Of a stretch of 64,000 bases of DNA, positions 1-64,000 are shown one piece after another; position 1 is the stretch's first letter, and every line of letters begins with the position of its first letter. Source of the DNA: Tritonibacter horizontis (lineage in GTDB: Bacteria > Pseudomonadota > Alphaproteobacteria > Rhodobacterales > Rhodobacteraceae); the NCBI RefSeq assembly GCF_001518015.1, contig NZ_LPUY01000134.1:1-64000 (forward strand). Direction: 5' to 3'. The translations under genes and the position numbers were made by a program. The notes below the pieces were generated by a model. The model saw only the letters and a list, made by a program, of their open reading frames with translations, was not told the DNA's origin and ran no database searches.

Positions 1-135
1 GGGCCGGGCGCGGCCCCCGCCCGGCCCAACGCATCTTGCGATGAGGCTCTGCCTCTGTCGCAATGGGGCGGGAGGCCCCCCCGGTGCCTCAAAGGGGTCG
101 AGTGGGCTGCCTGTGGCGGGCGTGCCGTCGTGAAA
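1..135. other. Left-edge intergenic DNA with two hairpins
   Basis: No reading frame is recognisable here. Two inverted repeats are visible: 1-10 pairs with 18-27 (arms GGGCCGGGCG/CGCCCGGCCC), and a TTGCGA...TCGCAA hairpin near 37-64 encloses AGGC/GCCT. They lie just beyond the 3' end of the leftward bcp gene and may act as terminator or repetitive intergenic structure, but neither has a clear T-run. Confidence 0.35.
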
Positions 136-597
136 TCAGAGGGATTTCACCGCTTCCAGCACCTCCTCGACGTGGCCGGGCACTTTGACCTTGCGCCAGA
201 TCCGGGCGATCTTGCCCTCGGTGTCGATCAGATAGGTGGCGCGCTCGATCCCCATGCTTTTCTTGCCATACATGTTTTTTTCGACCCAGACGCCATAGTC
301 CACGCAGGTGGTGCCCTCCGCATCGGACAGCAGCGGCACGGTCAGGTCGTGTTTGGCGACAAATTTGTCATGTTTTGCGACGGTGTCACGGGAAATCCCG
401 TAAACTGCCGCGCCGGCATCGGCAAAGGCTTGCAAATGTTCGGAAAAACCGATGGATTCCTTGGTGCAGCCCGGCGTATCATCGCGGGGATAGAAAAAAA
501 GAACGACAACCTGACCCTTCAGGTCCGTCAGGGATACCTCACCACCGCCGTCTCGGGGCAGGGTGAACGCAGGGGCAAGGTCAGAGGGTTCGAGCAT
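136..597 (-). CDS. bcp: Thioredoxin-dependent thiol peroxidase (Bcp/PrxQ peroxiredoxin)
   Basis: A 153-aa cytoplasmic peroxiredoxin that reduces hydroperoxides with electrons from thioredoxin. The AhpC/TSA fold is full length. The peroxidatic cysteine is C44 in the motif TPGCTKE. The resolving cysteine that E. coli Bcp carries five residues later is absent (I49 there); the only other cysteine is C98, so this is a 1-Cys or atypical 2-Cys form. The frame is open well upstream, but the ATG at 597 starts exactly at the family N-terminus (MLEPSDLAPAF). The gene is divergent from the AsmA-like gene, with 61 bp between the start codons. Confidence 0.92.
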   Translation of the reverse strand: MLEPSDLAPAFTLPRDGGGEVSLTDLKGQVVVLFFYPRDDTPGCTKESIGFSEHLQAFADAGAAVYGISRDTVAKHDKFVAKHDLTVPLLSDAEGTTCVDYGVWVEKNMYGKKSMGIERATYLIDTEGKIARIWRKVKVPGHVEEVLEAVKSL

Positions 598-658
598 GTT
601 TTGGGTCTCCAGACGTTTTCGCGCAAGGTGTCTTGCAAGTGCGAGCCATACATAGATC

Positions 659-3600
659 ATGTCCGGCGAAGAAAAAGCAGAGATCGTCGCACCGCCGCAG
701 GAAGATTTGCCGCAATTCGTGACGCCGGCCGATCTGAAGCTGGCACGCCGCCGCAAGCGACTGCGGCGGTTGCGGCGCTGGTCGGTCTGGATGGTGTCGA
801 TCGCGGCGGTGGTCGGGATCGGCATTCTGGCGCTGTTTGACAAGCGGATCGACGCCCCCGGCTGGCTGCGCGCCGCGGCAGAAGAGCGGATCGAAGAGCA
901 TCTGGGCGGGCTGCAGATTGAATTCGGGGAAATCCAGCTGGTCGTGCGGCGCGGTTGGCGGCCACGGTTGTCGTTGCGCGATGTGGCGCTGTTCTACCCG
1001 GACGGCTCGCCCGCGGTCCGGCTGGAGGATGCGCAGGCCGCACTGGCGATGCGGCCGCTGCTGCGCGGTCAGGTCCGGCCCCGCAGCCTGTCGCTGACCG
1101 GGCTGTTCGCCACCTTGCAACGGGACAGCGACGGCGCCGTTGCGCTCAGCTTTTCTGGTGGGGGCACACCGTTTCGCGAGGCCGGCAATCTGCCCCAGCT
1201 GATCGACGTCTGGGACAGCCAGCTGGAGCTGCCGATCCTTTCGGCCTTGACCCGGGTGGACACCCAGGCGGTGACGCTGCGCTATGAGGATCTGCGGATC
1301 GACAAGGCCTGGACCCTGGACGGCGGTTCCGTCCGGTTGGAGCGGGCCGGCGACAGCGTCACCATAGAGGCCGGGTTTTCGGTGCTGAGTGGCCGCGAAT
1401 TTGCCAGCACGGTCGAGGCGCAATACCGGTCCGACATCGGCAATACGGCAGCGGAATTTTCCGTGGTGGTGGACCAGGTCGCCAGCGCGGATGTCGCCAG
1501 CCAGAGCCCGGCCTTCGGCTGGCTGGATGTGCTGCGGGCGCCGATCTCGGGATCGCTGCAAGGGGCGGTGGACAGCAACGGCGCGCTGCTGCCGCTCTCG
1601 GCCAGCCTGGAAATCGGCAGTGGCGTCATTCAGCCGAACGACACCCTGAAACCCGTGCCGATCCGGTCGGCCGAAAGCTTTTTCACCTTTGATCCGGCCC
1701 GGCAGGAGCTGGCCTTTTCGCGCCTGTCCGTGGACAGCGGCTGGGTCACTGGCGAGATGGAGGGCCGCGCGGAGCTGGTTGGCGTGCGCGATGGCCGCCT
1801 GACCGAACTGGTCGGACAGCTTCGGTTTTCCGATCTGCAGGTCAATCCCCTGCGGCTTTATCCGGAGCCGCTGGCCTTTTCCGGGGTGAATGCCGATTTC
1901 CGGCTGGAACTTGCGCCGTTTCGCCTGCGGCTTGGCGAAATGCTGATCCAGCGCGACGCGACCAATATCCTGCTGAGCGGTGATATCCGCGCCGGTGCGC
2001 AGGGGTGGGACTACGATCTGCAAGGGTCGGCGGATCATCTCGATGTGGAGATGGTGAAGGCCCTCTGGCCACCCTCGGCGCCGCCCAAGCCACGGGAATG
2101 GGTGCTGGAGAACGTTCTGCAGGGGGATATTCATGACGCGCAGGTGGCGCTGCGGGGCCGGGATGCGCAAAAGCCCTTTCTGGCGCTGGACCTCGGTTTT
2201 GAAAATGGCACCATCCAGTTCAACAAATTCTATCCGGCACTGCAACGGGCCAAGGGCCAGCTGAGCATCTATGGCAGTCGTCTGGTGGCCACCGCGACCG
2301 AGGGCTGGCTGACCGCGCGACAGGGGGGCGAGCTGGATCTTGGCGGCAGCTCCTTCATCATCCCGGATACCTCGCTGAAGGATGGCAACAGCATCGGGAT
2401 CCTGCGGGCACAGGCCGAAGGCGCCGTGCTGGCATCGCTGTCGCTGCTGAACCGGACGCCGCTGGAAGTGCTGGACAAGGTCGGGTTGCCGGTGGATCTG
2501 GGATCGGGGCGGATTTCGCTGACCGGCACCGCCTCCCTGCCGCTGCGCGAGAAACTGAACCCGTCGGAGGTGGCCTATCACTATCAGGGTGACCTGCTGA
2601 ATATTGAAACGTCCCAGTTGGTTCCGGGCCATGTCTTGTCGGCGCCCCGGCTGACGCTGAGCGGTGACAACGACTATGTCGAAGTGTCAGGGCCAGGGTT
2701 CTTTTCAGGTCTGCCGGTGAATGCCACCTGGCGGCAGCCGCTGGGACCGACCGAGGCGGATGCCGCTGCAGAGGCGACCGGCGCGGACAGCGAAACGGCG
2801 GGCGCGACGGGTTCGGTGGGGGCGGTGGCGGCGCGTGCGGGCCGGGTGACCGGCGACATCGAATTGTCCAGCCGCACCATCGAAACACTGAAGATCGGCC
2901 TGCCCGAGGGCGCCGTCAGCGGCACCGGACGGGCGCAATTCGAGGTCACGCTGCCGCCGGGCGAACCGGTCGCCATCGCGGTGTCCAGCGATCTGGCGGG
3001 GGTCGGGTTGCGGTTGCCGCAACTGGGGTGGCGCAAGCGTGAGGCCACCGCGGGCCAGCTGTCTTTTTCCACGGTTCTGGACGACACGCCAACGGTGGAG
3101 GCGCTGTCGCTGGACACCAGCGGCTTGCGTCTGGACGGGCGGGTGACGCTGAAGCCTGACGGGGGCCTGGACACCGCAGAGCTGTCGTCGGTCTCGCTCG
3201 ATGGGTGGTTGCAAGGGGCGGTCACGCTGACCGGCCGGGGGGCGGCCACGCCTCTCATCGCGATGTCGGGCGGGCGACTGGATCTGCGGCGCGCCCCCTT
3301 CAGCAGCAGTGACGGCGCCGGGGGCACCAGCGCTGGCAATACCCCCATCACCCTGGCACTGGACCGTTTGCAGGTGACCGATGATATCGCCCTGTCACGG
3401 TTTCGCGGCCGGTTCGACACCCAGGGCGGGTTCAACGGCTCTTTCACCGGTAATCTCAATACGTTGACGCCGGTCGAAGGTGTGGTGGTGCCCCAGGACG
3501 GTGGCATCGCGATGCGGGTCCGGTCGCAGGATGCCGGCGGGGTGTTCCGCTCTGCCGGGGTGATCCGGCACGCCTATGGCGGCAGTTTCGAGATGACGAT

Positions 3601-4150
3601 GATCCCGGCGCAAAAGACCGGCGAATACAACGGTCAGGTGCTGGTCAAGAATATCCGCATCAAACGGGCCCCGGCGATTGCCGCGCTGATCAATTCGCTC
3701 AGCCTGGTGGGGCTGTTTGATGAACTGGCGGGGCAGGGCATCCTGTTCACGGCGGTGGAGGCGGATTTCCGGCTTGGGCCGCGCTATCTGACGTTGAATT
3801 CCTCGTCGGCGGTCGGGCCGTCCATCGGGCTGTCGCTGGACGGGATTTATGATCTGACCAGCAGCAGCATGAACATGCGCGGGGTGCTGTCGCCGATCTA
3901 TCTGATCAATGTGGTCGGCAGCGTGCTGACCCGCAAGGGCGAGGGTTTGTTCGGATTTTCCTTCACCCTGAAGGGCACGGCGGATGATCCCAAGGTGGCC
4001 GTCAACCCGCTGTCCGCTATTGCGCCGGGCTTCCTGCGCGAGATGTTCCGGGGCAGCCAGCCCACGGCGCCGGGCGCCACCGAGCCGGAAACCGGGCCCA
4101 CCCTTGAGGAGCTGCGACAGGAGCGCAAGGAGCGCCAGGACCGGCGCTAG
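659..4150 (+). CDS. Large AsmA/YhdP-like inner-membrane-anchored protein (DUF3971 type)
   Basis: The 1163-aa protein has a basic cytoplasmic N-terminus (Arg/Lys cluster 29-40), one transmembrane helix at about 41-60, and then a very long beta-rich periplasmic region. The C-terminal ~150 residues (SLVGLFDEL..., [46 protein letters not shown]) match the AsmA-like C-terminal domain of YhdP/TamB-type proteins, which in other Gram-negatives bridge the periplasm and move phospholipid to the outer membrane. That function is inferred from family. An internal Ala/Thr/Gly-rich linker lies around residues 700-725. It precedes queA by ~80 bp and is probably co-transcribed with it. Confidence 0.88.
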
Positions 4151-4233
4151 CCCACCGGGCCAATGCGGCCGGGACCCCGATGGGCAACAGGGAGCCATGG
4201 ACATTTGTCCTGCACCGCAGTATCGCGCGATTC

Positions 4234-5283
4234 ATGAAACTGAGTGATTTTGATTTCGACCTGCCAGAGGATCTGATTGCGACGCGGCCTGCCGTGCCGC
4301 GGTCTTCGGCGCGTCTGCTGGTGGCCGAACAGGACCGCCTGAGTGATGCGCGGGTCAGCGACCTGACGCAATGGCTGCGCCCCGGCGACCGGCTGGTGTT
4401 GAACGACACCCGGGTGATCCCGGCCCGGCTGAGCGGGCAGCGCCACCGCCTGTCCGCCCAGGGCCCGGTCGCGGCCCGGATCGAGGTGACGCTGCTGGAG
4501 CCGCAGGCCGATGGGGCCTGGACCGCGCTGCTCAAGCCGTTGAAAAAGATCAAACCGGGCGAGGAAATCGTCTTTGGTGCCGACCTTCGGGCCGAGCTGG
4601 TCGCGGTCATCGACGGCCAGGTGCGATTGCAGTTCAATCTGACGGGCGAGGATTTCGACGCCGCCCTGTCGGAGGCGGGCGCGATGCCCTTGCCGCCCTA
4701 TATCGCCGCCAAACGGCCGGCGGATGCGCAGGACAAGACGGACTACCAGACGGTCTGGGCGAAACACGCCGGTGCCGTCGCCGCCCCGACCGCATCGCTG
4801 CACTTTGACGCGCCGTTGCTGGAGGCACTGGCGGACATGGGGGTGGCATTCACCTATGTAACGCTCCATGTCGGGGCCGGGACCTTTCTGCCGGTCAAGG
4901 TGGAGGATGTCACCACCCACAAGATGCATGCCGAGTGGGGCCAGGTGTCGCAAACGGCCGCCGAAGAAATCTCCGAAACGCGCGCTGCCGGGCATCGGGT
5001 GATCCCGGTGGGGACAACCGCGCTGCGGCTGATCGAAAGCGCGGCGCGCGCGACCGGTGCCATCGCCCCCTGGGAGGGCGAGACCGACATCTTTATCTAC
5101 CCTGGTTTCACCTTTCGGGTGGCGGATGCGCTGATGACGAATTTCCACCTGCCGAAATCCACCTTGATGATGCTGGTCTCGGCGCTGATGGGACAGGAGC
5201 GGATGCGGCAGGTCTATGCCCATGCGGTGCAGGAACGGTATCGGTTCTTTTCCTATGGCGATGCATCGCTGTTGTTTCCGTGA
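4234..5283 (+). CDS. queA: S-adenosylmethionine:tRNA ribosyltransferase-isomerase (QueA)
   Basis: A 349-aa enzyme of queuosine biosynthesis. It transfers the ribosyl group of S-adenosylmethionine to 7-aminomethyl-7-deazaguanine at tRNA position 34, giving epoxyqueuosine. Family motifs are complete: [16 protein letters not shown] at the N-terminus, [40 protein letters not shown]-like [15 protein letters not shown], and [18 protein letters not shown] near the C-terminus. The frame is open from 4180, but the ATG at 4234 coincides with the conserved family start, so I chose it. Confidence 0.95.
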
Positions 5284-5562
5284 CGCCCGGCGGCATGGAT
5301 CGCGCCCGCTCCACAGAGCGGGGTTTGACCGATCAAACAACTGTGGAAAGGTCGCCCCGACGACATTGCGAGTCGGAAACGCCGGGCCGCACGCGCCACA
5401 TTAAGCTGATGTAGGGGGCGCGGGCGCGCAGGCAGAGGTCTGCACGCCACCCTTACGAGACAACCGGTCATCGGCAAGACACCGCCATGACCGGGCATTT
5501 TTCTTTTCCCGCGGGCGCGTTGCTGGCGGGCTCCTGACAAAGATCGAAGGAGACGAGACGAC

Positions 5563-6837
5563 ATGTTCCAAGTTCTGTCAAGCGCCTGGGCGCTGCTGCT
5601 GGGGATCGGGCTGCTGATGCTGGGCAACGGGTTGCAGGGGACGCTGCTGGGCGTCCGCGGCGGCATTGAAGGCTATTCGAGCTTTACCATGTCGCTGGTG
5701 ATGTCCACCTATTTTGTCGGGTTGCTGATCGGGTCCTGGATGGCCCCTGGGATGATCCGTCGCGTCGGCCATGTGCGGGTCTTTGCGGCGTTGGCCTCGT
5801 TGATTTCGGCGGTGATGGTGATCTATCCGGCGTTGCCCAACCCGATTGTCTGGATGGTCGGCCGGCTGGTCGTGGGGTTCTGTTTCTCGGGCGTGTATGT
5901 GACGGCCGAGAGCTGGCTGAACAATGCCGCCGACAATGAAAACCGGGGCAAGGCGCTGTCGCTTTACATGGTGGTGATGACGCTGGGGCTGGTCGCAGCG
6001 CAGGGGTTCATCCTGATCGGGGATCCGGCGGGCTATCTGCCATTTGTCATCGCCTCGATCGCGGTTTCGATCTCTTTCGCGCCGATTTTGCTATCGATTT
6101 CACCGACACCGGCCTTTGGCACCACCAAGCGGATGACCCTGCGCCAGCTGATGGAGGCGTCGCCCCTGGGCTGTGTCGGCATGTTCCTGATCGGCGGTGT
6201 CTTTGCGGCCCAATTCGGCATGTCGGCGGTTTACGCAACCGAAATCGGGCTGAAGCTGCATCAGGTCTCGCTCTTTGCTGCCAGTTTCTATCTTGGGGCG
6301 CTGTTCTTTCAGTTCCCGCTGGGCTGGCTGTCGGACCGGATGGACCGACGCGTTCTGGTGATCTTTGTGGCCGGCACCGCCTCGGCGGCGTCGATCATGG
6401 CGATGATCCTCGGCAACAACTTCACTTTGCTGCTGGCGTCCTCCTTTGTGATCGGTGGGCTGGTCAATCCGCTCTATTCGCTGCTGCTGGCGCATACCAA
6501 CGACTTTTTGGAACATGACGACATGGCGGCGGCCTCGGGGGGGCTGTTGTTCATCAACGGGCTGGGGGCCTCGACCGGGCCGCTGATCATCGGTTGGCTG
6601 ATGACGGATGCGGTCTTTGGGCCCAATGGGTTCTTTCTGTTCATGGCGGTCTTGCTGGGGGTGATGGTTGTCTATGCGGCCTATCGTTCGACGCAGCGTG
6701 CCACTATCCCGGTCGAGGAAACCGGCAGCATGGCCGCGATGAGCCCGACGGCGACCACGGTCGCGGTCGAGGTCGCGCAGGAATATGCCATCGACACCGA
6801 GCTGGAAGAGCAGGAAAGCGCTGCCAACTCCGCCTGA
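5563..6837 (+). CDS. MFS transporter, YcaD-like
   Basis: A 424-aa inner-membrane protein with about 12 hydrophobic segments and the major facilitator layout. Recognisable pieces are a first helix SSAWALLLGIGLLMLGNGLQG, the MFS loop-2/3 region (GMIRRVGHVRVFAALAS), VGFCFSGVYVTAESWLN and the second-half loop GWLSDRMDRRVLV. A cytoplasmic acidic tail follows helix 12. It resembles YcaD-type carriers whose substrate is unknown. The start has a good AAGGAG Shine-Dalgarno about 10 nt upstream. The 279-bp gap before it holds only its leader; I see no gene in it. Confidence 0.87.
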   Translation: MFQVLSSAWALLLGIGLLMLGNGLQGTLLGVRGGIEGYSSFTMSLVMSTYFVGLLIGSWMAPGMIRRVGHVRVFAALASLISAVMVIYPALPNPIVWMVGRLVVGFCFSGVYVTAESWLNNAADNENRGKALSLYMVVMTLGLVAAQGFILIGDPAGYLPFVIASIAVSISFAPILLSISPTPAFGTTKRMTLRQLMEASPLGCVGMFLIGGVFAAQFGMSAVYATEIGLKLHQVSLFAASFYLGALFFQFPLGWLSDRMDRRVLVIFVAGTASAASIMAMILGNNFTLLLASSFVIGGLVNPLYSLLLAHTNDFLEHDDMAAASGGLLFINGLGASTGPLIIGWLMTDAVFGPNGFFLFMAVLLGVMVVYAAYRSTQRATIPVEETGSMAAMSPTATTVAVEVAQEYAIDTELEEQESAANSA

Positions 6838-6985
6838 TAGCGCGATCATGCCGAAAATTCTGTCCCCCGATCACGAAATTCCTCCGGGGGGCAGGATTTG
6901 TAACCTAACGTCACTTGTACTTGGCAGGTGAATCAGGGTCATCTGGGGCTGTAGTGTTCCTTTTACAGCCGGTGGAGAAAAGCCA

Positions 6986-7564
6986 ATGGCAGGCCCCGAA
7001 GAGATACTGGAATTCTGGCTCGACGACGTCGGAGAAAGTGGCTGGTATCGCCAAGACGACGCGCTCGACGCGGAAATCCGCAGCAGGTTCGAAGAGACCT
7101 GGACCCTCGCCAGCGAAGGCAACTTTTCTCTCTGGCTGACCTATCCCAGCGGTGTGCTGGCCTATATCATCCTGATGGACCAGTTCCCGCGCAATATGTT
7201 CCGCGGCGCGGGCAAGGCCTTTGCCACCGACCATCCGGCGCTGGCGGCGGCCAAGGCGGCGGTGGATCGCAAATGGGATCTGCGTATCGATGAGCCGGCG
7301 CGTCAGTTCTTTTACCTGCCGATGATGCATTCCGAGAGCCTGTGTGATCAGGACCGCTGCGTGCGCCTGATGCACGAGCGGCTGCCGAAAACCGGTGGCT
7401 CCAACCTGCTGCACGCACGCGCCCACCGCGAGGTTATTCGCCTCTTCGGTCGCTTCCCCTACCGCAACGACGCGCTGAGCCGGTCCAGCACTGCGCCAGA
7501 GCGCGATTATGTCGATGCTGGCGGCTATGTCACAACCGTGCGGGAGCTTCAGGCCATCGCCTGA
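6986..7564 (+). CDS. DUF924 family protein
   Basis: This 192-aa all-helical cytoplasmic protein belongs to the DUF924 family. Characteristic elements are EILEFWL near the N-terminus, DQFPRNMFRG (residues ~67-76), FFYLPMMHSE, and HREVIRLFGRFPYRN near the C-terminus. The family is TPR-like in fold and has no assigned biochemical role. ATG 6986 follows GGTGGAG. A strong terminator follows the gene, so it is probably monocistronic. Confidence 0.9.
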   Translation: MAGPEEILEFWLDDVGESGWYRQDDALDAEIRSRFEETWTLASEGNFSLWLTYPSGVLAYIILMDQFPRNMFRGAGKAFATDHPALAAAKAAVDRKWDLRIDEPARQFFYLPMMHSESLCDQDRCVRLMHERLPKTGGSNLLHARAHREVIRLFGRFPYRNDALSRSSTAPERDYVDAGGYVTTVRELQAIA

Positions 7565-7616
7565 GCCCCCCATATCAACCCAGATCCGACGCCATGCGGT
7601 AAGGTGATCTGACAAT

Positions 7617-7652
7617 CGGCCCGGAGCGTTGCAACCGCTCGGGGCCGTTTTT
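7617..7652 (+). terminator. Rho-independent terminator after the DUF924 gene
   Basis: CGGCCCGGAGCG and CGCTCGGGGCCG form a 12-bp stem with one mismatch around a 7-nt loop, followed by TTTTTGTG. Confidence 0.85.
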
Positions 7653-7728
7653 GTGACCGGTCGCGCGCGCGGGCGGCGTGCCACCTGGGCCACCGGGGTG
7701 TCCTGCCATCGGTGCGGCCGTGCTGTCA

Positions 7729-7782
7729 TGAAAATTTCACTTTGTCGGCGCTCCACAATTCAGTATTCCATGAAATATGGAA
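7729..7782 (+). promoter_or_regulatory. Candidate ArsR operators of the arsenic operon
   Basis: Two palindromes sit directly upstream of the ArsR-ArsC gene. One is TGAAAATTTCA at 7729-7739. The second, TTCCAT-GAAAT-ATGGAA at 7766-7782, has perfect 6-bp arms and its right arm covers the start codon. Autoregulated ArsR repressors usually bind such dyads over their own promoter; binding here is inferred. Confidence 0.55.
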
Positions 7783-8610
7783 AAAGAAATTCCCGACCAA
7801 CTGGCCACGCTGGGCCACCCGCAAAGACTGGCGCTGTTTCGGCTGCTGATGCGGCGCTTTCCCGACCGGGTTCCGGCGGGCGAACTGGCCTCCGTGCTCG
7901 GCATCAAGGCGAGCACCATGTCAACCTATCTGTCCGCCCTGACGCGGCACCAGCTGGTGGAACAGCAGCGGGCAGGGACCTCCATTCTCTACGCGATCAA
8001 TATGACCACAGTGCAACGGCTGTTTGGCTATCTGTTTAGCGATTGCTGCCGTGGGCGCCCCGACATTTGTATGGATTTCAGCACAGGACCTGCTCCAATG
8101 ACGGACCGGAAATACAACGTTCTTTTTATCTGCGTGGGAAATTCCGCGCGCTCCATTTTTGCCGAGTCGATCCTGCGCAAATCCGCAGGGGATCGGTTCA
8201 ATGTCTTTTCGGCGGGCACCCGTCCGGGGTCACAACTGAACCCGTTTGCGGTGCAGGTTCTAAAGGACAAGGGACACGACATTTCGCCGCTGCGGTCCAA
8301 GGATGTATCAGAGTTTTCACAGGCAAATGCCCCGCATTTTGATTTTGTGTTCACTGTTTGCGATCAGGCGGCGAACGAGGAATGTCCCGCTTGGGAGGGG
8401 CAGCCGTTGACCGGTCATTGGGGGTTGCCCGATCCGGTCAAGGCCGAAGGAAACGATGCGCAAAAGGCCCTGGCGTTTCAGGAATCCTATGGTGCGCTGA
8501 AGCATCGGATCGACCTTTTTACCGCGCTCAACGTGGACCCGCTGAGCCGCCTGGCCCTGCAACACGCCATTGATGACATCGGCCGCTCCGGCGCGGAGGT
8601 GGGCGCATGA
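7777..8610 (+). CDS. ArsR-ArsC fusion: arsenic-responsive repressor joined to LMW-PTP-type arsenate reductase
   Basis: A 277-aa two-domain protein. Residues 1-~100 are a winged-helix ArsR repressor ([12 protein letters not shown]..., recognition region [18 protein letters not shown]) ending in a cysteine cluster C90-C91-x6-C98, like the As(III) triad of Acidithiobacillus-type ArsR. Residues ~110-277 are an arsenate reductase of the low-molecular-weight phosphatase fold: P-loop C119-VGNSA-R125 (CX5R), catalytic D219-P220, and candidate shuttle cysteines C195 and C203. One polypeptide would therefore sense arsenite and produce it from arsenate. The downstream GAPDH gene overlaps by ATGA, so the two are translationally coupled. 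The ATG is defined by the frame and by the ArsR domain boundary. Confidence 0.9.
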
Positions 8611-9605
8611 CCACCTACGCATTGAACGGTCTTGGCCGCATGGGCAAGCTCGCCCTGAAACCGCTGTTGCAACGGGGGGCCAACATCGCCTGGATCAACG
8701 ATGCGGTCGGCGATCCTGAGATGCACGCGCATCTGCTGGAGTTCGACACGGTACATGGCCGGTGGGCAGCAGAGTTTTCTCATGACGCAGAGAGCGTGAC
8801 CATCGACGGCACGCGGCTGCCATTTGTCGGCGCAAAGGCGATTTCCGATCTGCCGCTGGCGGGCGTCGACGTGGTGATTGACTGCACTGGCGTGTTCAAA
8901 ATCGAGGCCAAGCTGGCGCCCTATTTCGACGCTGGTGTGAAAAAGGTGGTGGTCTCTGCGCCCGTCAAGGACGGCAATGCGGCCAATATCGTCTATGGCA
9001 TCAACAGTGAAACCTATGATCCGGTGCAACACCGGATCGTTACGGCCGCGTCCTGCACCACCAATTGCCTGGCGCCGTTGGTGAAGGTCGTGCACGAGAC
9101 CTTTGGCATCAAACACGGCTCGATCACCACGATCCATGACGTGACCAACACCCAGACCATCGTTGACCGGCCGGCAAAGGATCTGCGGCGGGCACGTTCG
9201 GCGCTCAATTCGCTGATCCCGACCACGACCGGCTCTGCCACGGCGATCACGCTGATCTATCCGGAGCTGACGGGACGGCTGAATGGCCATGCGGTGCGGG
9301 TGCCGCTGCTGAACGGGTCGCTGACCGATTGCGTCTTTGAGCTCCAGCGCGAGACCACTGCCGAAGAGGTCAACGCCGCCTTTGAGGCCGCAGCCAATGG
9401 GGCGCTCAAGGGGATCCTCGGTTACGAGACCCGCCCGCTGGTGTCGACCGACTACACCAACGACCCCCGCAGCGCGATCATCGACGCGCCATCCACCATG
9501 GTCATCAACGGCACGCAGCTGAAGGTCTATGCCTGGTACGACAACGAATGGGGCTATGCGCATCGTCTGGCGGATGTGGCGCTGATGGTCGGAGCCTCGG
9601 TGTGA
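8607..9605 (+). CDS. ArsJ-associated glyceraldehyde-3-phosphate dehydrogenase
   Basis: A 332-aa type I GAPDH. The Rossmann motif is NGLGRMGK, the catalytic cysteine is C150 in SCTTNCLAP and the partner histidine is H177. Residues N31-D32 keep the Asp that favours NAD. Because it lies between arsR-arsC and arsJ with four-base overlaps on both sides, it is the specialised enzyme that puts arsenate in place of phosphate to form 1-arseno-3-phosphoglycerate, the ArsJ substrate. That role is established for GAPDH/ArsJ pairs elsewhere and is inferred here from synteny. It is distinct from the housekeeping gap at 27382-28383. Confidence 0.92.
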
Positions 9606-10873
9606 CTGCCGCGTCCCGTCCCGAAGGCCTGTCCGCCTATATCGCCGTAACCGCCGCCTATTGGGCCTTTATGCTGACCGATGGGGCGCTGCGGATGTTG
9701 GTGCTGTTGCATTTCCACACGCTGGGCTTCAGCCCGGTCCAGCTGGCCTATCTCTTTGTTCTCTACGAGGTGGCGGGCATGGTCACCAATCTCGCCGCCG
9801 GCTGGATCGCGGTGCGGTTTGGTCTGACCTCGACGCTTTATGCCGGGTTGGCGTTGCAGGTCGTGGCGCTGCTGGCGCTGACGCAGCTCGACCCCAGCTG
9901 GAGCATCGCGCTGTCGGTAGGCTTTGTCATGTGTGTGCAGGGCCTGTCAGGGGTGGCCAAGGACCTGGCCAAGATGTCATCGAAATCGGCGGTCAAGCTG
10001 TTGGCGCCCTCCGGCGACGGCGGCCTGTTTCGCTGGGTGGCGGTGCTGACCGGATCCAAGAACGCGGTCAAGGGGCTGGGCTTTCTGCTGGGCGCGGCGC
10101 TGTTGGCCGTCTTTGGCTTCGTCTGGGCCGTGCTTGCCATGGCCGTCGTGCTGGGCGCGATCCTGCTGGCGGTGGTTCTGTTCATGCCCGTGGGTCTGCC
10201 CAAGGGCCGCAAGGGCACCAAATTCTCCGAGATCTTTTCCAAATCCGCCAATGTGAACTGGCTGTCGGCGGCGCGCGTGTTTCTGTTTGGTGCCCGCGAT
10301 GTCTGGTTCGTGGTCGGGATCCCGATCTATTTCTACGCGGTGCTGTCTGATGGCACGGAAGAGGGCAACCGGGGCGCATTTTTCATCATCGGGACGTTTA
10401 TGGCGGTCTGGGTGATCCTCTACGGAATGGTGCAGGCCAGCGCGCCGAAGATCCTGCGTGCCGCTGCCCGTCCCGAGGCCGAATTGATCCGGGCCGCCCG
10501 CACCTGGGCGCTGGCCCTTGTCGTCGTGCCGGCCGGGTTGACGCTGGCGCTGGCCCTGTCGCCGACGCCACAGCCCTGGCTGACGGGGACGCTTGTGGCG
10601 GGGCTCTTGGCGTTTGGTGCGCTCTTTGCGGTGAATTCGTCACTGCATTCCTACCTGATCCTCGCGTTTTCCCGATCCGAGCGTGTGACGATGGATGTCG
10701 GGTTTTACTATATGGCCAATGCCGGCGGTCGGCTGACGGGCACGCTGCTGTCGGGCCTGACCTACCAGATTGGCGGGTTGACGCTGGTTATGGGCACCTC
10801 GGCGGTGCTGGTGGCATTGGCGGCGCTGACCTCCGGCCGGTTGAGCGATCAAAACAGCGCGGTGACGGTCTGA
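9602..10873 (+). CDS. arsJ: ArsJ, organoarsenical (1-arseno-3-phosphoglycerate) efflux MFS permease
   Basis: A 423-aa membrane protein with about 12 transmembrane segments. The ArsJ family pattern is clear: [21 protein letters not shown] near the N-terminus, [36 protein letters not shown], and [17 protein letters not shown]. It exports the unstable arsenate ester formed by the preceding GAPDH. The start is the GTG at 9602, which overlaps the GAPDH stop codon as GTGA; the frame also stays open to 9548 but that would run deep into GAPDH. Confidence 0.93.
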
Positions 10874-11157
10874 ATGTTTTGAACGCTACCTGAGCGTCCG
10901 GGCCGGACTGGCGATAATCGTCGGGGTGCTGATCGGGCAGGGCGCGCCCTGGCTGGTTAGTGCCATTGCCGCGACCGAGGTCGCCAGTGTGGCCCGGGTG
11001 GTGGCAGTGCAGATCTGGGCGATGGTCGATCCGATGATGGTCGGCGTGGAGTGTGGCGCCGTGGCCCGTGTGGCGCGCCAGCCCAAGGGGCTGCTGGTGA
11101 CATTGGTGGTCAACTGGTTGATCAAACCCTTCAACATGGCGCTGGTGGCCTTTGCCA
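10872..11157 (+). pseudogene. Truncated ACR3 arsenite efflux permease remnant
   Basis: Reading from 10872 in the frame of 10926 gives about 95 residues that match the start of ACR3 carriers: FERYLSVRAGLAIIVGVLIGQ, then VAVQIWAMVDPMMVGVECGAV and RQPKGLLVTLVVNWLIKPFNMAL. Similarity stops after about 11145-11157, where the frame runs into unrelated basic sequence, and roughly three quarters of the protein is missing. No proper start codon or ribosome-binding site is visible; the segment begins within the arsJ stop codon. I read it as a decayed acr3 that once closed the operon. Confidence 0.8.
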
Positions 11158-11418
11158 ATCGAACCCGCGCCAGGTTTCCGGAGCCTCTGCCCTGCCACAG
11201 GTGGGTGCGGATCAGATTCCGGCGACGTTTTGCCCGCCAGAGGGATTTCTGTTTTACGGCAAGGCCAGGCTGTTGCTAGGCTCAATGTGCATAAATCAAC
11301 CGCTCTCTGGCGGCAACTTCCCGCAGGGTGCGCCTGGCATCGCGTTGGGTTGTTGCGGCCTGCAGGAAATTAGTTTAACGGTGAACTAGTTTTGGATCTT
11401 TGTTCATGAGGGAACACA
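11158..11418. other. Intergenic region downstream of the acr3 remnant, including the lpdA leader
   Basis: No gene is supported here. Short frames (for example 11152-11373) resemble nothing known and are probably leftovers of the deletion that removed the rest of acr3. The last ~60 bp are A/T-richer and should contain the lpdA promoter; a GAGGGAA Shine-Dalgarno precedes the lpdA ATG. Confidence 0.5.
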
Positions 11419-12825
11419 ATGGCCGCAGCATCCTATGACGTGATCGTAATTGGCGCAGGACCGGGGGGCTATGTCGCCGCCATTCGGGCCTCCCAGCTCG
11501 GGCTGAAGACCGCCGTGGTCGAGCGCGACCACCTTGGGGGCATCTGCCTGAACTGGGGCTGTATCCCGACCAAGGCGCTTTTGCGCTCTTCGGAAGTATT
11601 CCACCTGATGGAGCGCGCCAAGGAGTTCGGCCTGAAGGCGGACAACATCGGCTATGATCTTGACGCGGTGGTCAAACGCTCGCGCGGGGTGGCCAAGCAG
11701 CTGTCGGCCGGCGTCAAGGGCCTGCTGAAAAAGCACAAGGTCGATGTCTTTATGGGCGCCGCCAAAATCCCCGCCAAGGGCAAGGTCGCGGTCAAGACTG
11801 AGACCGGCAACGAAGAGCTGAGCGGCAAGAACATCATCGTCGCCACCGGCGCGCGGGCGCGCGAACTGCCCGGACTTGAGGCCGATGGCGATCTGGTCTG
11901 GACCTACAAGCACGCGCTCGATCCCAAGCGGATGCCGAAAAAACTGCTGGTCATTGGCTCCGGTGCCATCGGTATCGAATTTGCCAGCTTTTACAACACG
12001 CTCGGCTCTGACACGACAGTCGTCGAAGTGATGGACCGCGTGTTGCCGGTCGAAGACGAGGAAATCTCGAAATTTGCCAAGAAGAAATTCGAAAAGCAGG
12101 GCATGAAAATCATGCAAAAGGCGATGGTCAAACAGCTTGACCGCGCGCCCTCTGCGTCTGGTGGCAAGGTCACCGCCCATATCGAGGTGGGCGGCAAGAT
12201 CGAGAAACACGACTTCGACACGGTGATTTCCGCCGTCGGGATCGTCGGCAATGTTGAAGGCCTGGGGCTGGAAGAGCTGGGTGTCAAGATCGACCGCACC
12301 CATGTGATTACGGATGAATACTGCTTCACCGGGATCGACGGCCTCTATGCCATCGGTGATATCGCCGGGGCGCCCTGGTTGGCGCATAAAGCCAGCCACG
12401 AAGGCGTCATGGTGGCAGAGCTGATCGCGGGCAAACACGCCCATCCGGTCAAACCCGAAAGCATCGCGGGCTGCACCTATTGTCACCCGCAGGTGGCCTC
12501 TGTCGGCTATACCGAAGCCAAGGCCAAGGAGCTGGGCTACGAGATCAAGGTGGGGCGCTTTCCGTTCATCGGCAACGGCAAGGCGATTGCCCTGGGCGAG
12601 CCTGAGGGGCTGATCAAGACCATCTTTGACGCAAAAACCGGCGAGCTGCTGGGCGCGCATATGGTGGGTGCGGAAGTGACCGAGCTGATCCAGGGCTATG
12701 TGGTCGGTCGCCAGCTGGAGACCACCGAAGAGGACCTGATGAACACCGTCTTCCCGCATCCGACCCTGTCGGAGATGATGCATGAAAGCGTTCTGGACGC
12801 GTTTGACCGGGTCATTCACATCTGA
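11419..12825 (+). CDS. lpdA: Dihydrolipoamide dehydrogenase (E3)
   Basis: A 468-aa flavoprotein disulfide reductase that reoxidises dihydrolipoamide in the 2-oxo acid dehydrogenase complexes, passing electrons to NAD. Seen: FAD-binding GAGPGGYVAA, redox pair C43/C48 in GGICLNWGCIPTKAL, the NAD-binding GSGAIGIEFASFY, the FAD motif YAIGDIAG, and the C-terminal active-site region HPTLSE. The gene stands alone, without E1/E2 genes beside it, and ends at a strong terminator. ATG 11419 is preceded by GAGGGAA. Confidence 0.97.
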   Translation: MAAASYDVIVIGAGPGGYVAAIRASQLGLKTAVVERDHLGGICLNWGCIPTKALLRSSEVFHLMERAKEFGLKADNIGYDLDAVVKRSRGVAKQLSAGVKGLLKKHKVDVFMGAAKIPAKGKVAVKTETGNEELSGKNIIVATGARARELPGLEADGDLVWTYKHALDPKRMPKKLLVIGSGAIGIEFASFYNTLGSDTTVVEVMDRVLPVEDEEISKFAKKKFEKQGMKIMQKAMVKQLDRAPSASGGKVTAHIEVGGKIEKHDFDTVISAVGIVGNVEGLGLEELGVKIDRTHVITDEYCFTGIDGLYAIGDIAGAPWLAHKASHEGVMVAELIAGKHAHPVKPESIAGCTYCHPQVASVGYTEAKAKELGYEIKVGRFPFIGNGKAIALGEPEGLIKTIFDAKTGELLGAHMVGAEVTELIQGYVVGRQLETTEEDLMNTVFPHPTLSEMMHESVLDAFDRVIHI

Positions 12826-12882
12826 TCCAGGACGGTCGTCCGCGCCGGGTTGCGCGTGCAACAGACACATCAGACCAAGGTC

Positions 12883-12917
12883 AACAGCCGGGTGCAGCCG
12901 TCGCGCCCGGCTGTTTT
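12883..12917 (+). terminator. Rho-independent terminator after lpdA
   Basis: AACAGCCGGG (12883-12892) and CCCGGCTGTT (12906-12915) form a perfect 10-bp stem followed by TTTT. Confidence 0.85.
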
Positions 12918-13054
12918 CGTCTGTGCGTCTTCAGTGGCCCATTCAGGGTGCTCTGGGGGCTTTGTGTGGGTACAAAATACTTCCGCCCGATGCTGGTCAC
13001 GCTGAAATTGCTCCACTAGGTTGACGCCTCGGATCAAGGGCGCGGGGCGAGCAG

Positions 13055-14239
13055 ATGGATCAGCAGCAGACGGGTGGAAACTGGGGCATGATTGCGCTGG
13101 TCTGGATCGCGGGTCTTGGTGCGGCGGCGCAATATGGGAAGATCGGCGTGGTGTTCGACCGCTTGCCCGAGCTATATCCCGATGTTGGCGCTGCCCTTGG
13201 CTGGACCGTTTCGCTGGTCGGGGTGATCGGCATCGTCTTTGGCGTGGTGGCAGGGCTGTTCGTCGCCGCCTTCGGCTATCGCCGCACGCTGGTCTGCTGC
13301 CTCTGGCTGGGGGCGGCGATGTCGGCGCTTCAGGTGCTGGCGCTGCCGTTTGGCCTATTCCTGGCGACCCGGGTGGTGGAGGGGATCTCTCATCTCGGGA
13401 TCGTGGTGGCAGGGCCGACGCTGATGGCGATCCTGGCGACGGGCCCCGCGCGCGGCGTGGCGCTGACGATCTGGAGCACGTTTTTCGGCGTTTCCTTTGC
13501 TTTGCTGAGCTGGCTGGGTCTGCCGCTGGTCGAGGCCCAGGGCGTGCGGGCGCTGTTTGCGGCCCATGCGGTAATCATGGTGGGGCTGGCGGTGATCCTG
13601 CACCGCGCGCTGCGGGATCTGCCCGTGCCGGCGCGCACGGCATTTCCAAAACTGCGCGCCCTGCCGGCACTGCATCTGGGGATCTACCGGTCGCCGTTCA
13701 AGCTGGCTCCGGCGGCGGGCTGGCTGTTCTATACCAGCTGTTTCCTGGCCATTCTGACGCTGCTGCCGCCGTTTGTCCCGGCTGAGGCGCGCGTGTTCGT
13801 GATGGGGGCGATGCCGCTGGTGTCGATCGCGGTGTCGATGAGCCTTGGCGTGGTGTTGCTGCGCGTTCTGCCCGGGGTCCGGCTGGTACAGATCGGGTTT
13901 CTGCTCTGTGCGGTGACGATGCTCTGGCTCTGGGTCAGCCCGGGGGACTGGCGGGCCTGTCTTGCATTGGCGGCGGCCTTTGGGCTGGTGCAGGGCGCCA
14001 GCTTTGCCGCCGTGCCGCAGTTGAACGCGACTGCCGCGGACCAGTCCGAGGCAAATGGCGCGATGTCCCAGGCGGGCAATCTGGGCAACGGGATCGGCAC
14101 GCCGCTGCTGGTCGCGGTCATCGCAACTGGCGGTTATAGCGCCATGATCCTGACGGTGGCGGCGTTGCTTTTTGCGGGCGCAGTTGTGCATCAAATCCTT
14201 GCAAGCCAGCGGGGCGGCAGGCCGGCCGTGGCAGGCTGA
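13055..14239 (+). CDS. MFS transporter of unknown substrate
   Basis: A 394-aa protein with about 12 hydrophobic helices in the major facilitator arrangement. The first-half signature is VVAGLFVAAFGYRRTLVCCLWLGA, followed by VVEGISHLGIVVAGPTLMA; a basic cytoplasmic stretch near residues 188-205 separates the two halves. It resembles small cyanate/CynX-like or generic MFS exporters, but no substrate can be assigned. It ends 93 bp before uvrA; the LexA box in that gap suggests uvrA has its own promoter. Confidence 0.82.
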   Translation: MDQQQTGGNWGMIALVWIAGLGAAAQYGKIGVVFDRLPELYPDVGAALGWTVSLVGVIGIVFGVVAGLFVAAFGYRRTLVCCLWLGAAMSALQVLALPFGLFLATRVVEGISHLGIVVAGPTLMAILATGPARGVALTIWSTFFGVSFALLSWLGLPLVEAQGVRALFAAHAVIMVGLAVILHRALRDLPVPARTAFPKLRALPALHLGIYRSPFKLAPAAGWLFYTSCFLAILTLLPPFVPAEARVFVMGAMPLVSIAVSMSLGVVLLRVLPGVRLVQIGFLLCAVTMLWLWVSPGDWRACLALAAAFGLVQGASFAAVPQLNATAADQSEANGAMSQAGNLGNGIGTPLLVAVIATGGYSAMILTVAALLFAGAVVHQILASQRGGRPAVAG

Positions 14240-14255
14240 GCAAGAGAATCTTCAC

Positions 14256-14270
14256 GTTCTCCTTACGTTC
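14256..14270 (+). promoter_or_regulatory. LexA (SOS) box upstream of uvrA
   Basis: GTTC-N7-GTTC (GTTC TCCTTAC GTTC) is the direct-repeat operator bound by alphaproteobacterial LexA. It lies 62 bp before the uvrA start codon, and an identically spaced box precedes lexA at 58292-58306. Confidence 0.85.
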
Positions 14271-14332
14271 TGTCTTTTTTCTTGGAGTCTCGCAAACGCT
14301 CGCCTATGTGTTAGGCAAAGTTTGAGGGTGAT

Positions 14333-17200
14333 ATGGCTGAGTTGAAGAAGATCGAAGTCCGTGGGGCGCGCGAACATAATCTGAAAAACATCGACGTCGA
14401 CATTCCGCGCGACGAATTGGTGGTGATTACGGGTCTGTCTGGTTCTGGCAAGTCAAGCCTGGCGTTTGACACGATCTATGCCGAAGGGCAGCGGCGCTAT
14501 GTCGAATCCCTCAGCGCCTATGCGCGCCAGTTCCTCGACATGATGGAAAAGCCCGACGTGGATCACATCTCTGGCCTGTCGCCTGCGATCTCCATCGAGC
14601 AGAAAACCACCTCGAAGAACCCGCGCTCCACCGTTGGCACGGTGACGGAGATCTACGACTACATGCGCCTGCTGTTCGCCCGCGCAGGCACGCCCTACAG
14701 CCCCGCCACCGGTCTGCCCATCGAAGCACAGCAGGTGCAGGATATGGTCGACCGGATCATGGCGCTGGAGGAGGGCACCCGCGGGTATCTGCTGGCCCCC
14801 ATCGTGCGCGACCGCAAGGGCGAGTACAAAAAAGAGATGCTGGAGCTGCGCAAGCAGGGCTTTCAGCGGGTGAAGGTCGATGGCGCGTTCCATGATCTCG
14901 ACACGCCCCCGACCCTCGACAAGAAATTCCGCCATGACATTGATGTGGTGGTGGACCGGCTGGTGGTGAAAGAGGGGCTGGAGACGCGGCTGGCGGATTC
15001 CCTGCGCACCGCGCTGGATCTGGCCGACGGCATCGCCATTCTGGAAACCGCCCCGCGTGAAGGCGACCCGGAGCGGCTGACGTTTTCGGAAAACTTCGCC
15101 TGTCCCGTCAGTGGTTTCACCATTCCCGAGATCGAGCCGCGGCTGTTTTCCTTTAACGCGCCTTTTGGGGCCTGTCCGTCCTGTGACGGGCTGGGGGTGG
15201 AGCTGTTTTTTGACGAACGTCTGGTGGTGCCGGATCAGACGCTCAAGGTCTATGATGGAGCGCTGGCGCCCTGGCGCAAAGGCAAATCGCCCTATTTCCT
15301 GCAGACCATCGAGGCCATCGCGCGCCATTATGAGTTCGACAAGAACACCCCCTGGAAGGATCTGCCGGCCCATGTCCAGCAGGTGTTCCTGTTCGGATCC
15401 GGCGATGAGGAGCTGGAATTCCGGTATGATGAGGGCGGGCGGGTCTATAATGTCACGCGGGTGTTCGAGGGGGTGATCCCCAATATGGAACGCCGCTACC
15501 GCGAGACGGATTCCAGCTGGGTGCGAGAAGAATTCGAACGCTACCAGAACAACCGCCCCTGCGGCACCTGCGAGGGCTACCGGCTGCGCGAAGAGGCTCT
15601 GGCGGTCAAGGTGGGCGGCCTGCATGTGGGTCACGTGGTTGAAAAGTCGATCCGCGAGGCCTTGGCCTGGATCGAGGATGTGCCCAACCACCTGACCGCG
15701 CAAAAGCAGGAAATCGCCCGCGCCATCGTCAAGGAAATCCGCGAGCGGCTTGGCTTTCTCAACAATGTCGGGCTGGAATATCTGACGCTGTCACGGGCGG
15801 CGGGCACGCTTTCGGGCGGCGAAAGCCAACGCATCCGGTTGGCCAGTCAGATTGGCTCGGGGCTGACGGGGGTTCTTTATGTGTTGGACGAGCCGTCCAT
15901 CGGTTTGCACCAGCGCGACAACGACCGGCTGATCACAACGCTGAAAAACCTGCGCGATCAGGGCAATACCGTGATCGTGGTGGAACATGACGAGGATATG
16001 ATCCGCCAGGCCGACTATGTGTTCGACATCGGGCCGGGGGCCGGGGTGCATGGCGGCCAGGTGATCAGCCATGGCACGCCTGACACCATCATCAACGATC
16101 CCGGTTCGCTGACCGGGCAATATCTGGCCGGCACCCGCGAGATCGCGGTGCCTGCGACGCGGCGCAAGGGCAACAAGAAAAAGATCAAGGTGGTCAAGGC
16201 CAGCGGCAACAACCTCAAGGATGTGACGGCCGAATTCCCGTTGGGCAAATTCGTCTGCGTGACCGGGGTTTCCGGCGGCGGCAAATCGACCCTGACGATT
16301 GAGACATTGTTCAAGACCGCCTCCATGCGCCTGAACGGGGCGCGTCAGACGCCTGCGCCCTGCGAAACCATCAAGGGGTTGGAGCATCTCGACAAGGTCA
16401 TCGACATCGACCAGCGCCCGATCGGACGCACACCACGGTCCAACCCGGCGACCTATACCGGCGCCTTTACCCCGATCCGCGACTGGTTCGCCGGTCTGCC
16501 GGAATCCAAGGCGCGCGGCTATAAACCGGGGCGGTTTTCGTTCAACGTCAAGGGCGGGCGCTGCGAGGCCTGTCAGGGCGATGGGGTGCTGAAAGTCGAA
16601 ATGCACTTTCTGCCGGATGTCTATGTGACCTGCGAAACCTGCCATGGCGCCCGCTACAACCGCGAAACGCTGGAGATCAAGTTCAAGGGCAAGAGTATCG
16701 CCGATGTGCTTGATATGACGGTCGAAGATGCGCAGACGTTTTTCGCCGCCGTGCCGACGATCCGCGACAAGATGGACGCGCTGATGCGGGTTGGTCTTGG
16801 GTATATCAAGGTCGGCCAGCAGGCCACGACCCTGTCAGGGGGCGAGGCGCAGCGGGTGAAACTGTCCAAGGAACTGGCCAAGCGCTCCACCGGGCGAACG
16901 CTTTATATTCTCGACGAGCCGACTACGGGTCTGCATTTCGAGGATGTGCGCAAGCTTTTGGAAGTGTTGCACGAACTGGTCGAGCAGGGCAATTCCGTGG
17001 TGGTGATCGAACATAACCTCGACGTGATCAAGACGGCCGATTGGCTGATTGATATCGGTCCCGAAGGTGGCGATGGCGGCGGCGAAATCGTTGCTGTGGG
17101 CACGCCGGAAAAGGTCGCTCAGGAACCGCGCAGCCACACCGGGTATTATCTGAAATCGATGCTGTCGGCGCAGGCCAAGAAAAAGGTCGCGGCGGAGTAA
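14333..17200 (+). CDS. uvrA: Excinuclease ABC subunit A (UvrA)
   Basis: A 955-aa damage-recognition ATPase of nucleotide excision repair. Two ABC modules are intact: Walker [10 protein letters not shown] (34-42) and GVSGGGKST, signature motifs LSGGESQRI and LSGGEAQRV, and Walker [11 protein letters not shown] and [10 protein letters not shown]. Zinc module 2 has its four cysteines (CEAC...CETC). Zinc module 1 has C257, C281 and C284 but Ser at 260 (CPVS instead of CPxC), as I recall from other alphaproteobacterial UvrA proteins. The promoter carries a LexA box, so it should be SOS-inducible. Confidence 0.97.
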
Positions 17201-17255
17201 TCTGTCTGGGCCCGGCCCATGGGGTGCATGGGTAGGGCCGGATCTGTGACGCATG

Positions 17256-17288
17256 CCTTGAGCCCACCGTTTTCGGGAGGGCTCAAGG
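17256..17288. terminator. Terminator hairpin between convergent uvrA and mmsB
   Basis: CCTTGAGCCC (17256-17265) and GGGCTCAAGG (17279-17288) form a perfect 10-bp stem with a 13-nt loop. There is no strong T-run, but the position between convergent genes supports a two-way terminator. Confidence 0.6.
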
Positions 17289-17305
17289 TGGGTCAACGCG
17301 GGGCG

Positions 17306-18178
17306 TCAGCTGCGGCCACGCTCTTCGAAACGAGGCAGCATCGCCGAGAAATCCTTGCCCAAGCCGCCTTCGTGTTCGACGAATTGCGTGTAGAGCGCTT
17401 CGGCCAGTTTGCCCATCGGGGTATCCGCGTCAGACCCTGCCGCCGCCTGTTGCGACAACCGCAGGTCCTTGAGCATCAATTCCGCCGCGAAGCCGGGTTT
17501 ATAGTCGTTGTCGGCCGGCGAATTCGGGCCGACGCCCGCTGCCGGGCAATAGGCGTTCATCGACCAGCTGTAGCCCGACGAGGTCGACACCACGTCGAAC
17601 ATCCGGTCCCGGTCGAGGCCAAGCTTGTCGGCCAGGGCAAAGGCCTCGCAGGTGGCGATCATCGTCACGCCAAGGATCATGTTGTTGCAGATCTTCGCCG
17701 CTTGTCCCGCCCCGGAGGTGCCGCAATGCACCGCCTTCTGCCCCATCACGTCGAACAGCGGCGCCGCCATGGCAAAAGCCGCCTTTGACCCGCCGGCCAT
17801 GAAGGTCAGCGTCCCCGCGGCCGCACCGCCGACGCCGCCCGATACCGGGGCATCCACGGGCAGCAGCCCGGCCAGATCCGCCTGTCTGGCCACCTCGCGG
17901 GCGCTGTCGACATCGACCGTAGAGCAGTCGAGGAAAGCCGCGCCTTTGGTCATCGCGGGAATGATCTCCGCCGCGACATGGCGCAGGATCTGACCGTTCG
18001 GCAGCATGGTGATGACCACCTGCGCGTCAGTGGCGGCCTCTGCGGCGGTGCGGGCCAGGGCAACCCCCTCGATGTGGACCTCGGCCATGTCGAAACCAAG
18101 AACCTCATGCCCGGCCTTGGCCAGGTTGGCGGCCATTGGTCCGCCCATGTTGCCAAGCCCGATAAATCCGATCTTCAT
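17306..18178 (-). CDS. mmsB: 3-Hydroxyisobutyrate dehydrogenase
   Basis: A 290-aa NAD-dependent beta-hydroxyacid dehydrogenase that oxidises 3-hydroxyisobutyrate to methylmalonate semialdehyde in valine degradation. Seen: Rossmann motif GFIGLGNMGGPMAANL, the substrate-binding DAPVSGGVGGAAAGTLTFM, and the catalytic-lysine region GAGQAAKICNNM. The start is ATG 18178, which has a GGAGGAG Shine-Dalgarno and the family N-terminus MKIGFIG; the frame extends six codons further without support. It is the last gene of a three-gene leftward valine operon, 4 bp after the HIBYL-CoA hydrolase. Confidence 0.95.
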   Translation of the reverse strand: MKIGFIGLGNMGGPMAANLAKAGHEVLGFDMAEVHIEGVALARTAAEAATDAQVVITMLPNGQILRHVAAEIIPAMTKGAAFLDCSTVDVDSAREVARQADLAGLLPVDAPVSGGVGGAAAGTLTFMAGGSKAAFAMAAPLFDVMGQKAVHCGTSGAGQAAKICNNMILGVTMIATCEAFALADKLGLDRDRMFDVVSTSSGYSWSMNAYCPAAGVGPNSPADNDYKPGFAAELMLKDLRLSQQAAAGSDADTPMGKLAEALYTQFVEHEGGLGKDFSAMLPRFEERGRS

Positions 18179-18182
18179 GCGT

Positions 18183-19226
18183 TTACTCCTCCTCAAACGT
18201 CAATGCGTCGGGCCCCAGGGGCATCAGCATCTGACTGACGGCGACGGCGGGCACGGTGCCGTCGGCGTATTGCCATTTTGGTGACTTGTCCTTGTCGATG
18301 ATCAAGGCGCGCACCCCCTCCAGCAGATCGCCCCGGTCCATCGCGCGGTAGGTGAACCGGTATTCCAGATCCAGGGCGCTGCGCATCGTCGTGGTCTGGC
18401 TGCGCAGCCGATGGACCATCTCCACCGTGGCGGCCACCGACAGGGGCGCGCCGCGCGACAGGGATTTCAGGCTGTCAGTCGCAAAAGCATCCTCGCGCCC
18501 CTTGAGAACGGTCAGAATGTCGCTTGCGGTCTCGCCGGCGAAACAGGCGTCGATATCCGCTTGCATCGCCGCAAGCGGGCTATCGGTTGGTGCGGGCCGG
18601 GCGGCGGCCTCTAGGGCTGTGATCTCGCCGCTGCGTTCCAGGGTCGCGATCAGCTCCGGCCACTGGTCCTCGGGAATGTAGTGGTCGGCAAAGCCCGCAA
18701 ACAGCGCATCGGCGGCTGTCATCCGATAGCCGGTGGTGCCGAGATACTCGCCGATCCGTCCGGGGGCCAGCGCCAGAATCAGCGATCCGCCCACATCCGG
18801 CACCAGTCCGATGCCGCATTCGGGCAGGGCGATCCGGGCGCTGTCGCCGACGATGCGATGGGTGCCGTGACAGCCGATGCCGACGCCGCCGCCCATGGTG
18901 AAACCTTGCAGGAAGCTGACCACCGGTTTGGGGTATTCAAAGATCCGCGCGTTCATCCGGTATTCGTCGCGCCAGAATTTGCGGCCATAGGCAAGGTTGC
19001 CCTGGCGCCCGGACTGATAAAGCGCGGCAATGTCGCCGCCGGCACAGAATGCCTTGTCGCCGGCCGCGTCCAGCAGGATCAGGGCAACCCGGTCGTCATC
19101 GGCCCAGTCTTTCAGCGCGGCGTCGATGGCCAGGCACATGTCATAGGTCAGCGCGTTCAGGGCCTTTTCGCGGGTCAGGGTGATCCGGCCCGCGCGGCCT
19201 TCGATACGGATGTGAATGTCGCTCAT
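18183..19226 (-). CDS. 3-Hydroxyisobutyryl-CoA hydrolase (enoyl-CoA hydratase/isomerase superfamily)
   Basis: A 347-aa crotonase-fold protein with the longer C-terminus typical of HIBYL-CoA hydrolases. It frees 3-hydroxyisobutyrate from its CoA ester, the step before MmsB. Diagnostic pieces are AFCAGGDIAALY, FTMGGGVGIGCHGTHRI (oxyanion hole) and LPECGIGLVPDVGGS with the catalytic Glu, plus the C-terminal EYRFTYRAM...DLLEGVRALIIDKD. Its place between the acyl-CoA dehydrogenase and mmsB supports the assignment over a plain enoyl-CoA hydratase. Confidence 0.93.
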   Translation of the reverse strand: MSDIHIRIEGRAGRITLTREKALNALTYDMCLAIDAALKDWADDDRVALILLDAAGDKAFCAGGDIAALYQSGRQGNLAYGRKFWRDEYRMNARIFEYPKPVVSFLQGFTMGGGVGIGCHGTHRIVGDSARIALPECGIGLVPDVGGSLILALAPGRIGEYLGTTGYRMTAADALFAGFADHYIPEDQWPELIATLERSGEITALEAAARPAPTDSPLAAMQADIDACFAGETASDILTVLKGREDAFATDSLKSLSRGAPLSVAATVEMVHRLRSQTTTMRSALDLEYRFTYRAMDRGDLLEGVRALIIDKDKSPKWQYADGTVPAVAVSQMLMPLGPDALTFEEE

Positions 19227-19241
19227 TGGGGCGGCCTTCTG

Positions 19242-20387
19242 TCAGTGGTGCTCCGCGAGCATATGTCGCGCGACGATCACGCGCATGATCTCGTTGGTGC
19301 CTTCCAGGATCTGATGGACGCGCAGGTCGCGCACCAGTTTTTCGATTCCATAGTCGGCAAGATACCCGTAGCCACCGTGCAGCTGCAAACATTGGTCCAC
19401 AACCTTCGATCCGGTTTCGGTCACGAATTTCTTCGCCATGGCACAGAATTTCGAGGCATCAGGGCTGCCCTGGTCCAGCTTCCACGCGGCCTGACGCAGA
19501 AAGACGCGGGCGGCCTGAAGTTCGATTTCCATATCGGCGAGGCGAAACTGCAGGCCCTGGAACTGGTCGATGGATTTGCCAAAGGCTTTGCGCTCGGACA
19601 TGTACTGCAGGGTCTGGGTCAACCCGGTCTGGGCCGCACCGAGCGAGCACGCCGCGATGTTGAGCCGCCCGCCGTCCAGCCCCTTCATCGCGTATTTGAA
19701 GCCCTGGCCTTCCTCGCCGACAAGGTTGCCGGCGGGCACGGTGCAATCGTCGAATTGTACCTGTGCGGTGGGTTGGCTTTTCCAGCCCATTTTGTCTTCC
19801 AGGCCGCCAAACGACAGCCCCGGCGTGCCGTCCTCGACATAGAGGGTCGAAATCCCCTTGGGGCCGTCTTCGCCAGTGCGCACCATGCAGACATAGGCGT
19901 CGGAATAGCCCCCACCAGAGATGAAGGCCTTGGTCCCGTTCAGGACATAGCCCGCGTTGCTGCGCTCTGCGCGGGTGCGCAAGGCGGCGGCGTCAGAGCC
20001 TGATCCGGGTTCGGTCAAACAATAGCTGAGCACGGTATTGAGGCTCATGACATCCGGCATCACCCGCGCCTTGAGCGCGTCGCTGGCGAACATGTCCAGC
20101 ATCTTGGCGCACATGTTGTGGATCGACAGAAAGGCGGCAACCGAGGGACAGGCCATCGACAACGCCTCGAACACCAATGTCGCGTCAAGCCGGGCAAGGC
20201 CGGATCCACCGGCATCCTCGCTGACATACAATGCGCCAAAGCCGAGTTCGCCCACCTTGGGCCAGAGATCCTTGGGAATTGTGCCCTCTGCTTCCCACTG
20301 GCGCGCAAAGGGGGCGATATGCTCCTGTCCGAAGGCATGGGCCATGTCGAAAATGGCCGTCTGTTCTTCTGTCAGTGCGAAGTCCAT
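19242..20387 (-). CDS. Acyl-CoA dehydrogenase, probable isobutyryl-CoA dehydrogenase
   Basis: A 381-aa FAD-dependent acyl-CoA dehydrogenase. Family signatures are present: MDFALTEEQTAIFDMAHAF at the N-terminus, CLTEPGSGSDAAAL, FISGGGYSDAYVCMVRTG, and the C-terminal QLHGGYGYLADYGIEKLVRDLRVHQILEGTNEIMR with a catalytic Glu in YGIEK-type position. Because it is followed within 15 bp by HIBYL-CoA hydrolase and mmsB, isobutyryl-CoA is the likeliest substrate; that is inferred from context. It is the first gene of the operon, and its promoter lies in the 289-bp divergent gap to the right. Confidence 0.93.
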   Translation of the reverse strand: MDFALTEEQTAIFDMAHAFGQEHIAPFARQWEAEGTIPKDLWPKVGELGFGALYVSEDAGGSGLARLDATLVFEALSMACPSVAAFLSIHNMCAKMLDMFASDALKARVMPDVMSLNTVLSYCLTEPGSGSDAAALRTRAERSNAGYVLNGTKAFISGGGYSDAYVCMVRTGEDGPKGISTLYVEDGTPGLSFGGLEDKMGWKSQPTAQVQFDDCTVPAGNLVGEEGQGFKYAMKGLDGGRLNIAACSLGAAQTGLTQTLQYMSERKAFGKSIDQFQGLQFRLADMEIELQAARVFLRQAAWKLDQGSPDASKFCAMAKKFVTETGSKVVDQCLQLHGGYGYLADYGIEKLVRDLRVHQILEGTNEIMRVIVARHMLAEHH

Positions 20388-20676
20388 GGGTTCTCCTCCC
20401 CCTGTTTCAGGCGGTCCCTCCCGGACCGCAAGAATTGAACACTTGTTTATTTAATACGCCGTCGCCCCTGTCGGTGCAAGGCGCGGATGTGCAAGACGAC
20501 CTTGCAAACTTGCGCCAATGGGGCAGGCCGCCGCGCCGTTCGAGAATTTTTATTCTCAAATTCGGCAGAGATTTGAGGAGTTTTTTAAGAACTCCTTGTC
20601 ACAACTTTGGACAAACCGCGCCTACCTTTTATCGCAGAGAGGCGCAAACGACAGTTTATAGAGGAGCGTGATCGCC
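20388..20676. promoter_or_regulatory. Divergent promoter region: acyl-CoA dehydrogenase / TPR-glycosyltransferase
   Basis: These 289 bp hold the promoters of two divergent genes. An A/T-rich patch (near 20440-20458) is close to the leftward gene, and GAGGAG at 20661-20666 is the Shine-Dalgarno of the rightward gene. No conserved operator was recognised. Confidence 0.5.
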
Positions 20677-22521
20677 GTGTCGCAGCCCAGCCAAGCCAGC
20701 AAAATCGCCCTGTTACAGACCGGGAAACCGCAGTTCCCTGAATTTGAAAAATTCGCAAAATCGATCCAGTCGCAGGAGCGGGCCCAGTTTGCCTATGACT
20801 TTAAACATGGGTTGCGCGAAGGCGCCAGCAAGGGCGAGACACCGGAACAGCGGTCGAAAAAACTATTGGCACAGTCGCGAAAGATGGTGCTGAAACATGA
20901 CAACAAACAGGCCATCTCCTTGTTGCGCAAGGCGATCGAGCTGACGCCGGATAACGCGGAGCTGCATGCCCAGTTGGGCGATGTCCTGGTGAAGGACACA
21001 GACAACGTGGGTGCGGCGCTGTCCTGCTATATGAAGGCGATCAAGCTGGAGCCGACCACCGGCAGCCACTATGCCTGCGTTGCGACCCTGCTGATGAAAA
21101 TGCAGCAGATGGAAGAGGCGATTGACTATTTTGAAATCGCGGTGAAATTCGATCCAAAAAACCTGATTGCTCTGTCGCGGATGATGCACATCAAGGCACA
21201 TCGCCTGCGGTGGAATGATTTTGAAAAGGTGCCGACCTACCTCAAGGTCTTTAACGACAAGAACGTCGTTTCGGATCCTTTTGCCTTTCTGTCGCTCTGC
21301 GACGACGGGGCGTTTCAGCGTATGCGGTCCGAGGCCATCGTGCGGGCAAAATTCAAAAACCCAGGCCGCGCCGCGAAACCGTCGCCACGGGCTGAGGGGC
21401 AGAAGATCCGCATCGGCTACTTCTCGAATGACTTTTACAATCACGCCACGATGCACCTGATGGCAGGGCTGCTGGAACAGCATGACCGGCAGAAATTCGA
21501 GATTTATATCTACGACTACGGGTCCAAATCCAAGGACCACGAACATCAACGGGCCCGCCGCAATGCGGATAAGTTCCAGGATGTGCGCGGCATGAGCACG
21601 TCTGACCTGGTCGGTCTGGCGCGCAGTGATGCGATTGATATTGCGGTGGACCTCAAGGGCTATACCGAAGGCGGGCGGCTTGATATTTTCAACGACCGGA
21701 TCGCACCGGTGCAGGTGGCCTATCTTGGCTATCCGGGCACCACGGGGCTGCAGTCGATGGATTATATGGTGGCAGACCGGATCACGGTGCCGTCGCATCT
21801 GCGCAAACACTTCAGCGAATCCATCCTCTACATGCCGAACTGTTATCAGCCCAACGATGAAAACCGTTACATCGAGGAGATGACGGCCACCCGCAGCGGC
21901 TTTGGCCTGCCGGAGGACGGGTTTGTGTTTTCCTCGTTCAACAACCCCTACAAGGTGACGCCGCAGGAATATGATATCTGGATGAACCTGCTGAAAGAGG
22001 TGCCGGACAGCGTCTTGTGGTTCTATGTCTCCAAGGCGGAAATTCGCGATGTGATCCGCAAGGAAGCGGAAAAGCGTGGCGTTGAAGGCGACCGGATCAT
22101 TCCGACCGGGCGGATGCCGCCCGAACGCCACTTGGCGCGTTTGAAGTATGCCGATCTGTTCCTTGATACATTCAACGTGAACGCCCATACCACCGCCAGC
22201 GATGCGCTCTGGGCCGGGCTGCCGCTGGTGACCAAGACCGGCGATCAGTTTGCCGCGCGGGTTGCGGGCAGTATCCTGACCGCCGCCGGGCTCGAAGATC
22301 TGGTGACCGTGAGCGAAAAGAAATACCACGATGTGGCACTGCGGGTGGCGCAGGATCCCGAATATTTCGCGGATATCAAGACGCGTCTGGCCGCTGCCCG
22401 GACCTCAGCCCCGCTCTTTGATACCAAAGGCTATACCCGGGATTTCGAGCGGCTGCTGGAAAAAGCGTTCCAGAACTATCAAGCGGGCAATGCGCCCAAA
22501 TCCATGGCGCTTTCGGCCTGA
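20677..22521 (+). CDS. TPR protein with O-GlcNAc-transferase-like (SPINDLY/GT41) catalytic domain
   Basis: A 614-aa soluble protein. Residues ~60-180 contain tetratricopeptide repeats (for example AISLLRKAIELTPDNAELHAQLGDVL). Residues ~240-600 are a GT41 glycosyltransferase domain: IGYFSNDFYNHATMHLMAGL, DIAVDLKGYTEGGRLDIF, PVQVAYLGYPGTTG, and the nucleotide-sugar region DTFNVNAHTTASDALWAGLPLVT. Targets could be proteins (possibly flagellar or surface) or an unknown acceptor; this cannot be told from sequence. GTG 20677 sits 10 nt after GAGGAG. Another GTG at 20668 is in frame but only 1 nt from that motif, so I prefer 20677. Confidence 0.85.
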   Translation: MSQPSQASKIALLQTGKPQFPEFEKFAKSIQSQERAQFAYDFKHGLREGASKGETPEQRSKKLLAQSRKMVLKHDNKQAISLLRKAIELTPDNAELHAQLGDVLVKDTDNVGAALSCYMKAIKLEPTTGSHYACVATLLMKMQQMEEAIDYFEIAVKFDPKNLIALSRMMHIKAHRLRWNDFEKVPTYLKVFNDKNVVSDPFAFLSLCDDGAFQRMRSEAIVRAKFKNPGRAAKPSPRAEGQKIRIGYFSNDFYNHATMHLMAGLLEQHDRQKFEIYIYDYGSKSKDHEHQRARRNADKFQDVRGMSTSDLVGLARSDAIDIAVDLKGYTEGGRLDIFNDRIAPVQVAYLGYPGTTGLQSMDYMVADRITVPSHLRKHFSESILYMPNCYQPNDENRYIEEMTATRSGFGLPEDGFVFSSFNNPYKVTPQEYDIWMNLLKEVPDSVLWFYVSKAEIRDVIRKEAEKRGVEGDRIIPTGRMPPERHLARLKYADLFLDTFNVNAHTTASDALWAGLPLVTKTGDQFAARVAGSILTAAGLEDLVTVSEKKYHDVALRVAQDPEYFADIKTRLAAARTSAPLFDTKGYTRDFERLLEKAFQNYQAGNAPKSMALSA

Positions 22522-22574
22522 TCTCGTCGCAAGGGCCAGTTCCTTCAAGGGGCAGTCGCCCCGCTGAAAACGTC

Positions 22575-22610
22575 AACAGCCGCGTCCCCTGTCAGGGCGC
22601 GGCTGTTGTT
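22575..22610. terminator. Terminator between convergent GT41 gene and L,D-transpeptidase
   Basis: AACAGCCGCG (22575-22584) and CGCGGCTGTT (22598-22607) form a perfect 10-bp stem with GTT following. It can serve both converging genes. Confidence 0.75.
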
Positions 22611-22648
22611 GCACAGGGGGACGGCGCCGGGGGCTCCGGGCGTGACGC

Positions 22649-23251
22649 TCAGAGCAGGCGAACCTGCGTGCCGATTTTCACCAGCGGATAGAGCTTTTCG
22701 ACATGCTGGTTATAAAGGCCGATACAGCCAGAGGAGCTTTGGCGACCGATCTTGCGGGTGTCATGGGTGCCATGCACAAGGTAGGCCGGCCAGTCCAGAT
22801 ACATCGCCCGGGTGCCAAGTGGATTGCCCGGCACGCCGCCGTCAATGCGCTGAGGCAGGCTTGGGTCGCGCTCGCGCATGTTTGCCGTCGGGGTCCAGCT
22901 GGGGTTTTCGGTCTTGCGCACGATCTTGGAATACCCACGCCGGGTCAGTTCTTCGCTCATCGGGACGGAGGAGGGAAACAGCATGTAGGTTTCGCCATCG
23001 CCGCCCCAATAATGCAAGGCACGGCTATCGATGTCGGCCAGGAGGCAGCCGACCCCGAGGGCATCAAAATGATCCCGCCAATCCTGTTGCTGAAAGGCAG
23101 ACAGGTTGCGCTGGACCGGGAACTGGTCGCGAATGGCCGGTTCGTTTTCAGGAAAGGCGTCCGTCGATTGCGCGCGCAGGACAGCGGGGGTGGCCAGGGT
23201 GGCCGCCGCACTGCTGATCAGCGCGCGGCGTGTCATCTTGAAGCGGGACAT
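22649..23251 (-). CDS. L,D-transpeptidase (YkuD family), exported
   Basis: A 200-aa periplasmic protein with a twin-Arg-like export signal (MTRRALISSAAATLATPAVLRAQ, cleavage likely after the AQ at about residue 28). The YkuD catalytic motif is complete: H160/H163 and S-x-G-C176 in SSSGCIGL. Such enzymes make 3-3 peptidoglycan cross-links or attach lipoprotein or outer-membrane proteins to the wall. ATG 23251 follows GAGGATGG on the coding strand. It appears monocistronic. Confidence 0.92.
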   Translation of the reverse strand: MSRFKMTRRALISSAAATLATPAVLRAQSTDAFPENEPAIRDQFPVQRNLSAFQQQDWRDHFDALGVGCLLADIDSRALHYWGGDGETYMLFPSSVPMSEELTRRGYSKIVRKTENPSWTPTANMRERDPSLPQRIDGGVPGNPLGTRAMYLDWPAYLVHGTHDTRKIGRQSSSGCIGLYNQHVEKLYPLVKIGTQVRLL

Positions 23252-23397
23252 GGGTCCATCCTCGTCGGTTTGAGTGCTCGTTATTTGGGCCTTACCCTAT
23301 GCGCAGCGACTGGCTTTCGCCAGTGGGGGCAGGGGTGACATTTCCGTGAAAGCGCGCTTCTGGCAATGACTTGCGCACAAAGGCCGAGCTGCGCATG

Positions 23398-23427
23398 AAA
23401 AAAGGCCGCCCGGTCGGGGCGGCCTTT
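23398..23427 (-). terminator. Rho-independent terminator of mmsA
   Basis: AAAGGCCGCCC and GGGCGGCCTTT form a perfect 11-bp stem around 5 nt. The A-run on the left reads as seven T residues on the minus strand, directly downstream of mmsA. Confidence 0.9.
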
Positions 23428-23461
23428 CGCTTTGCTATGAAGGTCTGGGTTGACGCGGGCG

Positions 23462-24961
23462 TCAGTCCATCGCTTTGAAGTTGAATTCGCCACCTTCACG
23501 GATGCCCGAGGGCCAGCGCGAGGTGATGGTCTTGGTCCGGGTGTAGAATTTGAATGCATCCGGTCCGTGCTGGTTCAGGTCGCCAAAGGCAGATTTTTTC
23601 CAACCGCCAAAGGTGTGATAGGCCAGCGGCACCGGGATCGGAACGTTGATGCCGATCATGCCGATATTGATCCGGTTGGCAAAGTCCCGCGCGGTGTCGC
23701 CATCGCGGGTATAGATCGCGGTGCCGTTGCCGTATTCGTGATCCATCGCATAGCCGAGCGCTTCTTCATAGGTTTTGGCGCGGACCGTCGACAGCACCGG
23801 GCCAAAGATCTCCTGCGTATAGATGTCCATATCGGTGGTGACATGGTCAAAAAGATGCGGACCGACAAAAAAGCCGTCTTCATATCCCTGCAGGTTGAAG
23901 TTGCGGCCATCGACTACAAGTTTCGCCCCCTGATCGACGCCGGATTGCACCAGACGCAGGATGTTGGCCTTGGCAGCCGAAGTCACGACGGGGCCGTAAT
24001 CCACTTCATTGCCAGCGGTATAGGGGCCGACCTTGAGTTTTTCGATGCGCGGCACCAGCTTTTCGATCAGCCGGTCGGCGGTCTCATCGCCCACCGGAAC
24101 CGCAACAGAGATCGCCATGCAGCGTTCGCCGGCCGCGCCGTAGCCCGCGCCGATCAGCGCGTCGGCGGCCTGATCCAGATCCGCATCGGGCATGATGATC
24201 ATGTGGTTCTTGGCGCCGCCAAAGCACTGGACCCGTTTGCCCTGCGCGCAGCCGGTGCCATAGATGTATTCCGCAATCGGAGTGGAGCCGACAAAGCCGA
24301 CGGACTGGATGATCGGATCATAGAGGATCGCGTCCACAGCTTCCTTGTCGCCGTTCACGACCTGCAGGATGCCCTTGGGCAGGCCCGCTTCTTCCAGCAG
24401 TTCCGCCAGCATCAGCGGCACCGAAGGATCGCGTTCGGAGGGTTTCAGAATGAAGGCATTGCCGCAAACGATGGCGGGCGCGAACATCCACATCGGGATC
24501 ATGGCCGGGAAGTTGAACGGCGTGATCCCGGCGGTGACACCCAGCGCCTGACGCATGGAGTACATGTCGATGCCGGGGCCGGCGCTGTCGGTGAACTCGC
24601 CCTTCAGCAGCTGCGGCGCACCGATGCAATATTCCACCACTTCCAGACCGCGCTGCACATCGCCTTTGGCGTCGGGCAGGGTCTTGCCGTGCTCGCGGCT
24701 CAGCGCCTCGGCCAGCTTGTCCATGTCGCGGTTCAGAAGATCCACGAATTTCATCATCACCCGCGCGCGGCGCTGCGGGTTGACGGCGGCCCAGGCGGGC
24801 TGCGCCGCGGCGGCACATGCAACCGCCGTGTCCATTTCGTCCTTCGAGGCCAGCGGCACCTTTGCCTGCACTTCGCCGGTTGCGGGGTTGAAGACGTCGG
24901 CAAAGCGGCCAGAGGTGCCTTTGACGTGTTCGCCGTTGATGTAATGCGTCAGTTCCTGCAT
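23462..24961 (-). CDS. mmsA: CoA-acylating methylmalonate-semialdehyde dehydrogenase
   Basis: A 499-aa aldehyde dehydrogenase that converts methylmalonate semialdehyde to propionyl-CoA, completing valine and myo-inositol/thymine-type breakdown. MmsA features are clear: MQELTHYINGEHVKGTSGR N-terminus, GITPFNFPAMIPMWMFAPAI, GFVGSTPIAEYIYGTG, and the catalytic cysteine in GAAGERCMAIS. It takes the product of MmsB from the operon ~5 kb away. It is divergent from a LysR regulator (154-bp gap) that probably controls it. Confidence 0.95.
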   Translation of the reverse strand: MQELTHYINGEHVKGTSGRFADVFNPATGEVQAKVPLASKDEMDTAVACAAAAQPAWAAVNPQRRARVMMKFVDLLNRDMDKLAEALSREHGKTLPDAKGDVQRGLEVVEYCIGAPQLLKGEFTDSAGPGIDMYSMRQALGVTAGITPFNFPAMIPMWMFAPAIVCGNAFILKPSERDPSVPLMLAELLEEAGLPKGILQVVNGDKEAVDAILYDPIIQSVGFVGSTPIAEYIYGTGCAQGKRVQCFGGAKNHMIIMPDADLDQAADALIGAGYGAAGERCMAISVAVPVGDETADRLIEKLVPRIEKLKVGPYTAGNEVDYGPVVTSAAKANILRLVQSGVDQGAKLVVDGRNFNLQGYEDGFFVGPHLFDHVTTDMDIYTQEIFGPVLSTVRAKTYEEALGYAMDHEYGNGTAIYTRDGDTARDFANRINIGMIGINVPIPVPLAYHTFGGWKKSAFGDLNQHGPDAFKFYTRTKTITSRWPSGIREGGEFNFKAMD

Positions 24962-25115
24962 CGGAGATCCTCCTGCAATTCAGTTCGCCGCCATCCTAGG
25001 CTTGCAAAAAACACGGGGAAAGGGGAAAGGTTTCAAAAAGGCTTTGCAGGAACGCAAATGGGTGCTGTAGCCTGATTGCGGATAATTTGTTTAAAAGACT
25101 AGAGGATTCCGCCAA

Positions 25116-26012
25116 ATGGAACCCCAATGGGACGATATGAAGGTGTTCCTCGCCGTCGCGCGCGAGAGCAGCCTGTCCGGTGCAGGCCGGGTGCTGAAGA
25201 TGGATCCGGCGACAGTCGGCCGTCGCGTGGCGCGGTTCGAGGGCGCGCTCAAGGCATCACTGTTTGTGAAATCGCCGCAGGGCTATGCGCTCAGCGCCGC
25301 CGGGGATCGGCTACTGGCCCATGCCGAGGCGGCCGAACTGGCGATGCGGGCCGGGGAGGAGGCGCTGACCGGGCCCAGCGATACGTTGTCCGGGCAGATC
25401 CGGATTGGCGCCCCGGATGGCTGCGCCAACTACATCCTGCCGCAGGTCTGTGCCGAAATTTCCAAGGACAATCCCGATCTGGACATCCAGATCGTCGCCT
25501 TGCCCCGGGTGATCAACCTGTCGCGGCGCGAGGCGGATATGGCAATCACGGTCAGCGCGCCAACGGCCGGTAAGCTGCTGGTGCAGAAGATCACCGATTA
25601 TCACCTGCATCTGGCGGCATCCCGGCTCTATCTGCGGGATGTGCACCCGATCGAAAAGCTGGAGCACCTACGGGATCACAAGATGATCGGCTATATTGCC
25701 GATATGATCTTTGATCAGGAGCTGGATTATCTCAACGACCTTGGTGTCGAACGGGTCCAGCTGGCGTCGAACTCCGTATCGGTCCAGATCAAGATGCTGG
25801 CAGAGGGGGGCGCCATCGGCGTGGTGCATGATTTTGCGCTGCCCAGCCACCGCCCGCTGCGCAAAATCCTGCAGGACGATTTCAGCCTAACGCGGAGTTT
25901 TTATCTCGTGCGGCATCAAGGGGATCAGCGCAGCGAGAGGCTCAATCGCTTTGCAGAGGCATTGTCCAAAGGAATACGCCTTGAGGTTGAGCGGCTGGAA
26001 GGCTTGACTTGA
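25116..26012 (+). CDS. LysR-family transcriptional regulator, divergent from mmsA
   Basis: A 298-aa protein with an N-terminal winged helix (DDMKVFLAVARESSLSGAGRVLKMDPATVGRRVARFEGALKASLF) and a C-terminal substrate-binding domain from about residue 90. LysR regulators usually control the divergent neighbour, here mmsA; the inducer would be an intermediate of branched-chain or related catabolism. This is an inference from layout. Confidence 0.9.
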   Translation: MEPQWDDMKVFLAVARESSLSGAGRVLKMDPATVGRRVARFEGALKASLFVKSPQGYALSAAGDRLLAHAEAAELAMRAGEEALTGPSDTLSGQIRIGAPDGCANYILPQVCAEISKDNPDLDIQIVALPRVINLSRREADMAITVSAPTAGKLLVQKITDYHLHLAASRLYLRDVHPIEKLEHLRDHKMIGYIADMIFDQELDYLNDLGVERVQLASNSVSVQIKMLAEGGAIGVVHDFALPSHRPLRKILQDDFSLTRSFYLVRHQGDQRSERLNRFAEALSKGIRLEVERLEGLT

Positions 26013-26067
26013 TGCGTTCTTGCGGCAACGCTTGGGAAAGTGAAATGAAAAGTTCAAGGGTGCTCAA

Positions 26068-26502
26068 ATGCTTGTTCAGTCGATTCTGAAGTCCAAGGAC
26101 GTCGCCGAAGTTGTCACAATCGGGCCCGATGCCACGATCGAGGCGGCGGCGAAGTTACTGTCCCTGCATGGTATCGGGACGGTCGTGGTGTCGTCGGACA
26201 AGAAGCAACCGCTGGGAATTCTGTCGGAACGCGACATCGTGCGCCAGTTGGCCAAGACCGGATCGGTCTGCCTGGAGCATACGGTTGACGCCTATATGAC
26301 GCGCGAGCTGGTGACCTGCGGTCAGGAAAACAACGTCCAGGAAGTGCTGACCAAGATGACCGAGGGGCGGTTCCGTCACATGCCGGTGGTCGAAAACGGC
26401 GTGCTGGTTGGCATCATATCGCTGGGGGATGTGGTCAAGGCGCAGTTGGCCGAGATGGCAATGGAGAAGACCGCCCTTGAAGGCATGATCATGGGGCATT
26501 GA
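26068..26502 (+). CDS. CBS-domain protein
   Basis: A 144-aa protein made of two CBS motifs in tandem (about 8-60 and 76-130), the Bateman module that binds adenine nucleotides. Typical pieces are LLSLHGIGTVVVSSDKKQPLGILSERDIVR and MTEGRFRHMPVVENGVLVGIISLGDVVK. No catalytic domain is attached, so it should act as a nucleotide-sensing regulator of an unknown partner. It lies 95 bp before coaD on the same strand. Confidence 0.9.
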   Translation: MLVQSILKSKDVAEVVTIGPDATIEAAAKLLSLHGIGTVVVSSDKKQPLGILSERDIVRQLAKTGSVCLEHTVDAYMTRELVTCGQENNVQEVLTKMTEGRFRHMPVVENGVLVGIISLGDVVKAQLAEMAMEKTALEGMIMGH

Positions 26503-26597
26503 CGCTGCGGCGCGATGTTTCGGTATTTTCACGCACTTGCATTGCGCCGCGCAGCATGATTGCTTGCACCCAATGATGACGCAGGCAGGAGGGGCCC

Positions 26598-27128
26598 ATG
26601 CGCATAGGCTTGTATCCCGGTACGTTCGATCCGATAACGCTCGGACATATTGACATAATTCGCCGGGCTGCTGCGCTGGTGGACAGGTTGGTCATCGGTG
26701 TTGCGATCAACCGCGACAAGGGCCCGTTGTTTTCGCTCGAAGAACGCGTCGAAATGATCGAGGCGGAATGCGCCAAGCTCTCCGAACAGACCGGCACCGA
26801 AATCGTGGCGCATCCATTTGAAAATCTGCTGATTGATTGTGCCCGCGATGTCGGCGCGCAAGTGATCGTGCGTGGCCTGCGGGCGGTTGCGGATTTCGAG
26901 TATGAGTTCCAGATGGTCGGCATGAACCGGTCACTCGATGACAGTATCGAGACTGTGTTCCTCATGGCCGAAGCCCGCCACCAGGCCATCGCCAGTAAGC
27001 TGGTCAAGGAAATTGCCCGGCTGCACGGCGACGTCAGCAAATTCGTCACGCCTCTGGTCAATGACCGGCTGCAGGACCGTCTTGGTGTGGCGATCAAATC
27101 CAAATCCACACGTACCGCATCCGTCTGA
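26598..27128 (+). CDS. coaD: Phosphopantetheine adenylyltransferase
   Basis: A 176-aa nucleotidyltransferase that transfers AMP from ATP to 4'-phosphopantetheine, the penultimate step of coenzyme A synthesis. Seen: the N-terminal GLYPGTFDPITLGHIDII with the T/HxGH motif, RGLRAVADFEYEFQMVGMNR, and a C-terminal VSKFVTPLV. It is about 10 residues longer than usual owing to a basic tail. Confidence 0.96.
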   Translation: MRIGLYPGTFDPITLGHIDIIRRAAALVDRLVIGVAINRDKGPLFSLEERVEMIEAECAKLSEQTGTEIVAHPFENLLIDCARDVGAQVIVRGLRAVADFEYEFQMVGMNRSLDDSIETVFLMAEARHQAIASKLVKEIARLHGDVSKFVTPLVNDRLQDRLGVAIKSKSTRTASV

Positions 27129-27149
27129 GCGATTGTCCGAAGACTTCGG

Positions 27150-27293
27150 TCAGCGCCAGAACGCCATCCATTCGATCAGCAAAAACAGCTTTTTGCCGAG
27201 AAATACCAGGTTCTGGGTGCCAAAGAAGATCACATCTATGGCGATGCACGCCAACAGAAGCAGCCCGAGTGTGATCGCCAGAGAATTCGACAT
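27150..27293 (-). CDS. 47-aa single-helix membrane peptide upstream region of gap locus
   Basis: The small frame starts at ATG 27293 (MSNSLAITLGLLL...) and ends ...LIEWMAFWR. It has one hydrophobic helix (about 5-25) and an amphipathic C-terminal half with a final aromatic/basic group. Short peptides of this kind next to gap are common in Rhodobacteraceae and have often been mislabelled as glyceraldehyde-3-phosphate dehydrogenase fragments; that is from memory. It lies downstream of gap on the same strand, beyond the gap terminator. The ribosome-binding site is weak. Function is unknown. Confidence 0.6.
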   Translation of the reverse strand: MSNSLAITLGLLLLACIAIDVIFFGTQNLVFLGKKLFLLIEWMAFWR

Positions 27294-27316
27294 ATAGGAT
27301 GGCTCGCAAAATAACG

Positions 27317-27340
27317 CCCGGTCAGATATGCCTGACCGGG
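27317..27340 (-). terminator. Terminator hairpin downstream of gap
   Basis: CCCGGTCAG (27317-27325) and CTGACCGGG (27332-27340) form a perfect 9-bp stem. On the minus strand it lies 40 bp after the gap stop codon and before the 47-aa peptide; only a weak T-rich tail follows. Confidence 0.65.
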
Positions 27341-27381
27341 AGCAAAACCTCAACCCATTGAACGTGCGGCGGTAAATCCGA

Positions 27382-28383
27382 TCAGTTCAGGCGCCCCATG
27401 GCGGTGGCAACATCCGCCATCCGGACTGAAAAGCCCCATTCATTGTCATACCAGGCCAGAACGCGCACCATGCGGCCATCGACCACCCGCGTCTGTTCCG
27501 GCGCGAAGATCGAACTTTCCTCGGTATGGTTGAAATCGGTCGAAACCAGCGGCGCGGGCTCATAGCCCAGGACCCGCGACATCGGCCCTTTGGAGGCGTC
27601 TTCCACTGCGGCATTGACCTCTTCGACAGTCACGGCGCGCCCGGCCCGGAAGGTCAGGTCCACCGCCGAGACGTTTGGCGTGGGAACGCGGATCGCCGAT
27701 CCATCCAGCCGCCCCTTGAGGTTCGGCAAGACTTCACCAAGCGCCTTGGCGGCACCGGTGCTGGTCGGGATCATTGACATGGCGGCGGCGCGGGCGCGGT
27801 AAAGATCGTCATGACGGCGATCAAGGGTGGGCTGATCGCCGGTGTAGGAGTGGATCGTCGTCATGATGCCACTTTCGATCCCGAACGCCTCGTCGAGCAC
27901 TTTTGCCAGCGGGGCGAGGCAATTGGTCGTGCACGAGCCATTCGAAACCATCTTGTCCGTGGTCAGAAGATCTTCGTCGTTGACACCAAAGACAACCGTG
28001 CGATCGACGTTCTTGCCCGGCGCCGACAGCAGCACCTTGCCTGCGCCGCGTTCCAGATGCTTGCGGGCTTTCAGGCCATCGTTGAACTTGCCTGTGCATT
28101 CCAGGACAACATCGCAGCCTTCCCAGTCCAGCGCATCCAGATCATAGGTTGAAAACATCTGCATGTCGCCGCGACCAAGGTTCAGGCGCCCTTCGCTGAA
28201 ATCGACCGTGCCGGGATAGCGACCGTGAATACTGTCATATTTCAACAGATGGGCTGCGGTTTCGATTGGCCCTGTGGCATTGACCTTGATCACTTCGATG
28301 TCGTTGCGAAAGCTGCCGGCGATATGGGCCAATGTGCAGCGACCAATCCGCCCGAAGCCATTGATACCAACTTTGATCGTCAT
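27382..28383 (-). CDS. gap: Glyceraldehyde-3-phosphate dehydrogenase, type I (housekeeping)
   Basis: A 333-aa GAPDH of central carbon metabolism. Catalytic C151 lies in SCTTNCLAP and H178 in TTIHSYTGDQPTLDR, a sequence diagnostic of type I enzymes. At the end of the second beta strand it reads VNATGP where NAD-specific enzymes have N-D; the missing Asp suggests relaxed or NADP preference. The operator-like repeats in the 264-bp upstream gap point to control by a LacI-type carbon regulator. Confidence 0.95.
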   Translation of the reverse strand: MTIKVGINGFGRIGRCTLAHIAGSFRNDIEVIKVNATGPIETAAHLLKYDSIHGRYPGTVDFSEGRLNLGRGDMQMFSTYDLDALDWEGCDVVLECTGKFNDGLKARKHLERGAGKVLLSAPGKNVDRTVVFGVNDEDLLTTDKMVSNGSCTTNCLAPLAKVLDEAFGIESGIMTTIHSYTGDQPTLDRRHDDLYRARAAAMSMIPTSTGAAKALGEVLPNLKGRLDGSAIRVPTPNVSAVDLTFRAGRAVTVEEVNAAVEDASKGPMSRVLGYEPAPLVSTDFNHTEESSIFAPEQTRVVDGRMVRVLAWYDNEWGFSVRMADVATAMGRLN

Positions 28384-28472
28384 ATTTGCATCCCCACAAA
28401 AGCCTGTCTCACGGGCAGGCTATAGCGGGCATCGGGGGGTGAAAAAAGTAAAAATATTAGTAAACACAAGTT

Positions 28473-28526
28473 GTTAGCGCAAAACGTTGATGGTTGCGTT
28501 AACAGTCGAAACCGGTTGGCGCTAAC
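28473..28526. promoter_or_regulatory. Pair of LacI-type palindromes upstream of gap
   Basis: GTTAGCGC at 28473-28480 and GTTGGCGCTAAC at 28515-28526 fit the palindrome GTTAGCGCTAAC, the second with a single mismatch. This C/G-centred dyad is characteristic of LacI/GalR-family operators; in Rhodobacter the carbon regulator CceR is a candidate. They lie about 90-140 bp upstream of gap and 120-175 bp upstream of the DUF808 gene. Confidence 0.5.
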
Positions 28527-28647
28527 TTATGCTGCAATTGCAAAGTTGGCTTGCTGCAGAGCGGCATGCTTGAACCGCCCCCCGGGATTCGGCTAGGAAG
28601 AGGCGAGTAAACGCCACAGTATAATGCCACAGTACAAAGGGTGACGC

Positions 28648-29598
28648 ATGAGCGGTCTTCTGGCCTTGTTGGACGATGTGGCAGCGATTGCAAAGGTCGC
28701 TGCCGCCTCCCTGGATGATGTGGCGACACAGTCGATGAAAGCGGGATCAAAGGCCGCCGGGATCGTCATCGACGATGCTGCCGTGACCCCGAAATACGTC
28801 ACCGGGTTTCAGCCCGCCCGCGAATTGCCGATGATCTGGCGCATCGCGCGCGGCTCTTTCATCAACAAACTGGTGTTCCTGCTGCCGGTCGCCTTGCTGA
28901 TGTCCTTGTTTGCGCCCTGGCTGGTGCCGCCCTTGCTGATCCTCGGCGGGTGTTACTTGTGTTTCGAGGGCGCTGAAAAGATCGTTCACGTCCTGATGCC
29001 ACATGACGACCACTCCGGCGGTCCGGACGGCAGCCATGATGTCGGTGACCCGGCTCATCTGGAAGAACAAAAGGTCAAAGGCGCGATCAAGACGGATTTC
29101 ATCCTGTCGGCGGAAATCATGACCATCGCACTCTCCACCATCGAAAGCGATGTGCTCTGGGTACAGGCGGCAACCCTCGCCGTGGTGGGAATTTTCATCA
29201 CCATCATCGTCTATGGCGTGGTGGCGATCATCGTGAAAATGGACGACATCGGCCTCTGGCTGACCCGCGTCGGCCGTCTTGGCGCCACACGGGCCCTTGG
29301 CCGCGGCATCGTCGCCTTCATGCCCTGGTTTCTCAAACTGCTGTCCTTCGTCGGCACCATCGCCATGCTCTGGGTCGGCGGGTCAATCATTGTGCATTCG
29401 GCGCATCAGATGGGCTGGCACTGGCCCGAAGACAGCATCCACGCGCTGGCCCATGGCATCGGACAGGGCGACGCAATCCTCGAATGGCTGGCCAAGGCGG
29501 TGGTCGACGGCTGTCTCGGCTTTGTCGTCGGCTTGCTGCTGATCCCGCTTGCCACCAGGGTGATCGCCCCGTTGCTGGGCAACAAAGCCGCGCATTGA
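28648..29598 (+). CDS. DUF808 family membrane protein (YedI-like)
   Basis: A 316-aa protein with the DUF808 start (SGLLALLDDVAAIAKVAAASLDDVA), the motif VTPKYVTGFQPARELPMIWRIARGS, and about four to six transmembrane segments. A histidine/acid-rich loop (PHDDHSGGPDGSHD, residues ~117-130) follows FEGAEKIVHVLM. The family is widespread but uncharacterised; a metal-linked role is possible from the His/Asp loop only. A strong terminator follows. Confidence 0.9.
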   Translation: MSGLLALLDDVAAIAKVAAASLDDVATQSMKAGSKAAGIVIDDAAVTPKYVTGFQPARELPMIWRIARGSFINKLVFLLPVALLMSLFAPWLVPPLLILGGCYLCFEGAEKIVHVLMPHDDHSGGPDGSHDVGDPAHLEEQKVKGAIKTDFILSAEIMTIALSTIESDVLWVQAATLAVVGIFITIIVYGVVAIIVKMDDIGLWLTRVGRLGATRALGRGIVAFMPWFLKLLSFVGTIAMLWVGGSIIVHSAHQMGWHWPEDSIHALAHGIGQGDAILEWLAKAVVDGCLGFVVGLLLIPLATRVIAPLLGNKAAH

Positions 29599-29620
29599 AC
29601 ACCCCCCTGGTCCAAATGCA

Positions 29621-29655
29621 AAAGGGCGCCCCCTGACGGAGCGCCCTTTCATCTT
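29621..29655 (+). terminator. Rho-independent terminator after the DUF808 gene
   Basis: AAAGGGCGC (29621-29629) and GCGCCCTTT (29641-29649) form a perfect stem, followed by a T-rich stretch. Confidence 0.85.
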
Positions 29656-29717
29656 TTCCAAAATACCTCGGGGGAGACCCGACAGGGTCGGGGGCAGCGC
29701 CCCCATTGCCCAAAATC
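29654..29717. repeat. Probable Rhodobacterales intergenic repeat (CCAAAATACCTCGGGGGA type)
   Basis: The block starts TTTTCCAAAATACCTCGGGG and ends in two stem-loops (GACCC...GGGTC and GGGGGC...GCCCCC). From memory, sequences with this head and a G/C hairpin tail recur in intergenic DNA of many Rhodobacteraceae. Only one copy occurs in this window. Confidence 0.45.
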
Positions 29718-29720
29718 CGG

Positions 29721-31745
29721 TTAGCCCAGCAGTTCCTTGACCTTCGCGACGGTCCCGGCAGCGGTGATGCCAAAGCGTTCGAACAACTCGCCCGCCGGAG
29801 CAGAGGCGCCAAACCCCTCCATGCCGACAAAACCGGCCTTCTTCTCCTGACCGCGTTCGCCCAGCAGCAGGCGGTCCCAGCCGCCGTCCCGCACCGCCGC
29901 CTCGATGGCGACCCGGACCGGACCCGCAGGCAGAACCTTGCGACGATAGGCTTCGTCCTGCGCGTGGAACAGCTCCATGCAGGGAACAGAAACCACGCGG
30001 GTGCCAATGCCCTGGGCTTCCAGCAGATCTTTCGCCGCCATGGCGGTCGACACTTCAGACCCGGAGGCCATCAGGATCACCTGACGCTTGCTTTCCGCCT
30101 CGGCCAGCACATAGGCGCCCTTCTCGGTGAGGTTGGACAGCTTGTGCTCGGTCCGCAGGGTCGGCAGCCCCTGGCGGGTCAGCGCGATCACCGAAGGCGT
30201 CTCTTTCGCGGTCAGCGCGATTTCCCAGGCTTCCGCCGTTTCCACCGCGTCACAGGGACGGAACGTATAGGTGTTGGGCGTCGCCCGGCAGATCGCCAGA
30301 TGCTCCACCGGCTGGTGTGTCGGGCCATCTTCGCCGACGCCGATGGAATCATGCGTCATTACAAAGACGGTCGGGATCTTCGACAGGGCCGCCAGGCGCA
30401 TTGCCGGGCGCGCATAGTCGGTAAAGCAGAAGAAGGTACCGCCATAGGGACGGATGCCGCCGTGCAGCGCCATGCCGTTCATCGCCGCCGCCATACCGTG
30501 CTCGCGGATGCCCCAATAGACATAGCGGCCCTTGCGATTGTCGGTGTCAAACACCCCAAGATCACCGGTCAGCGTGTTGTTGGAACCGGTCAGGTCGGCA
30601 GAGCCGCCAACGGTTTCCGGCATGATCGGGTTGATCACCTCCAGCGCCATCTCAGAGGCCTTGCGCGTGGCGACCTTCGGCTGGCCTTCGGAAATCTGCT
30701 TTTTCAGCGCCTTGATGGTCGCCGACAGCTTCTTGGGGGCTTCCAGGGCAAAGACGCGGGTGAAGCGGTCCTGCTTTTGCTGGGATTGCTCGGCAAAGCG
30801 GCCTTCCCATTCAGCCCGGGAAGCGGCGCCCCGTTTGCCGATCTCTTCCCACTGGGACTTGATCTCGGCCGGCACGTCATAGGCGCCGACGCCGGTCCAG
30901 CCATAGGCATCCTTGGCCGCTTTCAACTGGTCCGCATCGGTCAGGGCACCATGGCCCTTTGACGTATCCTGGGCGGCATGCCCCAGCGCGATGTGGGTTT
31001 TGCAGGCGATCATCGACGGCTTCTTGGACTTTTTGGCGGCCTCGATGGCGGCATCAATCTGCGCCGGGTTGTGGCCGTCGATTTCCTGCACATGCCAGCC
31101 TGCGGATTTGAAACGCTGCACCTGGTTGGTGCGATCCGACAGGTCGACCTGACCGTCGATGGTGATGTTGTTGTTGTCCCAGAACACCACCAGCTTGCCC
31201 AGCTGGTGACGACCGGCCAGGCCGATGGCCTCGTGGCTGATGCCTTCCATCAGGCAGCCATCGCCGGCGATGACATAGGTGTGGTGATCGACAATCTTCT
31301 TGCCGAATTGGGCGCGCAGCATTTCCTCGGCCATGGCAAAGCCGACCGCGTTGGAAATCCCCTGTCCCAGCGGACCGGTGGTCACCTCGACCGCATCCAG
31401 CAGGAAGTTTTCCGGGTGACCGGCCGTCAAGGCGCCGGACTGGCGGAAATTCTTGATCTGATCCAGCGTCACCTGGGCATCGCCCATGAGGTAAAGGAGC
31501 GAATAGATCAACATCGACCCATGGCCCGCGGACAGGACAAAACGATCCCGGTCGGCCCATTTGGGTGCGCTGACGTCGAATTTCATGTGCTTTTCAAACA
31601 GCACGGTCGCCACATCGGCCATACCGATCGGCATGCCGGAGTGGCCGGAATTTGCGCCGGCGACTGCATCCAGTGTCAGTGCACGAATGGCGGCGGCTTT
31701 GTTCCAATGATCGGGGTTCTCGGAGCGCAGGGCTGTCAGATCCAC
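29721..31745 (-). CDS. tkt: Transketolase
   Basis: A 674-aa thiamine-diphosphate enzyme of the pentose phosphate pathway. Seen: [19 protein letters not shown], the TPP motif [13 protein letters not shown]...DNNNITIDG, and the pyrimidine domain with [20 protein letters not shown]. The best start is GTG 31745 ([21 protein letters not shown]), which has AGAGGAA about 7 nt upstream. The frame continues to an ATG at 31802, but the extra 19 residues have no family counterpart. Confidence 0.95.
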
Positions 31746-32060
31746 TGAACTGTTCCTCTTTGGGTTCTCAGGGTTTGACGCTGGATAGCAGCCTGTTGCC
31801 AAAGATCAAGCTCCGAAGCCGGTTTTGCCGGGTTCCGCGCGAAGGTCCGCGCGCAAGTGGTTGAAACCAAAGAGGGGGTGTTTTAACCGATCTTGCGATA
31901 AGCTGTGCATAGCTATCGGCCGTTACGGCGATTCGGGCGTATGGACGTCTCGGGCCCTGAGGGTCCGGCAGGACCTGCGCCGCAATCAGTGTGATCGGCC
32001 GCGCAGGTCCGGTGGGTGCAGGCCCACAGACCTTTGCACCGACAAGGCAAAGAGGAACGC
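31746..32060. promoter_or_regulatory. Divergent tkt / coiled-coil-zapA leader region with a long inverted repeat
   Basis: These 315 bp contain no supported gene. They carry promoters for both directions. GGACCTGCGC (31971-31980) and GCGCAGGTCC (32001-32010) form a perfect 10-bp inverted repeat, flanked by further partly complementary G/C blocks (31951-32030). The rightward transcript leader would therefore fold into a long hairpin before the AGAGGAA Shine-Dalgarno of the coiled-coil gene. Confidence 0.5.
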
Positions 32061-32987
32061 ATGGAGCAGATCGAAGAATTGCAAAGCCGTATCCTGTCTG
32101 CGCTGGAGCGTATTGGGGGCGGGGTTGCGGCTTTGGAAGAAAAGCACGCAAATCAGCCGGTGCCGACGCTTGATGAGCTGGACATGCAAAAGCATGCCAG
32201 CCTGCTGGCGGAGATCGACGACGAAAAAATGGCGAATGCGCAGCTCGAAGAGCGGCTGAAAGTGCTGCATGCCCGTCTGGCTGAGATGGAAAAGACCGTT
32301 CAGGCGGTCAAGGGCGGCGAAGATCTGCTGGCGCTGCATGCCAAATTGGCCGAACAGGGCGCCGCGCCCGCGCCCTCTGGCGAGCTGACAGCGCTGCGTG
32401 GCGAGGTGGCGCGCCTAAAACAGGATCTGGAGAACGCCCAGAACCAGGCGGCAACGGCCCGCGAAAAACTTGAAGATGATCTGACCGAAGCCGTGGCGCA
32501 GAACGACCAGCTGAAGGCGCAGCTGGACGAGATTGCAACCGTGACGCCGGACGACACGCAGCCCGCGACCGACAGCGGTGCCAGCGATGAGGAGCTGAAC
32601 ACGCTGCGGATGGAACTCGAGGCCCTGCGGCAGCGGGCGGAAACCGCCGAATCCGCTGCTGCAGCGGCATCCGCCCCGTCGCAAGCCGATGTTCCGACGG
32701 ATCACGGCGGCAGCAGCGAGCTGGACCAGCGTTTGACCGAGCTGGACCGCGAATTGCAGGCGCTGCGGGCCAGCAATGACCAGCTGCGAGAGTCCAACGC
32801 CGCACTTCGGGCGGCAAATGCCGATGGCATCGGCGATCCGTCGCTGATCAATACCGGCCTTGTGGCCGAGGTCGAAGGGCTGAAGGCGGCCCGCGCCACC
32901 GATCAGGCCGAGGTCAACGCCGTCCTTGCAAGGCTGGAACCGTTGCTGGCCACTGCGCCCAACCTGCCGGAAGGAGAAGAAGCCTGA
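32061..32987 (+). CDS. Coiled-coil protein coupled to zapA
   Basis: A 308-aa cytoplasmic protein that is almost entirely predicted coiled coil, with Ala/Glu/Leu/Gln heptads at about 1-115, 115-165 and 225-300 and an Ala/Ser/Pro-rich linker at 205-225. It has no membrane segment. Start ATG 32061 follows AGAGGAA. Its stop overlaps the zapA start as TGATG, so the two proteins are coupled and probably act together at the division ring; a ZapB-like role is speculative. Confidence 0.8.
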   Translation: MEQIEELQSRILSALERIGGGVAALEEKHANQPVPTLDELDMQKHASLLAEIDDEKMANAQLEERLKVLHARLAEMEKTVQAVKGGEDLLALHAKLAEQGAAPAPSGELTALRGEVARLKQDLENAQNQAATAREKLEDDLTEAVAQNDQLKAQLDEIATVTPDDTQPATDSGASDEELNTLRMELEALRQRAETAESAAAAASAPSQADVPTDHGGSSELDQRLTELDRELQALRASNDQLRESNAALRAANADGIGDPSLINTGLVAEVEGLKAARATDQAEVNAVLARLEPLLATAPNLPEGEEA

Positions 32988-33508
32988 TGCCGGAAGTGAC
33001 CATTCACATCGGAGGCCGCGATTTCGAGGTTTCCTGCCAGGAAGGCGAACAGAGCTTTTTGCAGATGGCTGCGGGGATGCTGGACGACGAGGCACAAGTG
33101 TTGTCGGATCAGATCGGACGCATGCCAGAAGCGCGAATGCTGCTGATGGCGGGGCTGATGCTGGCGGACAAGACCGCCGCGGTCGAGGACAAGATCAAGG
33201 AAGTCGAAGCCAAGCTGGCCGAAAAAGAGGCGCTGGTGGCGGAAAAAGACGCTGAGATCGAAGAGATGCGCGCCGCGCCGCCGCCCGAACCCGAGCATAT
33301 CGAAGTGCCGGTTGTGCCGCCGCAGGTCTCAGAAACTCTGGCCGAACTTGCCGCGCGCGCAGAATCCCTTGCTCAGGAGATCGAAGCCAAGGCCGCAGCC
33401 GACGAACCGGCGGAGGCCGTGGATGAGGCCGGTGACCCAGAAACTCCGATCTTTTCGGATGCCGGGGCAGAACCGGAGTTGGAAAACGACAGCACCGAAC
33501 AGGTCTGA
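32987..33508 (+). CDS. zapA: Cell division protein ZapA
   Basis: A 173-aa protein. Residues 1-~100 are a ZapA domain (PEVTIHIGGRDFEVSC..., LQMAAGMLDDEAQVLSDQIGR, MLLMAGLMLADK, then a coiled coil), which cross-links FtsZ filaments. The remaining ~70 residues are an acidic Ala/Glu/Pro tail, much longer than in enteric ZapA (109 aa). It is translationally coupled to the preceding coiled-coil gene. Confidence 0.9.
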   Translation: MPEVTIHIGGRDFEVSCQEGEQSFLQMAAGMLDDEAQVLSDQIGRMPEARMLLMAGLMLADKTAAVEDKIKEVEAKLAEKEALVAEKDAEIEEMRAAPPPEPEHIEVPVVPPQVSETLAELAARAESLAQEIEAKAAADEPAEAVDEAGDPETPIFSDAGAEPELENDSTEQV

Positions 33509-33607
33509 TCAGACAGATTTGATCCGACAGGTCAGACCTGATGATGGCGGGCCAGCGCCCGGCCATCCCTGGCAGGGCATGTCGCAAAATCAGGTCGGCT
33601 GAAACAT

Positions 33608-33645
33608 GAAAAAGCCCGCCAGTCCCATGGGATGGCGGGCTTTCT
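33608..33645. terminator. Bidirectional terminator between zapA and grxD
   Basis: AAAGCCCGCCA (33611-33621) and TGGCGGGCTTT (33633-33643) pair perfectly, and an inner TCCC/GGGA extends the stem. T-runs are present on both strands, suiting the convergent genes. Confidence 0.85.
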
Positions 33646-33740
33646 TGACCTTCGTCCGTTGTGTTGATCCGTCGCAAGGATCCGCCGCACTGTGCCGCCG
33701 ATCCCGCCGCCGTCACGGTGTTTTGGTCAACCTGTTTTGG

Positions 33741-34103
33741 TCAACCGTTGGCTTCGCGGATCTTGTCGGCTGCGGCCTTGTCAAAGGCGATATTGTTGCT
33801 CTCGAACATCCCGTCGAGCTCACCCGAGAGGGTCATTTCGGTGATGATATCGCAGCCGCCGACAAATTCGCCCTTGATGTAAAGCTGCGGGATCGTCGGC
33901 CAGTCGGAGTAATCCTTGATGCCGGCCCGGATGTCTTCATCCGCGAGCACGTTCACATCCGTGTACTCCACGCCAATGTAGTTCAGAACGCCCGCAACAC
34001 GGGAGGAAAAGCCACATTGGGGCATTTCCTTGGTGCCTTTCATATAAAGCACCACGTCATTGGATTTTACGGTTTCGTCGATGCGGGTCTTTGCGTCGGT
34101 CAT
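33741..34103 (-). CDS. grxD: Monothiol glutaredoxin (Grx4 type)
   Basis: A 120-aa CGFS-type glutaredoxin that carries [2Fe-2S] clusters together with BolA. The motif is complete: MKGTKEMPQCGFSS with C30, followed by WPTIPQLYIKGEFVGGCDI. The start is ATG 34103, which overlaps the stop of the 41-aa peptide (ATGA); the frame is open to 34166 without support. bolA lies just upstream in the same operon, matching the known BolA-Grx4 partnership. Confidence 0.96.
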   Translation of the reverse strand: MTDAKTRIDETVKSNDVVLYMKGTKEMPQCGFSSRVAGVLNYIGVEYTDVNVLADEDIRAGIKDYSDWPTIPQLYIKGEFVGGCDIITEMTLSGELDGMFESNNIAFDKAAADKIREANG

Positions 34104-34225
34104 TTGTCCATTTCCTTTTGGCGTCGCCGCCGGTCGAGATCGGTTTCGATGTAGGGCAAGAGACATGCCAGAGTCCAGACAACCAAAAGCGCGATTGCGG
34201 CGCAGGCTGTCAGGACCTCGGTCAC
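34100..34225 (-). CDS. 41-aa membrane peptide between bolA and grxD
   Basis: A GTG start at 34225 lies 7 nt after the bolA stop and opens 41 codons ending in TGA at 34100, which overlaps the grxD start codon. The peptide has one hydrophobic helix (about residues 5-25, TACAAIALLVVWTLACLLPY) and then a charged tail with RRRR. It fills the bolA-grxD gap exactly and would couple translation through the operon. There is no homology I can name; coding status is inferred from fit and composition. Confidence 0.55.
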   Translation of the reverse strand: MTEVLTACAAIALLVVWTLACLLPYIETDLDRRRRQKEMDK

Positions 34226-34232
34226 TTTAATG

Positions 34233-34469
34233 TCACTCGGGCGCCTTGGTGGTCAGGGCGAGGGCGTGCAGGTCGCCATCCGGGCCATCCATCTTGCCCT
34301 TCAATGCGGCATAGACAGCACGTTGTTGTTGAACGCGATTCTTGCCACGAAAGCTTTCGTCCACCACCATGGCGGACATATGCACGCCATCGCTGCCCCC
34401 GACCTGGATCTCGGCATTGGGGAAGCTCTCGCGCAGGAGGGTTTCGATTTCATGGGCCTGCATTGGCAT
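34233..34469 (-). CDS. bolA: BolA family protein
   Basis: A 78-aa protein of the BolA/IbaG fold (IETLLRESFPNAEIQVGGSDGVHMSAMVVDESF..., NRVQQQRAVYAAL). The conserved histidines expected for cluster binding with Grx4 are present (H30 and the C-terminal HALAL). Start ATG 34469 has AAGGATGAG upstream; another ATG at 34463 is also possible. It is part of purL-bolA-peptide-grxD on the minus strand. Confidence 0.93.
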   Translation of the reverse strand: MPMQAHEIETLLRESFPNAEIQVGGSDGVHMSAMVVDESFRGKNRVQQQRAVYAALKGKMDGPDGDLHALALTTKAPE

Positions 34470-34620
34470 GGGCTCATCCTTGCTGTGGTGATCTGCCGAC
34501 AAAATGTAGGGCTGCGCAACGTCGGACGCAAGCAACTCTACTGTGAATGTAAGGTCTGCGTCGACGGGTCGCTCTCCCGCCTGCTTGTGGACCGGGCCGG
34601 TGGCCCCGCCCAACACAGTT

Positions 34621-34656
34621 GGGCCTGGCCCTGCGCCGGGGCGCAGGGCCAGGCCC
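34621..34656. repeat. Perfect 17-bp inverted repeat between purL and bolA
   Basis: Left arm 34621-34637 (GGGCCTGGCCCTGCGCC) and right arm 34640-34656 are exact complements separated by only 2 nt. It should form a very stable hairpin in the purL-bolA gap. There is no T-run, so it may be an mRNA-processing or stability element instead of a classic terminator. Confidence 0.7.
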
Positions 34657-34707
34657 AGTGTCGCGAGGTTATCGCAAAATCGTCCGCCTGTCGCGGTTTG
34701 CCTGCGG

Positions 34708-36873
34708 TCAGGCCACCGCCTCGGCAAAGCTGGAGCGGAAGATCTGCGACAGGTCGGCCAGCGGTGCTTCGGAGCTGCCGATCTTGACCGTGTCACCGGT
34801 AAAGCGGCCGATGGTCAGGATCGGAACACCCGCCTGGCCGGCGGCGATCATCAGCGCCTCGGCCTGATCAAAGTTGCAGGCAACGAGATACCGGCCCTGA
34901 TCCTCGCCAAAGAGGGTCGGGGTATCGGCTGCGTCGATCTGCACGCCAACGCCGGCGGCTTCGGCCATTTCAAACGCGGCCAGGACCATGCCGCCATCGC
35001 TGATATCGGTGCAGCCCCGGATGAAATCGCGGTTGGCGCGGATGAACTCGCCGTTGCGTTTTTCCACCGCCAGATCGACCGCAGGCGCATCGCCGTCGAG
35101 GCGGTTGAACACCTCGTGCAGCAGGGCGGATTGCCCCAGATGGCCCGTGGTTTCGCCAATCAACAGCAGGATATGGCCGTCGCGGGCCTCACCCAGAATG
35201 GGCTCCTCATCCGCCGCGACCAGACCCACGGCGCCAATGGTGGGCGTCGGCAGGATCGCCTGGCCGTCGGTCTCGTTATAAAGCGAAACATTGCCGGATA
35301 CGATGGGCATATCCAGGGCCGAGACCGCCGCGCCGATGCCTTTGAGCGCGCCGACGAACTGGCCCATGATCTCTGGTTTTTCGGGATTGCCAAAGTTCAG
35401 GTTATCGGTCGTCGCCAGGGGCTTGGCCCCGACGGCACAGAGATTGCGATAGGCTTCGGCCACGGCTTGCTTGCCGCCCTCGAAGGGGTTTGCCTTGACG
35501 TAGCGCGGGGTCACGTCAGAGGTGAAGGCCAGCTTCTTGTTGGTGCCATGCACCCGCACCATGCCGCCACCCAGACCGGGGCGACGGGCGGTATCGCCCA
35601 TCACGGTGGTGTCATATTGTTCATAGACCCACTGTTTGCCGGCGTAGTTGGGGCTGGAAATCAGCGCCTTCAGCCCGTCAATCGGGTCAATGGTCGGCAC
35701 GTCTGCATCTGTGAGCGGCGCAGGGGGCTCAGTCTCGATCCAGGGACGGTCGTATTCCGGCGCGGAGGAGGCGAGTTTCGACAGCGGCAGATCGGCCTTG
35801 ACCGCGCCATTGTGCAGGATCAGGAACCGGTCCTCGGCAATGGTTTCGCCGACAATGGCAAAATCGAGATCCCATTTCTCGAACACCGCCTTGGCTTCGG
35901 CCTCAAGCTCAGGCTTCAGCACCATCAGCATCCGTTCCTGAGACTCCGACAGCATCATCTCGTAGGCGGTCATGTTCTCTTCGCGCTGCGGCACGTCTTC
36001 GAGGTTCAGTTTCACCCCAAGGCCGCCCTTGTCGCCCATTTCCACTGCAGAGCAGGTCAGACCCGCCGCGCCCATATCCTGAATGGAGATCACCGCGCCG
36101 GTTTGCATCAGCTCTAGCGTGGCTTCCATCAGGCGCTTTTCGGTGAACGGGTCGCCCACCTGAACCGTGGGGCGCTTGTCCTCGATGGTGTCATCGAATT
36201 CGGCCGAGGCCATGGTGGCGCCACCGACCCCGTCGCGGCCTGTTTTCGCGCCGAGGTACACCACCGGCATGCCAACGCCCGATGCGGCGGAGTAGAAAAT
36301 CATGTCGGTCTTGACCAGACCGGCGGCAAAGGCGTTGACGAGGCAGTTGCCGTTGTAGGCCGGATCAAAGCGCACTTCGCCGCCAACACAGGGCACGCCG
36401 AAACAGTTGCCGTATCCCCCGACACCGGCCACCACGCCATTGACCAACTGGCGGGTCTTGTGATGCGACGGCTCGCCAAAGGACAGCGAGTTCATCGAGG
36501 CAATCGGACGCGCGCCCATGGTGAACACATCGCGCAGGATGCCGCCAACGCCGGTCGCCGCGCCCTGATAGGGCTCGATATAAGAGGGGTGATTGTGGCT
36601 TTCCATTTTGAAAACCACCGCATCCCCATCGCCGATATCAACGATGCCCGCGTTTTCACCGGGGCCGCAGATGACCTGCGGGCCGGAGGTCGGCAGATCA
36701 CGCAGCCATTTCTTGGAGGATTTGTAGGAACAATGCTCGTTCCACATGGCAGAAAAAATGCCGAGTTCGGTAAACGAAGGCTCCCGACCGATGATCTCCA
36801 GGATCATGTCGTATTCATCTGGTTTCAGACCGTGGCTGTCGATCACTTCAGGCGTAATGGCTGGTTCCTGCAT
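34708..36873 (-). CDS. purL: Phosphoribosylformylglycinamidine synthase, subunit II
   Basis: A 721-aa ATP-dependent FGAM synthase subunit (small PurL, which works with PurS and PurQ) of purine synthesis. Signature pieces include [25 protein letters not shown] near the N-terminus, [25 protein letters not shown], and repeated AIR-synthase-fold motifs (GGIGGAxMAS-like [34 protein letters not shown]). No purS/purQ gene is in the window. Confidence 0.97.
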
Positions 36874-37180
36874 GGCGTTTTGATGGCCCCCGGGGTCGCT
36901 TCAGTTGTCCGGCCTTTTAGAGCAAGCCCAGCGGCGGGGGAAGGGGGCATGAGGTGGGGCATGGCCGCTTTGCCGTTTGCCAAATCCCTGTGCGAAGGCG
37001 CGCGGCATGCCTGTTTGTTGTGCGGCAGCGCGGTATCTGCGTCGCATTTGGTACCGCGCCATGGGACACATTCAAAAAATACCGTCAAAACCCATGTCAG
37101 AATGGTGGTCAAAGCTGCGCCAGATGGGGGTGAACGCCAGGCTCCCGCTTTGGCATCTGCCCGAGGGCAGGCAAACCGGC
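36874..37180. other. Intergenic region upstream of purL
   Basis: About 300 bp with no supported gene. The part next to 36873 should hold the purL promoter. A short shadow frame (36460-37314) crosses it but has no family signature or fitting start. Nothing further was recognised. Confidence 0.5.
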
Positions 37181-37260
37181 AAAAAAAAGGCCGAGCACTA
37201 AGCTCGGCCGAAGTCCAACAGGGAGGTATGAAGTGCGGTGTTTGCCGCGCTCTTCATACA
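37181..37260 (-). ncRNA. Candidate ~80-nt small RNA
   Basis: On the minus strand the region begins with a stem-loop (arms GTATGAAG/CTTCATAC at 37252-37259 and 37226-37233, with an inner GCGG/CCGC). A single-stranded linker containing CCTCCC follows, then a classic terminator (GGCCGAGC/GCTCGGCC, loop 5 nt, T8). A sigma70-like promoter lies directly before it. CCTCCC is complementary to Shine-Dalgarno sequences, as in anti-SD small RNAs of Rhodobacter. It lies between the LysR gene and purL. An alternative is that it is the 3' end of the LysR transcript. Confidence 0.55.
37189..37209 (-). terminator. Intrinsic terminator of the candidate small RNA
   Basis: On the minus strand, an 8-bp perfect stem (GGCCGAGC/GCTCGGCC) with a 5-nt loop is followed by eight T residues. 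Confidence 0.9.
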
Positions 37261-37264
37261 GATG

Positions 37265-37293
37265 CATTTAGGGATCCCGTTCGCGTCTCGCAA
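37265..37293 (-). promoter_or_regulatory. Candidate promoter of the small RNA
   Basis: On the minus strand TTGCGA (37293-37288) and TAAATG (37270-37265) are separated by exactly 17 nt, placing the start 6-7 nt downstream at the first base of the stem-loop. Confidence 0.45.
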
Positions 37294-37324
37294 GGGTTTT
37301 GGAACACATGTTAACTCAAGCCCG

Positions 37325-37343
37325 CCATGCACATAGTGCATGG
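37325..37343. repeat. Inverted repeat downstream of the LysR gene
   Basis: CCATGCAC and GTGCATGG form a perfect 8-bp stem with a 3-nt loop, 35 bp after the LysR stop. No T-run follows; it may be a weak terminator or an operator. Confidence 0.5.
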
Positions 37344-37377
37344 CTTTGAGGCGCTGCGCCTGAAAATTAGGCTTACG

Positions 37378-38283
37378 TTATATTTTCCCTAACTCTTTCA
37401 TGTGCTTGCGATGTGTAATGATTTCATCCTGCACAAAGTCCCGGAAGGCGGAGACCCGCTGAGAATGCCGTAATTCTTCTGGATAGGCGAGGTAGACAGG
37501 CACACCATTGGTGTCTTCGTTGGGCAACACCTGCACCAGATCTGGGAAATCTTCGGTCACGTAGTCGGGCAAAACGCCGATTCCCAGATCCTGCAAGACC
37601 CCCTGCAACACGCCGAAATAGTTGTTCACGGTCAGCAGTGACTTGGGATTGTGGGTCATCAGCTTTTGCACCAGCACCGAGGCCGACCCGACCTGGGCCG
37701 ACCGCAGACTCTGACAGATCAGGCGGTGATCGCTGATTTCCTCGATGGTTTCGGGCCAGCCCGTCTTGTCGATGTAGCCGCGCGAGGCATAAAGCCGCAT
37801 CTGCACGGTCATCAGCCGTTTGCGGATCAGGTCGGCCTGGCTCGGCTCTTTCATGCGGATCGCCACATCGGCCTCGCGCATGGGCAGGTCCAGCACCCGC
37901 TCCTCAAGCATCAGGTCGATCTTCAGGTTTGGATATTGTTCGTAAAGCTTGGCCAGACGCGGCGCCAGCCAGAGGGTGCCAAACCCGGTTGTGGTGGTGA
38001 CACGCAGCTCGCCAAAGACGCCTTCTTCGCTGTCGCGAATCCTGGCGGAGGCCGTTTCCAGCCGCTTTGACATGGTTCTGGTGGCATCAAACAGCAATTC
38101 GCCCTGTTCCGTCAGGATCAGGCCACGGGCGTGTCGATGAAACAGTGTGGCGTTCAGGCTCTCTTCCAGCCCCCGAATCTGACGCGAAACGGCAGATTGG
38201 GACAGGTTGAGCCGATCGCCGGCGTGGGTCAAACTGCCCGCATCCGCCACCGCGTGAAAGATCCTTAGCTTGTCCCAATCCAT
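37378..38283 (-). CDS. LysR-family transcriptional regulator, divergent from the indolepyruvate oxidoreductase
   Basis: A 301-aa protein with an N-terminal helix-turn-helix (MDWDKLRIFHAVADAGSLTHAGDRLNLSQSAVSRQIRGLEESLNATLFHR) and a C-terminal effector-binding domain. Its start is 168 bp from the oxidoreductase start on the other strand, so it is the probable regulator of that gene. Confidence 0.92.
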   Translation of the reverse strand: MDWDKLRIFHAVADAGSLTHAGDRLNLSQSAVSRQIRGLEESLNATLFHRHARGLILTEQGELLFDATRTMSKRLETASARIRDSEEGVFGELRVTTTTGFGTLWLAPRLAKLYEQYPNLKIDLMLEERVLDLPMREADVAIRMKEPSQADLIRKRLMTVQMRLYASRGYIDKTGWPETIEEISDHRLICQSLRSAQVGSASVLVQKLMTHNPKSLLTVNNYFGVLQGVLQDLGIGVLPDYVTEDFPDLVQVLPNEDTNGVPVYLAYPEELRHSQRVSAFRDFVQDEIITHRKHMKELGKI

Positions 38284-38451
38284 TGGTTCTACTCTTTCTG
38301 CCTCTTTCCCTCAAACTACATGAAGAACATGCTAAGTTTCAAACCTTACCGGCGACTTACACGGATTCTTTGATAAACGGCTATACAGGTCAGTACTTAT
38401 GACCTATTATTGGATCCAAAATGCAAGCTAGTCATGGTTGAGGAGGCCTGG

Positions 38452-41400
38452 ATGAGCACGCAGAAAATTTCGCTCAATGACCGTTATGATCTTGAAAAAT
38501 CGCCTGTTCTTTTGAACGGGACGCAGGCGCTGGTGCGCTTGATGCTGATGCAGAAGGCCCGCGACGTTGCGGCAGGCCTGAATACCGCGGGGCTGGTCAC
38601 CGGCTATCGCGGCTCACCGCTGGGCGCGGTCGACATGCAGATGAAGCGCGCGGAAAAGCAGTTGCTGCAATCAGATGTCAAATTTCAGTACGGTTTGAAC
38701 GAAGATCTGGCGGTTACCGCGCTCTGGGGGGCGCAGCAGGCGGAAATCCGCGGCGAGGGCAAATACGACGGTGTTTTTGGGCTGTGGTATGGCAAGGGGC
38801 CGGGCGTGGACCGCTCTGGCGATGCGCTGCGTCATGCCAATATGGCCGGCTCGTCCAAACACGGCGGCGTGCTGGTCGCCATGGGGGATGACCACACCGG
38901 CGAAAGCTCCACCGTGCTGCACCAGTCGGAATGGTCGCTGCTGGATTGTTACCTGCCGATTGTCAGCCCCGCCGGGGTGCAGGAAATTCTCGACTACGGC
39001 GTCTATGGCTATGCTTTGTCCCGGTTTTCCGGGCTTTGGGTCGGTCTCAAGACGATGAAAGACACCATCGAGGTCACCTCGGTCGTGGATGGCAATCCGA
39101 ACCGGATGCAGCTGCAGACGCCGGAGTTCAACATGCCCGCTGATGGGCTGAACATCCGACTCGACGATGATCGCTTTCGTCAGGAAGACCGCATTATCGA
39201 CTATCGTCGGTTTGCCGCCGAGGCCTTCAGCCATGCCAACAAGATGGACAAACGGGTCTGGGGCAAGCCCGGTGCCAAGATCGGATTCGTGGCCGCGGGC
39301 AAGAACTGGCTGGATCTGGTTCATGCGCTAAGCCTCTTGAATATCGACGAAAACATGGCAGAGCGCCTGGGTATCACCACCTATAAGGTGGGCCAGACCT
39401 GGCCGATGGACATGAAGGGTTTTCACGACTGGGCCGAAGGGCTGGATCTGATTGTCGTGGTCGAGGAAAAGCGCAAGCTGATCGAGATCCAGATCAAGGA
39501 AGCGATCTTTGACGACCGGCGCGGTCGGCGTGTTTATGGCTGGTACAAGGGCGGGGCAGGTGGCATCCATCGCGACGAGCTGTTTCCGACCAAATACGCG
39601 CTCGACCCGATTATGATCGCTGAAAAGCTGGGCAATATCCTGCTCGAAGAGGGCCGCGACGCAGAGGCGATCCGTGCCGGGCTGGCCGCGCTGGATGACG
39701 CCCGCCGCGCCGACAACGCCGAAGAAATCGCGGCCCGTTTGCCGTATTTCTGTTCGGGTTGCCCGCATAACTCCTCGACCAAGCTGCCGGACGGGTCGCG
39801 CGCGTATGCCGGTATTGGCTGCCACTTCATGGTGCAGTGGATGGACCGGGAAACGGTGGGCTTCACCCATATGGGCGGCGAGGGTGCAAATTGGATCGGC
39901 GAGGCGCCGTTTTCCAAAAGAACCCATGTTTTTCAGAACCTTGGCGACGGAACTTACAACCACTCCGGGGTGATGGCGATCCGTGCAGCGCTGGCTGAAG
40001 GCACCAATATCACCTATAAGATCCTGTTCAACGATGCCGTCGCGATGACCGGCGGACAGCAGGCCGAAGGCGGCCTGACGGCGCATCAGATCGCGCATGA
40101 GCTGACCGCGATGGGTGTCAAATCCATTGCCGTGGTCTACGACGAAAAAGAAGACGTCGACGCCAGGAATTTCCCCAGCGGCATGCGCATGCATGAACGG
40201 GCCGAGCTGATGACCGTGCAGCGGGAGTTTGAAAAACGCGAGGGCGTTTCCGCCATCATTTACATCCAGACCTGCGCGGCTGAAAAACGGCGTCGTCGTA
40301 AAAAGGGCCTGTTCCCGGATCCGGACCAGCGGGTGCTGATCAATTCGGATGTCTGCGAGGGCTGCGGCGATTGCGGGGTGCAATCCAACTGTGTCTCCAT
40401 CGTGCCGAAAGAAACCGAACTGGGCCGCAAGCGGGCCATTGATCAGTCAAGCTGCAACAAGGATTTCTCTTGCGTCAACGGGTTTTGCCCCTCGTTCCTC
40501 ACGGTGGAGGGCGCCAAGATCAAAAAAAGCGCCACCGCCAGCGTCGACTTGCCTGACCTGCCGGAACCGGACCTGCCCGTCATCAAGGGCACCCATAACG
40601 TCGTGATCACCGGCGTTGGCGGCACGGGCGTTGTGACCATTGGCGCGGTTCTGGCGCAGGCGGCCCAGATCGATGGCAAAGGGGCCGGCATGATGGAAAT
40701 GGCGGGTCTCGCACAAAAGGGCGGCGCCGTGCATATCCATTGCCGGATCGCCGAGGCACCCGAAGATATCAGCGCCATCCGTGTTGCCACGGGCGAGGCC
40801 GATGCCTTGATCGGCGGCGACCTTGTCGTCAGCGCCGGGGCAAAGACCCTGGGGCTGACAGCCACCGGGCGCACCGGCGCGGTTGTGAACAGCCATGAAA
40901 TCATCACCGGTGAATTCACGCGCAATACCGATTTTGCCATACCCAGCGATAGGTTGCAGGTCGCCCTTCAGGCGCGTCTGCGCGAGCGGGTCGACCTGTT
41001 TGACGCCTCAGAGCTGGCCCGCGTGTTGATGGGCGATTCCATCTTTTCCAACATGATGGTCTTTGGCGCCGCCTGGCAACGGGGGCTGATCCCGGTTTCT
41101 TTTGCGGCGTTGAAACAGGCGATCGAGCTGAACGGCGCGGCGGTGGACAAGAACCTGCGGGCCTTTGACATCGGTCGCTGGGCTGTCCTCTATCCCGAGC
41201 AGGCGGCCGAGGTTCTGGCCCCCAGCGTCGTCACGCTCCCGCAAACGCTGGAGGACAAGATCGCCTATCGCCGGGCGCAACTGGTTGATTACCAGGGCGA
41301 GCGGCTGGCGAAACGCTATACTGCGATGCTCGACCAGATCACCGACCCGGAGGTCAAGGAAGCCGTCGCCAAGGGCTATCACAAGCTGTTGTCCTACAAG

Positions 41401-41871
41401 GATGAATACGAGGTCGCGCGGCTGTTGTTGTCGAGCCGTGAGAAGGCCGAAGCCGAATTTGACGGCGATCTGAAGATCTCTTTCAACCTCGCGCCGCCGC
41501 TGCTGGGAGGGACGGACGCCAATGGGCGCCCGAAAAAGCGCAAATTCGGTCCCGGCACCGAGCGACTGTTCCGTCTGCTGGCGAAACTGAAACCCCTGCG
41601 CGGCACGCCTCTGGATGTCTTTGGCTATACCGCAGAGCGCAAGATGGAGCGCGCGCTGATCAAGCAATACGAGGCGGATATGAAAACCTGGCTGCCCAGG
41701 GTGGATACCGCCCACAAGGAGGCTCTGGTCGCGCTGGCGGAACTGCCGCTGCAGATCCGCGGCTTTGGTCCGGTCAAGATGAAGAGCGAACAAGAGGCTG
41801 CAAAGCGGCGCGAGGCGCTCTTGTCAGCCTTGACCCAGGGCAAACCGCCACTGGAGGTCGCCGCCGAATAG
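38452..41871 (+). CDS. Indolepyruvate ferredoxin oxidoreductase, fused alpha-beta form
   Basis: A 1139-aa fused enzyme that oxidatively decarboxylates aryl 2-oxo acids from aromatic amino acids to aryl-acyl-CoA. Domains in order: N-terminal 2-oxoacid oxidoreductase domain (~20-400), thiamine-diphosphate domain (~430-620; GIGCHFMVQWMDRE..., FNDAVAMTGGQQAEGG), iron-sulfur motif CEGCGDCGVQSNC, gamma domain (~715-900, GVGGTGVVTIGAVLAQAA), and a C-terminal extension of unknown role. The start is ATG 38452 with GAGGAGG 5-6 nt upstream; the frame stays open to 38410 without support. Confidence 0.93.
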   Translation: MSTQKISLNDRYDLEKSPVLLNGTQALVRLMLMQKARDVAAGLNTAGLVTGYRGSPLGAVDMQMKRAEKQLLQSDVKFQYGLNEDLAVTALWGAQQAEIRGEGKYDGVFGLWYGKGPGVDRSGDALRHANMAGSSKHGGVLVAMGDDHTGESSTVLHQSEWSLLDCYLPIVSPAGVQEILDYGVYGYALSRFSGLWVGLKTMKDTIEVTSVVDGNPNRMQLQTPEFNMPADGLNIRLDDDRFRQEDRIIDYRRFAAEAFSHANKMDKRVWGKPGAKIGFVAAGKNWLDLVHALSLLNIDENMAERLGITTYKVGQTWPMDMKGFHDWAEGLDLIVVVEEKRKLIEIQIKEAIFDDRRGRRVYGWYKGGAGGIHRDELFPTKYALDPIMIAEKLGNILLEEGRDAEAIRAGLAALDDARRADNAEEIAARLPYFCSGCPHNSSTKLPDGSRAYAGIGCHFMVQWMDRETVGFTHMGGEGANWIGEAPFSKRTHVFQNLGDGTYNHSGVMAIRAALAEGTNITYKILFNDAVAMTGGQQAEGGLTAHQIAHELTAMGVKSIAVVYDEKEDVDARNFPSGMRMHERAELMTVQREFEKREGVSAIIYIQTCAAEKRRRRKKGLFPDPDQRVLINSDVCEGCGDCGVQSNCVSIVPKETELGRKRAIDQSSCNKDFSCVNGFCPSFLTVEGAKIKKSATASVDLPDLPEPDLPVIKGTHNVVITGVGGTGVVTIGAVLAQAAQIDGKGAGMMEMAGLAQKGGAVHIHCRIAEAPEDISAIRVATGEADALIGGDLVVSAGAKTLGLTATGRTGAVVNSHEIITGEFTRNTDFAIPSDRLQVALQARLRERVDLFDASELARVLMGDSIFSNMMVFGAAWQRGLIPVSFAALKQAIELNGAAVDKNLRAFDIGRWAVLYPEQAAEVLAPSVVTLPQTLEDKIAYRRAQLVDYQGERLAKRYTAMLDQITDPEVKEAVAKGYHKLLSYKDEYEVARLLLSSREKAEAEFDGDLKISFNLAPPLLGGTDANGRPKKRKFGPGTERLFRLLAKLKPLRGTPLDVFGYTAERKMERALIKQYEADMKTWLPRVDTAHKEALVALAELPLQIRGFGPVKMKSEQEAAKRREALLSALTQGKPPLEVAAE

Positions 41872-42011
41872 TGGCGGCTTGGTCACTGTCATCTTCTGTT
41901 GAGGCCATCAATGTGTTATCAAGGCTGGGCAAATATACTGTCCAGCCTTAGGGGGTCGTGCATCTGGAACACGGGTGCCAGATCTGCGGTCTGAATGGAG
42001 TTTCCCACGAC

Positions 42012-42890
42012 ATGATTGAGCGTCACCACATCGCTCGCGATATTTCCTATTCCCATTCCGCAGAAACGCGGCCTGGGCGGATCATGATCCGGCTGATGGA
42101 AAACACCACTGGTCGGTTGCGGTTGATCAAACGTGCCAAAGGCTACGACAGCGAAGTTGCCTCTGGCCGCAACTTCTGGGATGTGATTGTCGAACGCTAC
42201 GGGCTGACCCTCGATGTGGTTGGCGGCAGCCTGGACAATATTCCGCGCGACAAACCCGTGATCCTGATCGCCAACCATCCCTATGGCATTCTCGACGGGT
42301 TGATGATGGGGCATATCCTGTCCCGGACCCGTGGCGATTTCCGCATTCTGGCGCATCAGGTGTTTCGCAAGGCCGAGGATCTGAACAAGGTGATCCTGCC
42401 GATCTCCTTTGAACAATCCAAAGAAGCGATCAAAACCAACCTGAACACCCGCAAGGATGCGCTGGACTACCTGTCGCAGGGCGGCGCAATCGGCATCTTT
42501 CCCGGCGGCACCGTGTCCACTGCGGCGAAACCCTTTGACCATCCGATGGATCCGGGCTGGCGCGGGTTTACCGCGCGCATGGTGGCCAAATCCGACGCGG
42601 TGGTTGTGCCGGTCTATTTCGATGGCCACACGTCGCGCTTGTTCCAGATCGCCTCGCATCTGCATTGCACCTTGCGGATGGGGTTGTTGATCAAGGAGTT
42701 CCGCAAGCGGGTGGATACGCCGGTCAAGGTCGTCGTCGGCGCGCCAATCGGGCGCGATGTGCTGGACCCCTTGTCCCGGGATTCCAAAGCAATGATGGAT
42801 TTTCTGCGCAAAGCGACGTATGAGCTGTCTCCAACCCCGCTCAAATCCTATGACTACGGGTTCGAGTTCGAAGAAAAACACCGGGCCTGA
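42012..42890 (+). CDS. Lysophospholipid acyltransferase family protein
   Basis: A 292-aa acyltransferase of the PlsC superfamily. The active-site block is NHPYGILDG, a variant with five instead of four residues between His and Asp, and the second block is IFPGGTVS. It would acylate a lysophospholipid, ornithine lipid or similar substrate at the inner membrane. Start ATG 42012 (MIERHHIARDISYS) is chosen; a GTG at 41958 is in frame but less likely. It ends 27 bp before murI. Confidence 0.83.
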   Translation: MIERHHIARDISYSHSAETRPGRIMIRLMENTTGRLRLIKRAKGYDSEVASGRNFWDVIVERYGLTLDVVGGSLDNIPRDKPVILIANHPYGILDGLMMGHILSRTRGDFRILAHQVFRKAEDLNKVILPISFEQSKEAIKTNLNTRKDALDYLSQGGAIGIFPGGTVSTAAKPFDHPMDPGWRGFTARMVAKSDAVVVPVYFDGHTSRLFQIASHLHCTLRMGLLIKEFRKRVDTPVKVVVGAPIGRDVLDPLSRDSKAMMDFLRKATYELSPTPLKSYDYGFEFEEKHRA

Positions 42891-42917
42891 ACGGCTCTCG
42901 CACGAAGGCAGTGTGGC

Positions 42918-43727
42918 ATGGCAGTTGGCATTTTTGATTCCGGCCTCGGCGGGCTGACGGTTCTGGATGCGGTGCAAAAGCGCCTGCCAGAGGTGGATTT
43001 CCTGTATTACGGTGACAACAGCCACGCCCCTTACGGTGTGCGCGACGCCGAGGACATCTTTCAGCTGACCCAGGCTGCAGTGCACAATATGTGGGACCGC
43101 GGCTGCGATCTGGTGATCCTGGCCTGCAACACGGCCTCTGCGGCGGCGCTGCGCCGGATGCAGGAGGCGGGCGTGCCACAGGGCAAACGGGTGCTTGGGG
43201 TGTTCGTCCCGTTGATCGAGGCGCTGACCGAACGCGAGTGGGGCGACAATTCGCCGCCTCGCGAAGTGGCCGTGAAACATGTGGCGCTTTTTGCCACCCC
43301 GGCCACGGTCGCCAGCCGCGCCTTTCAGCGGGAACTGGCGTTCCGTGCCATTGGCGTCGATGTCGAGGCGCAGGCCTGCGGCGGCGTGGTCGATGCCATA
43401 GAAGACGGCGACATGATCCTGGCCGAAGCGCTGGTCAAAAGCCACGTCGATGCCTTGCTGCGCAAGATGCCCAAACCGGAGGCGGCCATCCTCGGCTGTA
43501 CCCATTACCCGCTGATGGAGCCGGTGTTTCAGGCCGCTCTCGGCGCTGATGTGCAGGTCTTCAGCCAGGGACGACTGGTTGCCGACAGCCTGGCGCATTA
43601 CCTTGACCGGCGGCCACAGATGTTGGGAACCGGGGCAGGTGGCTATGTCACCACCGGCAATCCGGCCCGCGTCAGCAGCCGCGCGACGCAGTTTCTCCGA
43701 CGAGAAATCACTTTTGATGCGGCGTGA
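42918..43727 (+). CDS. murI: Glutamate racemase
   Basis: A 269-aa racemase that makes D-glutamate for peptidoglycan. Both catalytic cysteines are present: C70 in ACNTAS and the second in GCTHYP. The N-terminal [14 protein letters not shown] and [10 protein letters not shown] are also typical. It follows the acyltransferase by 27 bp. Confidence 0.96.
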
Positions 43728-43812
43728 GGTCTCCTAACCTGACGCCCGACCCCAGTTTCTTCGCTGCGGCCGCAGCGACCCCTTTCACTCGTGAAGTTTT
43801 CGAGGTTTAGAC

Positions 43813-44841
43813 ATGGCCCATAACGTGGCAATTCTTGGCGCGTCCGGTTACACCGGCGCCGAACTGATCCGGCTGATCTCTCAGCATCCGAATATCGAAA
43901 TCACCGCGCTTGGGGCAGAGCGTAAGGCCGGCATGCAGATGGCAGATGTGTTCCCGCACCTGCGTCACCTGTCGCTGCCAACCCTTTGTACAATCGATGA
44001 AATTGATTTCTCTCAGATCGACCTGTGCTTTTGCGCGCTGCCGCATAAAACCAGCCAGCAGGTGATCGCGAACCTGCCCTCGGATCTGAAGATCGTCGAT
44101 CTGTCGGCGGATTTCCGGCTGCGCGATCCTGCTGAATATGAAAAATGGTATGGCAATGCCCATGCCGCTTTGGCGCAGCAGGGCGAGGCCGTTTATGGCC
44201 TGACCGAATTTTATCGCTCCGAGATCACCTCGGCCCGTCTGGTGGCCGGCACTGGCTGCAATGCGGCGACCGGGCAATTTGCCCTGCGGCCGCTGATTTC
44301 GGCCGGGGTGATTGATCTGGACGAGATCATTCTCGACATGAAATGCGCGGTCTCCGGCGCCGGGCGGGCGCTCAAGGAAAACCTGCTGCACGCCGAATTG
44401 TCCGAAGGCTACAACGCCTATGCGCTTGGCAGCACCCATCGCCACTTGGGCGAATTCGATCAGGAGTTTTCCCTGATCGCGGGGCGCCCGGTCAAGGTGC
44501 AGTTCACACCGCATCTGTTGCCGGTCAACCGGGGCATTCTGGCGACCACCTATGTCAAAGGGGACGCGGTAGATATCCACGCCACCTTCGCGGCCGCCTA
44601 CAGAGAGGAACCCTTCATCGAGGTGCTGCCCTTCGGCACTGCGCCCTCGACCCATGATGTGCGCGGCTCCAACTTTGTGCATATCGGTGTCGCCGCTGAC
44701 CGCGTCGCCGGGCGCGCCACCGTGTTCGCGGCGTTGGACAACCTGACAAAAGGTAGCAGCGGTCAGGCCTTGCAGAATGCGAACCTGATGTTAGGTGAGG
44801 ACGAAACTGCGGGGCTGATGATGGCGCCGCTGTTCCCCTGA
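43813..44841 (+). CDS. argC: N-acetyl-gamma-glutamyl-phosphate reductase
   Basis: A 342-aa NADPH-dependent enzyme of arginine synthesis. Seen: [15 protein letters not shown] (nucleotide-binding), the catalytic cysteine in [14 protein letters not shown], and the C-terminal [18 protein letters not shown] 43813 begins [15 protein letters not shown]. ccmE follows 16 bp after it, so the two are probably co-transcribed. Confidence 0.96.
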
Positions 44842-44857
44842 CCCGGCGGAGGCCCCG

Positions 44858-45301
44858 ATGAAGTCCCTGAAGAAACAGCGGCGGATCCAGATCATTGCCC
44901 TGACCGCTGTGGCGCTTGTGGGTGCCACGGCGCTGATTGGCTACGCGATGCGGGACGGGATCAACTATTTCCGCTCCCCCTCGCAAGTGATGGCAGAGCC
45001 GCCGCAGGCGCAGGAGGTCTTTCGGTTGGGCGGTCTTGTCGAAGAAGGCTCGCTCAAACGTGGACAGGGCGAGGTGGTCATGTTCTCCGTCACCGATGGC
45101 GGCGCCAGCGTGCCGGTGACATTCAAAGGGGTCCTGCCGGATCTGTTTGAGGAAAACCAGGGCATGATCGGCACCGGAACATACATCAACGGTGTTTTTG
45201 AAGCCTCTGAAATCCTTGCCAAACATGACGAGACCTATATGCCCAAAGAGGTCACCGACGCGCTCAAGGAACAGGGCGTCTACCGCGACAGCGACAGCTG
45301 A
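44858..45301 (+). CDS. ccmE: Cytochrome c maturation haem chaperone CcmE
   Basis: A 147-aa periplasmic haem chaperone anchored by an N-terminal helix (about 10-30). The haem-binding histidine lies in LAKHDETYMPKE and the OB-fold region is LPDLFEENQGMIGTGTY. It passes haem from CcmABCD to CcmF-CcmH. ccmF and ccmH lie downstream, separated from it by the muramidase-holin pair. Confidence 0.96.
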   Translation: MKSLKKQRRIQIIALTAVALVGATALIGYAMRDGINYFRSPSQVMAEPPQAQEVFRLGGLVEEGSLKRGQGEVVMFSVTDGGASVPVTFKGVLPDLFEENQGMIGTGTYINGVFEASEILAKHDETYMPKEVTDALKEQGVYRDSDS

Positions 45302-45394
45302 TCCGCGCCCGTTGCGCCCCCGCCGCACGCTCTGGGCAGAAGATGTCAAATCCTGAGTGCTAGTCTCTCCGCAGCCCGAAGTGGAGGACCAAGC

Positions 45395-46003
45395 ATGGAT
45401 GTTTCCCGAATTGCCAATGAAATCGTCACCCGTGAGGGGGGATTTGTCGACGACCCGGACGATCCGGGCGGGGCCACCAATCATGGCGTGACCATCCACA
45501 CCCTGCGCCGCCTCGGGCTGGATCTGACCGGCGATGGCGCAGTCACCTCGTCGGATGTGCGCGCCCTTGATCGGGACACGGCGGTGGAGATCTTCCTGAA
45601 GGAGTATTTTCACAAACCCGGCCTCCCGCTGTTGCCGGAACCGCTGCAGGCCAGCGTCTTTGACATGTACGTCAACGCCGGCTCCAACGCGGTGCGGATC
45701 CTGCAAGGGTTGCTGAACCAGATGGGGCATGATCTCAGACGGGACGGGGTGCTTGGCCCGCTGACCGCCCGTGCCGCCCATGCGGCGGCGGCCGTGGATA
45801 TGGCGGCCTTCGTCGATGCCTATGGGATCGCGCGCCGCAACTACTATTTCGATTTGGCGGACCGCCGTCCGGCCAGCCGTAAATTCGCCCGCACCCGCGC
45901 CGGCACCAAAGGGGGCTGGATCAAACGGGCCGAGGATTTCATTTCCGCGGGCTATCACCTGTCCGACGCGGCATTTGCCGCCCGGACTGCGGCCTGGGGG
46001 TAG
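45395..46003 (+). CDS. Holin-associated N-acetylmuramidase (GH108 endolysin)
   Basis: A 202-aa muramidase. The GH108 domain (residues ~1-90) has the catalytic Glu in REGGF (E14) and the loop DPDDPGGATNHGVT, followed by a C-terminal peptidoglycan-binding domain (~95-180). It has no signal peptide, so it needs a holin to reach the wall. The holin gene begins 4 bp after its stop. In Rhodobacter capsulatus this kind of pair lyses cells to release the gene transfer agent; the same role here is inferred. Confidence 0.87.
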   Translation: MDVSRIANEIVTREGGFVDDPDDPGGATNHGVTIHTLRRLGLDLTGDGAVTSSDVRALDRDTAVEIFLKEYFHKPGLPLLPEPLQASVFDMYVNAGSNAVRILQGLLNQMGHDLRRDGVLGPLTARAAHAAAAVDMAAFVDAYGIARRNYYFDLADRRPASRKFARTRAGTKGGWIKRAEDFISAGYHLSDAAFAARTAAWG

Positions 46004-46007
46004 GGAC

Positions 46008-46571
46008 ATGAGCGTGTTTTCCGGCCTTTGGGCCATGCTTTTTGGCGATCGCCGGAACGTGATCCGGGAAACGGCCGAGATTTTTCGTGAGAACAGCGAA
46101 CAATCGGCCGTGCGGGCGCATGATCTTCAGTCGGCGGCATTGGCGCAGTTCGCGACCGAATTTGCCGTTGCAAATCGCGGCGGATTTGATCGTTTCATGG
46201 ATGGCCTGAACCGGCTGCCGCGCCCGATGCTGGCGCTTGGCACCCTGGGGTTGATGATGGCGGCAATGGTCGATCCGCTCTGGTTCGCGGCCCGCATGCA
46301 GGGGATCGCCCTGGTGCCAGAGCCGCTGTGGTGGCTGTTGGGGATTGTGGTGTCGTTTTACTTTGGCGCCCGCAGTCAGGCCAAGACCCAGGCCTTTCAG
46401 GAAGGGATCGCCCGCAGTCTGGCCCGCGTGCCGCAGGTGGTCGCCAACCTCGACAGTCTGAACCAGGGTCAGGCGGCCACCACCGGGGATCCCGCGATAG
46501 AAACCGCCCGGCATCCGGCGGGCGAAAACCCGGCGCTGGCGGCCTGGCGACGTCGCGGTGCGGCCGCGTAA
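46008..46571 (+). CDS. Holin family protein
   Basis: A 187-aa protein with two hydrophobic helices (about 70-92 and 100-120: RPMLALGTLGLMMAAMVDPLW and PLWWLLGIVVSFYFGARSQ), typical of the Phage_holin_3 (3TM-type) family, then a charged C-terminal tail. ATG 46008 starts 4 bp after the muramidase stop and overlaps its leader, so the pair is coupled. It would make the membrane hole that releases the muramidase. Confidence 0.8.
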   Translation: MSVFSGLWAMLFGDRRNVIRETAEIFRENSEQSAVRAHDLQSAALAQFATEFAVANRGGFDRFMDGLNRLPRPMLALGTLGLMMAAMVDPLWFAARMQGIALVPEPLWWLLGIVVSFYFGARSQAKTQAFQEGIARSLARVPQVVANLDSLNQGQAATTGDPAIETARHPAGENPALAAWRRRGAAA

Positions 46572-46643
46572 TGCGCGCCTGCGACCGCGCGACGCGGGGA
46601 AATGTGATTGGCGCTGACAGGCGCTGCGGATATAGGAAGACTT

Positions 46644-48608
46644 ATGATTACAGAGCTCGGTCACTTCGCCCTCATCCTCGCCTTCATGATCGCCATCGTC
46701 CAGATGGTGATCCCCATGATCGGGGCCCAGAAACGCTGGTCCGGCTGGATGGCGGTCGCAGAGCCTGCCGCTCAGGCGCAGTTCCTGTTCACCGCCTTTG
46801 CGTTTGGCGCGCTGATGTGGGCCTTTGTGACTTCGGATTTCTCGGTGCGGCTGGTGACGCTGAACAGCCATTCGGCCAAGCCGATGCTCTATAAAATCTC
46901 CGGCACCTGGGGCAATCACGAGGGGTCCATGCTGTTGTGGGTGCTGATTGTCAGCCTGTTTGGCGCGGCGGCGTCGCTGGGGGGCGCGGGTCTGCCACCG
47001 ACGCTAAAGGCGCGGGTGCTGGCGGTGCAGGCCGCGATTGGCGTTGCGTTTTTCGCCTTTATCCTGTTCACCTCCAACCCGTTTGTGCGGCTGATCAATC
47101 CGCCTTTTGACGGCCAGGATCTGAACCCGCTGCTGCAGGATCCGGGGTTGGCCTTTCACCCGCCATTCCTCTATCTGGGCTATGTCGGCCTTTCGATGGC
47201 ATTTTCCTTTGCGGTCGCCGCCCTGATCGAAGGGCGGGTGGATGCAGCCTGGGGCCGCTGGGTGCGCCCCTGGACGCTGGCGGCCTGGATCTTCCTCACC
47301 ATTGGCATCGCGCTTGGCTCCTGGTGGGCCTATTACGAGCTGGGCTGGGGCGGGTTCTGGTTCTGGGACCCGGTGGAGAACGCGTCTTTTATGCCCTGGT
47401 TGCTGTCTGCGGCGCTGCTGCATTCGGCCATCGTTGTGGAAAAGCGCGAAAGCCTGAAAAGCTGGACCATCCTGCTGGCGATCCTAGCCTTTGGCTTCTC
47501 GCTGATCGGCACGTTCATCGTGCGGTCCGGGCTTTTGACCTCGGTTCATGCCTTTGCCAACGACCCCGAACGCGGGGTGGTCATCCTGTTCATTTTGGCC
47601 CTGTTTACCGGCGGCGCGCTGACGTTGTTTGCCTTGCGGGCACAGTCGATGGAGGCCAAGGGCGTGTTTTCCATGGTCAGCCGTGAAAGCGCCTTGGTCG
47701 CCAACAATCTGTTCCTCGCGGTCAGCTGCTTTGTGGTCTTTGTCGGCACCCTCTGGCCGGTTGTCGCCGAGATGCTCTTTGACCGCAAACTCTCTGTGGG
47801 GGCGCCGTTTTTCAATGCGGCCTTCCCGCCCTTCATGGTGGCGCTGGGGATCATCATGCCCATCGGCGCCATGCTGCCATGGAAACGGGCCCGGATCGGG
47901 CGGACGCTCTGGTCGCTGCGCTACGCGGGTGGCCTTGCGCTGGCGCTGGCGGGGCTGGTCTGGTCCTTGCAGAGCGACAAGAGCCTGCTTGGCCCGATAG
48001 GTGTCTTGCTTGGGACCTGGATCGTTTTCGGGGCCGCGATGGACCTGTGGTCCCGGATCGGCCATGTGGGGCGACTTCATCGTCTGTGGCGGCTGCCGCG
48101 TGCGGATTGGGGCAAATCGGTCGCCCATGCCGGGCTTGGCGTCACCTTGTTTGCCATTGCCGGGCTCACCGCCTGGGAGCAGGAAGACATTCGCATCGCG
48201 CAGATTGACGCGCCGTTCCAGGTCGGGGCCTATCAGCTGGTTCTGACCGGCGTCACCGAGGGGCGCGGGCCGAATTACTTCACCACCCAAGGCGTCGTCG
48301 AAGTGTTCCACGAGGGGCGCGCCGTCGCGACCCTGACCCCCGAAAAACGGATCTACCCGGTGGCGCAGATGCCCACCACCGAGGCCGCGATCGACTATCG
48401 GTTCACCCGTGACCTCTATGTGGTGATCGGCGACGCGCAGGAGGGCGGCGGGTATACGGTCCGGACCTATATCAAACCCTTTGCCAACTGGATCTGGGGC
48501 GGCTGTCTGCTGATGGCCTTTGGCGGTTTGCTCAGCCTCACGGATCGCCGGTTCCGGGTGGCGGCGGGGGCGCGCAAAACACCGGTGACAGGGGTGCCTG
48601 CGGAATGA
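46644..48608 (+). CDS. ccmF: Haem lyase CcmF
   Basis: A 654-aa polytopic membrane protein (about 15 helices) that ligates haem to apocytochrome c. The WWD motif is present: LGWGGFWFWDPVENASFMPWL, with WGNHEGSMLLWV before it. The start is ATG 46644 with AGGAAG upstream; the frame extends to 46608. It overlaps ccmH by 4 bp. Confidence 0.95.
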   Translation: MITELGHFALILAFMIAIVQMVIPMIGAQKRWSGWMAVAEPAAQAQFLFTAFAFGALMWAFVTSDFSVRLVTLNSHSAKPMLYKISGTWGNHEGSMLLWVLIVSLFGAAASLGGAGLPPTLKARVLAVQAAIGVAFFAFILFTSNPFVRLINPPFDGQDLNPLLQDPGLAFHPPFLYLGYVGLSMAFSFAVAALIEGRVDAAWGRWVRPWTLAAWIFLTIGIALGSWWAYYELGWGGFWFWDPVENASFMPWLLSAALLHSAIVVEKRESLKSWTILLAILAFGFSLIGTFIVRSGLLTSVHAFANDPERGVVILFILALFTGGALTLFALRAQSMEAKGVFSMVSRESALVANNLFLAVSCFVVFVGTLWPVVAEMLFDRKLSVGAPFFNAAFPPFMVALGIIMPIGAMLPWKRARIGRTLWSLRYAGGLALALAGLVWSLQSDKSLLGPIGVLLGTWIVFGAAMDLWSRIGHVGRLHRLWRLPRADWGKSVAHAGLGVTLFAIAGLTAWEQEDIRIAQIDAPFQVGAYQLVLTGVTEGRGPNYFTTQGVVEVFHEGRAVATLTPEKRIYPVAQMPTTEAAIDYRFTRDLYVVIGDAQEGGGYTVRTYIKPFANWIWGGCLLMAFGGLLSLTDRRFRVAAGARKTPVTGVPAE

Positions 48609-49075
48609 TCCGATTGCTAAAAACCGGAGTTGCGCTGCTGTTTCTGCTGGCCCTGCCGGTGGCCGTGGCCGCGGTCCAGCCGGACGAGGTGCTGCAGGAT
48701 CCGGCGCTGGAGGCACGTGCCCGTGCGCTGTCCAAGGACCTGCGTTGCATGGTCTGCCGCAACGAGAGCATCGACGAGTCCAACGCCGATCTGGCCCGCG
48801 ATCTGCGGCTGGTGCTGCGCGAACGTCTGCTGGCCGGGGACAGCGACGCAGCGGCGATGGCCTTTATGGTGGAACGCTACGGTGAATATGTGCTGTTACG
48901 GCCCACAACCCGCGGCGCCAACTGGATTTTATGGGCCGCCGGCCCGCTGATGTTGCTGCTGGCGCTGGGGGTGGCGATCCGCTACCTGCGTCACCGCGCC
49001 GCCGACACGCCGCAAGACAACACAACCCTCAGCGCCGAGGAAACCGCGCGGTTGCAAGAGATCCTCAGAGACTAG
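48605..49075 (+). CDS. ccmH: Cytochrome c maturation thioredoxin-like reductase CcmH
   Basis: A 156-aa periplasmic protein with a signal peptide (residues 1-24) and a C-terminal membrane helix (~108-125). The redox motif is LRCMVC (C48 and C51), which keeps apocytochrome CXXCH thiols reduced. It overlaps ccmF by ATGA. ccmI is not beside it. Confidence 0.95.
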   Translation: MIRLLKTGVALLFLLALPVAVAAVQPDEVLQDPALEARARALSKDLRCMVCRNESIDESNADLARDLRLVLRERLLAGDSDAAAMAFMVERYGEYVLLRPTTRGANWILWAAGPLMLLLALGVAIRYLRHRAADTPQDNTTLSAEETARLQEILRD

Positions 49076-49261
49076 ATTGCGCCGTAGGGTCGGATTTGCT
49101 ATCAAAGCCTTGGTCCGCAGTTCACCAAGGCTCCGCCATTTGCTAAACCTGCGATTTACGGACGACATCGGCGTTTCCAATTCTGGATGCCTATGGACAA
49201 GGGCGGACCTCCGCGCGGGGGGATCTCTGCGACAGGCATCCTCTGAGCTTTGGAGGACAAG

Positions 49262-49801
49262 ATGTCCAAGGACGTAATTCGCCTGACCATCCCGGATGTG
49301 TCGGGTTTTGCCAAACAACTGCGCCGCGCGTTGAGTGTGGAGCGCAGGACAGACCCCAGTCATGTCGAGATGCTGAACATCGTTGCCCGGGCCGCCGGGT
49401 TTCGAAACTTTCAGCACCTGAGCCGCCAGACCCCGCCGACACCGGTGATAGATGCCAGGCGCGTCGCGCGGGCGGCGCGCTGTTTTGATGCCCGTGGGCG
49501 ATGGGAGGTCTGGCCGCACAAACGCAGCGTGCGGGCGCTTTGCCTGTGGGTGATCTGGGCGCGGTTGCCGGCCCGAGAAGGCTGGGATGAGCGGCAGATC
49601 AGTGCCATTCTGGACGAGTTGACCGTCTTTCGTGACGCCGCCCAGATCCGCCGCAGCCTGGTCGAAATGAAGCTCCTGACGCGCAACCCCGATGGCTCTG
49701 ATTACGCGCGCGTGGAGACACCGATGGATCCGGAAGGGGCGGCTTTGCTGCGGGATCTGAATGCGCGGCAAAAAACGCAAGCCCCGTCCGGGAAATCCTG
49801 A
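49262..49801 (+). CDS. DUF2087 domain protein
   Basis: A 179-aa protein. The N-terminal part has a short helical domain; the C-terminal ~90 residues are the DUF2087 domain (RWEVWPHKRSVRALCLWVIWARLP, DERQISAILDELTVFRDAAQIRRSLVEMKLLTRNPDGSDYAR). The family is linked to ArsR-type helix-turn-helix proteins, but no partner is visible here. ATG 49262 has GGAGG 5 nt upstream. Confidence 0.85.
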   Translation: MSKDVIRLTIPDVSGFAKQLRRALSVERRTDPSHVEMLNIVARAAGFRNFQHLSRQTPPTPVIDARRVARAARCFDARGRWEVWPHKRSVRALCLWVIWARLPAREGWDERQISAILDELTVFRDAAQIRRSLVEMKLLTRNPDGSDYARVETPMDPEGAALLRDLNARQKTQAPSGKS

Positions 49802-49873
49802 CGCGGCGTTTGTCTTTTCGTGGGCGAGTGCTTAGGTCAACATGCGGAGATCGCCAACAGGGAAGTATTACGC

Positions 49874-50653
49874 ATGGACTATCGCGACATTCAGTATTCG
49901 CTCGACAACGGGCTTGCGACCGTGACTTTGAACCGCCCGCAGAGCATGAATGCATTGACCAGTCAGATGCGGGCGGAAATCACCCACGCCATGAAGGCCG
50001 CCGCCGGCGAGGCACGCGCGGTGGTCCTGACCGGCGCGGGCAACGCCTTCTGCACCGGACAGGACCTGAAGGATGCATCCTCCGGCGGCAACCAGATCGA
50101 TCTGGAGCGCACGTTGCGCGACGAATACACGCCGATGCTCGAAGCGATCTTTGAATGTCCGGTGCCGACGATTTCGGCTGTGAACGGGCCGGCCGCCGGG
50201 GCCGGGGCCAATCTGGCGCTTGCGGCCGATGTGGTGATCGCCACCGAAAGCGCCTATTTCCTGCAGGCCTTTGCCCGGATTGGCCTGATGCCGGATGCGG
50301 GTGGGACCTGGGTGCTGCCGCGCCAGATGGGGTTGGCCAAGGCGATGGGGGCGGCCTTGTTCGCAGATAAAATCAGCGCCCGTCAGGCGAGCGATTGGGG
50401 CATGATCTGGGAGGCCGTGGCGGATGACGCCTTTGCCGCCCATTGGGCTGCGCGGGCGCGGCATCTTGCCAGCGGGCCGTCCAAGGCCTTTGGCGCGATC
50501 AAACAGGCGCTGCGGCAGTCCACCACCAACAGTCTGTCCGAACAATTGTCATTGGAGGCCACGCTGCAGGGCACGCTTGGCCACAGTCGCGATTTTATGG
50601 AAGGGGTCACCGCCTTCGTCGAAAAACGCAAACCGGATTTCGAGGGGCGCTGA
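49874..50653 (+). CDS. Enoyl-CoA hydratase/isomerase, PaaG-like
   Basis: A 259-aa crotonase-fold protein closest to PaaG-type isomerases of phenylacetate breakdown. Seen: LNRPQSMNALTSQM, GNAFCTGQDLKD, NGPAAGAGANLALAADVV (oxyanion hole) and FARIGLMPDAGGTWVLPR. It lies alone, without other paa genes, so the substrate is uncertain. ATG 49874 is chosen from the family start; the frame continues to 49820. Confidence 0.85.
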   Translation: MDYRDIQYSLDNGLATVTLNRPQSMNALTSQMRAEITHAMKAAAGEARAVVLTGAGNAFCTGQDLKDASSGGNQIDLERTLRDEYTPMLEAIFECPVPTISAVNGPAAGAGANLALAADVVIATESAYFLQAFARIGLMPDAGGTWVLPRQMGLAKAMGAALFADKISARQASDWGMIWEAVADDAFAAHWAARARHLASGPSKAFGAIKQALRQSTTNSLSEQLSLEATLQGTLGHSRDFMEGVTAFVEKRKPDFEGR

Positions 50654-50670
50654 GCCGGGTCAGGCCTGTC

Positions 50671-50739
50671 AGGTCGACCTGCTGACAGGTCGACCTGACG
50701 GTGCAGACTGACCGTGCAGACTGACCGTGCAGATCTGAC
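50671..50739. repeat. Short tandem and direct repeats before the terminator
   Basis: AGGTCGACCTG occurs twice (50671-50681 and 50687-50697), and a 13-bp unit GTGCAGACTGACC occurs as two exact tandem copies (50701-50726) with a third diverged copy (50727-50739). Confidence 0.8.
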
Positions 50740-50763
50740 GGGACAGAGCGGACGGGACAGATC

Positions 50764-50803
50764 AAAACGCCGCCGACCCTGCTGGGGCCGGCGGCGTTTT
50801 CTT
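50764..50803. terminator. Bidirectional terminator between paaG-like gene and RTX gene
   Basis: AAAACGCCGCCG (50764-50775) and CGGCGGCGTTTT (50789-50800) form a perfect 12-bp stem. Terminal A and T runs suit both converging genes. Confidence 0.9.
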
Positions 50804-50837
50804 GTTCGGGTGGTCTGGTTCGGGAGGTCTGCTGCGA

Positions 50838-52151
50838 TCAGGCGGCAGGGGCGCTGCGAGCCTGCAGTTCCACCGCCGCAAGTACGGCCTCGGGATCGTC
50901 GTTGCCCCGGACCAGCGCCAACAGATCACCGTTCATGTAAAGCTCCACATCCGCGTCGCCATCGGAATCAAACGTGGTCTCGGCGGTAAAGGTAGCATCC
51001 AGGTCAAGGCCATGCTGGAACACGATTTTTTCGCTTGCCGGGTCGAAGTCGTTGATGATGACGGAGCCTGCATCAATCCAGTCCCCAACCAGAAAGACAT
51101 CGTCGCCCGCGCCACCGCTCAGGATGTCGCCGGCATCGCCGACCAGCGTGTCGTTGCCTTCGCCGCCAAACAGCTCATCCTCGTCGTCTTCGGCAAACCC
51201 GTAGAAGGCATCACGGCTGACAATCGCCTCGCGCGGGTCAAATCCGTCGTTGAAGGCGTCGCGCGCTTCGAAGGTATCCATCGCGGTATCGGGCAGGAAG
51301 GTCGCGCCGTTCAGCAGGTCGTCGCCACTGCCGCCATAGATCGTATCGGCCCCGGCCGCGCCATGCAGGGCGTCATCGCCAGAGTTGCCACGCAGGAGAT
51401 CGTCGCCGTTGCCGCCTTCGAGATAGTCATTGCCTGCGCCGCCAGACATCTGGTCATCGCCGTTGCCACCGAGCATCACGTCAATCCTGGTGCCGCCGGA
51501 CAGGGTGTCGTCGCCCGCGCCGCCGTTCAGGATGTCAGAGCCGGTTTCGCCCAGCAGGCTATCATCGCCGGTCTCACCCAAAAGCCAGTCGTTGCCGTCG
51601 CGGCCGTTGAGATGGTCGTTGCCGGTGCCACCCGCAAGGGTGTCTTCGCCGGGTCCACCGCGCATTGTGTCCTCGCCGTCGCCGCCCAGAACCACATCGT
51701 CGCCGTCTTCGCCGCGCAACATGTCATTGCCGAGCTCGCCGAGGATGGTGTCGTCGTCATTGCCGCCATAGATCAGGTCATCGTCGGCGCGGCCGTTCAG
51801 CGTGTCGTTGCCATCAGAGCCGCGCATGGTGTCATTGCCGACGCCACCGCGCACGCTGTCATCGCCTTTGCCCGCGCGCAGGTCATCGTCGCCGGCCTCG
51901 CCTTGCAGGGTGTCGTCGCCCTCAAGCCCGTAGAGCGTGTCGTTGCCATCGCCGCCCAGCAACAGGTCATTGCCGCCAGCACCGCTGAGAACATCGTCAA
52001 AGATTGATCCGGTCAGCTGAATATCCTGATCCGGGCCGTCATCGGGCTCGCCGTCGTCGTCCGGTCCCGGACGGTTCGAGACATCATCATCGTCGTCGAT
52101 GGAAATCAAAAGACCAGCCGCCAGTAGGGTTCCAAATATGGTCAAAAACAA
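50838..52151 (-). CDS. RTX-type calcium-binding repeat protein
   Basis: A 437-aa protein of GGxGxDxLx nonapeptide repeats (about 20 copies over residues ~55-285 and a second block near 320-355), forming a parallel beta roll that needs calcium. It begins with a hydrophobic segment (residues 2-18) followed by a highly acidic stretch (IDDDDDVSN, residues 17-25). No catalytic domain is present. Start is TTG 52151 with GAGGG 7 nt upstream; a stop codon lies upstream in frame, so the start is well bounded. Likely surface-bound or secreted, but no type I secretion genes are nearby. Confidence 0.87.
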   Translation of the reverse strand: MFLTIFGTLLAAGLLISIDDDDDVSNRPGPDDDGEPDDGPDQDIQLTGSIFDDVLSGAGGNDLLLGGDGNDTLYGLEGDDTLQGEAGDDDLRAGKGDDSVRGGVGNDTMRGSDGNDTLNGRADDDLIYGGNDDDTILGELGNDMLRGEDGDDVVLGGDGEDTMRGGPGEDTLAGGTGNDHLNGRDGNDWLLGETGDDSLLGETGSDILNGGAGDDTLSGGTRIDVMLGGNGDDQMSGGAGNDYLEGGNGDDLLRGNSGDDALHGAAGADTIYGGSGDDLLNGATFLPDTAMDTFEARDAFNDGFDPREAIVSRDAFYGFAEDDEDELFGGEGNDTLVGDAGDILSGGAGDDVFLVGDWIDAGSVIINDFDPASEKIVFQHGLDLDATFTAETTFDSDGDADVELYMNGDLLALVRGNDDPEAVLAAVELQARSAPAA

Positions 52152-52177
52152 AGTCGCGCCCTCGCAAATGATTTAAA

Positions 52178-52196
52178 AGTTAACAATATGTTACCA
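52178..52196. promoter_or_regulatory. CtrA-like near-match upstream of the RTX gene
   Basis: TTAA-CAATATG-TTAC at 52180-52194 differs from the CtrA box TTAA-N7-TTAA by one base. It lies ~30 bp upstream of the RTX start codon in an A/T-rich leader. A single near-match is weak evidence. Confidence 0.3.
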
Positions 52197-52290
52197 CAAA
52201 TTGTCTATTCGCAATCTTTTATTTTCAGAACTGGTCAGACGCGATTGTTTCCGCAGGGGCACCAATTCACGCATCGGGTTTGAGGGCATA

Positions 52291-52324
52291 GAAAAAGCCG
52301 CCGATGTCATCCATCGACGGCTCT
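52291..52324 (-). terminator. Rho-independent terminator after gltA
   Basis: On the minus strand AGCCGTCGATG and CATCGGCGGCT pair with one mismatch around 5 nt and are followed by TTTT. It lies about 30 bp beyond the gltA stop. Confidence 0.75.
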
Positions 52325-52357
52325 ATCTGTTTCAAGTCACTGAGAAGGCTCTGAAAA

Positions 52358-53653
52358 TCAGCGGTTCTCGATATCCACGTAGTCGCGCTCGGTATCGCCG
52401 AGGTACAGCTGACGCGGGCGACCGATCTTGTTTTGCGGATCGCCGATCATCTCTTTCCACTGCGAAATCCAGCCAACTGTGCGCGACAGCGCAAAAATCG
52501 GGGTGAACATCGAAGTCGGGAAGCCCATCGCCTCCAGGATGATACCGGAGTAGAAGTCGACGTTGGGGAACAGCTTCTTCTCGATGAAGTAAGGATCGTT
52601 GAGCGCGGTCTGCTCCAGTTCCTTGGCGACCTGCAGCAGCGGGTTGTCTTCGACACCCAGCAGCTCCAGCACCTCATCGGCGGACTGTTTCAGAACCTTG
52701 GCGCGCGGGTCGGTGTTTTTGTAGACCCGGTGGCCAAAGCCCATCAGACGGAACGGATCGTTCTTGTCCTTGGCGCGGGCGATGAACTCCGGGATACGGT
52801 CGACCGAGCCGATTTCCTTGAGCATTTCCAGACAGGCCTGGTTGGCGCCGCCATGTGCCGGCCCCCAGAGACAGGCGATACCGGCCGCGATGCAGGCAAA
52901 CGGGTTCGCCCCGGAGGAGGAGGCCAGCCGCACGGTCGAGGTCGACGCGTTCTGCTCGTGATCAGCATGCAGCGTAAAGATCCGGTCCATGGCGCGGGCC
53001 AGGATCGGGTCCACATGGTAATTTTCGGCCGGAACCGAGAAACACATGTTGAGGAAATTCGCAGCATAATCCAGATCGTTGCGCGGATATACAAACGGCT
53101 GACCGATGGAGTATTTATACGCCATCGCAGCGATGGTCGGCAGTTTCGCGATCAGACGGATCGCAGCCACTTCGCGCTGCCACGGATCGGCAATATCGGT
53201 GGAGTCGTGATAGAAGGCGGACATGGCGCCGACAACGCCGACCATGGTGGCCATCGGATGCGCATCGCGACGGAAACCGCGGAAGAAGTTGTGCATCTGC
53301 TCGTGCACCATCGTGTGACGGGTCACGCGGGTTTCGAAATCCTCAAGCTGCGTGGCCGTGGGCAGTTCACCATAAAGCAGCAGGTAGCAGACCTCGAGGT
53401 AATGCGATTTGCCGGCCAGCTGGTCGATCGGGTAACCGCGATGCAGCAGGATACCTTCGTTGCCGTCGATATAGGTGATGGTGCTGTCACAGCTCGCGGT
53501 GGAGGTGAACCCGGGATCATAAGTGAAGACGCCCGCCTGCGCGTAAAGTTTGCGGATGTCCAGAACATCGGGGCCCGCAGTCGGCGAGAATATCGGCAGC
53601 TCGTATGTCTCGCCATTCAGGCTGAGCTGGGCAGTTTTCTTTGTATCGGTCAT
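52358..53653 (-). CDS. gltA: Citrate synthase (type II)
   Basis: A 431-aa TCA-cycle enzyme. Seen: [39 protein letters not shown] with catalytic His, [15 protein letters not shown] and [13 protein letters not shown]. It lies downstream of gltX on the same strand but 141 bp apart, probably with its own promoter. Confidence 0.97.
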
Positions 53654-53794
53654 AGATGTCCCTTCCTGTTACAGGCGCAGAAAGGGCGCCAAGCCCGTTC
53701 CGCGCAGCGGGGCGCCCGCGCCGACATTTGGCGCAGACGAAGTCCTACTCGAACGGGCTTACCCAGATCTTAACATCAGATCCCAGCGGGCGTG

Positions 53795-55195
53795 TCAGCC
53801 TGTTACGTCATTGAGCCGGGCCAGCGTTTCGTCCCGGCCCAGGCAGATCATCATGTCAAAGACCGAGGGCGTTACCGCACGGCCTGCAAGCACGGCCCGA
53901 AGGGGACCCGCCAATTTTCCAAACTTGGTTTCCTTGGTCTCCGCGAAGGCGTTCAGCGCGGTCTCCAATTCTTCTCGCGTCCAGCTAGCATTTTGCAGAT
54001 GCGGCGTCAATTCACTCAGTATACCAATGGATACTGGATCCAGCGCCTTCTCTGCCTTGGCGTCCCGATCCAATGGACGTGACGTAAGCACAAAATGGGC
54101 TTTTTCAAGGAGTTCCGGGAACGTCTTTGCGCGGTCCTTCAGGCATGGCATGGCCCGTTCCAGCCCCTCCGCTTGCGGCGCTGACAGGGGGGGCTGACCC
54201 GCGGCGGCCAGGTAGGCCTCAATTTCACGCCGCAGCGCCGCATCTTCTGTAATTGCAATATGTTGGCCGCTGAGATTCTCCAGTTTCTTGGTGTCGAAGC
54301 GGGCCGGGCTTTTGCCGATTCCGTCCAGATCAAACCAGTCGCGCGCCTGCGCATCGGTAAAGAATTCATCGTCCCCATGTGACCAGCCAAGCCGGGCCAG
54401 GTAATTGCGCATACCGGCCGCCGGATAGCCCATGGCCTGATACTCCTGCGCGCCGAGCGCGCCGTGACGTTTCGACAATTTTTTGCCGTCCGGCCCGTGG
54501 ATCAGCGGGATATGCGCCCAGACCGGTACATCCCAATCCATCGCCTGATAAATCATCATCTGGCGGGCGGCATTGTTCAGGTGATCGTCGCCGCGGATGA
54601 CATGGGTGACGCCCATGTCGTGATCGTCCACCACCACCGCAAGCATATAGACCGGTGACCCGTCCGAACGCAGCAGGACCATATCGTCAAGCTGGTCATT
54701 TTTGATGGTAACATTACCCTGGACCTGATCTTGGATGACGGTCTCGCCCGTCTGCGGCGCCTTGATGCGGACCACAAAGGGGGCATCGGGGTGGCTTGCG
54801 GCCGCCGCATCGCGCCAAGGGGAGCGGAACAGGGTTGATTTGCCCTCGGCCTTTGCCGCGTCACGGAAGGCGGTGATTTCATCCTGCGTCGAAAAGCATT
54901 TGTAGGCCTTGCCCTCAGCCAGCAGCTGATGGGCCACCTCGGCGTGACGCGCCGCGCCTTCAAACTGGCTCACCACCTCGCCATCATGGTCTAGCCCCAG
55001 CCAGGCCATGCCCTGCAGGATCGTAGCGGCCGCTTCCGGGGTTGACCGCGCGCGGTCGGTATCCTCGATCCGAAGCAGGAACTTGCCACCGCGCCCCCGC
55101 GCATAAAGCCAGTTGAACAGGGCGGTCCGGGCGCCGCCGATGTGCAAAAAGCCGGTGGGCGAGGGGGCGAAGCGGGTGACGACCGGGTTGGACAT
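53795..55195 (-). CDS. gltX: Glutamyl-tRNA synthetase
   Basis: A 466-aa class I aminoacyl-tRNA synthetase. HIGH-type motif [21 protein letters not shown] and KMSKS-type motif KLSKRHG are present. Divergent from comEC (80 bp between starts). Confidence 0.97.
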
Positions 55196-55274
55196 ATGGG
55201 ATATTTACCTTTTGGAAACCTAGAAGGGCCTACGTTTGAGGCCTGTTTACCGAGCCAGAAGGCAGGGAGCAAGC

Positions 55275-57308
55275 GTGCGCATTTGGAGCGCCCTTGATGG
55301 AGTGCTACAGGCCCAGCGGGGACATCTGTTTCCCTGGGCGCCGGTGTTCTTCGGCCTTGGGATCGGTCTCTATTTCTGCAGCCCGCAGGAACCGGGCCGA
55401 TGGGCCTATCTCTCGGTCCTCTGTCTCTGTTGTGTCAGTGGCTGGATGTGTCGCCGGGGCGATGCCAGCGGGATCTTGGCGGTGGCGGTGCTGCTCTGCG
55501 GCCTTGGGTTTTGCTACATGGGGGCGCGGAGCCATTGGGTCGCGGCACCGGTGCTGGAATTTCGCTATTACGGCGCCGTCGAAGGCCAGGTGATCGCAGT
55601 CGACCGCTCGGCCTCTGATGCGCCGCGTATCACGCTGCGGGCGGTGCGGCTGGACACTGTGGCCCCCGCGCGCACGCCAACCCGGGTCCGGCTGTCGCTC
55701 TTTGCCGGTGAGACCCCGGTGCCGGGGGCCTGGGTCATGACCACCGCCCATCTGTCGCCCCCACAAAGCCCGGCTGAACCCGGCGGGTTTGATTTCCGCC
55801 GACATGCCTGGTTCCTGCAGCTGGGCGCAGTGGGCTACAGCCGGGTTCCGGTTCTGCAATCGGCGCAGGCCGCGACCTTGCCGGTGGCAAGCCTACGCCG
55901 CGCGGTGTCGGACTGGGTGCGTGCGCAGATGCCGCCCCGAACTGGCGGCGTGGCGGCCGCATTGATCACCGGCGACCGCGCCGCGGTGCCCCGGGCGGTG
56001 ATTGATGCCTTGCGGGCCAGCAACCTCGCCCATTTGCTGGCAATCTCCGGTCTGCATATGGGGCTTTTTGCCGGCTTGATCTTTGCCACTTTGCGGCGCG
56101 GTTTTGCGCTTTGGCCGCGACTGGCACTGCGCTACCCGATCAAGAAGATTGCCGCAGGCTTCGCCCTGGTGGCGGGCTTTGGCTATCTTCTGCTCTCGGG
56201 CGCCAATGTGGCCACGGAACGCGCGTTTATCATGGTGGCCATAATGTTGCTGGCGGTGATCCTGGACCGGCGCGCGCTCAGCATACGGGCGGTGGCAATC
56301 GCGGCACTTCTAGTCCTGCTGCGCCGACCGGAAACGCTTTTAAGTCCGGGTTTTCAAATGAGTTTCGCGGCGACACTGGCGCTGGTTTGCGTCTTTCAGG
56401 GGGCGCAGCGGTTGGTCACACCCGGACAGCGCGGCCTAAGGGGTGCCGTGTTACGCTGGGGCGCGGCGCTTGTTGTCTCCTCCCTGGTGGCGGGGTTGGC
56501 AACGGCGCCGTTTGGCGCTGCGCATTTCAATATGGTGTCGCATTACGGGTTGGTCGCCAATCTTCTGGCGGTGCCGGTGATGGGGGCTGTGGTGGTTCCA
56601 GGGGCGGTTCTGGCCCTCTGTCTGGCGCCGTTGGGGGCAAGCGCCTTTGGGTTCTGGATCATGTCGCAAGGCCTGTCGTGGATCCTGACCGTGGCCGAGA
56701 CGGTGGCCGGCTGGCCCGGCGCGCGTGGATTTGTGGTCGCACCGGACATTTGGGTGCTGCCCGTTCTGGTTGTCGGCGGGCTGATGGTGCTGCTGTGGCA
56801 GGGGCGTCTGCGTTGGGTCGGAGCGCTGCCGGTCTGTCTTGCGCTGGCGTTCTGGCCGCAGGCGGAGCGGCCACAGCTCCTGGTGTCCGCCGACGGGGGG
56901 ATTGTTGGCCTTCTGACCGATGCGGGGCGGGCGGTCTCGCGCCCCAAGGGCAAAGCGTTTGACGCCGGGATCTGGTTGGAAAACGACGGTGACGGCGCCG
57001 ATCAGCGGCGCGCCTTTGATCGCTGGCCGGGCGGTGCGTCGCAAGGGCGTGTTCAGGTGGCCCTGCTGGGCGACCTGCGTGTTGTCCATGCGATTGGCAA
57101 AGCCGCCGCGGCCTCGCTGCCGCCAGGCTGCGCGGCTTCGGACATCGTGATCCTATCCGTCGATGCGAAAGGACCGGAGGGCGACTGTCGGCTGTTCACA
57201 CCAACCACGTTGCGCCAGACCGGTAGTCTGGCCATTGACGACACAGGCAAGATCACGGCAAGCCAGCGCGATGATCAGCTGCGCCTGTGGTCTGGCCTGC
57301 GCAAATAG
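55275..57308 (+). CDS. comEC: ComEC/Rec2 family DNA-uptake channel protein
   Basis: A 677-aa polytopic membrane protein. The DUF4131-like N-terminal part (~1-170) is followed by the competence channel domain (~190-480: HLLAISGLHMGLFAGLIF, FGYLLLSGANVATERAF, LSPGFQMSFAATLALV). The C-terminal ~130 residues occupy the position of the metallo-beta-lactamase domain but show no HxHxDH, so that domain is degenerate or lost. The best start is GTG 55275 with GGGAG 5 nt upstream; a TTG at 55236 is in frame. Confidence 0.88.
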   Translation: MRIWSALDGVLQAQRGHLFPWAPVFFGLGIGLYFCSPQEPGRWAYLSVLCLCCVSGWMCRRGDASGILAVAVLLCGLGFCYMGARSHWVAAPVLEFRYYGAVEGQVIAVDRSASDAPRITLRAVRLDTVAPARTPTRVRLSLFAGETPVPGAWVMTTAHLSPPQSPAEPGGFDFRRHAWFLQLGAVGYSRVPVLQSAQAATLPVASLRRAVSDWVRAQMPPRTGGVAAALITGDRAAVPRAVIDALRASNLAHLLAISGLHMGLFAGLIFATLRRGFALWPRLALRYPIKKIAAGFALVAGFGYLLLSGANVATERAFIMVAIMLLAVILDRRALSIRAVAIAALLVLLRRPETLLSPGFQMSFAATLALVCVFQGAQRLVTPGQRGLRGAVLRWGAALVVSSLVAGLATAPFGAAHFNMVSHYGLVANLLAVPVMGAVVVPGAVLALCLAPLGASAFGFWIMSQGLSWILTVAETVAGWPGARGFVVAPDIWVLPVLVVGGLMVLLWQGRLRWVGALPVCLALAFWPQAERPQLLVSADGGIVGLLTDAGRAVSRPKGKAFDAGIWLENDGDGADQRRAFDRWPGGASQGRVQVALLGDLRVVHAIGKAAAASLPPGCAASDIVILSVDAKGPEGDCRLFTPTTLRQTGSLAIDDTGKITASQRDDQLRLWSGLRK

Positions 57309-57506
57309 ACGCGCGACCGGCCGACCTGCGCCACGTCCCGCCGCAGACAGGGTGTTTGGGGCAGGGGCCGCTCTGATCACATGCCGTACAATCGGCGGCC
57401 GTTTTGTTCACGGCCCGCCTGTGCCGCAGGCCACCGGGTGCAGGGCTGGCCGAAGTGCAGAGGGTGCCGAAAAAACAGAACCCGAAAAAACGAAACCCAA
57501 AGGGCA

Positions 57507-57525
57507 GCACCGGGCCAGCCGGTGC
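57507..57525 (-). terminator. Possible terminator hairpin downstream of lexA
   Basis: GCACCGG and CCGGTGC pair around 5 nt, 26 bp beyond the lexA stop on the minus strand; a T-rich stretch appears ~20 nt further on. Confidence 0.4.
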
Positions 57526-57551
57526 CGCACCTCGCAGGGATCACGAGCCGA

Positions 57552-58259
57552 TCAATAGGTGCGGATGAGACCGACCAGGCGTCCCTGAACCTCAACCTGA
57601 CCTTCGGCCAGAACACGGGTGGGATAGGCCGGATTGGCCGCAGCCAGTTCTATGGTCTTGCCCTTGCGGTAGTAGTATTTCAGCGTGGCCTCGTGACCCT
57701 CGACCAGCGCCACCACGATATCGCCGTTGTCGGCGCTGCCGGTTTCGCGGATGACAACCACATCACCATCGTTGATGCCTGCCTCGATCATCGAATCTCC
57801 GCGCACTTCGAGCGCAAAATGCTGACCGGTGCTGGACAACATGGCGTTGGGCACCGCCACATGCGCGGTGGCCTGATTGATCGCCTCGATCGGGACACCG
57901 GCCGCGATCCGGCCCATGATCGCCAGTTCGGTCACGCCGCTGTGCGGCGCCGGTTTCAATTCCGGTTCGGCCCCGGCATCGGATTTACCGCCCTCGATCA
58001 CCTGAGGTTGAAATCCGCCATCCCGCTCTGTCAGCCCGCCGAGGTTGTCGGGCAGACGGATCACTTCGATGGCGCGGGCGCGATGGGCCAGGCGCCGGAT
58101 GAAACCGCGTTCCTCCAGCGCCGTAATCAACCGGTGAATCCCGGATTTCGACCGCAAATCAAGCGCGATCTTCATTTCGTCAAAGCTGGGTGGAACGCCG
58201 TCCTTTTGCAAACGCTTGTGGATGAATTCCAGCAGCTGCAATTGCTTTTTGGTCAGCAT
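57552..58259 (-). CDS. lexA: SOS repressor LexA
   Basis: A 235-aa repressor. The N-terminal winged helix (1-~65) includes [30 protein letters not shown]. The C-terminal S24 peptidase half has the self-cleavage bond Ala120-Gly121 (RIAAGVP), catalytic Ser156 (GDSMIEAG) and Lys194 (ATLKYYY). It controls SOS genes by binding GTTC-N7-GTTC; its own promoter has such a box, and so does uvrA in this window. Confidence 0.97.
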
Positions 58260-58291
58260 GTTCGGCCCCTCTGCATGATGCTTTTGACTTT

Positions 58292-58306
58292 GTTCTAGTC
58301 ATGTTC
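58292..58306 (-). promoter_or_regulatory. LexA box upstream of lexA (autoregulation)
   Basis: GTTC TAGTCAT GTTC (GTTC-N7-GTTC) lies 32 bp upstream of the lexA start codon. Confidence 0.88.
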
Positions 58307-58341
58307 CCGTTTTGTGTCAACGGTTGGTCCATAACGGGAAC
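58303..58341. repeat. Inverted repeat in the lexA promoter
   Basis: GTTCCCGTT (58303-58311) and AACGGGAAC (58333-58341) are perfect 9-bp arms separated by 21 nt. The left arm shares its GTTC with the LexA box, so the right-hand GAAC may be part of an additional or mirrored binding site. Confidence 0.6.
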
Positions 58342-58384
58342 AGAAAAAATCCCTGCCAAGTGGCCGAAAACACAGAAGGTTCAC

Positions 58385-59557
58385 CTAGAGGGTGAGATAT
58401 TCGACCAGATCGTCGACCGCGGCGGCAGGCGCATTGGGGGGGTGCAGGACCAAGGCCTCCGCCTGCGCCAGAACCGAAAGAAGCGAGCTGTCCTGATTGT
58501 CAAAGGGCGTCAGACGGTCACCGGTCCACATGGCGCGCATGTAATGGGCGCGGGGGCCGTTTCGCGGCAGGGCAATGGCAAGGGGCGCGCGCTTCAGCCG
58601 GTCCGGCTGGTCCGGCAAGCCCAGCATCGCCTCCACCATCGGAACCACGAAGAGACGGCCGCAAACCATTGCAGACACAGGATTTCCGGGCAGGCCGACC
58701 ATGGCGCGCGGGCCGAAACGACCGGCCATCAGAGGCTTTCCGGGGCGCATCGCCACCTTATAGAATGACCGCTCCAGCCCGAGGCTTTGGGCGACGCCGG
58801 CCACCAGATCGTGATCGCCCACCGACGCGCCGCCGATGGTGACCACCAGATCGGCCCCTTCGGCAAGGGTAAAGGCAGTGCGCAACGCGCTGTCGGTGTC
58901 GCGCGCGATCGGCAGCACCCGAACCTCGGCGCCGTGCTGCTCCAGCAGTGCCTTCAGGCCGAAGGTGTTTGAAACGATGATCTGGTCCGGGCCGGGGGTC
59001 TGCCCCGGCATCACAAGCTCGTCGCCGGTCGAGAGCAGTGCGACAACGGGGCGCCGCCGCACAGGGAGCTCTGCGATGTTCATCGCCGCCAATAACGCCA
59101 CATCGGCGGGGCTCAGCCGGCGAGGGGCGGTGACCGTCTGGCCGACGGCGAAATCACACCCGCGGGCGCGGATGTTGCTGTTTGTGCCGGGGTCGTTGCT
59201 GAGGGTGATGAGGTCGCCCTTGCGGTGCACATCCTCTTGAATAACCACAAAACTTGCGCCTTGTGGCACCGGCGCGCCGGTAAAGATCCGCACTGCCTGA
59301 CCGGCGCCGACACGCCCCTGAAACCCATGGCCTGCGGCGGCTTCACCGACGACCTTGAACATGGCGTGCTGTTCGACCTCGGCCGCGTTCACCGCGTAGC
59401 CGTCCATCGCCGAAGCATCGAAGGGCGGCTGGTCGCGGCGGGCGGACACAGATGTTGCCAGCACGCGTCCCGCCGTATCGGCGAGGCGCAGGGTTTCCAC
59501 ATCCAGTGGCTTGACCAGATCCAGCAGCGCAGCCCGCGCGTCGGCAACGGAAATCAT
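58385..59557 (-). CDS. moeA: Molybdopterin molybdotransferase MoeA
   Basis: A 390-aa enzyme that inserts molybdenum into adenylylated molybdopterin. Seen: DQPPFDASAMDGYAV, RIFTGAPVPQGAS, LLSTGDELVMPGQTPGPDQI, IGGASVGDHDLV, and FGLPGNPVSAMV-type MVGLPGNPVSAMV. It starts 3 bp after moaC stops, so they are co-translated. Confidence 0.96.
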   Translation of the reverse strand: MISVADARAALLDLVKPLDVETLRLADTAGRVLATSVSARRDQPPFDASAMDGYAVNAAEVEQHAMFKVVGEAAAGHGFQGRVGAGQAVRIFTGAPVPQGASFVVIQEDVHRKGDLITLSNDPGTNSNIRARGCDFAVGQTVTAPRRLSPADVALLAAMNIAELPVRRRPVVALLSTGDELVMPGQTPGPDQIIVSNTFGLKALLEQHGAEVRVLPIARDTDSALRTAFTLAEGADLVVTIGGASVGDHDLVAGVAQSLGLERSFYKVAMRPGKPLMAGRFGPRAMVGLPGNPVSAMVCGRLFVVPMVEAMLGLPDQPDRLKRAPLAIALPRNGPRAHYMRAMWTGDRLTPFDNQDSSLLSVLAQAEALVLHPPNAPAAAVDDLVEYLTL

Positions 59558-59560
59558 CGC

Positions 59561-60031
59561 TCAGGCCTCATAGCGGCCGGATTTGCCGCCGTCCTTCAGC
59601 AGCACCCGGATGCCACCGATTTCCATCGCCTTGTCGACGGCTTTGGCCATGTCATAGACGGTGAGGCAGGCTGTGGAGACCGCTGTCAGCGCCTCCATTT
59701 CGACGCCGGTCTGGCCGGTGGTTTTCACCGTGGCCGCGACCCGCACCCCGGGCAGATCCGGGTCAAGCGTCAGCTCGACCGCGACCTTGGTGATCGGCAG
59801 CGGGTGACACAGTGGGATCAGATCGGCGGTTTTCTTGGCCCCCATGATGCCGGCGAGGCGCGCGACGGACAGAACATCGCCCTTTTTTGCCCGACCTTCG
59901 GCAATGATATCAAAGGTGTCCTGCGCCATCTTCACGTGGCCTTCGGCAACGGCAACGCGGGCGGTTACGGCTTTGTCGGAGACATCCACCATATGGGCGT
60001 CGCCTTTCTGATCGAAATGCGTCAGGGCCAT
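59561..60031 (-). CDS. moaC: Cyclic pyranopterin monophosphate synthase MoaC
   Basis: A 156-aa enzyme for an early step of molybdopterin synthesis. Seen: the N-terminal [31 protein letters not shown], and the C-terminal [21 protein letters not shown]. It starts 11 bp after trpC. Confidence 0.96.
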
Positions 60032-60042
60032 GTTTGCGGTCC

Positions 60043-60855
60043 TTAGATGGCGCCGGGGACCAGCGGGTCGGCCAGCAGGGTACGGGTGGCTGCGGTCACG
60101 TCCTGTTGCCGCATCAGGCTTTCGCCGATCAGGAAACTGCGGGCGCCGTAGCGGGCCATATCGGCCAGATCCGCAGGCGTGGACAGGCCGCTTTCACAGA
60201 CGATGGACCGGTCTGGCGGCACCAGTCGCGACAGGTGGCGGGTGGTGTCCAGCGTCGTCTCAAAGGTCTTGAGATTGCGGTTGTTGATCCCCATCAAGGG
60301 CGATTTCAAATGGCAGGCGCGGGTCAGTTCGTCTTCGTTGTGGACCTCCAGCAGCACATCCATGTCCCATTCCAGGGCGCAGGCTTCCAGTTCGGCGGCT
60401 TGCTCGTCGGACACCGAGGCGAGGATGATCAGGATGCAATCGGCGCCCAGGGCGCGGGCCTCGACCACCTGATACGGATCATACATGAAATCCTTGCGCA
60501 GGCAGGGCAGATCGCAGGCGGCACGGGCCTGGACCAGAAAGTCCTTGGCCCCTTGAAAACTGGGCGTATCGGTCAGCACAGAGAGGCAATTGGCGCCGCC
60601 CTCGGCGTAGGCCTGGGCCAGAACCGCCGGATCGAAATCCTCGCGGATCAAGCCCTTGGAGGGGCTGGCTTTCTTGATCTCTGCAATCAGGCCATAGCCT
60701 TCGTGGGTTGCCTTGATCAGCTGATTGGCAAAACCGCGCACGGGGTCGGCGGCGCGGGCCTCTGCCTCCACCTCCGCCAGCGGCTTGGCGGCCTTGTCGG
60801 CGGCGACCTCTTCGAGTTTGTAGGCCTTGATCTTGTCGAGGATAGTGTCAGACAT
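60043..60855 (-). CDS. trpC: Indole-3-glycerol phosphate synthase
   Basis: A 270-aa TIM-barrel enzyme of tryptophan synthesis. Seen: [56 protein letters not shown]-type [11 protein letters not shown]. The start is ATG 60855; the frame extends upstream to 60981 through ung, which overlaps its first 8 bases. Confidence 0.96.
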
Positions 60856-61570
60856 CGGTAGGGTTCCCTGGGTTTGCCGGCGCTTGAGGGGCCGGTGGCT
60901 CGGTCCATGAAATGGCCGTCTCACCGCGCGCGGCAAGCCATGCGTTGATCGCCGAAAACGGGCGCGAGCCGAAAAATCCACGCCGTGCGGACAACGGCGA
61001 TGGGTGGGCCGTCCTGAGGATCAGGTGATCGCCGGGACGGATGTGTTTTTCAAGCGCCTGCGCCTGATTGCCCCACAGGACATAGGCGGTGGGGCGGCGC
61101 GAGGTGTGTTGCAGAACCTGATGCGCCAGCGCCTGCCAGCTAAGCGCCTTGTGGCCATTGGGGGTTCCGGCGGGCACGCTCAGAACAGTGTTCAACAACA
61201 AAACCCCCTGACGCGCCCATGGGCGCAGGTCGGCGGTCTTGGGACATGCACCAAGATCGGCCTGCATCTCTTTGAAAATATTGGCAAGAGACCGGGGCAG
61301 GGGATGGACATCTGGTGCGGCCGAAAAGGCAAGCCCATGGGCATGGCCGGGGGTCGGATAGGGATCCTGGCCGAGGATCACAACACGGGTCAGGTCTGGC
61401 GGCGTCAGCTGAAATGCGGCAAACCGCTGCGCGGCGGGCGGCAACACCGGCCGAGGTTCGGCCGCAAGGGCCGCCTCGATGCCCGGCAGGGTCTCGCGGA
61501 AGAACGCCAGATCCGCCCAGCCGCCCAGCCGGGCGTCCAGCGTCGACTGAGGCTCCGCCAGTGCCATCAT
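60848..61570 (-). CDS. ung: Uracil-DNA glycosylase (family 1)
   Basis: A 240-aa enzyme that removes uracil from DNA. The complete family 1 motifs are [19 protein letters not shown] (water-activating Asp), LLLNTVLSV, and [21 protein letters not shown]. It lies inside the trp operon, between trpD (ATGA overlap at its start) and trpC (8-bp overlap at its end). Confidence 0.95.
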
Positions 61571-62589
61571 GCCGCCTCTGAGGTAATCCGGGCGACCTCG
61601 GTGATTTTCTGCAACGCGGCTCCACTGTCGATCGCTTCGGCCGCGCGTTCGGCGCCTTCCTTCAGCGTGCCGACGACCCCGGCAACCACCTGTGCAGCGG
61701 CGGAATTCAACAGCACCGCATCGCGGTAGGCCGAAGCCTCCCCGTTCAGCAGGGCGCGAAACGCCTGCGCGTTCTCGCTGGGGCTGCCGCCCAGGATGTC
61801 CTCGAAGGGGTGCACCGGCAGGCCGGCCTCTTCGGGGTGGACCTCAAACTCTGACAGCGTGCCATCCTCGTTGACGGCGCAGACCCAGCTGACGCCGGTA
61901 ATGGTCAGCTCGTCGGTGCCATCAGAGCCATGCACAAGCCAGGCTTTTTCGCTGCCGAGCTGTTGCAGGGTTTCCGCCATCGGCCGGATCAGGTCGCGGC
62001 TGAAGGCGCCCGTCAGCTGGCGGGTCACCCCGGCGGGATTGGTCAGCGGCCCGAGGATATTGAAGATCGTGCGGGTGCCCAATTCCTGACGGGTGGGCAT
62101 GACATGGGCGATGGCCGGGTGGTGCATCGGCGCCATCATAAAGCCGATCCCGGCTTCGTTCAGCGACTTTTCCACCACTTTGGGGCCGACCATGACCTTG
62201 ATCCCCATTTCGCCCAAGGCATCCGCCGCGCCGGATTTGGACGACAGGTTGCGGTTGCCGTGCTTGGCCACCGGCACGCCCGTCCCGGCCACCACAAAGG
62301 CGGTGGCGGTGGAGATATTCAGCGTCCCCTTGCCGTCGCCACCGGTGCCGACGATGTCCATCGCGCCCGCCGGGGCGGTGACCTTGTGGCATTTGGCGCG
62401 CATCACTGCGGCCGCGGCGGCGTATTCGTCCACCGTTTCACCGCGCGTGCGCAGCGCCATCAGCAGGCCGCCGATCTGGCTCGGGGTGGCCTCGCCGTTG
62501 AACAGCGCGGAAAACGCGGTCTCTGCTTCGGCGCGGGTCAGGGCACGATCGGCGGCAATGCCGATCAGGGGCTTCAGCGCATCACTCAT
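61567..62589 (-). CDS. trpD: Anthranilate phosphoribosyltransferase
   Basis: A 340-aa enzyme of tryptophan synthesis. Seen: [23 protein letters not shown] (phosphoribosyl pyrophosphate site), [21 protein letters not shown], and [11 protein letters not shown]. The ATG at 62589 overlaps the trpG stop (ATGA); the longer frame to 62931 is rejected. Confidence 0.97.
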
Positions 62590-63167
62590 GCCGGAACCTT
62601 CATTTCGTTCAGGAAATTCTGCAAGAGCGCATGCCCGTGCTCGGAGGCGATCGATTCCGGGTGGAATTGAACGCCGTGGATCGGCAGCGTCTTGTGCTGC
62701 AGGCCCATGATGGTGCCGTCTTCCAGCTCTGCCGTTACCTCTAGGCAATCGGGCAGGCTGTCGCGTTCCACCACCAACGAGTGATAGCGGGTCGCGGCAA
62801 ACGGCGAGGGCAGCCCGTGAAACAGACCGGTGTTCTGGTGCTGGACCTTGCCCATCTTGCCATGAACGATCTCGTGGCAGCGCACGACCTTGCCGCCGAA
62901 GGATTGACCGATGGTCTGGTGACCAAGGCAAACGCCCAGCAGGGGGGTGCGCGTCGCCGCCGCCGCTTCGGTCAGCGCCAGACAGATCCCGGCCTGATCC
63001 GGATCGCAGGGACCGGGGCTGAGCAGGATGCCGGCGGGGTTCATTGCCATGGCCTGCTGGACATCCAACGCATCGTTTCGCCAGACCTCGATCTCGGCGC
63101 CCAATTCGCCGAGGTAATGCACGAGATTATAGGTGAAGGAGTCGTAGTTGTCGATTAGCAGCAACAT
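62586..63167 (-). CDS. trpG: Anthranilate synthase glutamine amidotransferase component
   Basis: A 193-aa class I glutamine amidotransferase. Seen: [18 protein letters not shown] at the N-terminus, the nucleophile in LLGVCLGHQ, and HPES near the C-terminus. Start ATG 63167 matches the family start; the frame is open to 63233. trpE is not in the window. The right-hand neighbour is divergent, so trpG is the first gene of this leftward operon. Confidence 0.96.
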
Positions 63168-63385
63168 CTTGGCACGCTCTTTTAAGGGTGGCGGGCCGGG
63201 GCCACGCCGAGATATAGTGGACGAACCATACATGTTCAGGGATGCAGGGCAGCGTCAAGGGCACATCCGGCAGACAACCGCATCCGGGCGTCGTTCGTGC
63301 GGTTGGACACGCGGCGGGATCCGAACAGGATGGCAGCCTAAAACGGGCAGCGCAGAACGGGCACAGGACAGAAGGCGACACAGGC

Positions 63386-64000
63386 ATGCGAGGATTTCTG
63401 GGAGGCGTGAGCACAGGGGCACTGGTGGCGATGGCCGGTGCGGCAATCTGGTCGCTGTCGGCCCCATTGCCACGCCCCATTGATGTGTCCGGCGACACCC
63501 CGGCGCCGATTCTGGCCCCGCGCGAGAATAGCGCCCTGCCGCAGGACAGGCCCGGTGCGGATTCCGACGTGGTCGAGGTCGCGCCCGTTGCGCCGCAGGA
63601 TCACGCCGGGGCCGACGATGGCAGCCCGGAGGACATTGATCAGGACGCACCGGACAGGCCCGAGGTGACCACCGCCGTGAGCGACGTGGACAGTGCCCGG
63701 ACCACCGCGGCGTTGGAGACCTCCGATATTGCGCCAGAAATCCGCGCGGGCACCGATACGCCGGTGGCGCCGGTACCGCAGGAGAGCGGCGAAACGCTGG
63801 TGGCTCCGGGTGCGGAAACCCTGCCGGAGGCGCCCGCCGCATCGGTGGCCGCACCGCAAGCCGCAACGGATGTCGCCCCCGGAATGCAGGCCCCCGATAC
63901 CGGCTCTGACGTGGCGGCGGTGACGGATCAGGCCACACAGGACAGTGAAACCGATGCGGCCTCGGACGCAGAGGGCACCACGCCGCAACCGCAAGCCCCG
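63386..64000 (+). CDS. Pro/Ala-rich exported protein, 3' truncated by the window edge
   Basis: The frame from ATG 63386 has no stop before the window ends (205 codons visible). It begins with a signal/anchor segment (RGFLGGVSTGALVAMAGAAIWSL, about residues 2-24) and continues as a low-complexity Ala/Pro/Asp/Glu/Thr stretch. Rhodobacterales carry a divergent polysaccharide deacetylase with a similar N-terminus beside trp genes; that identity is a guess because the catalytic part lies outside. Confidence 0.75.
   Translation, partial: MRGFLGGVSTGALVAMAGAAIWSLSAPLPRPIDVSGDTPAPILAPRENSALPQDRPGADSDVVEVAPVAPQDHAGADDGSPEDIDQDAPDRPEVTTAVSDVDSARTTAALETSDIAPEIRAGTDTPVAPVPQESGETLVAPGAETLPEAPAASVAAPQAATDVAPGMQAPDTGSDVAAVTDQATQDSETDAASDAEGTTPQPQAP

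What the first reader, a model, noticed from the sequence alone, without database searches (positions are those of the whole stretch)
7777..10873. Arsenic operon with an ArsR-ArsC fusion feeding a GAPDH-ArsJ pair
Seen: one 277-aa protein combines an ArsR repressor (As(III)-type Cys90/91/98) with an LMW-PTP arsenate reductase (CX5R at 119-125), followed by GAPDH and ArsJ in overlapping frames (ATGA, GTGA). Known: GAPDH plus ArsJ detoxify arsenate by exporting 1-arseno-3-phosphoglycerate. Inference: sensor and reductase share one chain, so ArsC would generate As(III) beside its sensor, and two arsenate routes compete in one transcript.
Basis: partly seen in the sequence, partly recalled or inferred. 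Interest (0 to 1): 0.72.

Follow-up and report, generated by a model that had tools for sequence, protein, structure and literature searches.

The report
ArsR-ArsC arsenate-sensing repressor of arsenate export
A marine-type bacterium joins its arsenic-sensing gene switch to an arsenate-converting enzyme; relatives keep this joined protein next to an arsenate exporter, and some keep the enzyme's active site while losing the switch's known arsenic-binding cysteines, which hints that the enzyme part is the sensor.

Summary
Window 7777-10873 encodes an intact 277-aa ArsR-ArsC fusion, an ArsJ-associated GAPDH and ArsJ in overlapping frames. The operon is not rare: ArsJ was found in 197 of 296 genomes searched in the family (inferred Rhodobacteraceae), and the fusion directly precedes GAPDH-ArsJ in 49 of 60 ArsJ loci fetched. 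ArsR-ArsC fusions are already in print.

(2) In 123 distinct ArsJ-linked fusions, six ArsC active-site residues never vary, but the ArsR arsenite triad is broken in 16, in 11 of them with no cysteine left in the ArsR half; the operator dyad persists. (3) A PHO-box-like repeat sits at 7723-7740.

Best reading: the fusion is an autorepressor that makes an arsenate exporter respond to arsenate, perhaps primed by phosphate limitation. In the window, which keeps the triad, ArsC probably makes As(III) for it. In the Cys-free clade the ArsC site itself may be the sensor. None of this is tested by experiment.

The parts
7723..7740 (+). PHO-box-like direct repeat CTGTCAT-GAAA-ATTTCAC (putative PhoB site), starting 54 bases before the start codon
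   Evidence: Score 13 of 14; best of all positions in the window, both strands; consensus (two CTGTCAT repeats, 4-nt A/T-rich spacer) from a passage of PMC3131613. Binding not tested.
7757..7776 (+). Putative ArsR operator: imperfect dyad AATTCA-N8-TGAAAT (5 of 6 pairs) directly before the start codon
   Evidence: Same place and form in relatives: pairs -18/-3, -17/-4, -16/-5 complementary in 112, 117 and 102 of 119 triad-intact fusions.
7777..8610 (+). ArsR-ArsC fusion, 277 aa: ArsR about 1-98 (Cys90/91/98), linker about 99-112, ArsC about 113-277 (Cys119, Arg125, Cys195, Cys203)
8607..9605 (+). ArsJ-associated GAPDH (overlaps the fusion by ATGA)
   Evidence: NF033735 547.8 bits, cut-off 450
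9602..10873 (+). ArsJ, MFS permease (GTG start, overlaps GAPDH by GTGA)
   Evidence: NF033734 541 bits, cut-off 400
10842..11186 (+). Broken acr3 (the DNA match to a relative begins inside the end of arsJ): head and tail kept, about 690 bp of the middle missing; no start codon in its frame before GTG 10926
   Evidence: TIGR00832 positions 3-95 of 327, below cut-off; DNA of relative L028 around acr3, nt 9-318 and 998-1047 of the stretch compared, matches 10842-11150 and 11137-11186; ORF and sequence

Best explanation
The 277-aa protein is an autorepressor that makes an arsenate-export operon respond to arsenate. Its ArsR half binds the dyad just before its own start codon and keeps the operon low. 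When arsenate enters the cell, the ArsC half reduces it, and in this genome the As(III) is captured by the Cys90/91/98 triad of the same or the partner chain, releasing the DNA. GAPDH then turns arsenate and glyceraldehyde-3-phosphate into 1-arseno-3-phosphoglycerate and ArsJ exports it. A PHO box would add PhoB activation under phosphate limitation, when phosphate transporters also bring arsenate in. The ArsC activity serves mainly to generate or transduce the signal; bulk As(III) removal is left to the separate acr3-arsC-arsH locus elsewhere in the genome. Shown by sequence: gene order, residues, operator and PHO-box-like conservation, loss of acr3. Inferred: DNA binding, reductase activity, arsenate as effector, PhoB control. 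GAPDH-ArsJ chemistry rests on published work.
For: Fusion directly before GAPDH-ArsJ in 49 of 60 ArsJ loci of the family, against 0 of 21 fetched Acr3 loci without ArsJ (20 fetched of the 25 full-length ones listed, plus the window genome's own); an unfetched one, G302, does have a fusion about 1.1 kb from Acr3. ArsC C119/N122/R125/S126/C195/C203 unchanged in 123 of 123 distinct ArsJ-context fusions, D219 in 121; triad broken in 16 of 123. Acr3 is optional: behind arsJ in 13 of the 49, upstream in 1, partial in 2, not seen in 33, and broken in the window. 18 of 60 ArsJ genomes have no Acr3 hit, 60 of 61 (own genome included) no ArsB, and 8 of those 18 no MIP channel; 7 of these 8 carry the fusion. 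Operator dyad present in all groups. PHO-box score of 12 or more in 34 of 162 upstream regions against 0.1 expected. Two folded domains, low-confidence linker 100-109. Passages read: a V. cholerae arsR-GAPDH-VarH-ArsJ operon is arsenate-inducible although no As(III) is produced (PMC9601151).
Against: No experiment shows DNA release by arsenate or PhoB binding. The fusion-ArsJ linkage is mostly one ancestry, so 49 loci are not 49 independent events. The ArsC domain scores below the curated cut-off of the thioredoxin-ArsC model (80.1 against 174.3 bits). Some fusions sit with an aquaporin (4 of 80) or with Acr3 and no ArsJ (2 of 80) in the set fetched by similarity to the fusion, and L274 with Acr3. 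10 of the 18 Acr3-free genomes do have a MIP channel that could pass As(III), and exporters such as ArsP or ArsK were not searched for. The PHO-like site is in the minority of triad-intact operons: score 11 or more in 16 of 119, against 20 of 28 Cys-free and 9 of 15 others.
Confidence: 0.57

Rival explanations
1. Bifunctional convenience: the ArsR half is an ordinary As(III) repressor and the ArsC half an ordinary detoxifying reductase feeding an Acr3 pump or an aquaglyceroporin; fusion only keeps their dosage equal.
For: Triad intact in 107 of 123 ArsJ-context fusions. Acr3 lies behind ArsJ in 9 of 12 complete relatives in the genus. An intact acr3 exists at C12 in this genome. A second fusion class is followed by an aquaporin.
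Against: 33 of 49 sampled operons have no acr3 in the stretch fetched. 7 genomes have the fusion with no Acr3, ArsB or MIP found. The repressor triad is broken in several lineages while ArsC is kept. This genome's C12 locus already has its own ArsC next to acr3.
Confidence: 0.28
2. The fusion is a relic with one dead half: the reductase or the repressor no longer works and the frame is merely still open.
For: ArsC and ArsR domains score under NCBIfam cut-offs. Triad broken throughout one clade.
Against: Six active-site residues invariant in 123 of 123. Operator dyad kept, with an inner pair changed on both sides in the Cys-free clade.
Confidence: 0.07
3. The two domains are made separately from an internal start at Met107, so there is no functional fusion.
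For: An in-frame ATG precedes the ArsC core in the window; 104 of 138 distinct fusions have a Met in the linker.
Against: 34 of 138 have no Met in the linker. No family ArsJ locus of 60 has the two as separate neighbouring genes. Linker length varies from 12 to 39 residues in fusions that were, however, chosen for an open frame.
Confidence: 0.05

Closest known systems
ArsR-ArsC fusions (Leptospirillum ferriphilum arsRC, Microbacterium, Sinorhizobium; actinobacterial ArsR-ArsC2 clusters)
   Same: Same domain pair; described in PMC6205960 (passages), PMC6514093 (passages) and PMC4443643 (passages).
   Different: In L. ferriphilum YSK the fusion is beside arsU and arsB; here it heads GAPDH-ArsJ. 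In the passages read I saw expression data and models, but no biochemical test of an ArsR-ArsC fusion.
GAPDH-ArsJ arsenate export (P. aeruginosa DK2, Chen et al. 2016, not held, described in PMC6205960; V. cholerae var operon, PMC9601151)
   Same: Same two effector genes; both over NCBIfam cut-offs.
   Different: The var operon uses a stand-alone ArsR and a putative phosphatase VarH; its authors suggest that ArsR probably senses arsenate and note a C-to-A change in the As(III) motif (passage). Here the repressor carries an arsenate-reductase domain.
TtSmtB of Thermus thermophilus (PMC5658604)
   Same: ArsR/SmtB repressor released from DNA by arsenate at lower concentration than by arsenite (passages).
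   Different: Not fused to ArsC; it regulates a separate arsC gene.
ArsR-methyltransferase fusion of Brevundimonas M20 (PMC10190100)
   Same: An ArsR repressor fused to an arsenic-transforming enzyme; binds its own promoter (abstract).
   Different: Enzyme half is a methyltransferase acting on As(III).

Membership tests
ArsR/SmtB repressor, A. ferrooxidans type | Winged-helix ArsR fold | tested here: met
   PF12840 27.4 bits against cut-off 27; aligns to PDB 6j05 'Transcriptional regulator ArsR', E 2.6e-10. NF033788 at 48.9 bits is below its cut-off 55.
ArsR/SmtB repressor, A. ferrooxidans type | As(III) triad CC-x6-C at the end of the last ArsR helix (assignment to this type recalled; a passage names conserved As(III)-binding cysteines in A. 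ferrooxidans ArsR) | tested here: met
   C90, C91, C98 in the window; kept in 107 of 123 ArsJ-context fusions.
ArsR/SmtB repressor, A. ferrooxidans type | Binds an operator and is released by As(III) | not testable with these tools
   Conserved dyad only.
Thioredoxin-type LMW-PTP arsenate reductase | CX5R loop plus two relay cysteines | tested here: met
   C119, R125, C195, C203 align with solved ArsC chains 1jl3 and 1lju; all four kept in 123 of 123 ArsJ-context fusions.
Thioredoxin-type LMW-PTP arsenate reductase | Over the curated score of TIGR02691 | tested here: not met
   80.1 bits against 174.3: a relative of the family, not filed as a member.
ArsJ | Over the curated score of NF033734 | tested here: met
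   541 against 400 bits.
ArsJ-associated GAPDH | Over the curated score of NF033735; ASCTTNC active-site stretch present (motif recalled) | tested here: met
   547.8 against 450 bits; stretch in the translation.
Pho regulon | PHO-box-like direct repeat before the operon | tested here: met
   7723-7740.
Pho regulon | PhoB binding and induction under phosphate limitation | not testable with these tools
   None.

The most novel reading that the evidence does not exclude
The ArsC active site is itself the arsenate sensor of the repressor: arsenate binding or the catalytic Cys119-Cys195-Cys203 cycle changes the ArsR dimer and releases DNA, so a working enzyme gates transcription. This would explain why one large clade (Paracoccus, Tabrizicola, Gemmobacter, Rhodobacter and kin) and scattered others have lost the As(III) triad, often every cysteine of the ArsR half, yet keep the operator dyad and the catalytic residues. 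The operon would combine this with PhoB activation.
Probability: 0.3. Interest if true: 0.75.

Novelty: new variant of a known kind. Interest (0 to 1): 0.52.

Why it matters
How ArsJ operons detect arsenate, when most ArsR proteins detect arsenite, is left open by the V. cholerae work (PMC9601151 passage). This family offers a direct test: natural repressors with and without the arsenite site, all fused to an intact arsenate-reductase active site, on a conserved operator. If the enzyme half is the sensor, it is a one-component switch gated by catalysis and a possible arsenate biosensor. The PHO box, where present, would tie arsenate defence to phosphate starvation in roseobacters and their kin.

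Tried and rejected
Considered and dropped: that the fusion is a private oddity of this genome; separate translation from Met107. A sigma-70 scan of 7560-7900 found none, but shuffles give 0.1, so this says nothing either way. The genome pattern search for the PHO box used a pattern that I wrote after seeing the window's site, so the exact match there is partly by construction; four other places match with one mismatch, the reversed control gives 1. By eye one of the four lies about 80 bases before a putative inositol-monophosphatase gene (L260); the others are not before recognisable phosphate genes. The best PBP_like_2 (PstS-type) locus has overlapping PHO-like repeats (scores 12 and 11), the other two loci score at most 10. 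[quoted passage not shown]

Biases to keep in mind. The 60 ArsJ loci were picked by hand from the listed (not complete) matches; L059, L081, L090 and L100 are shortened by contig ends. Fusions were called by an open frame across the linker, so openness is by definition. Detection of ArsR, ArsC and Acr3 used family queries; stand-alone genes of other types may be missed, above all in the phylum sample. One fused locus (L164) was mislabelled as unfused (corrected). The 162-row set was gathered with a pattern that contains C-x2-NSARS, so those residues are fixed there by construction; (123 of 123) is free of that. 27 of the 162 rows come from a search started with a Cys-free fusion, so 28 of 162 Cys-free is not a frequency; in the 60-locus sample 6 of 49 fusions have a broken triad, 2 of them Cys-free. 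The start-codon choice favoured GAAAT before the ATG, also the left arm. Tree: quick method, many weak branches; change counts cannot tell gain from loss, and loss is inferred because the aquaporin-type relatives have the triad.

Literature searches that listed no paper on an ArsR-ArsC fusion with ArsJ or as an arsenate sensor: 20 of 42 shown; 20 of 75; 15 of 15; 4 of 4; 12 of 78; 12 of 48; 15 of 2,163; open-licence PMC only, listings and passages.
Full report
What is there. Searches confirm the three genes and their residues. The fusion (7777-8610), GAPDH (8607-9605) and ArsJ (9602-10873) overlap by ATGA and GTGA. GAPDH and ArsJ pass the NCBIfam cut-offs for the ArsJ-linked pair. Directly behind ArsJ lies a piece of acr3 (10842-11186): its head and tail match an intact relative, about 690 bp are missing between them with a 14-nt overlap at the junction, and no start codon stands in its frame before 10926. 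The same genome holds an intact acr3 on another contig (C12, L047) with a divergent triad-bearing arsR, an R773-like arsC (name recalled) and arsH. So arsenite export is not lost to the cell, only to this operon.

How common. In the genus, matches over nearly the whole fusion occur in 17 of 18 genomes. Of the 19 relative fusion loci fetched, 12 are complete fusion-GAPDH-ArsJ, 9 of them followed by acr3; one is cut by a contig end; 6 are fusion-(arsC)-aquaporin operons. In the family ArsJ is present in 197 of 296 genomes. Of 60 ArsJ loci fetched, 49 have the fusion directly before GAPDH-ArsJ: 13 with acr3 behind arsJ, 1 with acr3 upstream, 2 with partial acr3, 33 with none seen. 11 of 60 have no fusion. 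In the same family 0 of 21 fetched Acr3 loci without ArsJ carry the fusion (20 of the 25 full-length ones listed, plus the own locus); among those not fetched, G302 has a fusion about 1.1 kb before its Acr3. Of 20 ArsJ loci from other families of the phylum none is fused by this detection. In the class 17 of 289 genomes have a match over nearly the whole query, 15 of them outside the family (one with an internal stop), and 6 of 8 such loci inspected are again fusion-GAPDH-ArsJ. Of the 80 fusions most like the family profile elsewhere, 70 are in ArsJ context; their named hosts include Ruegeria, Sulfitobacter, Phaeobacter, Roseovarius and Paracoccus. The window's genus contains a genome whose contig length equals that of a Phaeobacter sp. 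B1627 record, so a roseobacter is inferred.

Sensor or detoxifier. If the ArsC half fed an arsenite pump, a pump should be kept. 18 of the 60 ArsJ genomes have no Acr3 hit at 1e-10 (2 more have only hits under the cut-off) and 60 of 61, own genome included, no ArsB at 1e-20. 10 of those 18 do have a MIP channel; 8, and also G286 with only an acr3 piece, have none at 1e-10. 7 of these 8 carry the fusion, one of them a single-contig genome (G305); others are less sure, such as G257 (1,060 contigs) and G121 (90% complete). Exporters of other kinds were not searched for. In 123 distinct ArsJ-context fusions C119, N122, R125, S126, C195 and C203 are invariant and D219 is kept in 121; the triad is incomplete in 16. 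Eleven of these have no cysteine before the ArsC core. After a search seeded with one of them, 28 Cys-free fusions are in hand, all with C195 and C203; 28 of the 29 newly gathered fusions are followed by GAPDH. On a tree built without these columns the triad state changes 8 times, at least 3 of them forced by well-supported branches. The window belongs to the triad-intact majority.

Does the Cys-free repressor still bind DNA? The consensus of every group shows a dyad, TTTC-N10-GAAA, that ends at the start codon. In triad-intact fusions pairs -18/-3, -17/-4 and -16/-5 are complementary in 112, 117 and 102 of 119; in Cys-free ones in 27, 28 and 28 of 28. The next pair, -15/-6, is complementary in only 57 of 119 triad-intact promoters (39 A-T) but in 22 of 28 Cys-free ones (21 C-G): a two-sided change that keeps or improves the dyad. 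That argues for a working operator and hence for regulation without the As(III) triad. Of the 11 Cys-free loci of the earlier set, L092 and L182 lie in larger clusters with separate arsR and acr3 genes, L177 has acr3 upstream, L065 acr3 behind, L175 an arsH piece upstream; the other six show only fusion-GAPDH-ArsJ among the genes I looked for. 27 genomes with a broken-triad fusion (18 Cys-free, 9 with one or two cysteines) were checked for Acr3: 14 have no hit, 13 do.

PHO box. CTGTCATGAAAATTTCAC at 7723-7740 fits the consensus I used at 13 of 14 positions; the published form is two CTGTCAT repeats with a 4-nt A/T-rich spacer (PMC3131613 passage), and the variant second half I allowed is recalled. 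Scores of 12 or more occur in 34 of 162 upstream regions against 0.1 expected from shuffles; 38 of the 45 sites scoring 11 or more start at -52 to -54. They are commoner in Cys-free (20 of 28) and other broken-triad operons (9 of 15) than in triad-intact ones (16 of 119); nine aquaporin-type rows score 9 or less. In the window it is the best position on either strand. The main PstS-type locus has similar repeats, and the C12 ars promoter has one scoring 12.

Mechanism. I take the fusion to be an arsenate-responsive autorepressor for an arsenate exporter. In the window the simplest route is ArsC reduction of As(V) followed by As(III) capture at C90/C91/C98. The Cys-free clade needs another route, most directly the ArsC active site itself. 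Both are inference. Precedents that ArsR proteins can respond to arsenate are TtSmtB and, as a suggestion by its authors, V. cholerae ArsR of the var operon.

Novelty. ArsR-ArsC fusions and GAPDH-ArsJ are known. I found no paper in the held library on the fusion-GAPDH-ArsJ operon as a class, on its Cys-free clade or on its PHO box (listings; partial lists, see Tried and rejected).

Noticed in passing
window 10842-11186: Broken acr3 behind arsJ: internal loss of about 690 bp with a 14-nt overlap at the junction; partial acr3 pieces also follow arsJ in L055 and L081.
   Followed up: yes
L047 (own genome, contig C12, about 180020-183000): Second ars locus: divergent arsR with CC-x6-C, acr3, R773-like arsC, arsH and, by eye, an MFS gene, beside what looks by eye like an integrase fragment; its intergenic region also holds a PHO-like repeat (score 12).
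   Followed up: partly
L041-L046, L164, L166, L167: A second class of fusion operon, fusion-(arsC)-aquaporin; in L041 and L046 a neighbour looks by eye like mfd. Some of these fusions have lost the third ArsC cysteine (C203 missing in 4 of 8).
   Followed up: partly
window 7757-7779: The operator dyad ends at the start codon in most relatives, leaving little room for a ribosome-binding site: the transcript may be leaderless.
   Followed up: no
L220: ArsR next to GAPDH-ArsJ in another family of the phylum has a single Cys (26), which recalls the suggested arsenate-sensing ArsR of V. cholerae; loss of the As(III) site may be a wider trend of ArsJ operons.
   Followed up: no
window 6986-7564: DUF924 protein gene directly upstream of the ars operon; no link to arsenic seen.
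   Followed up: no
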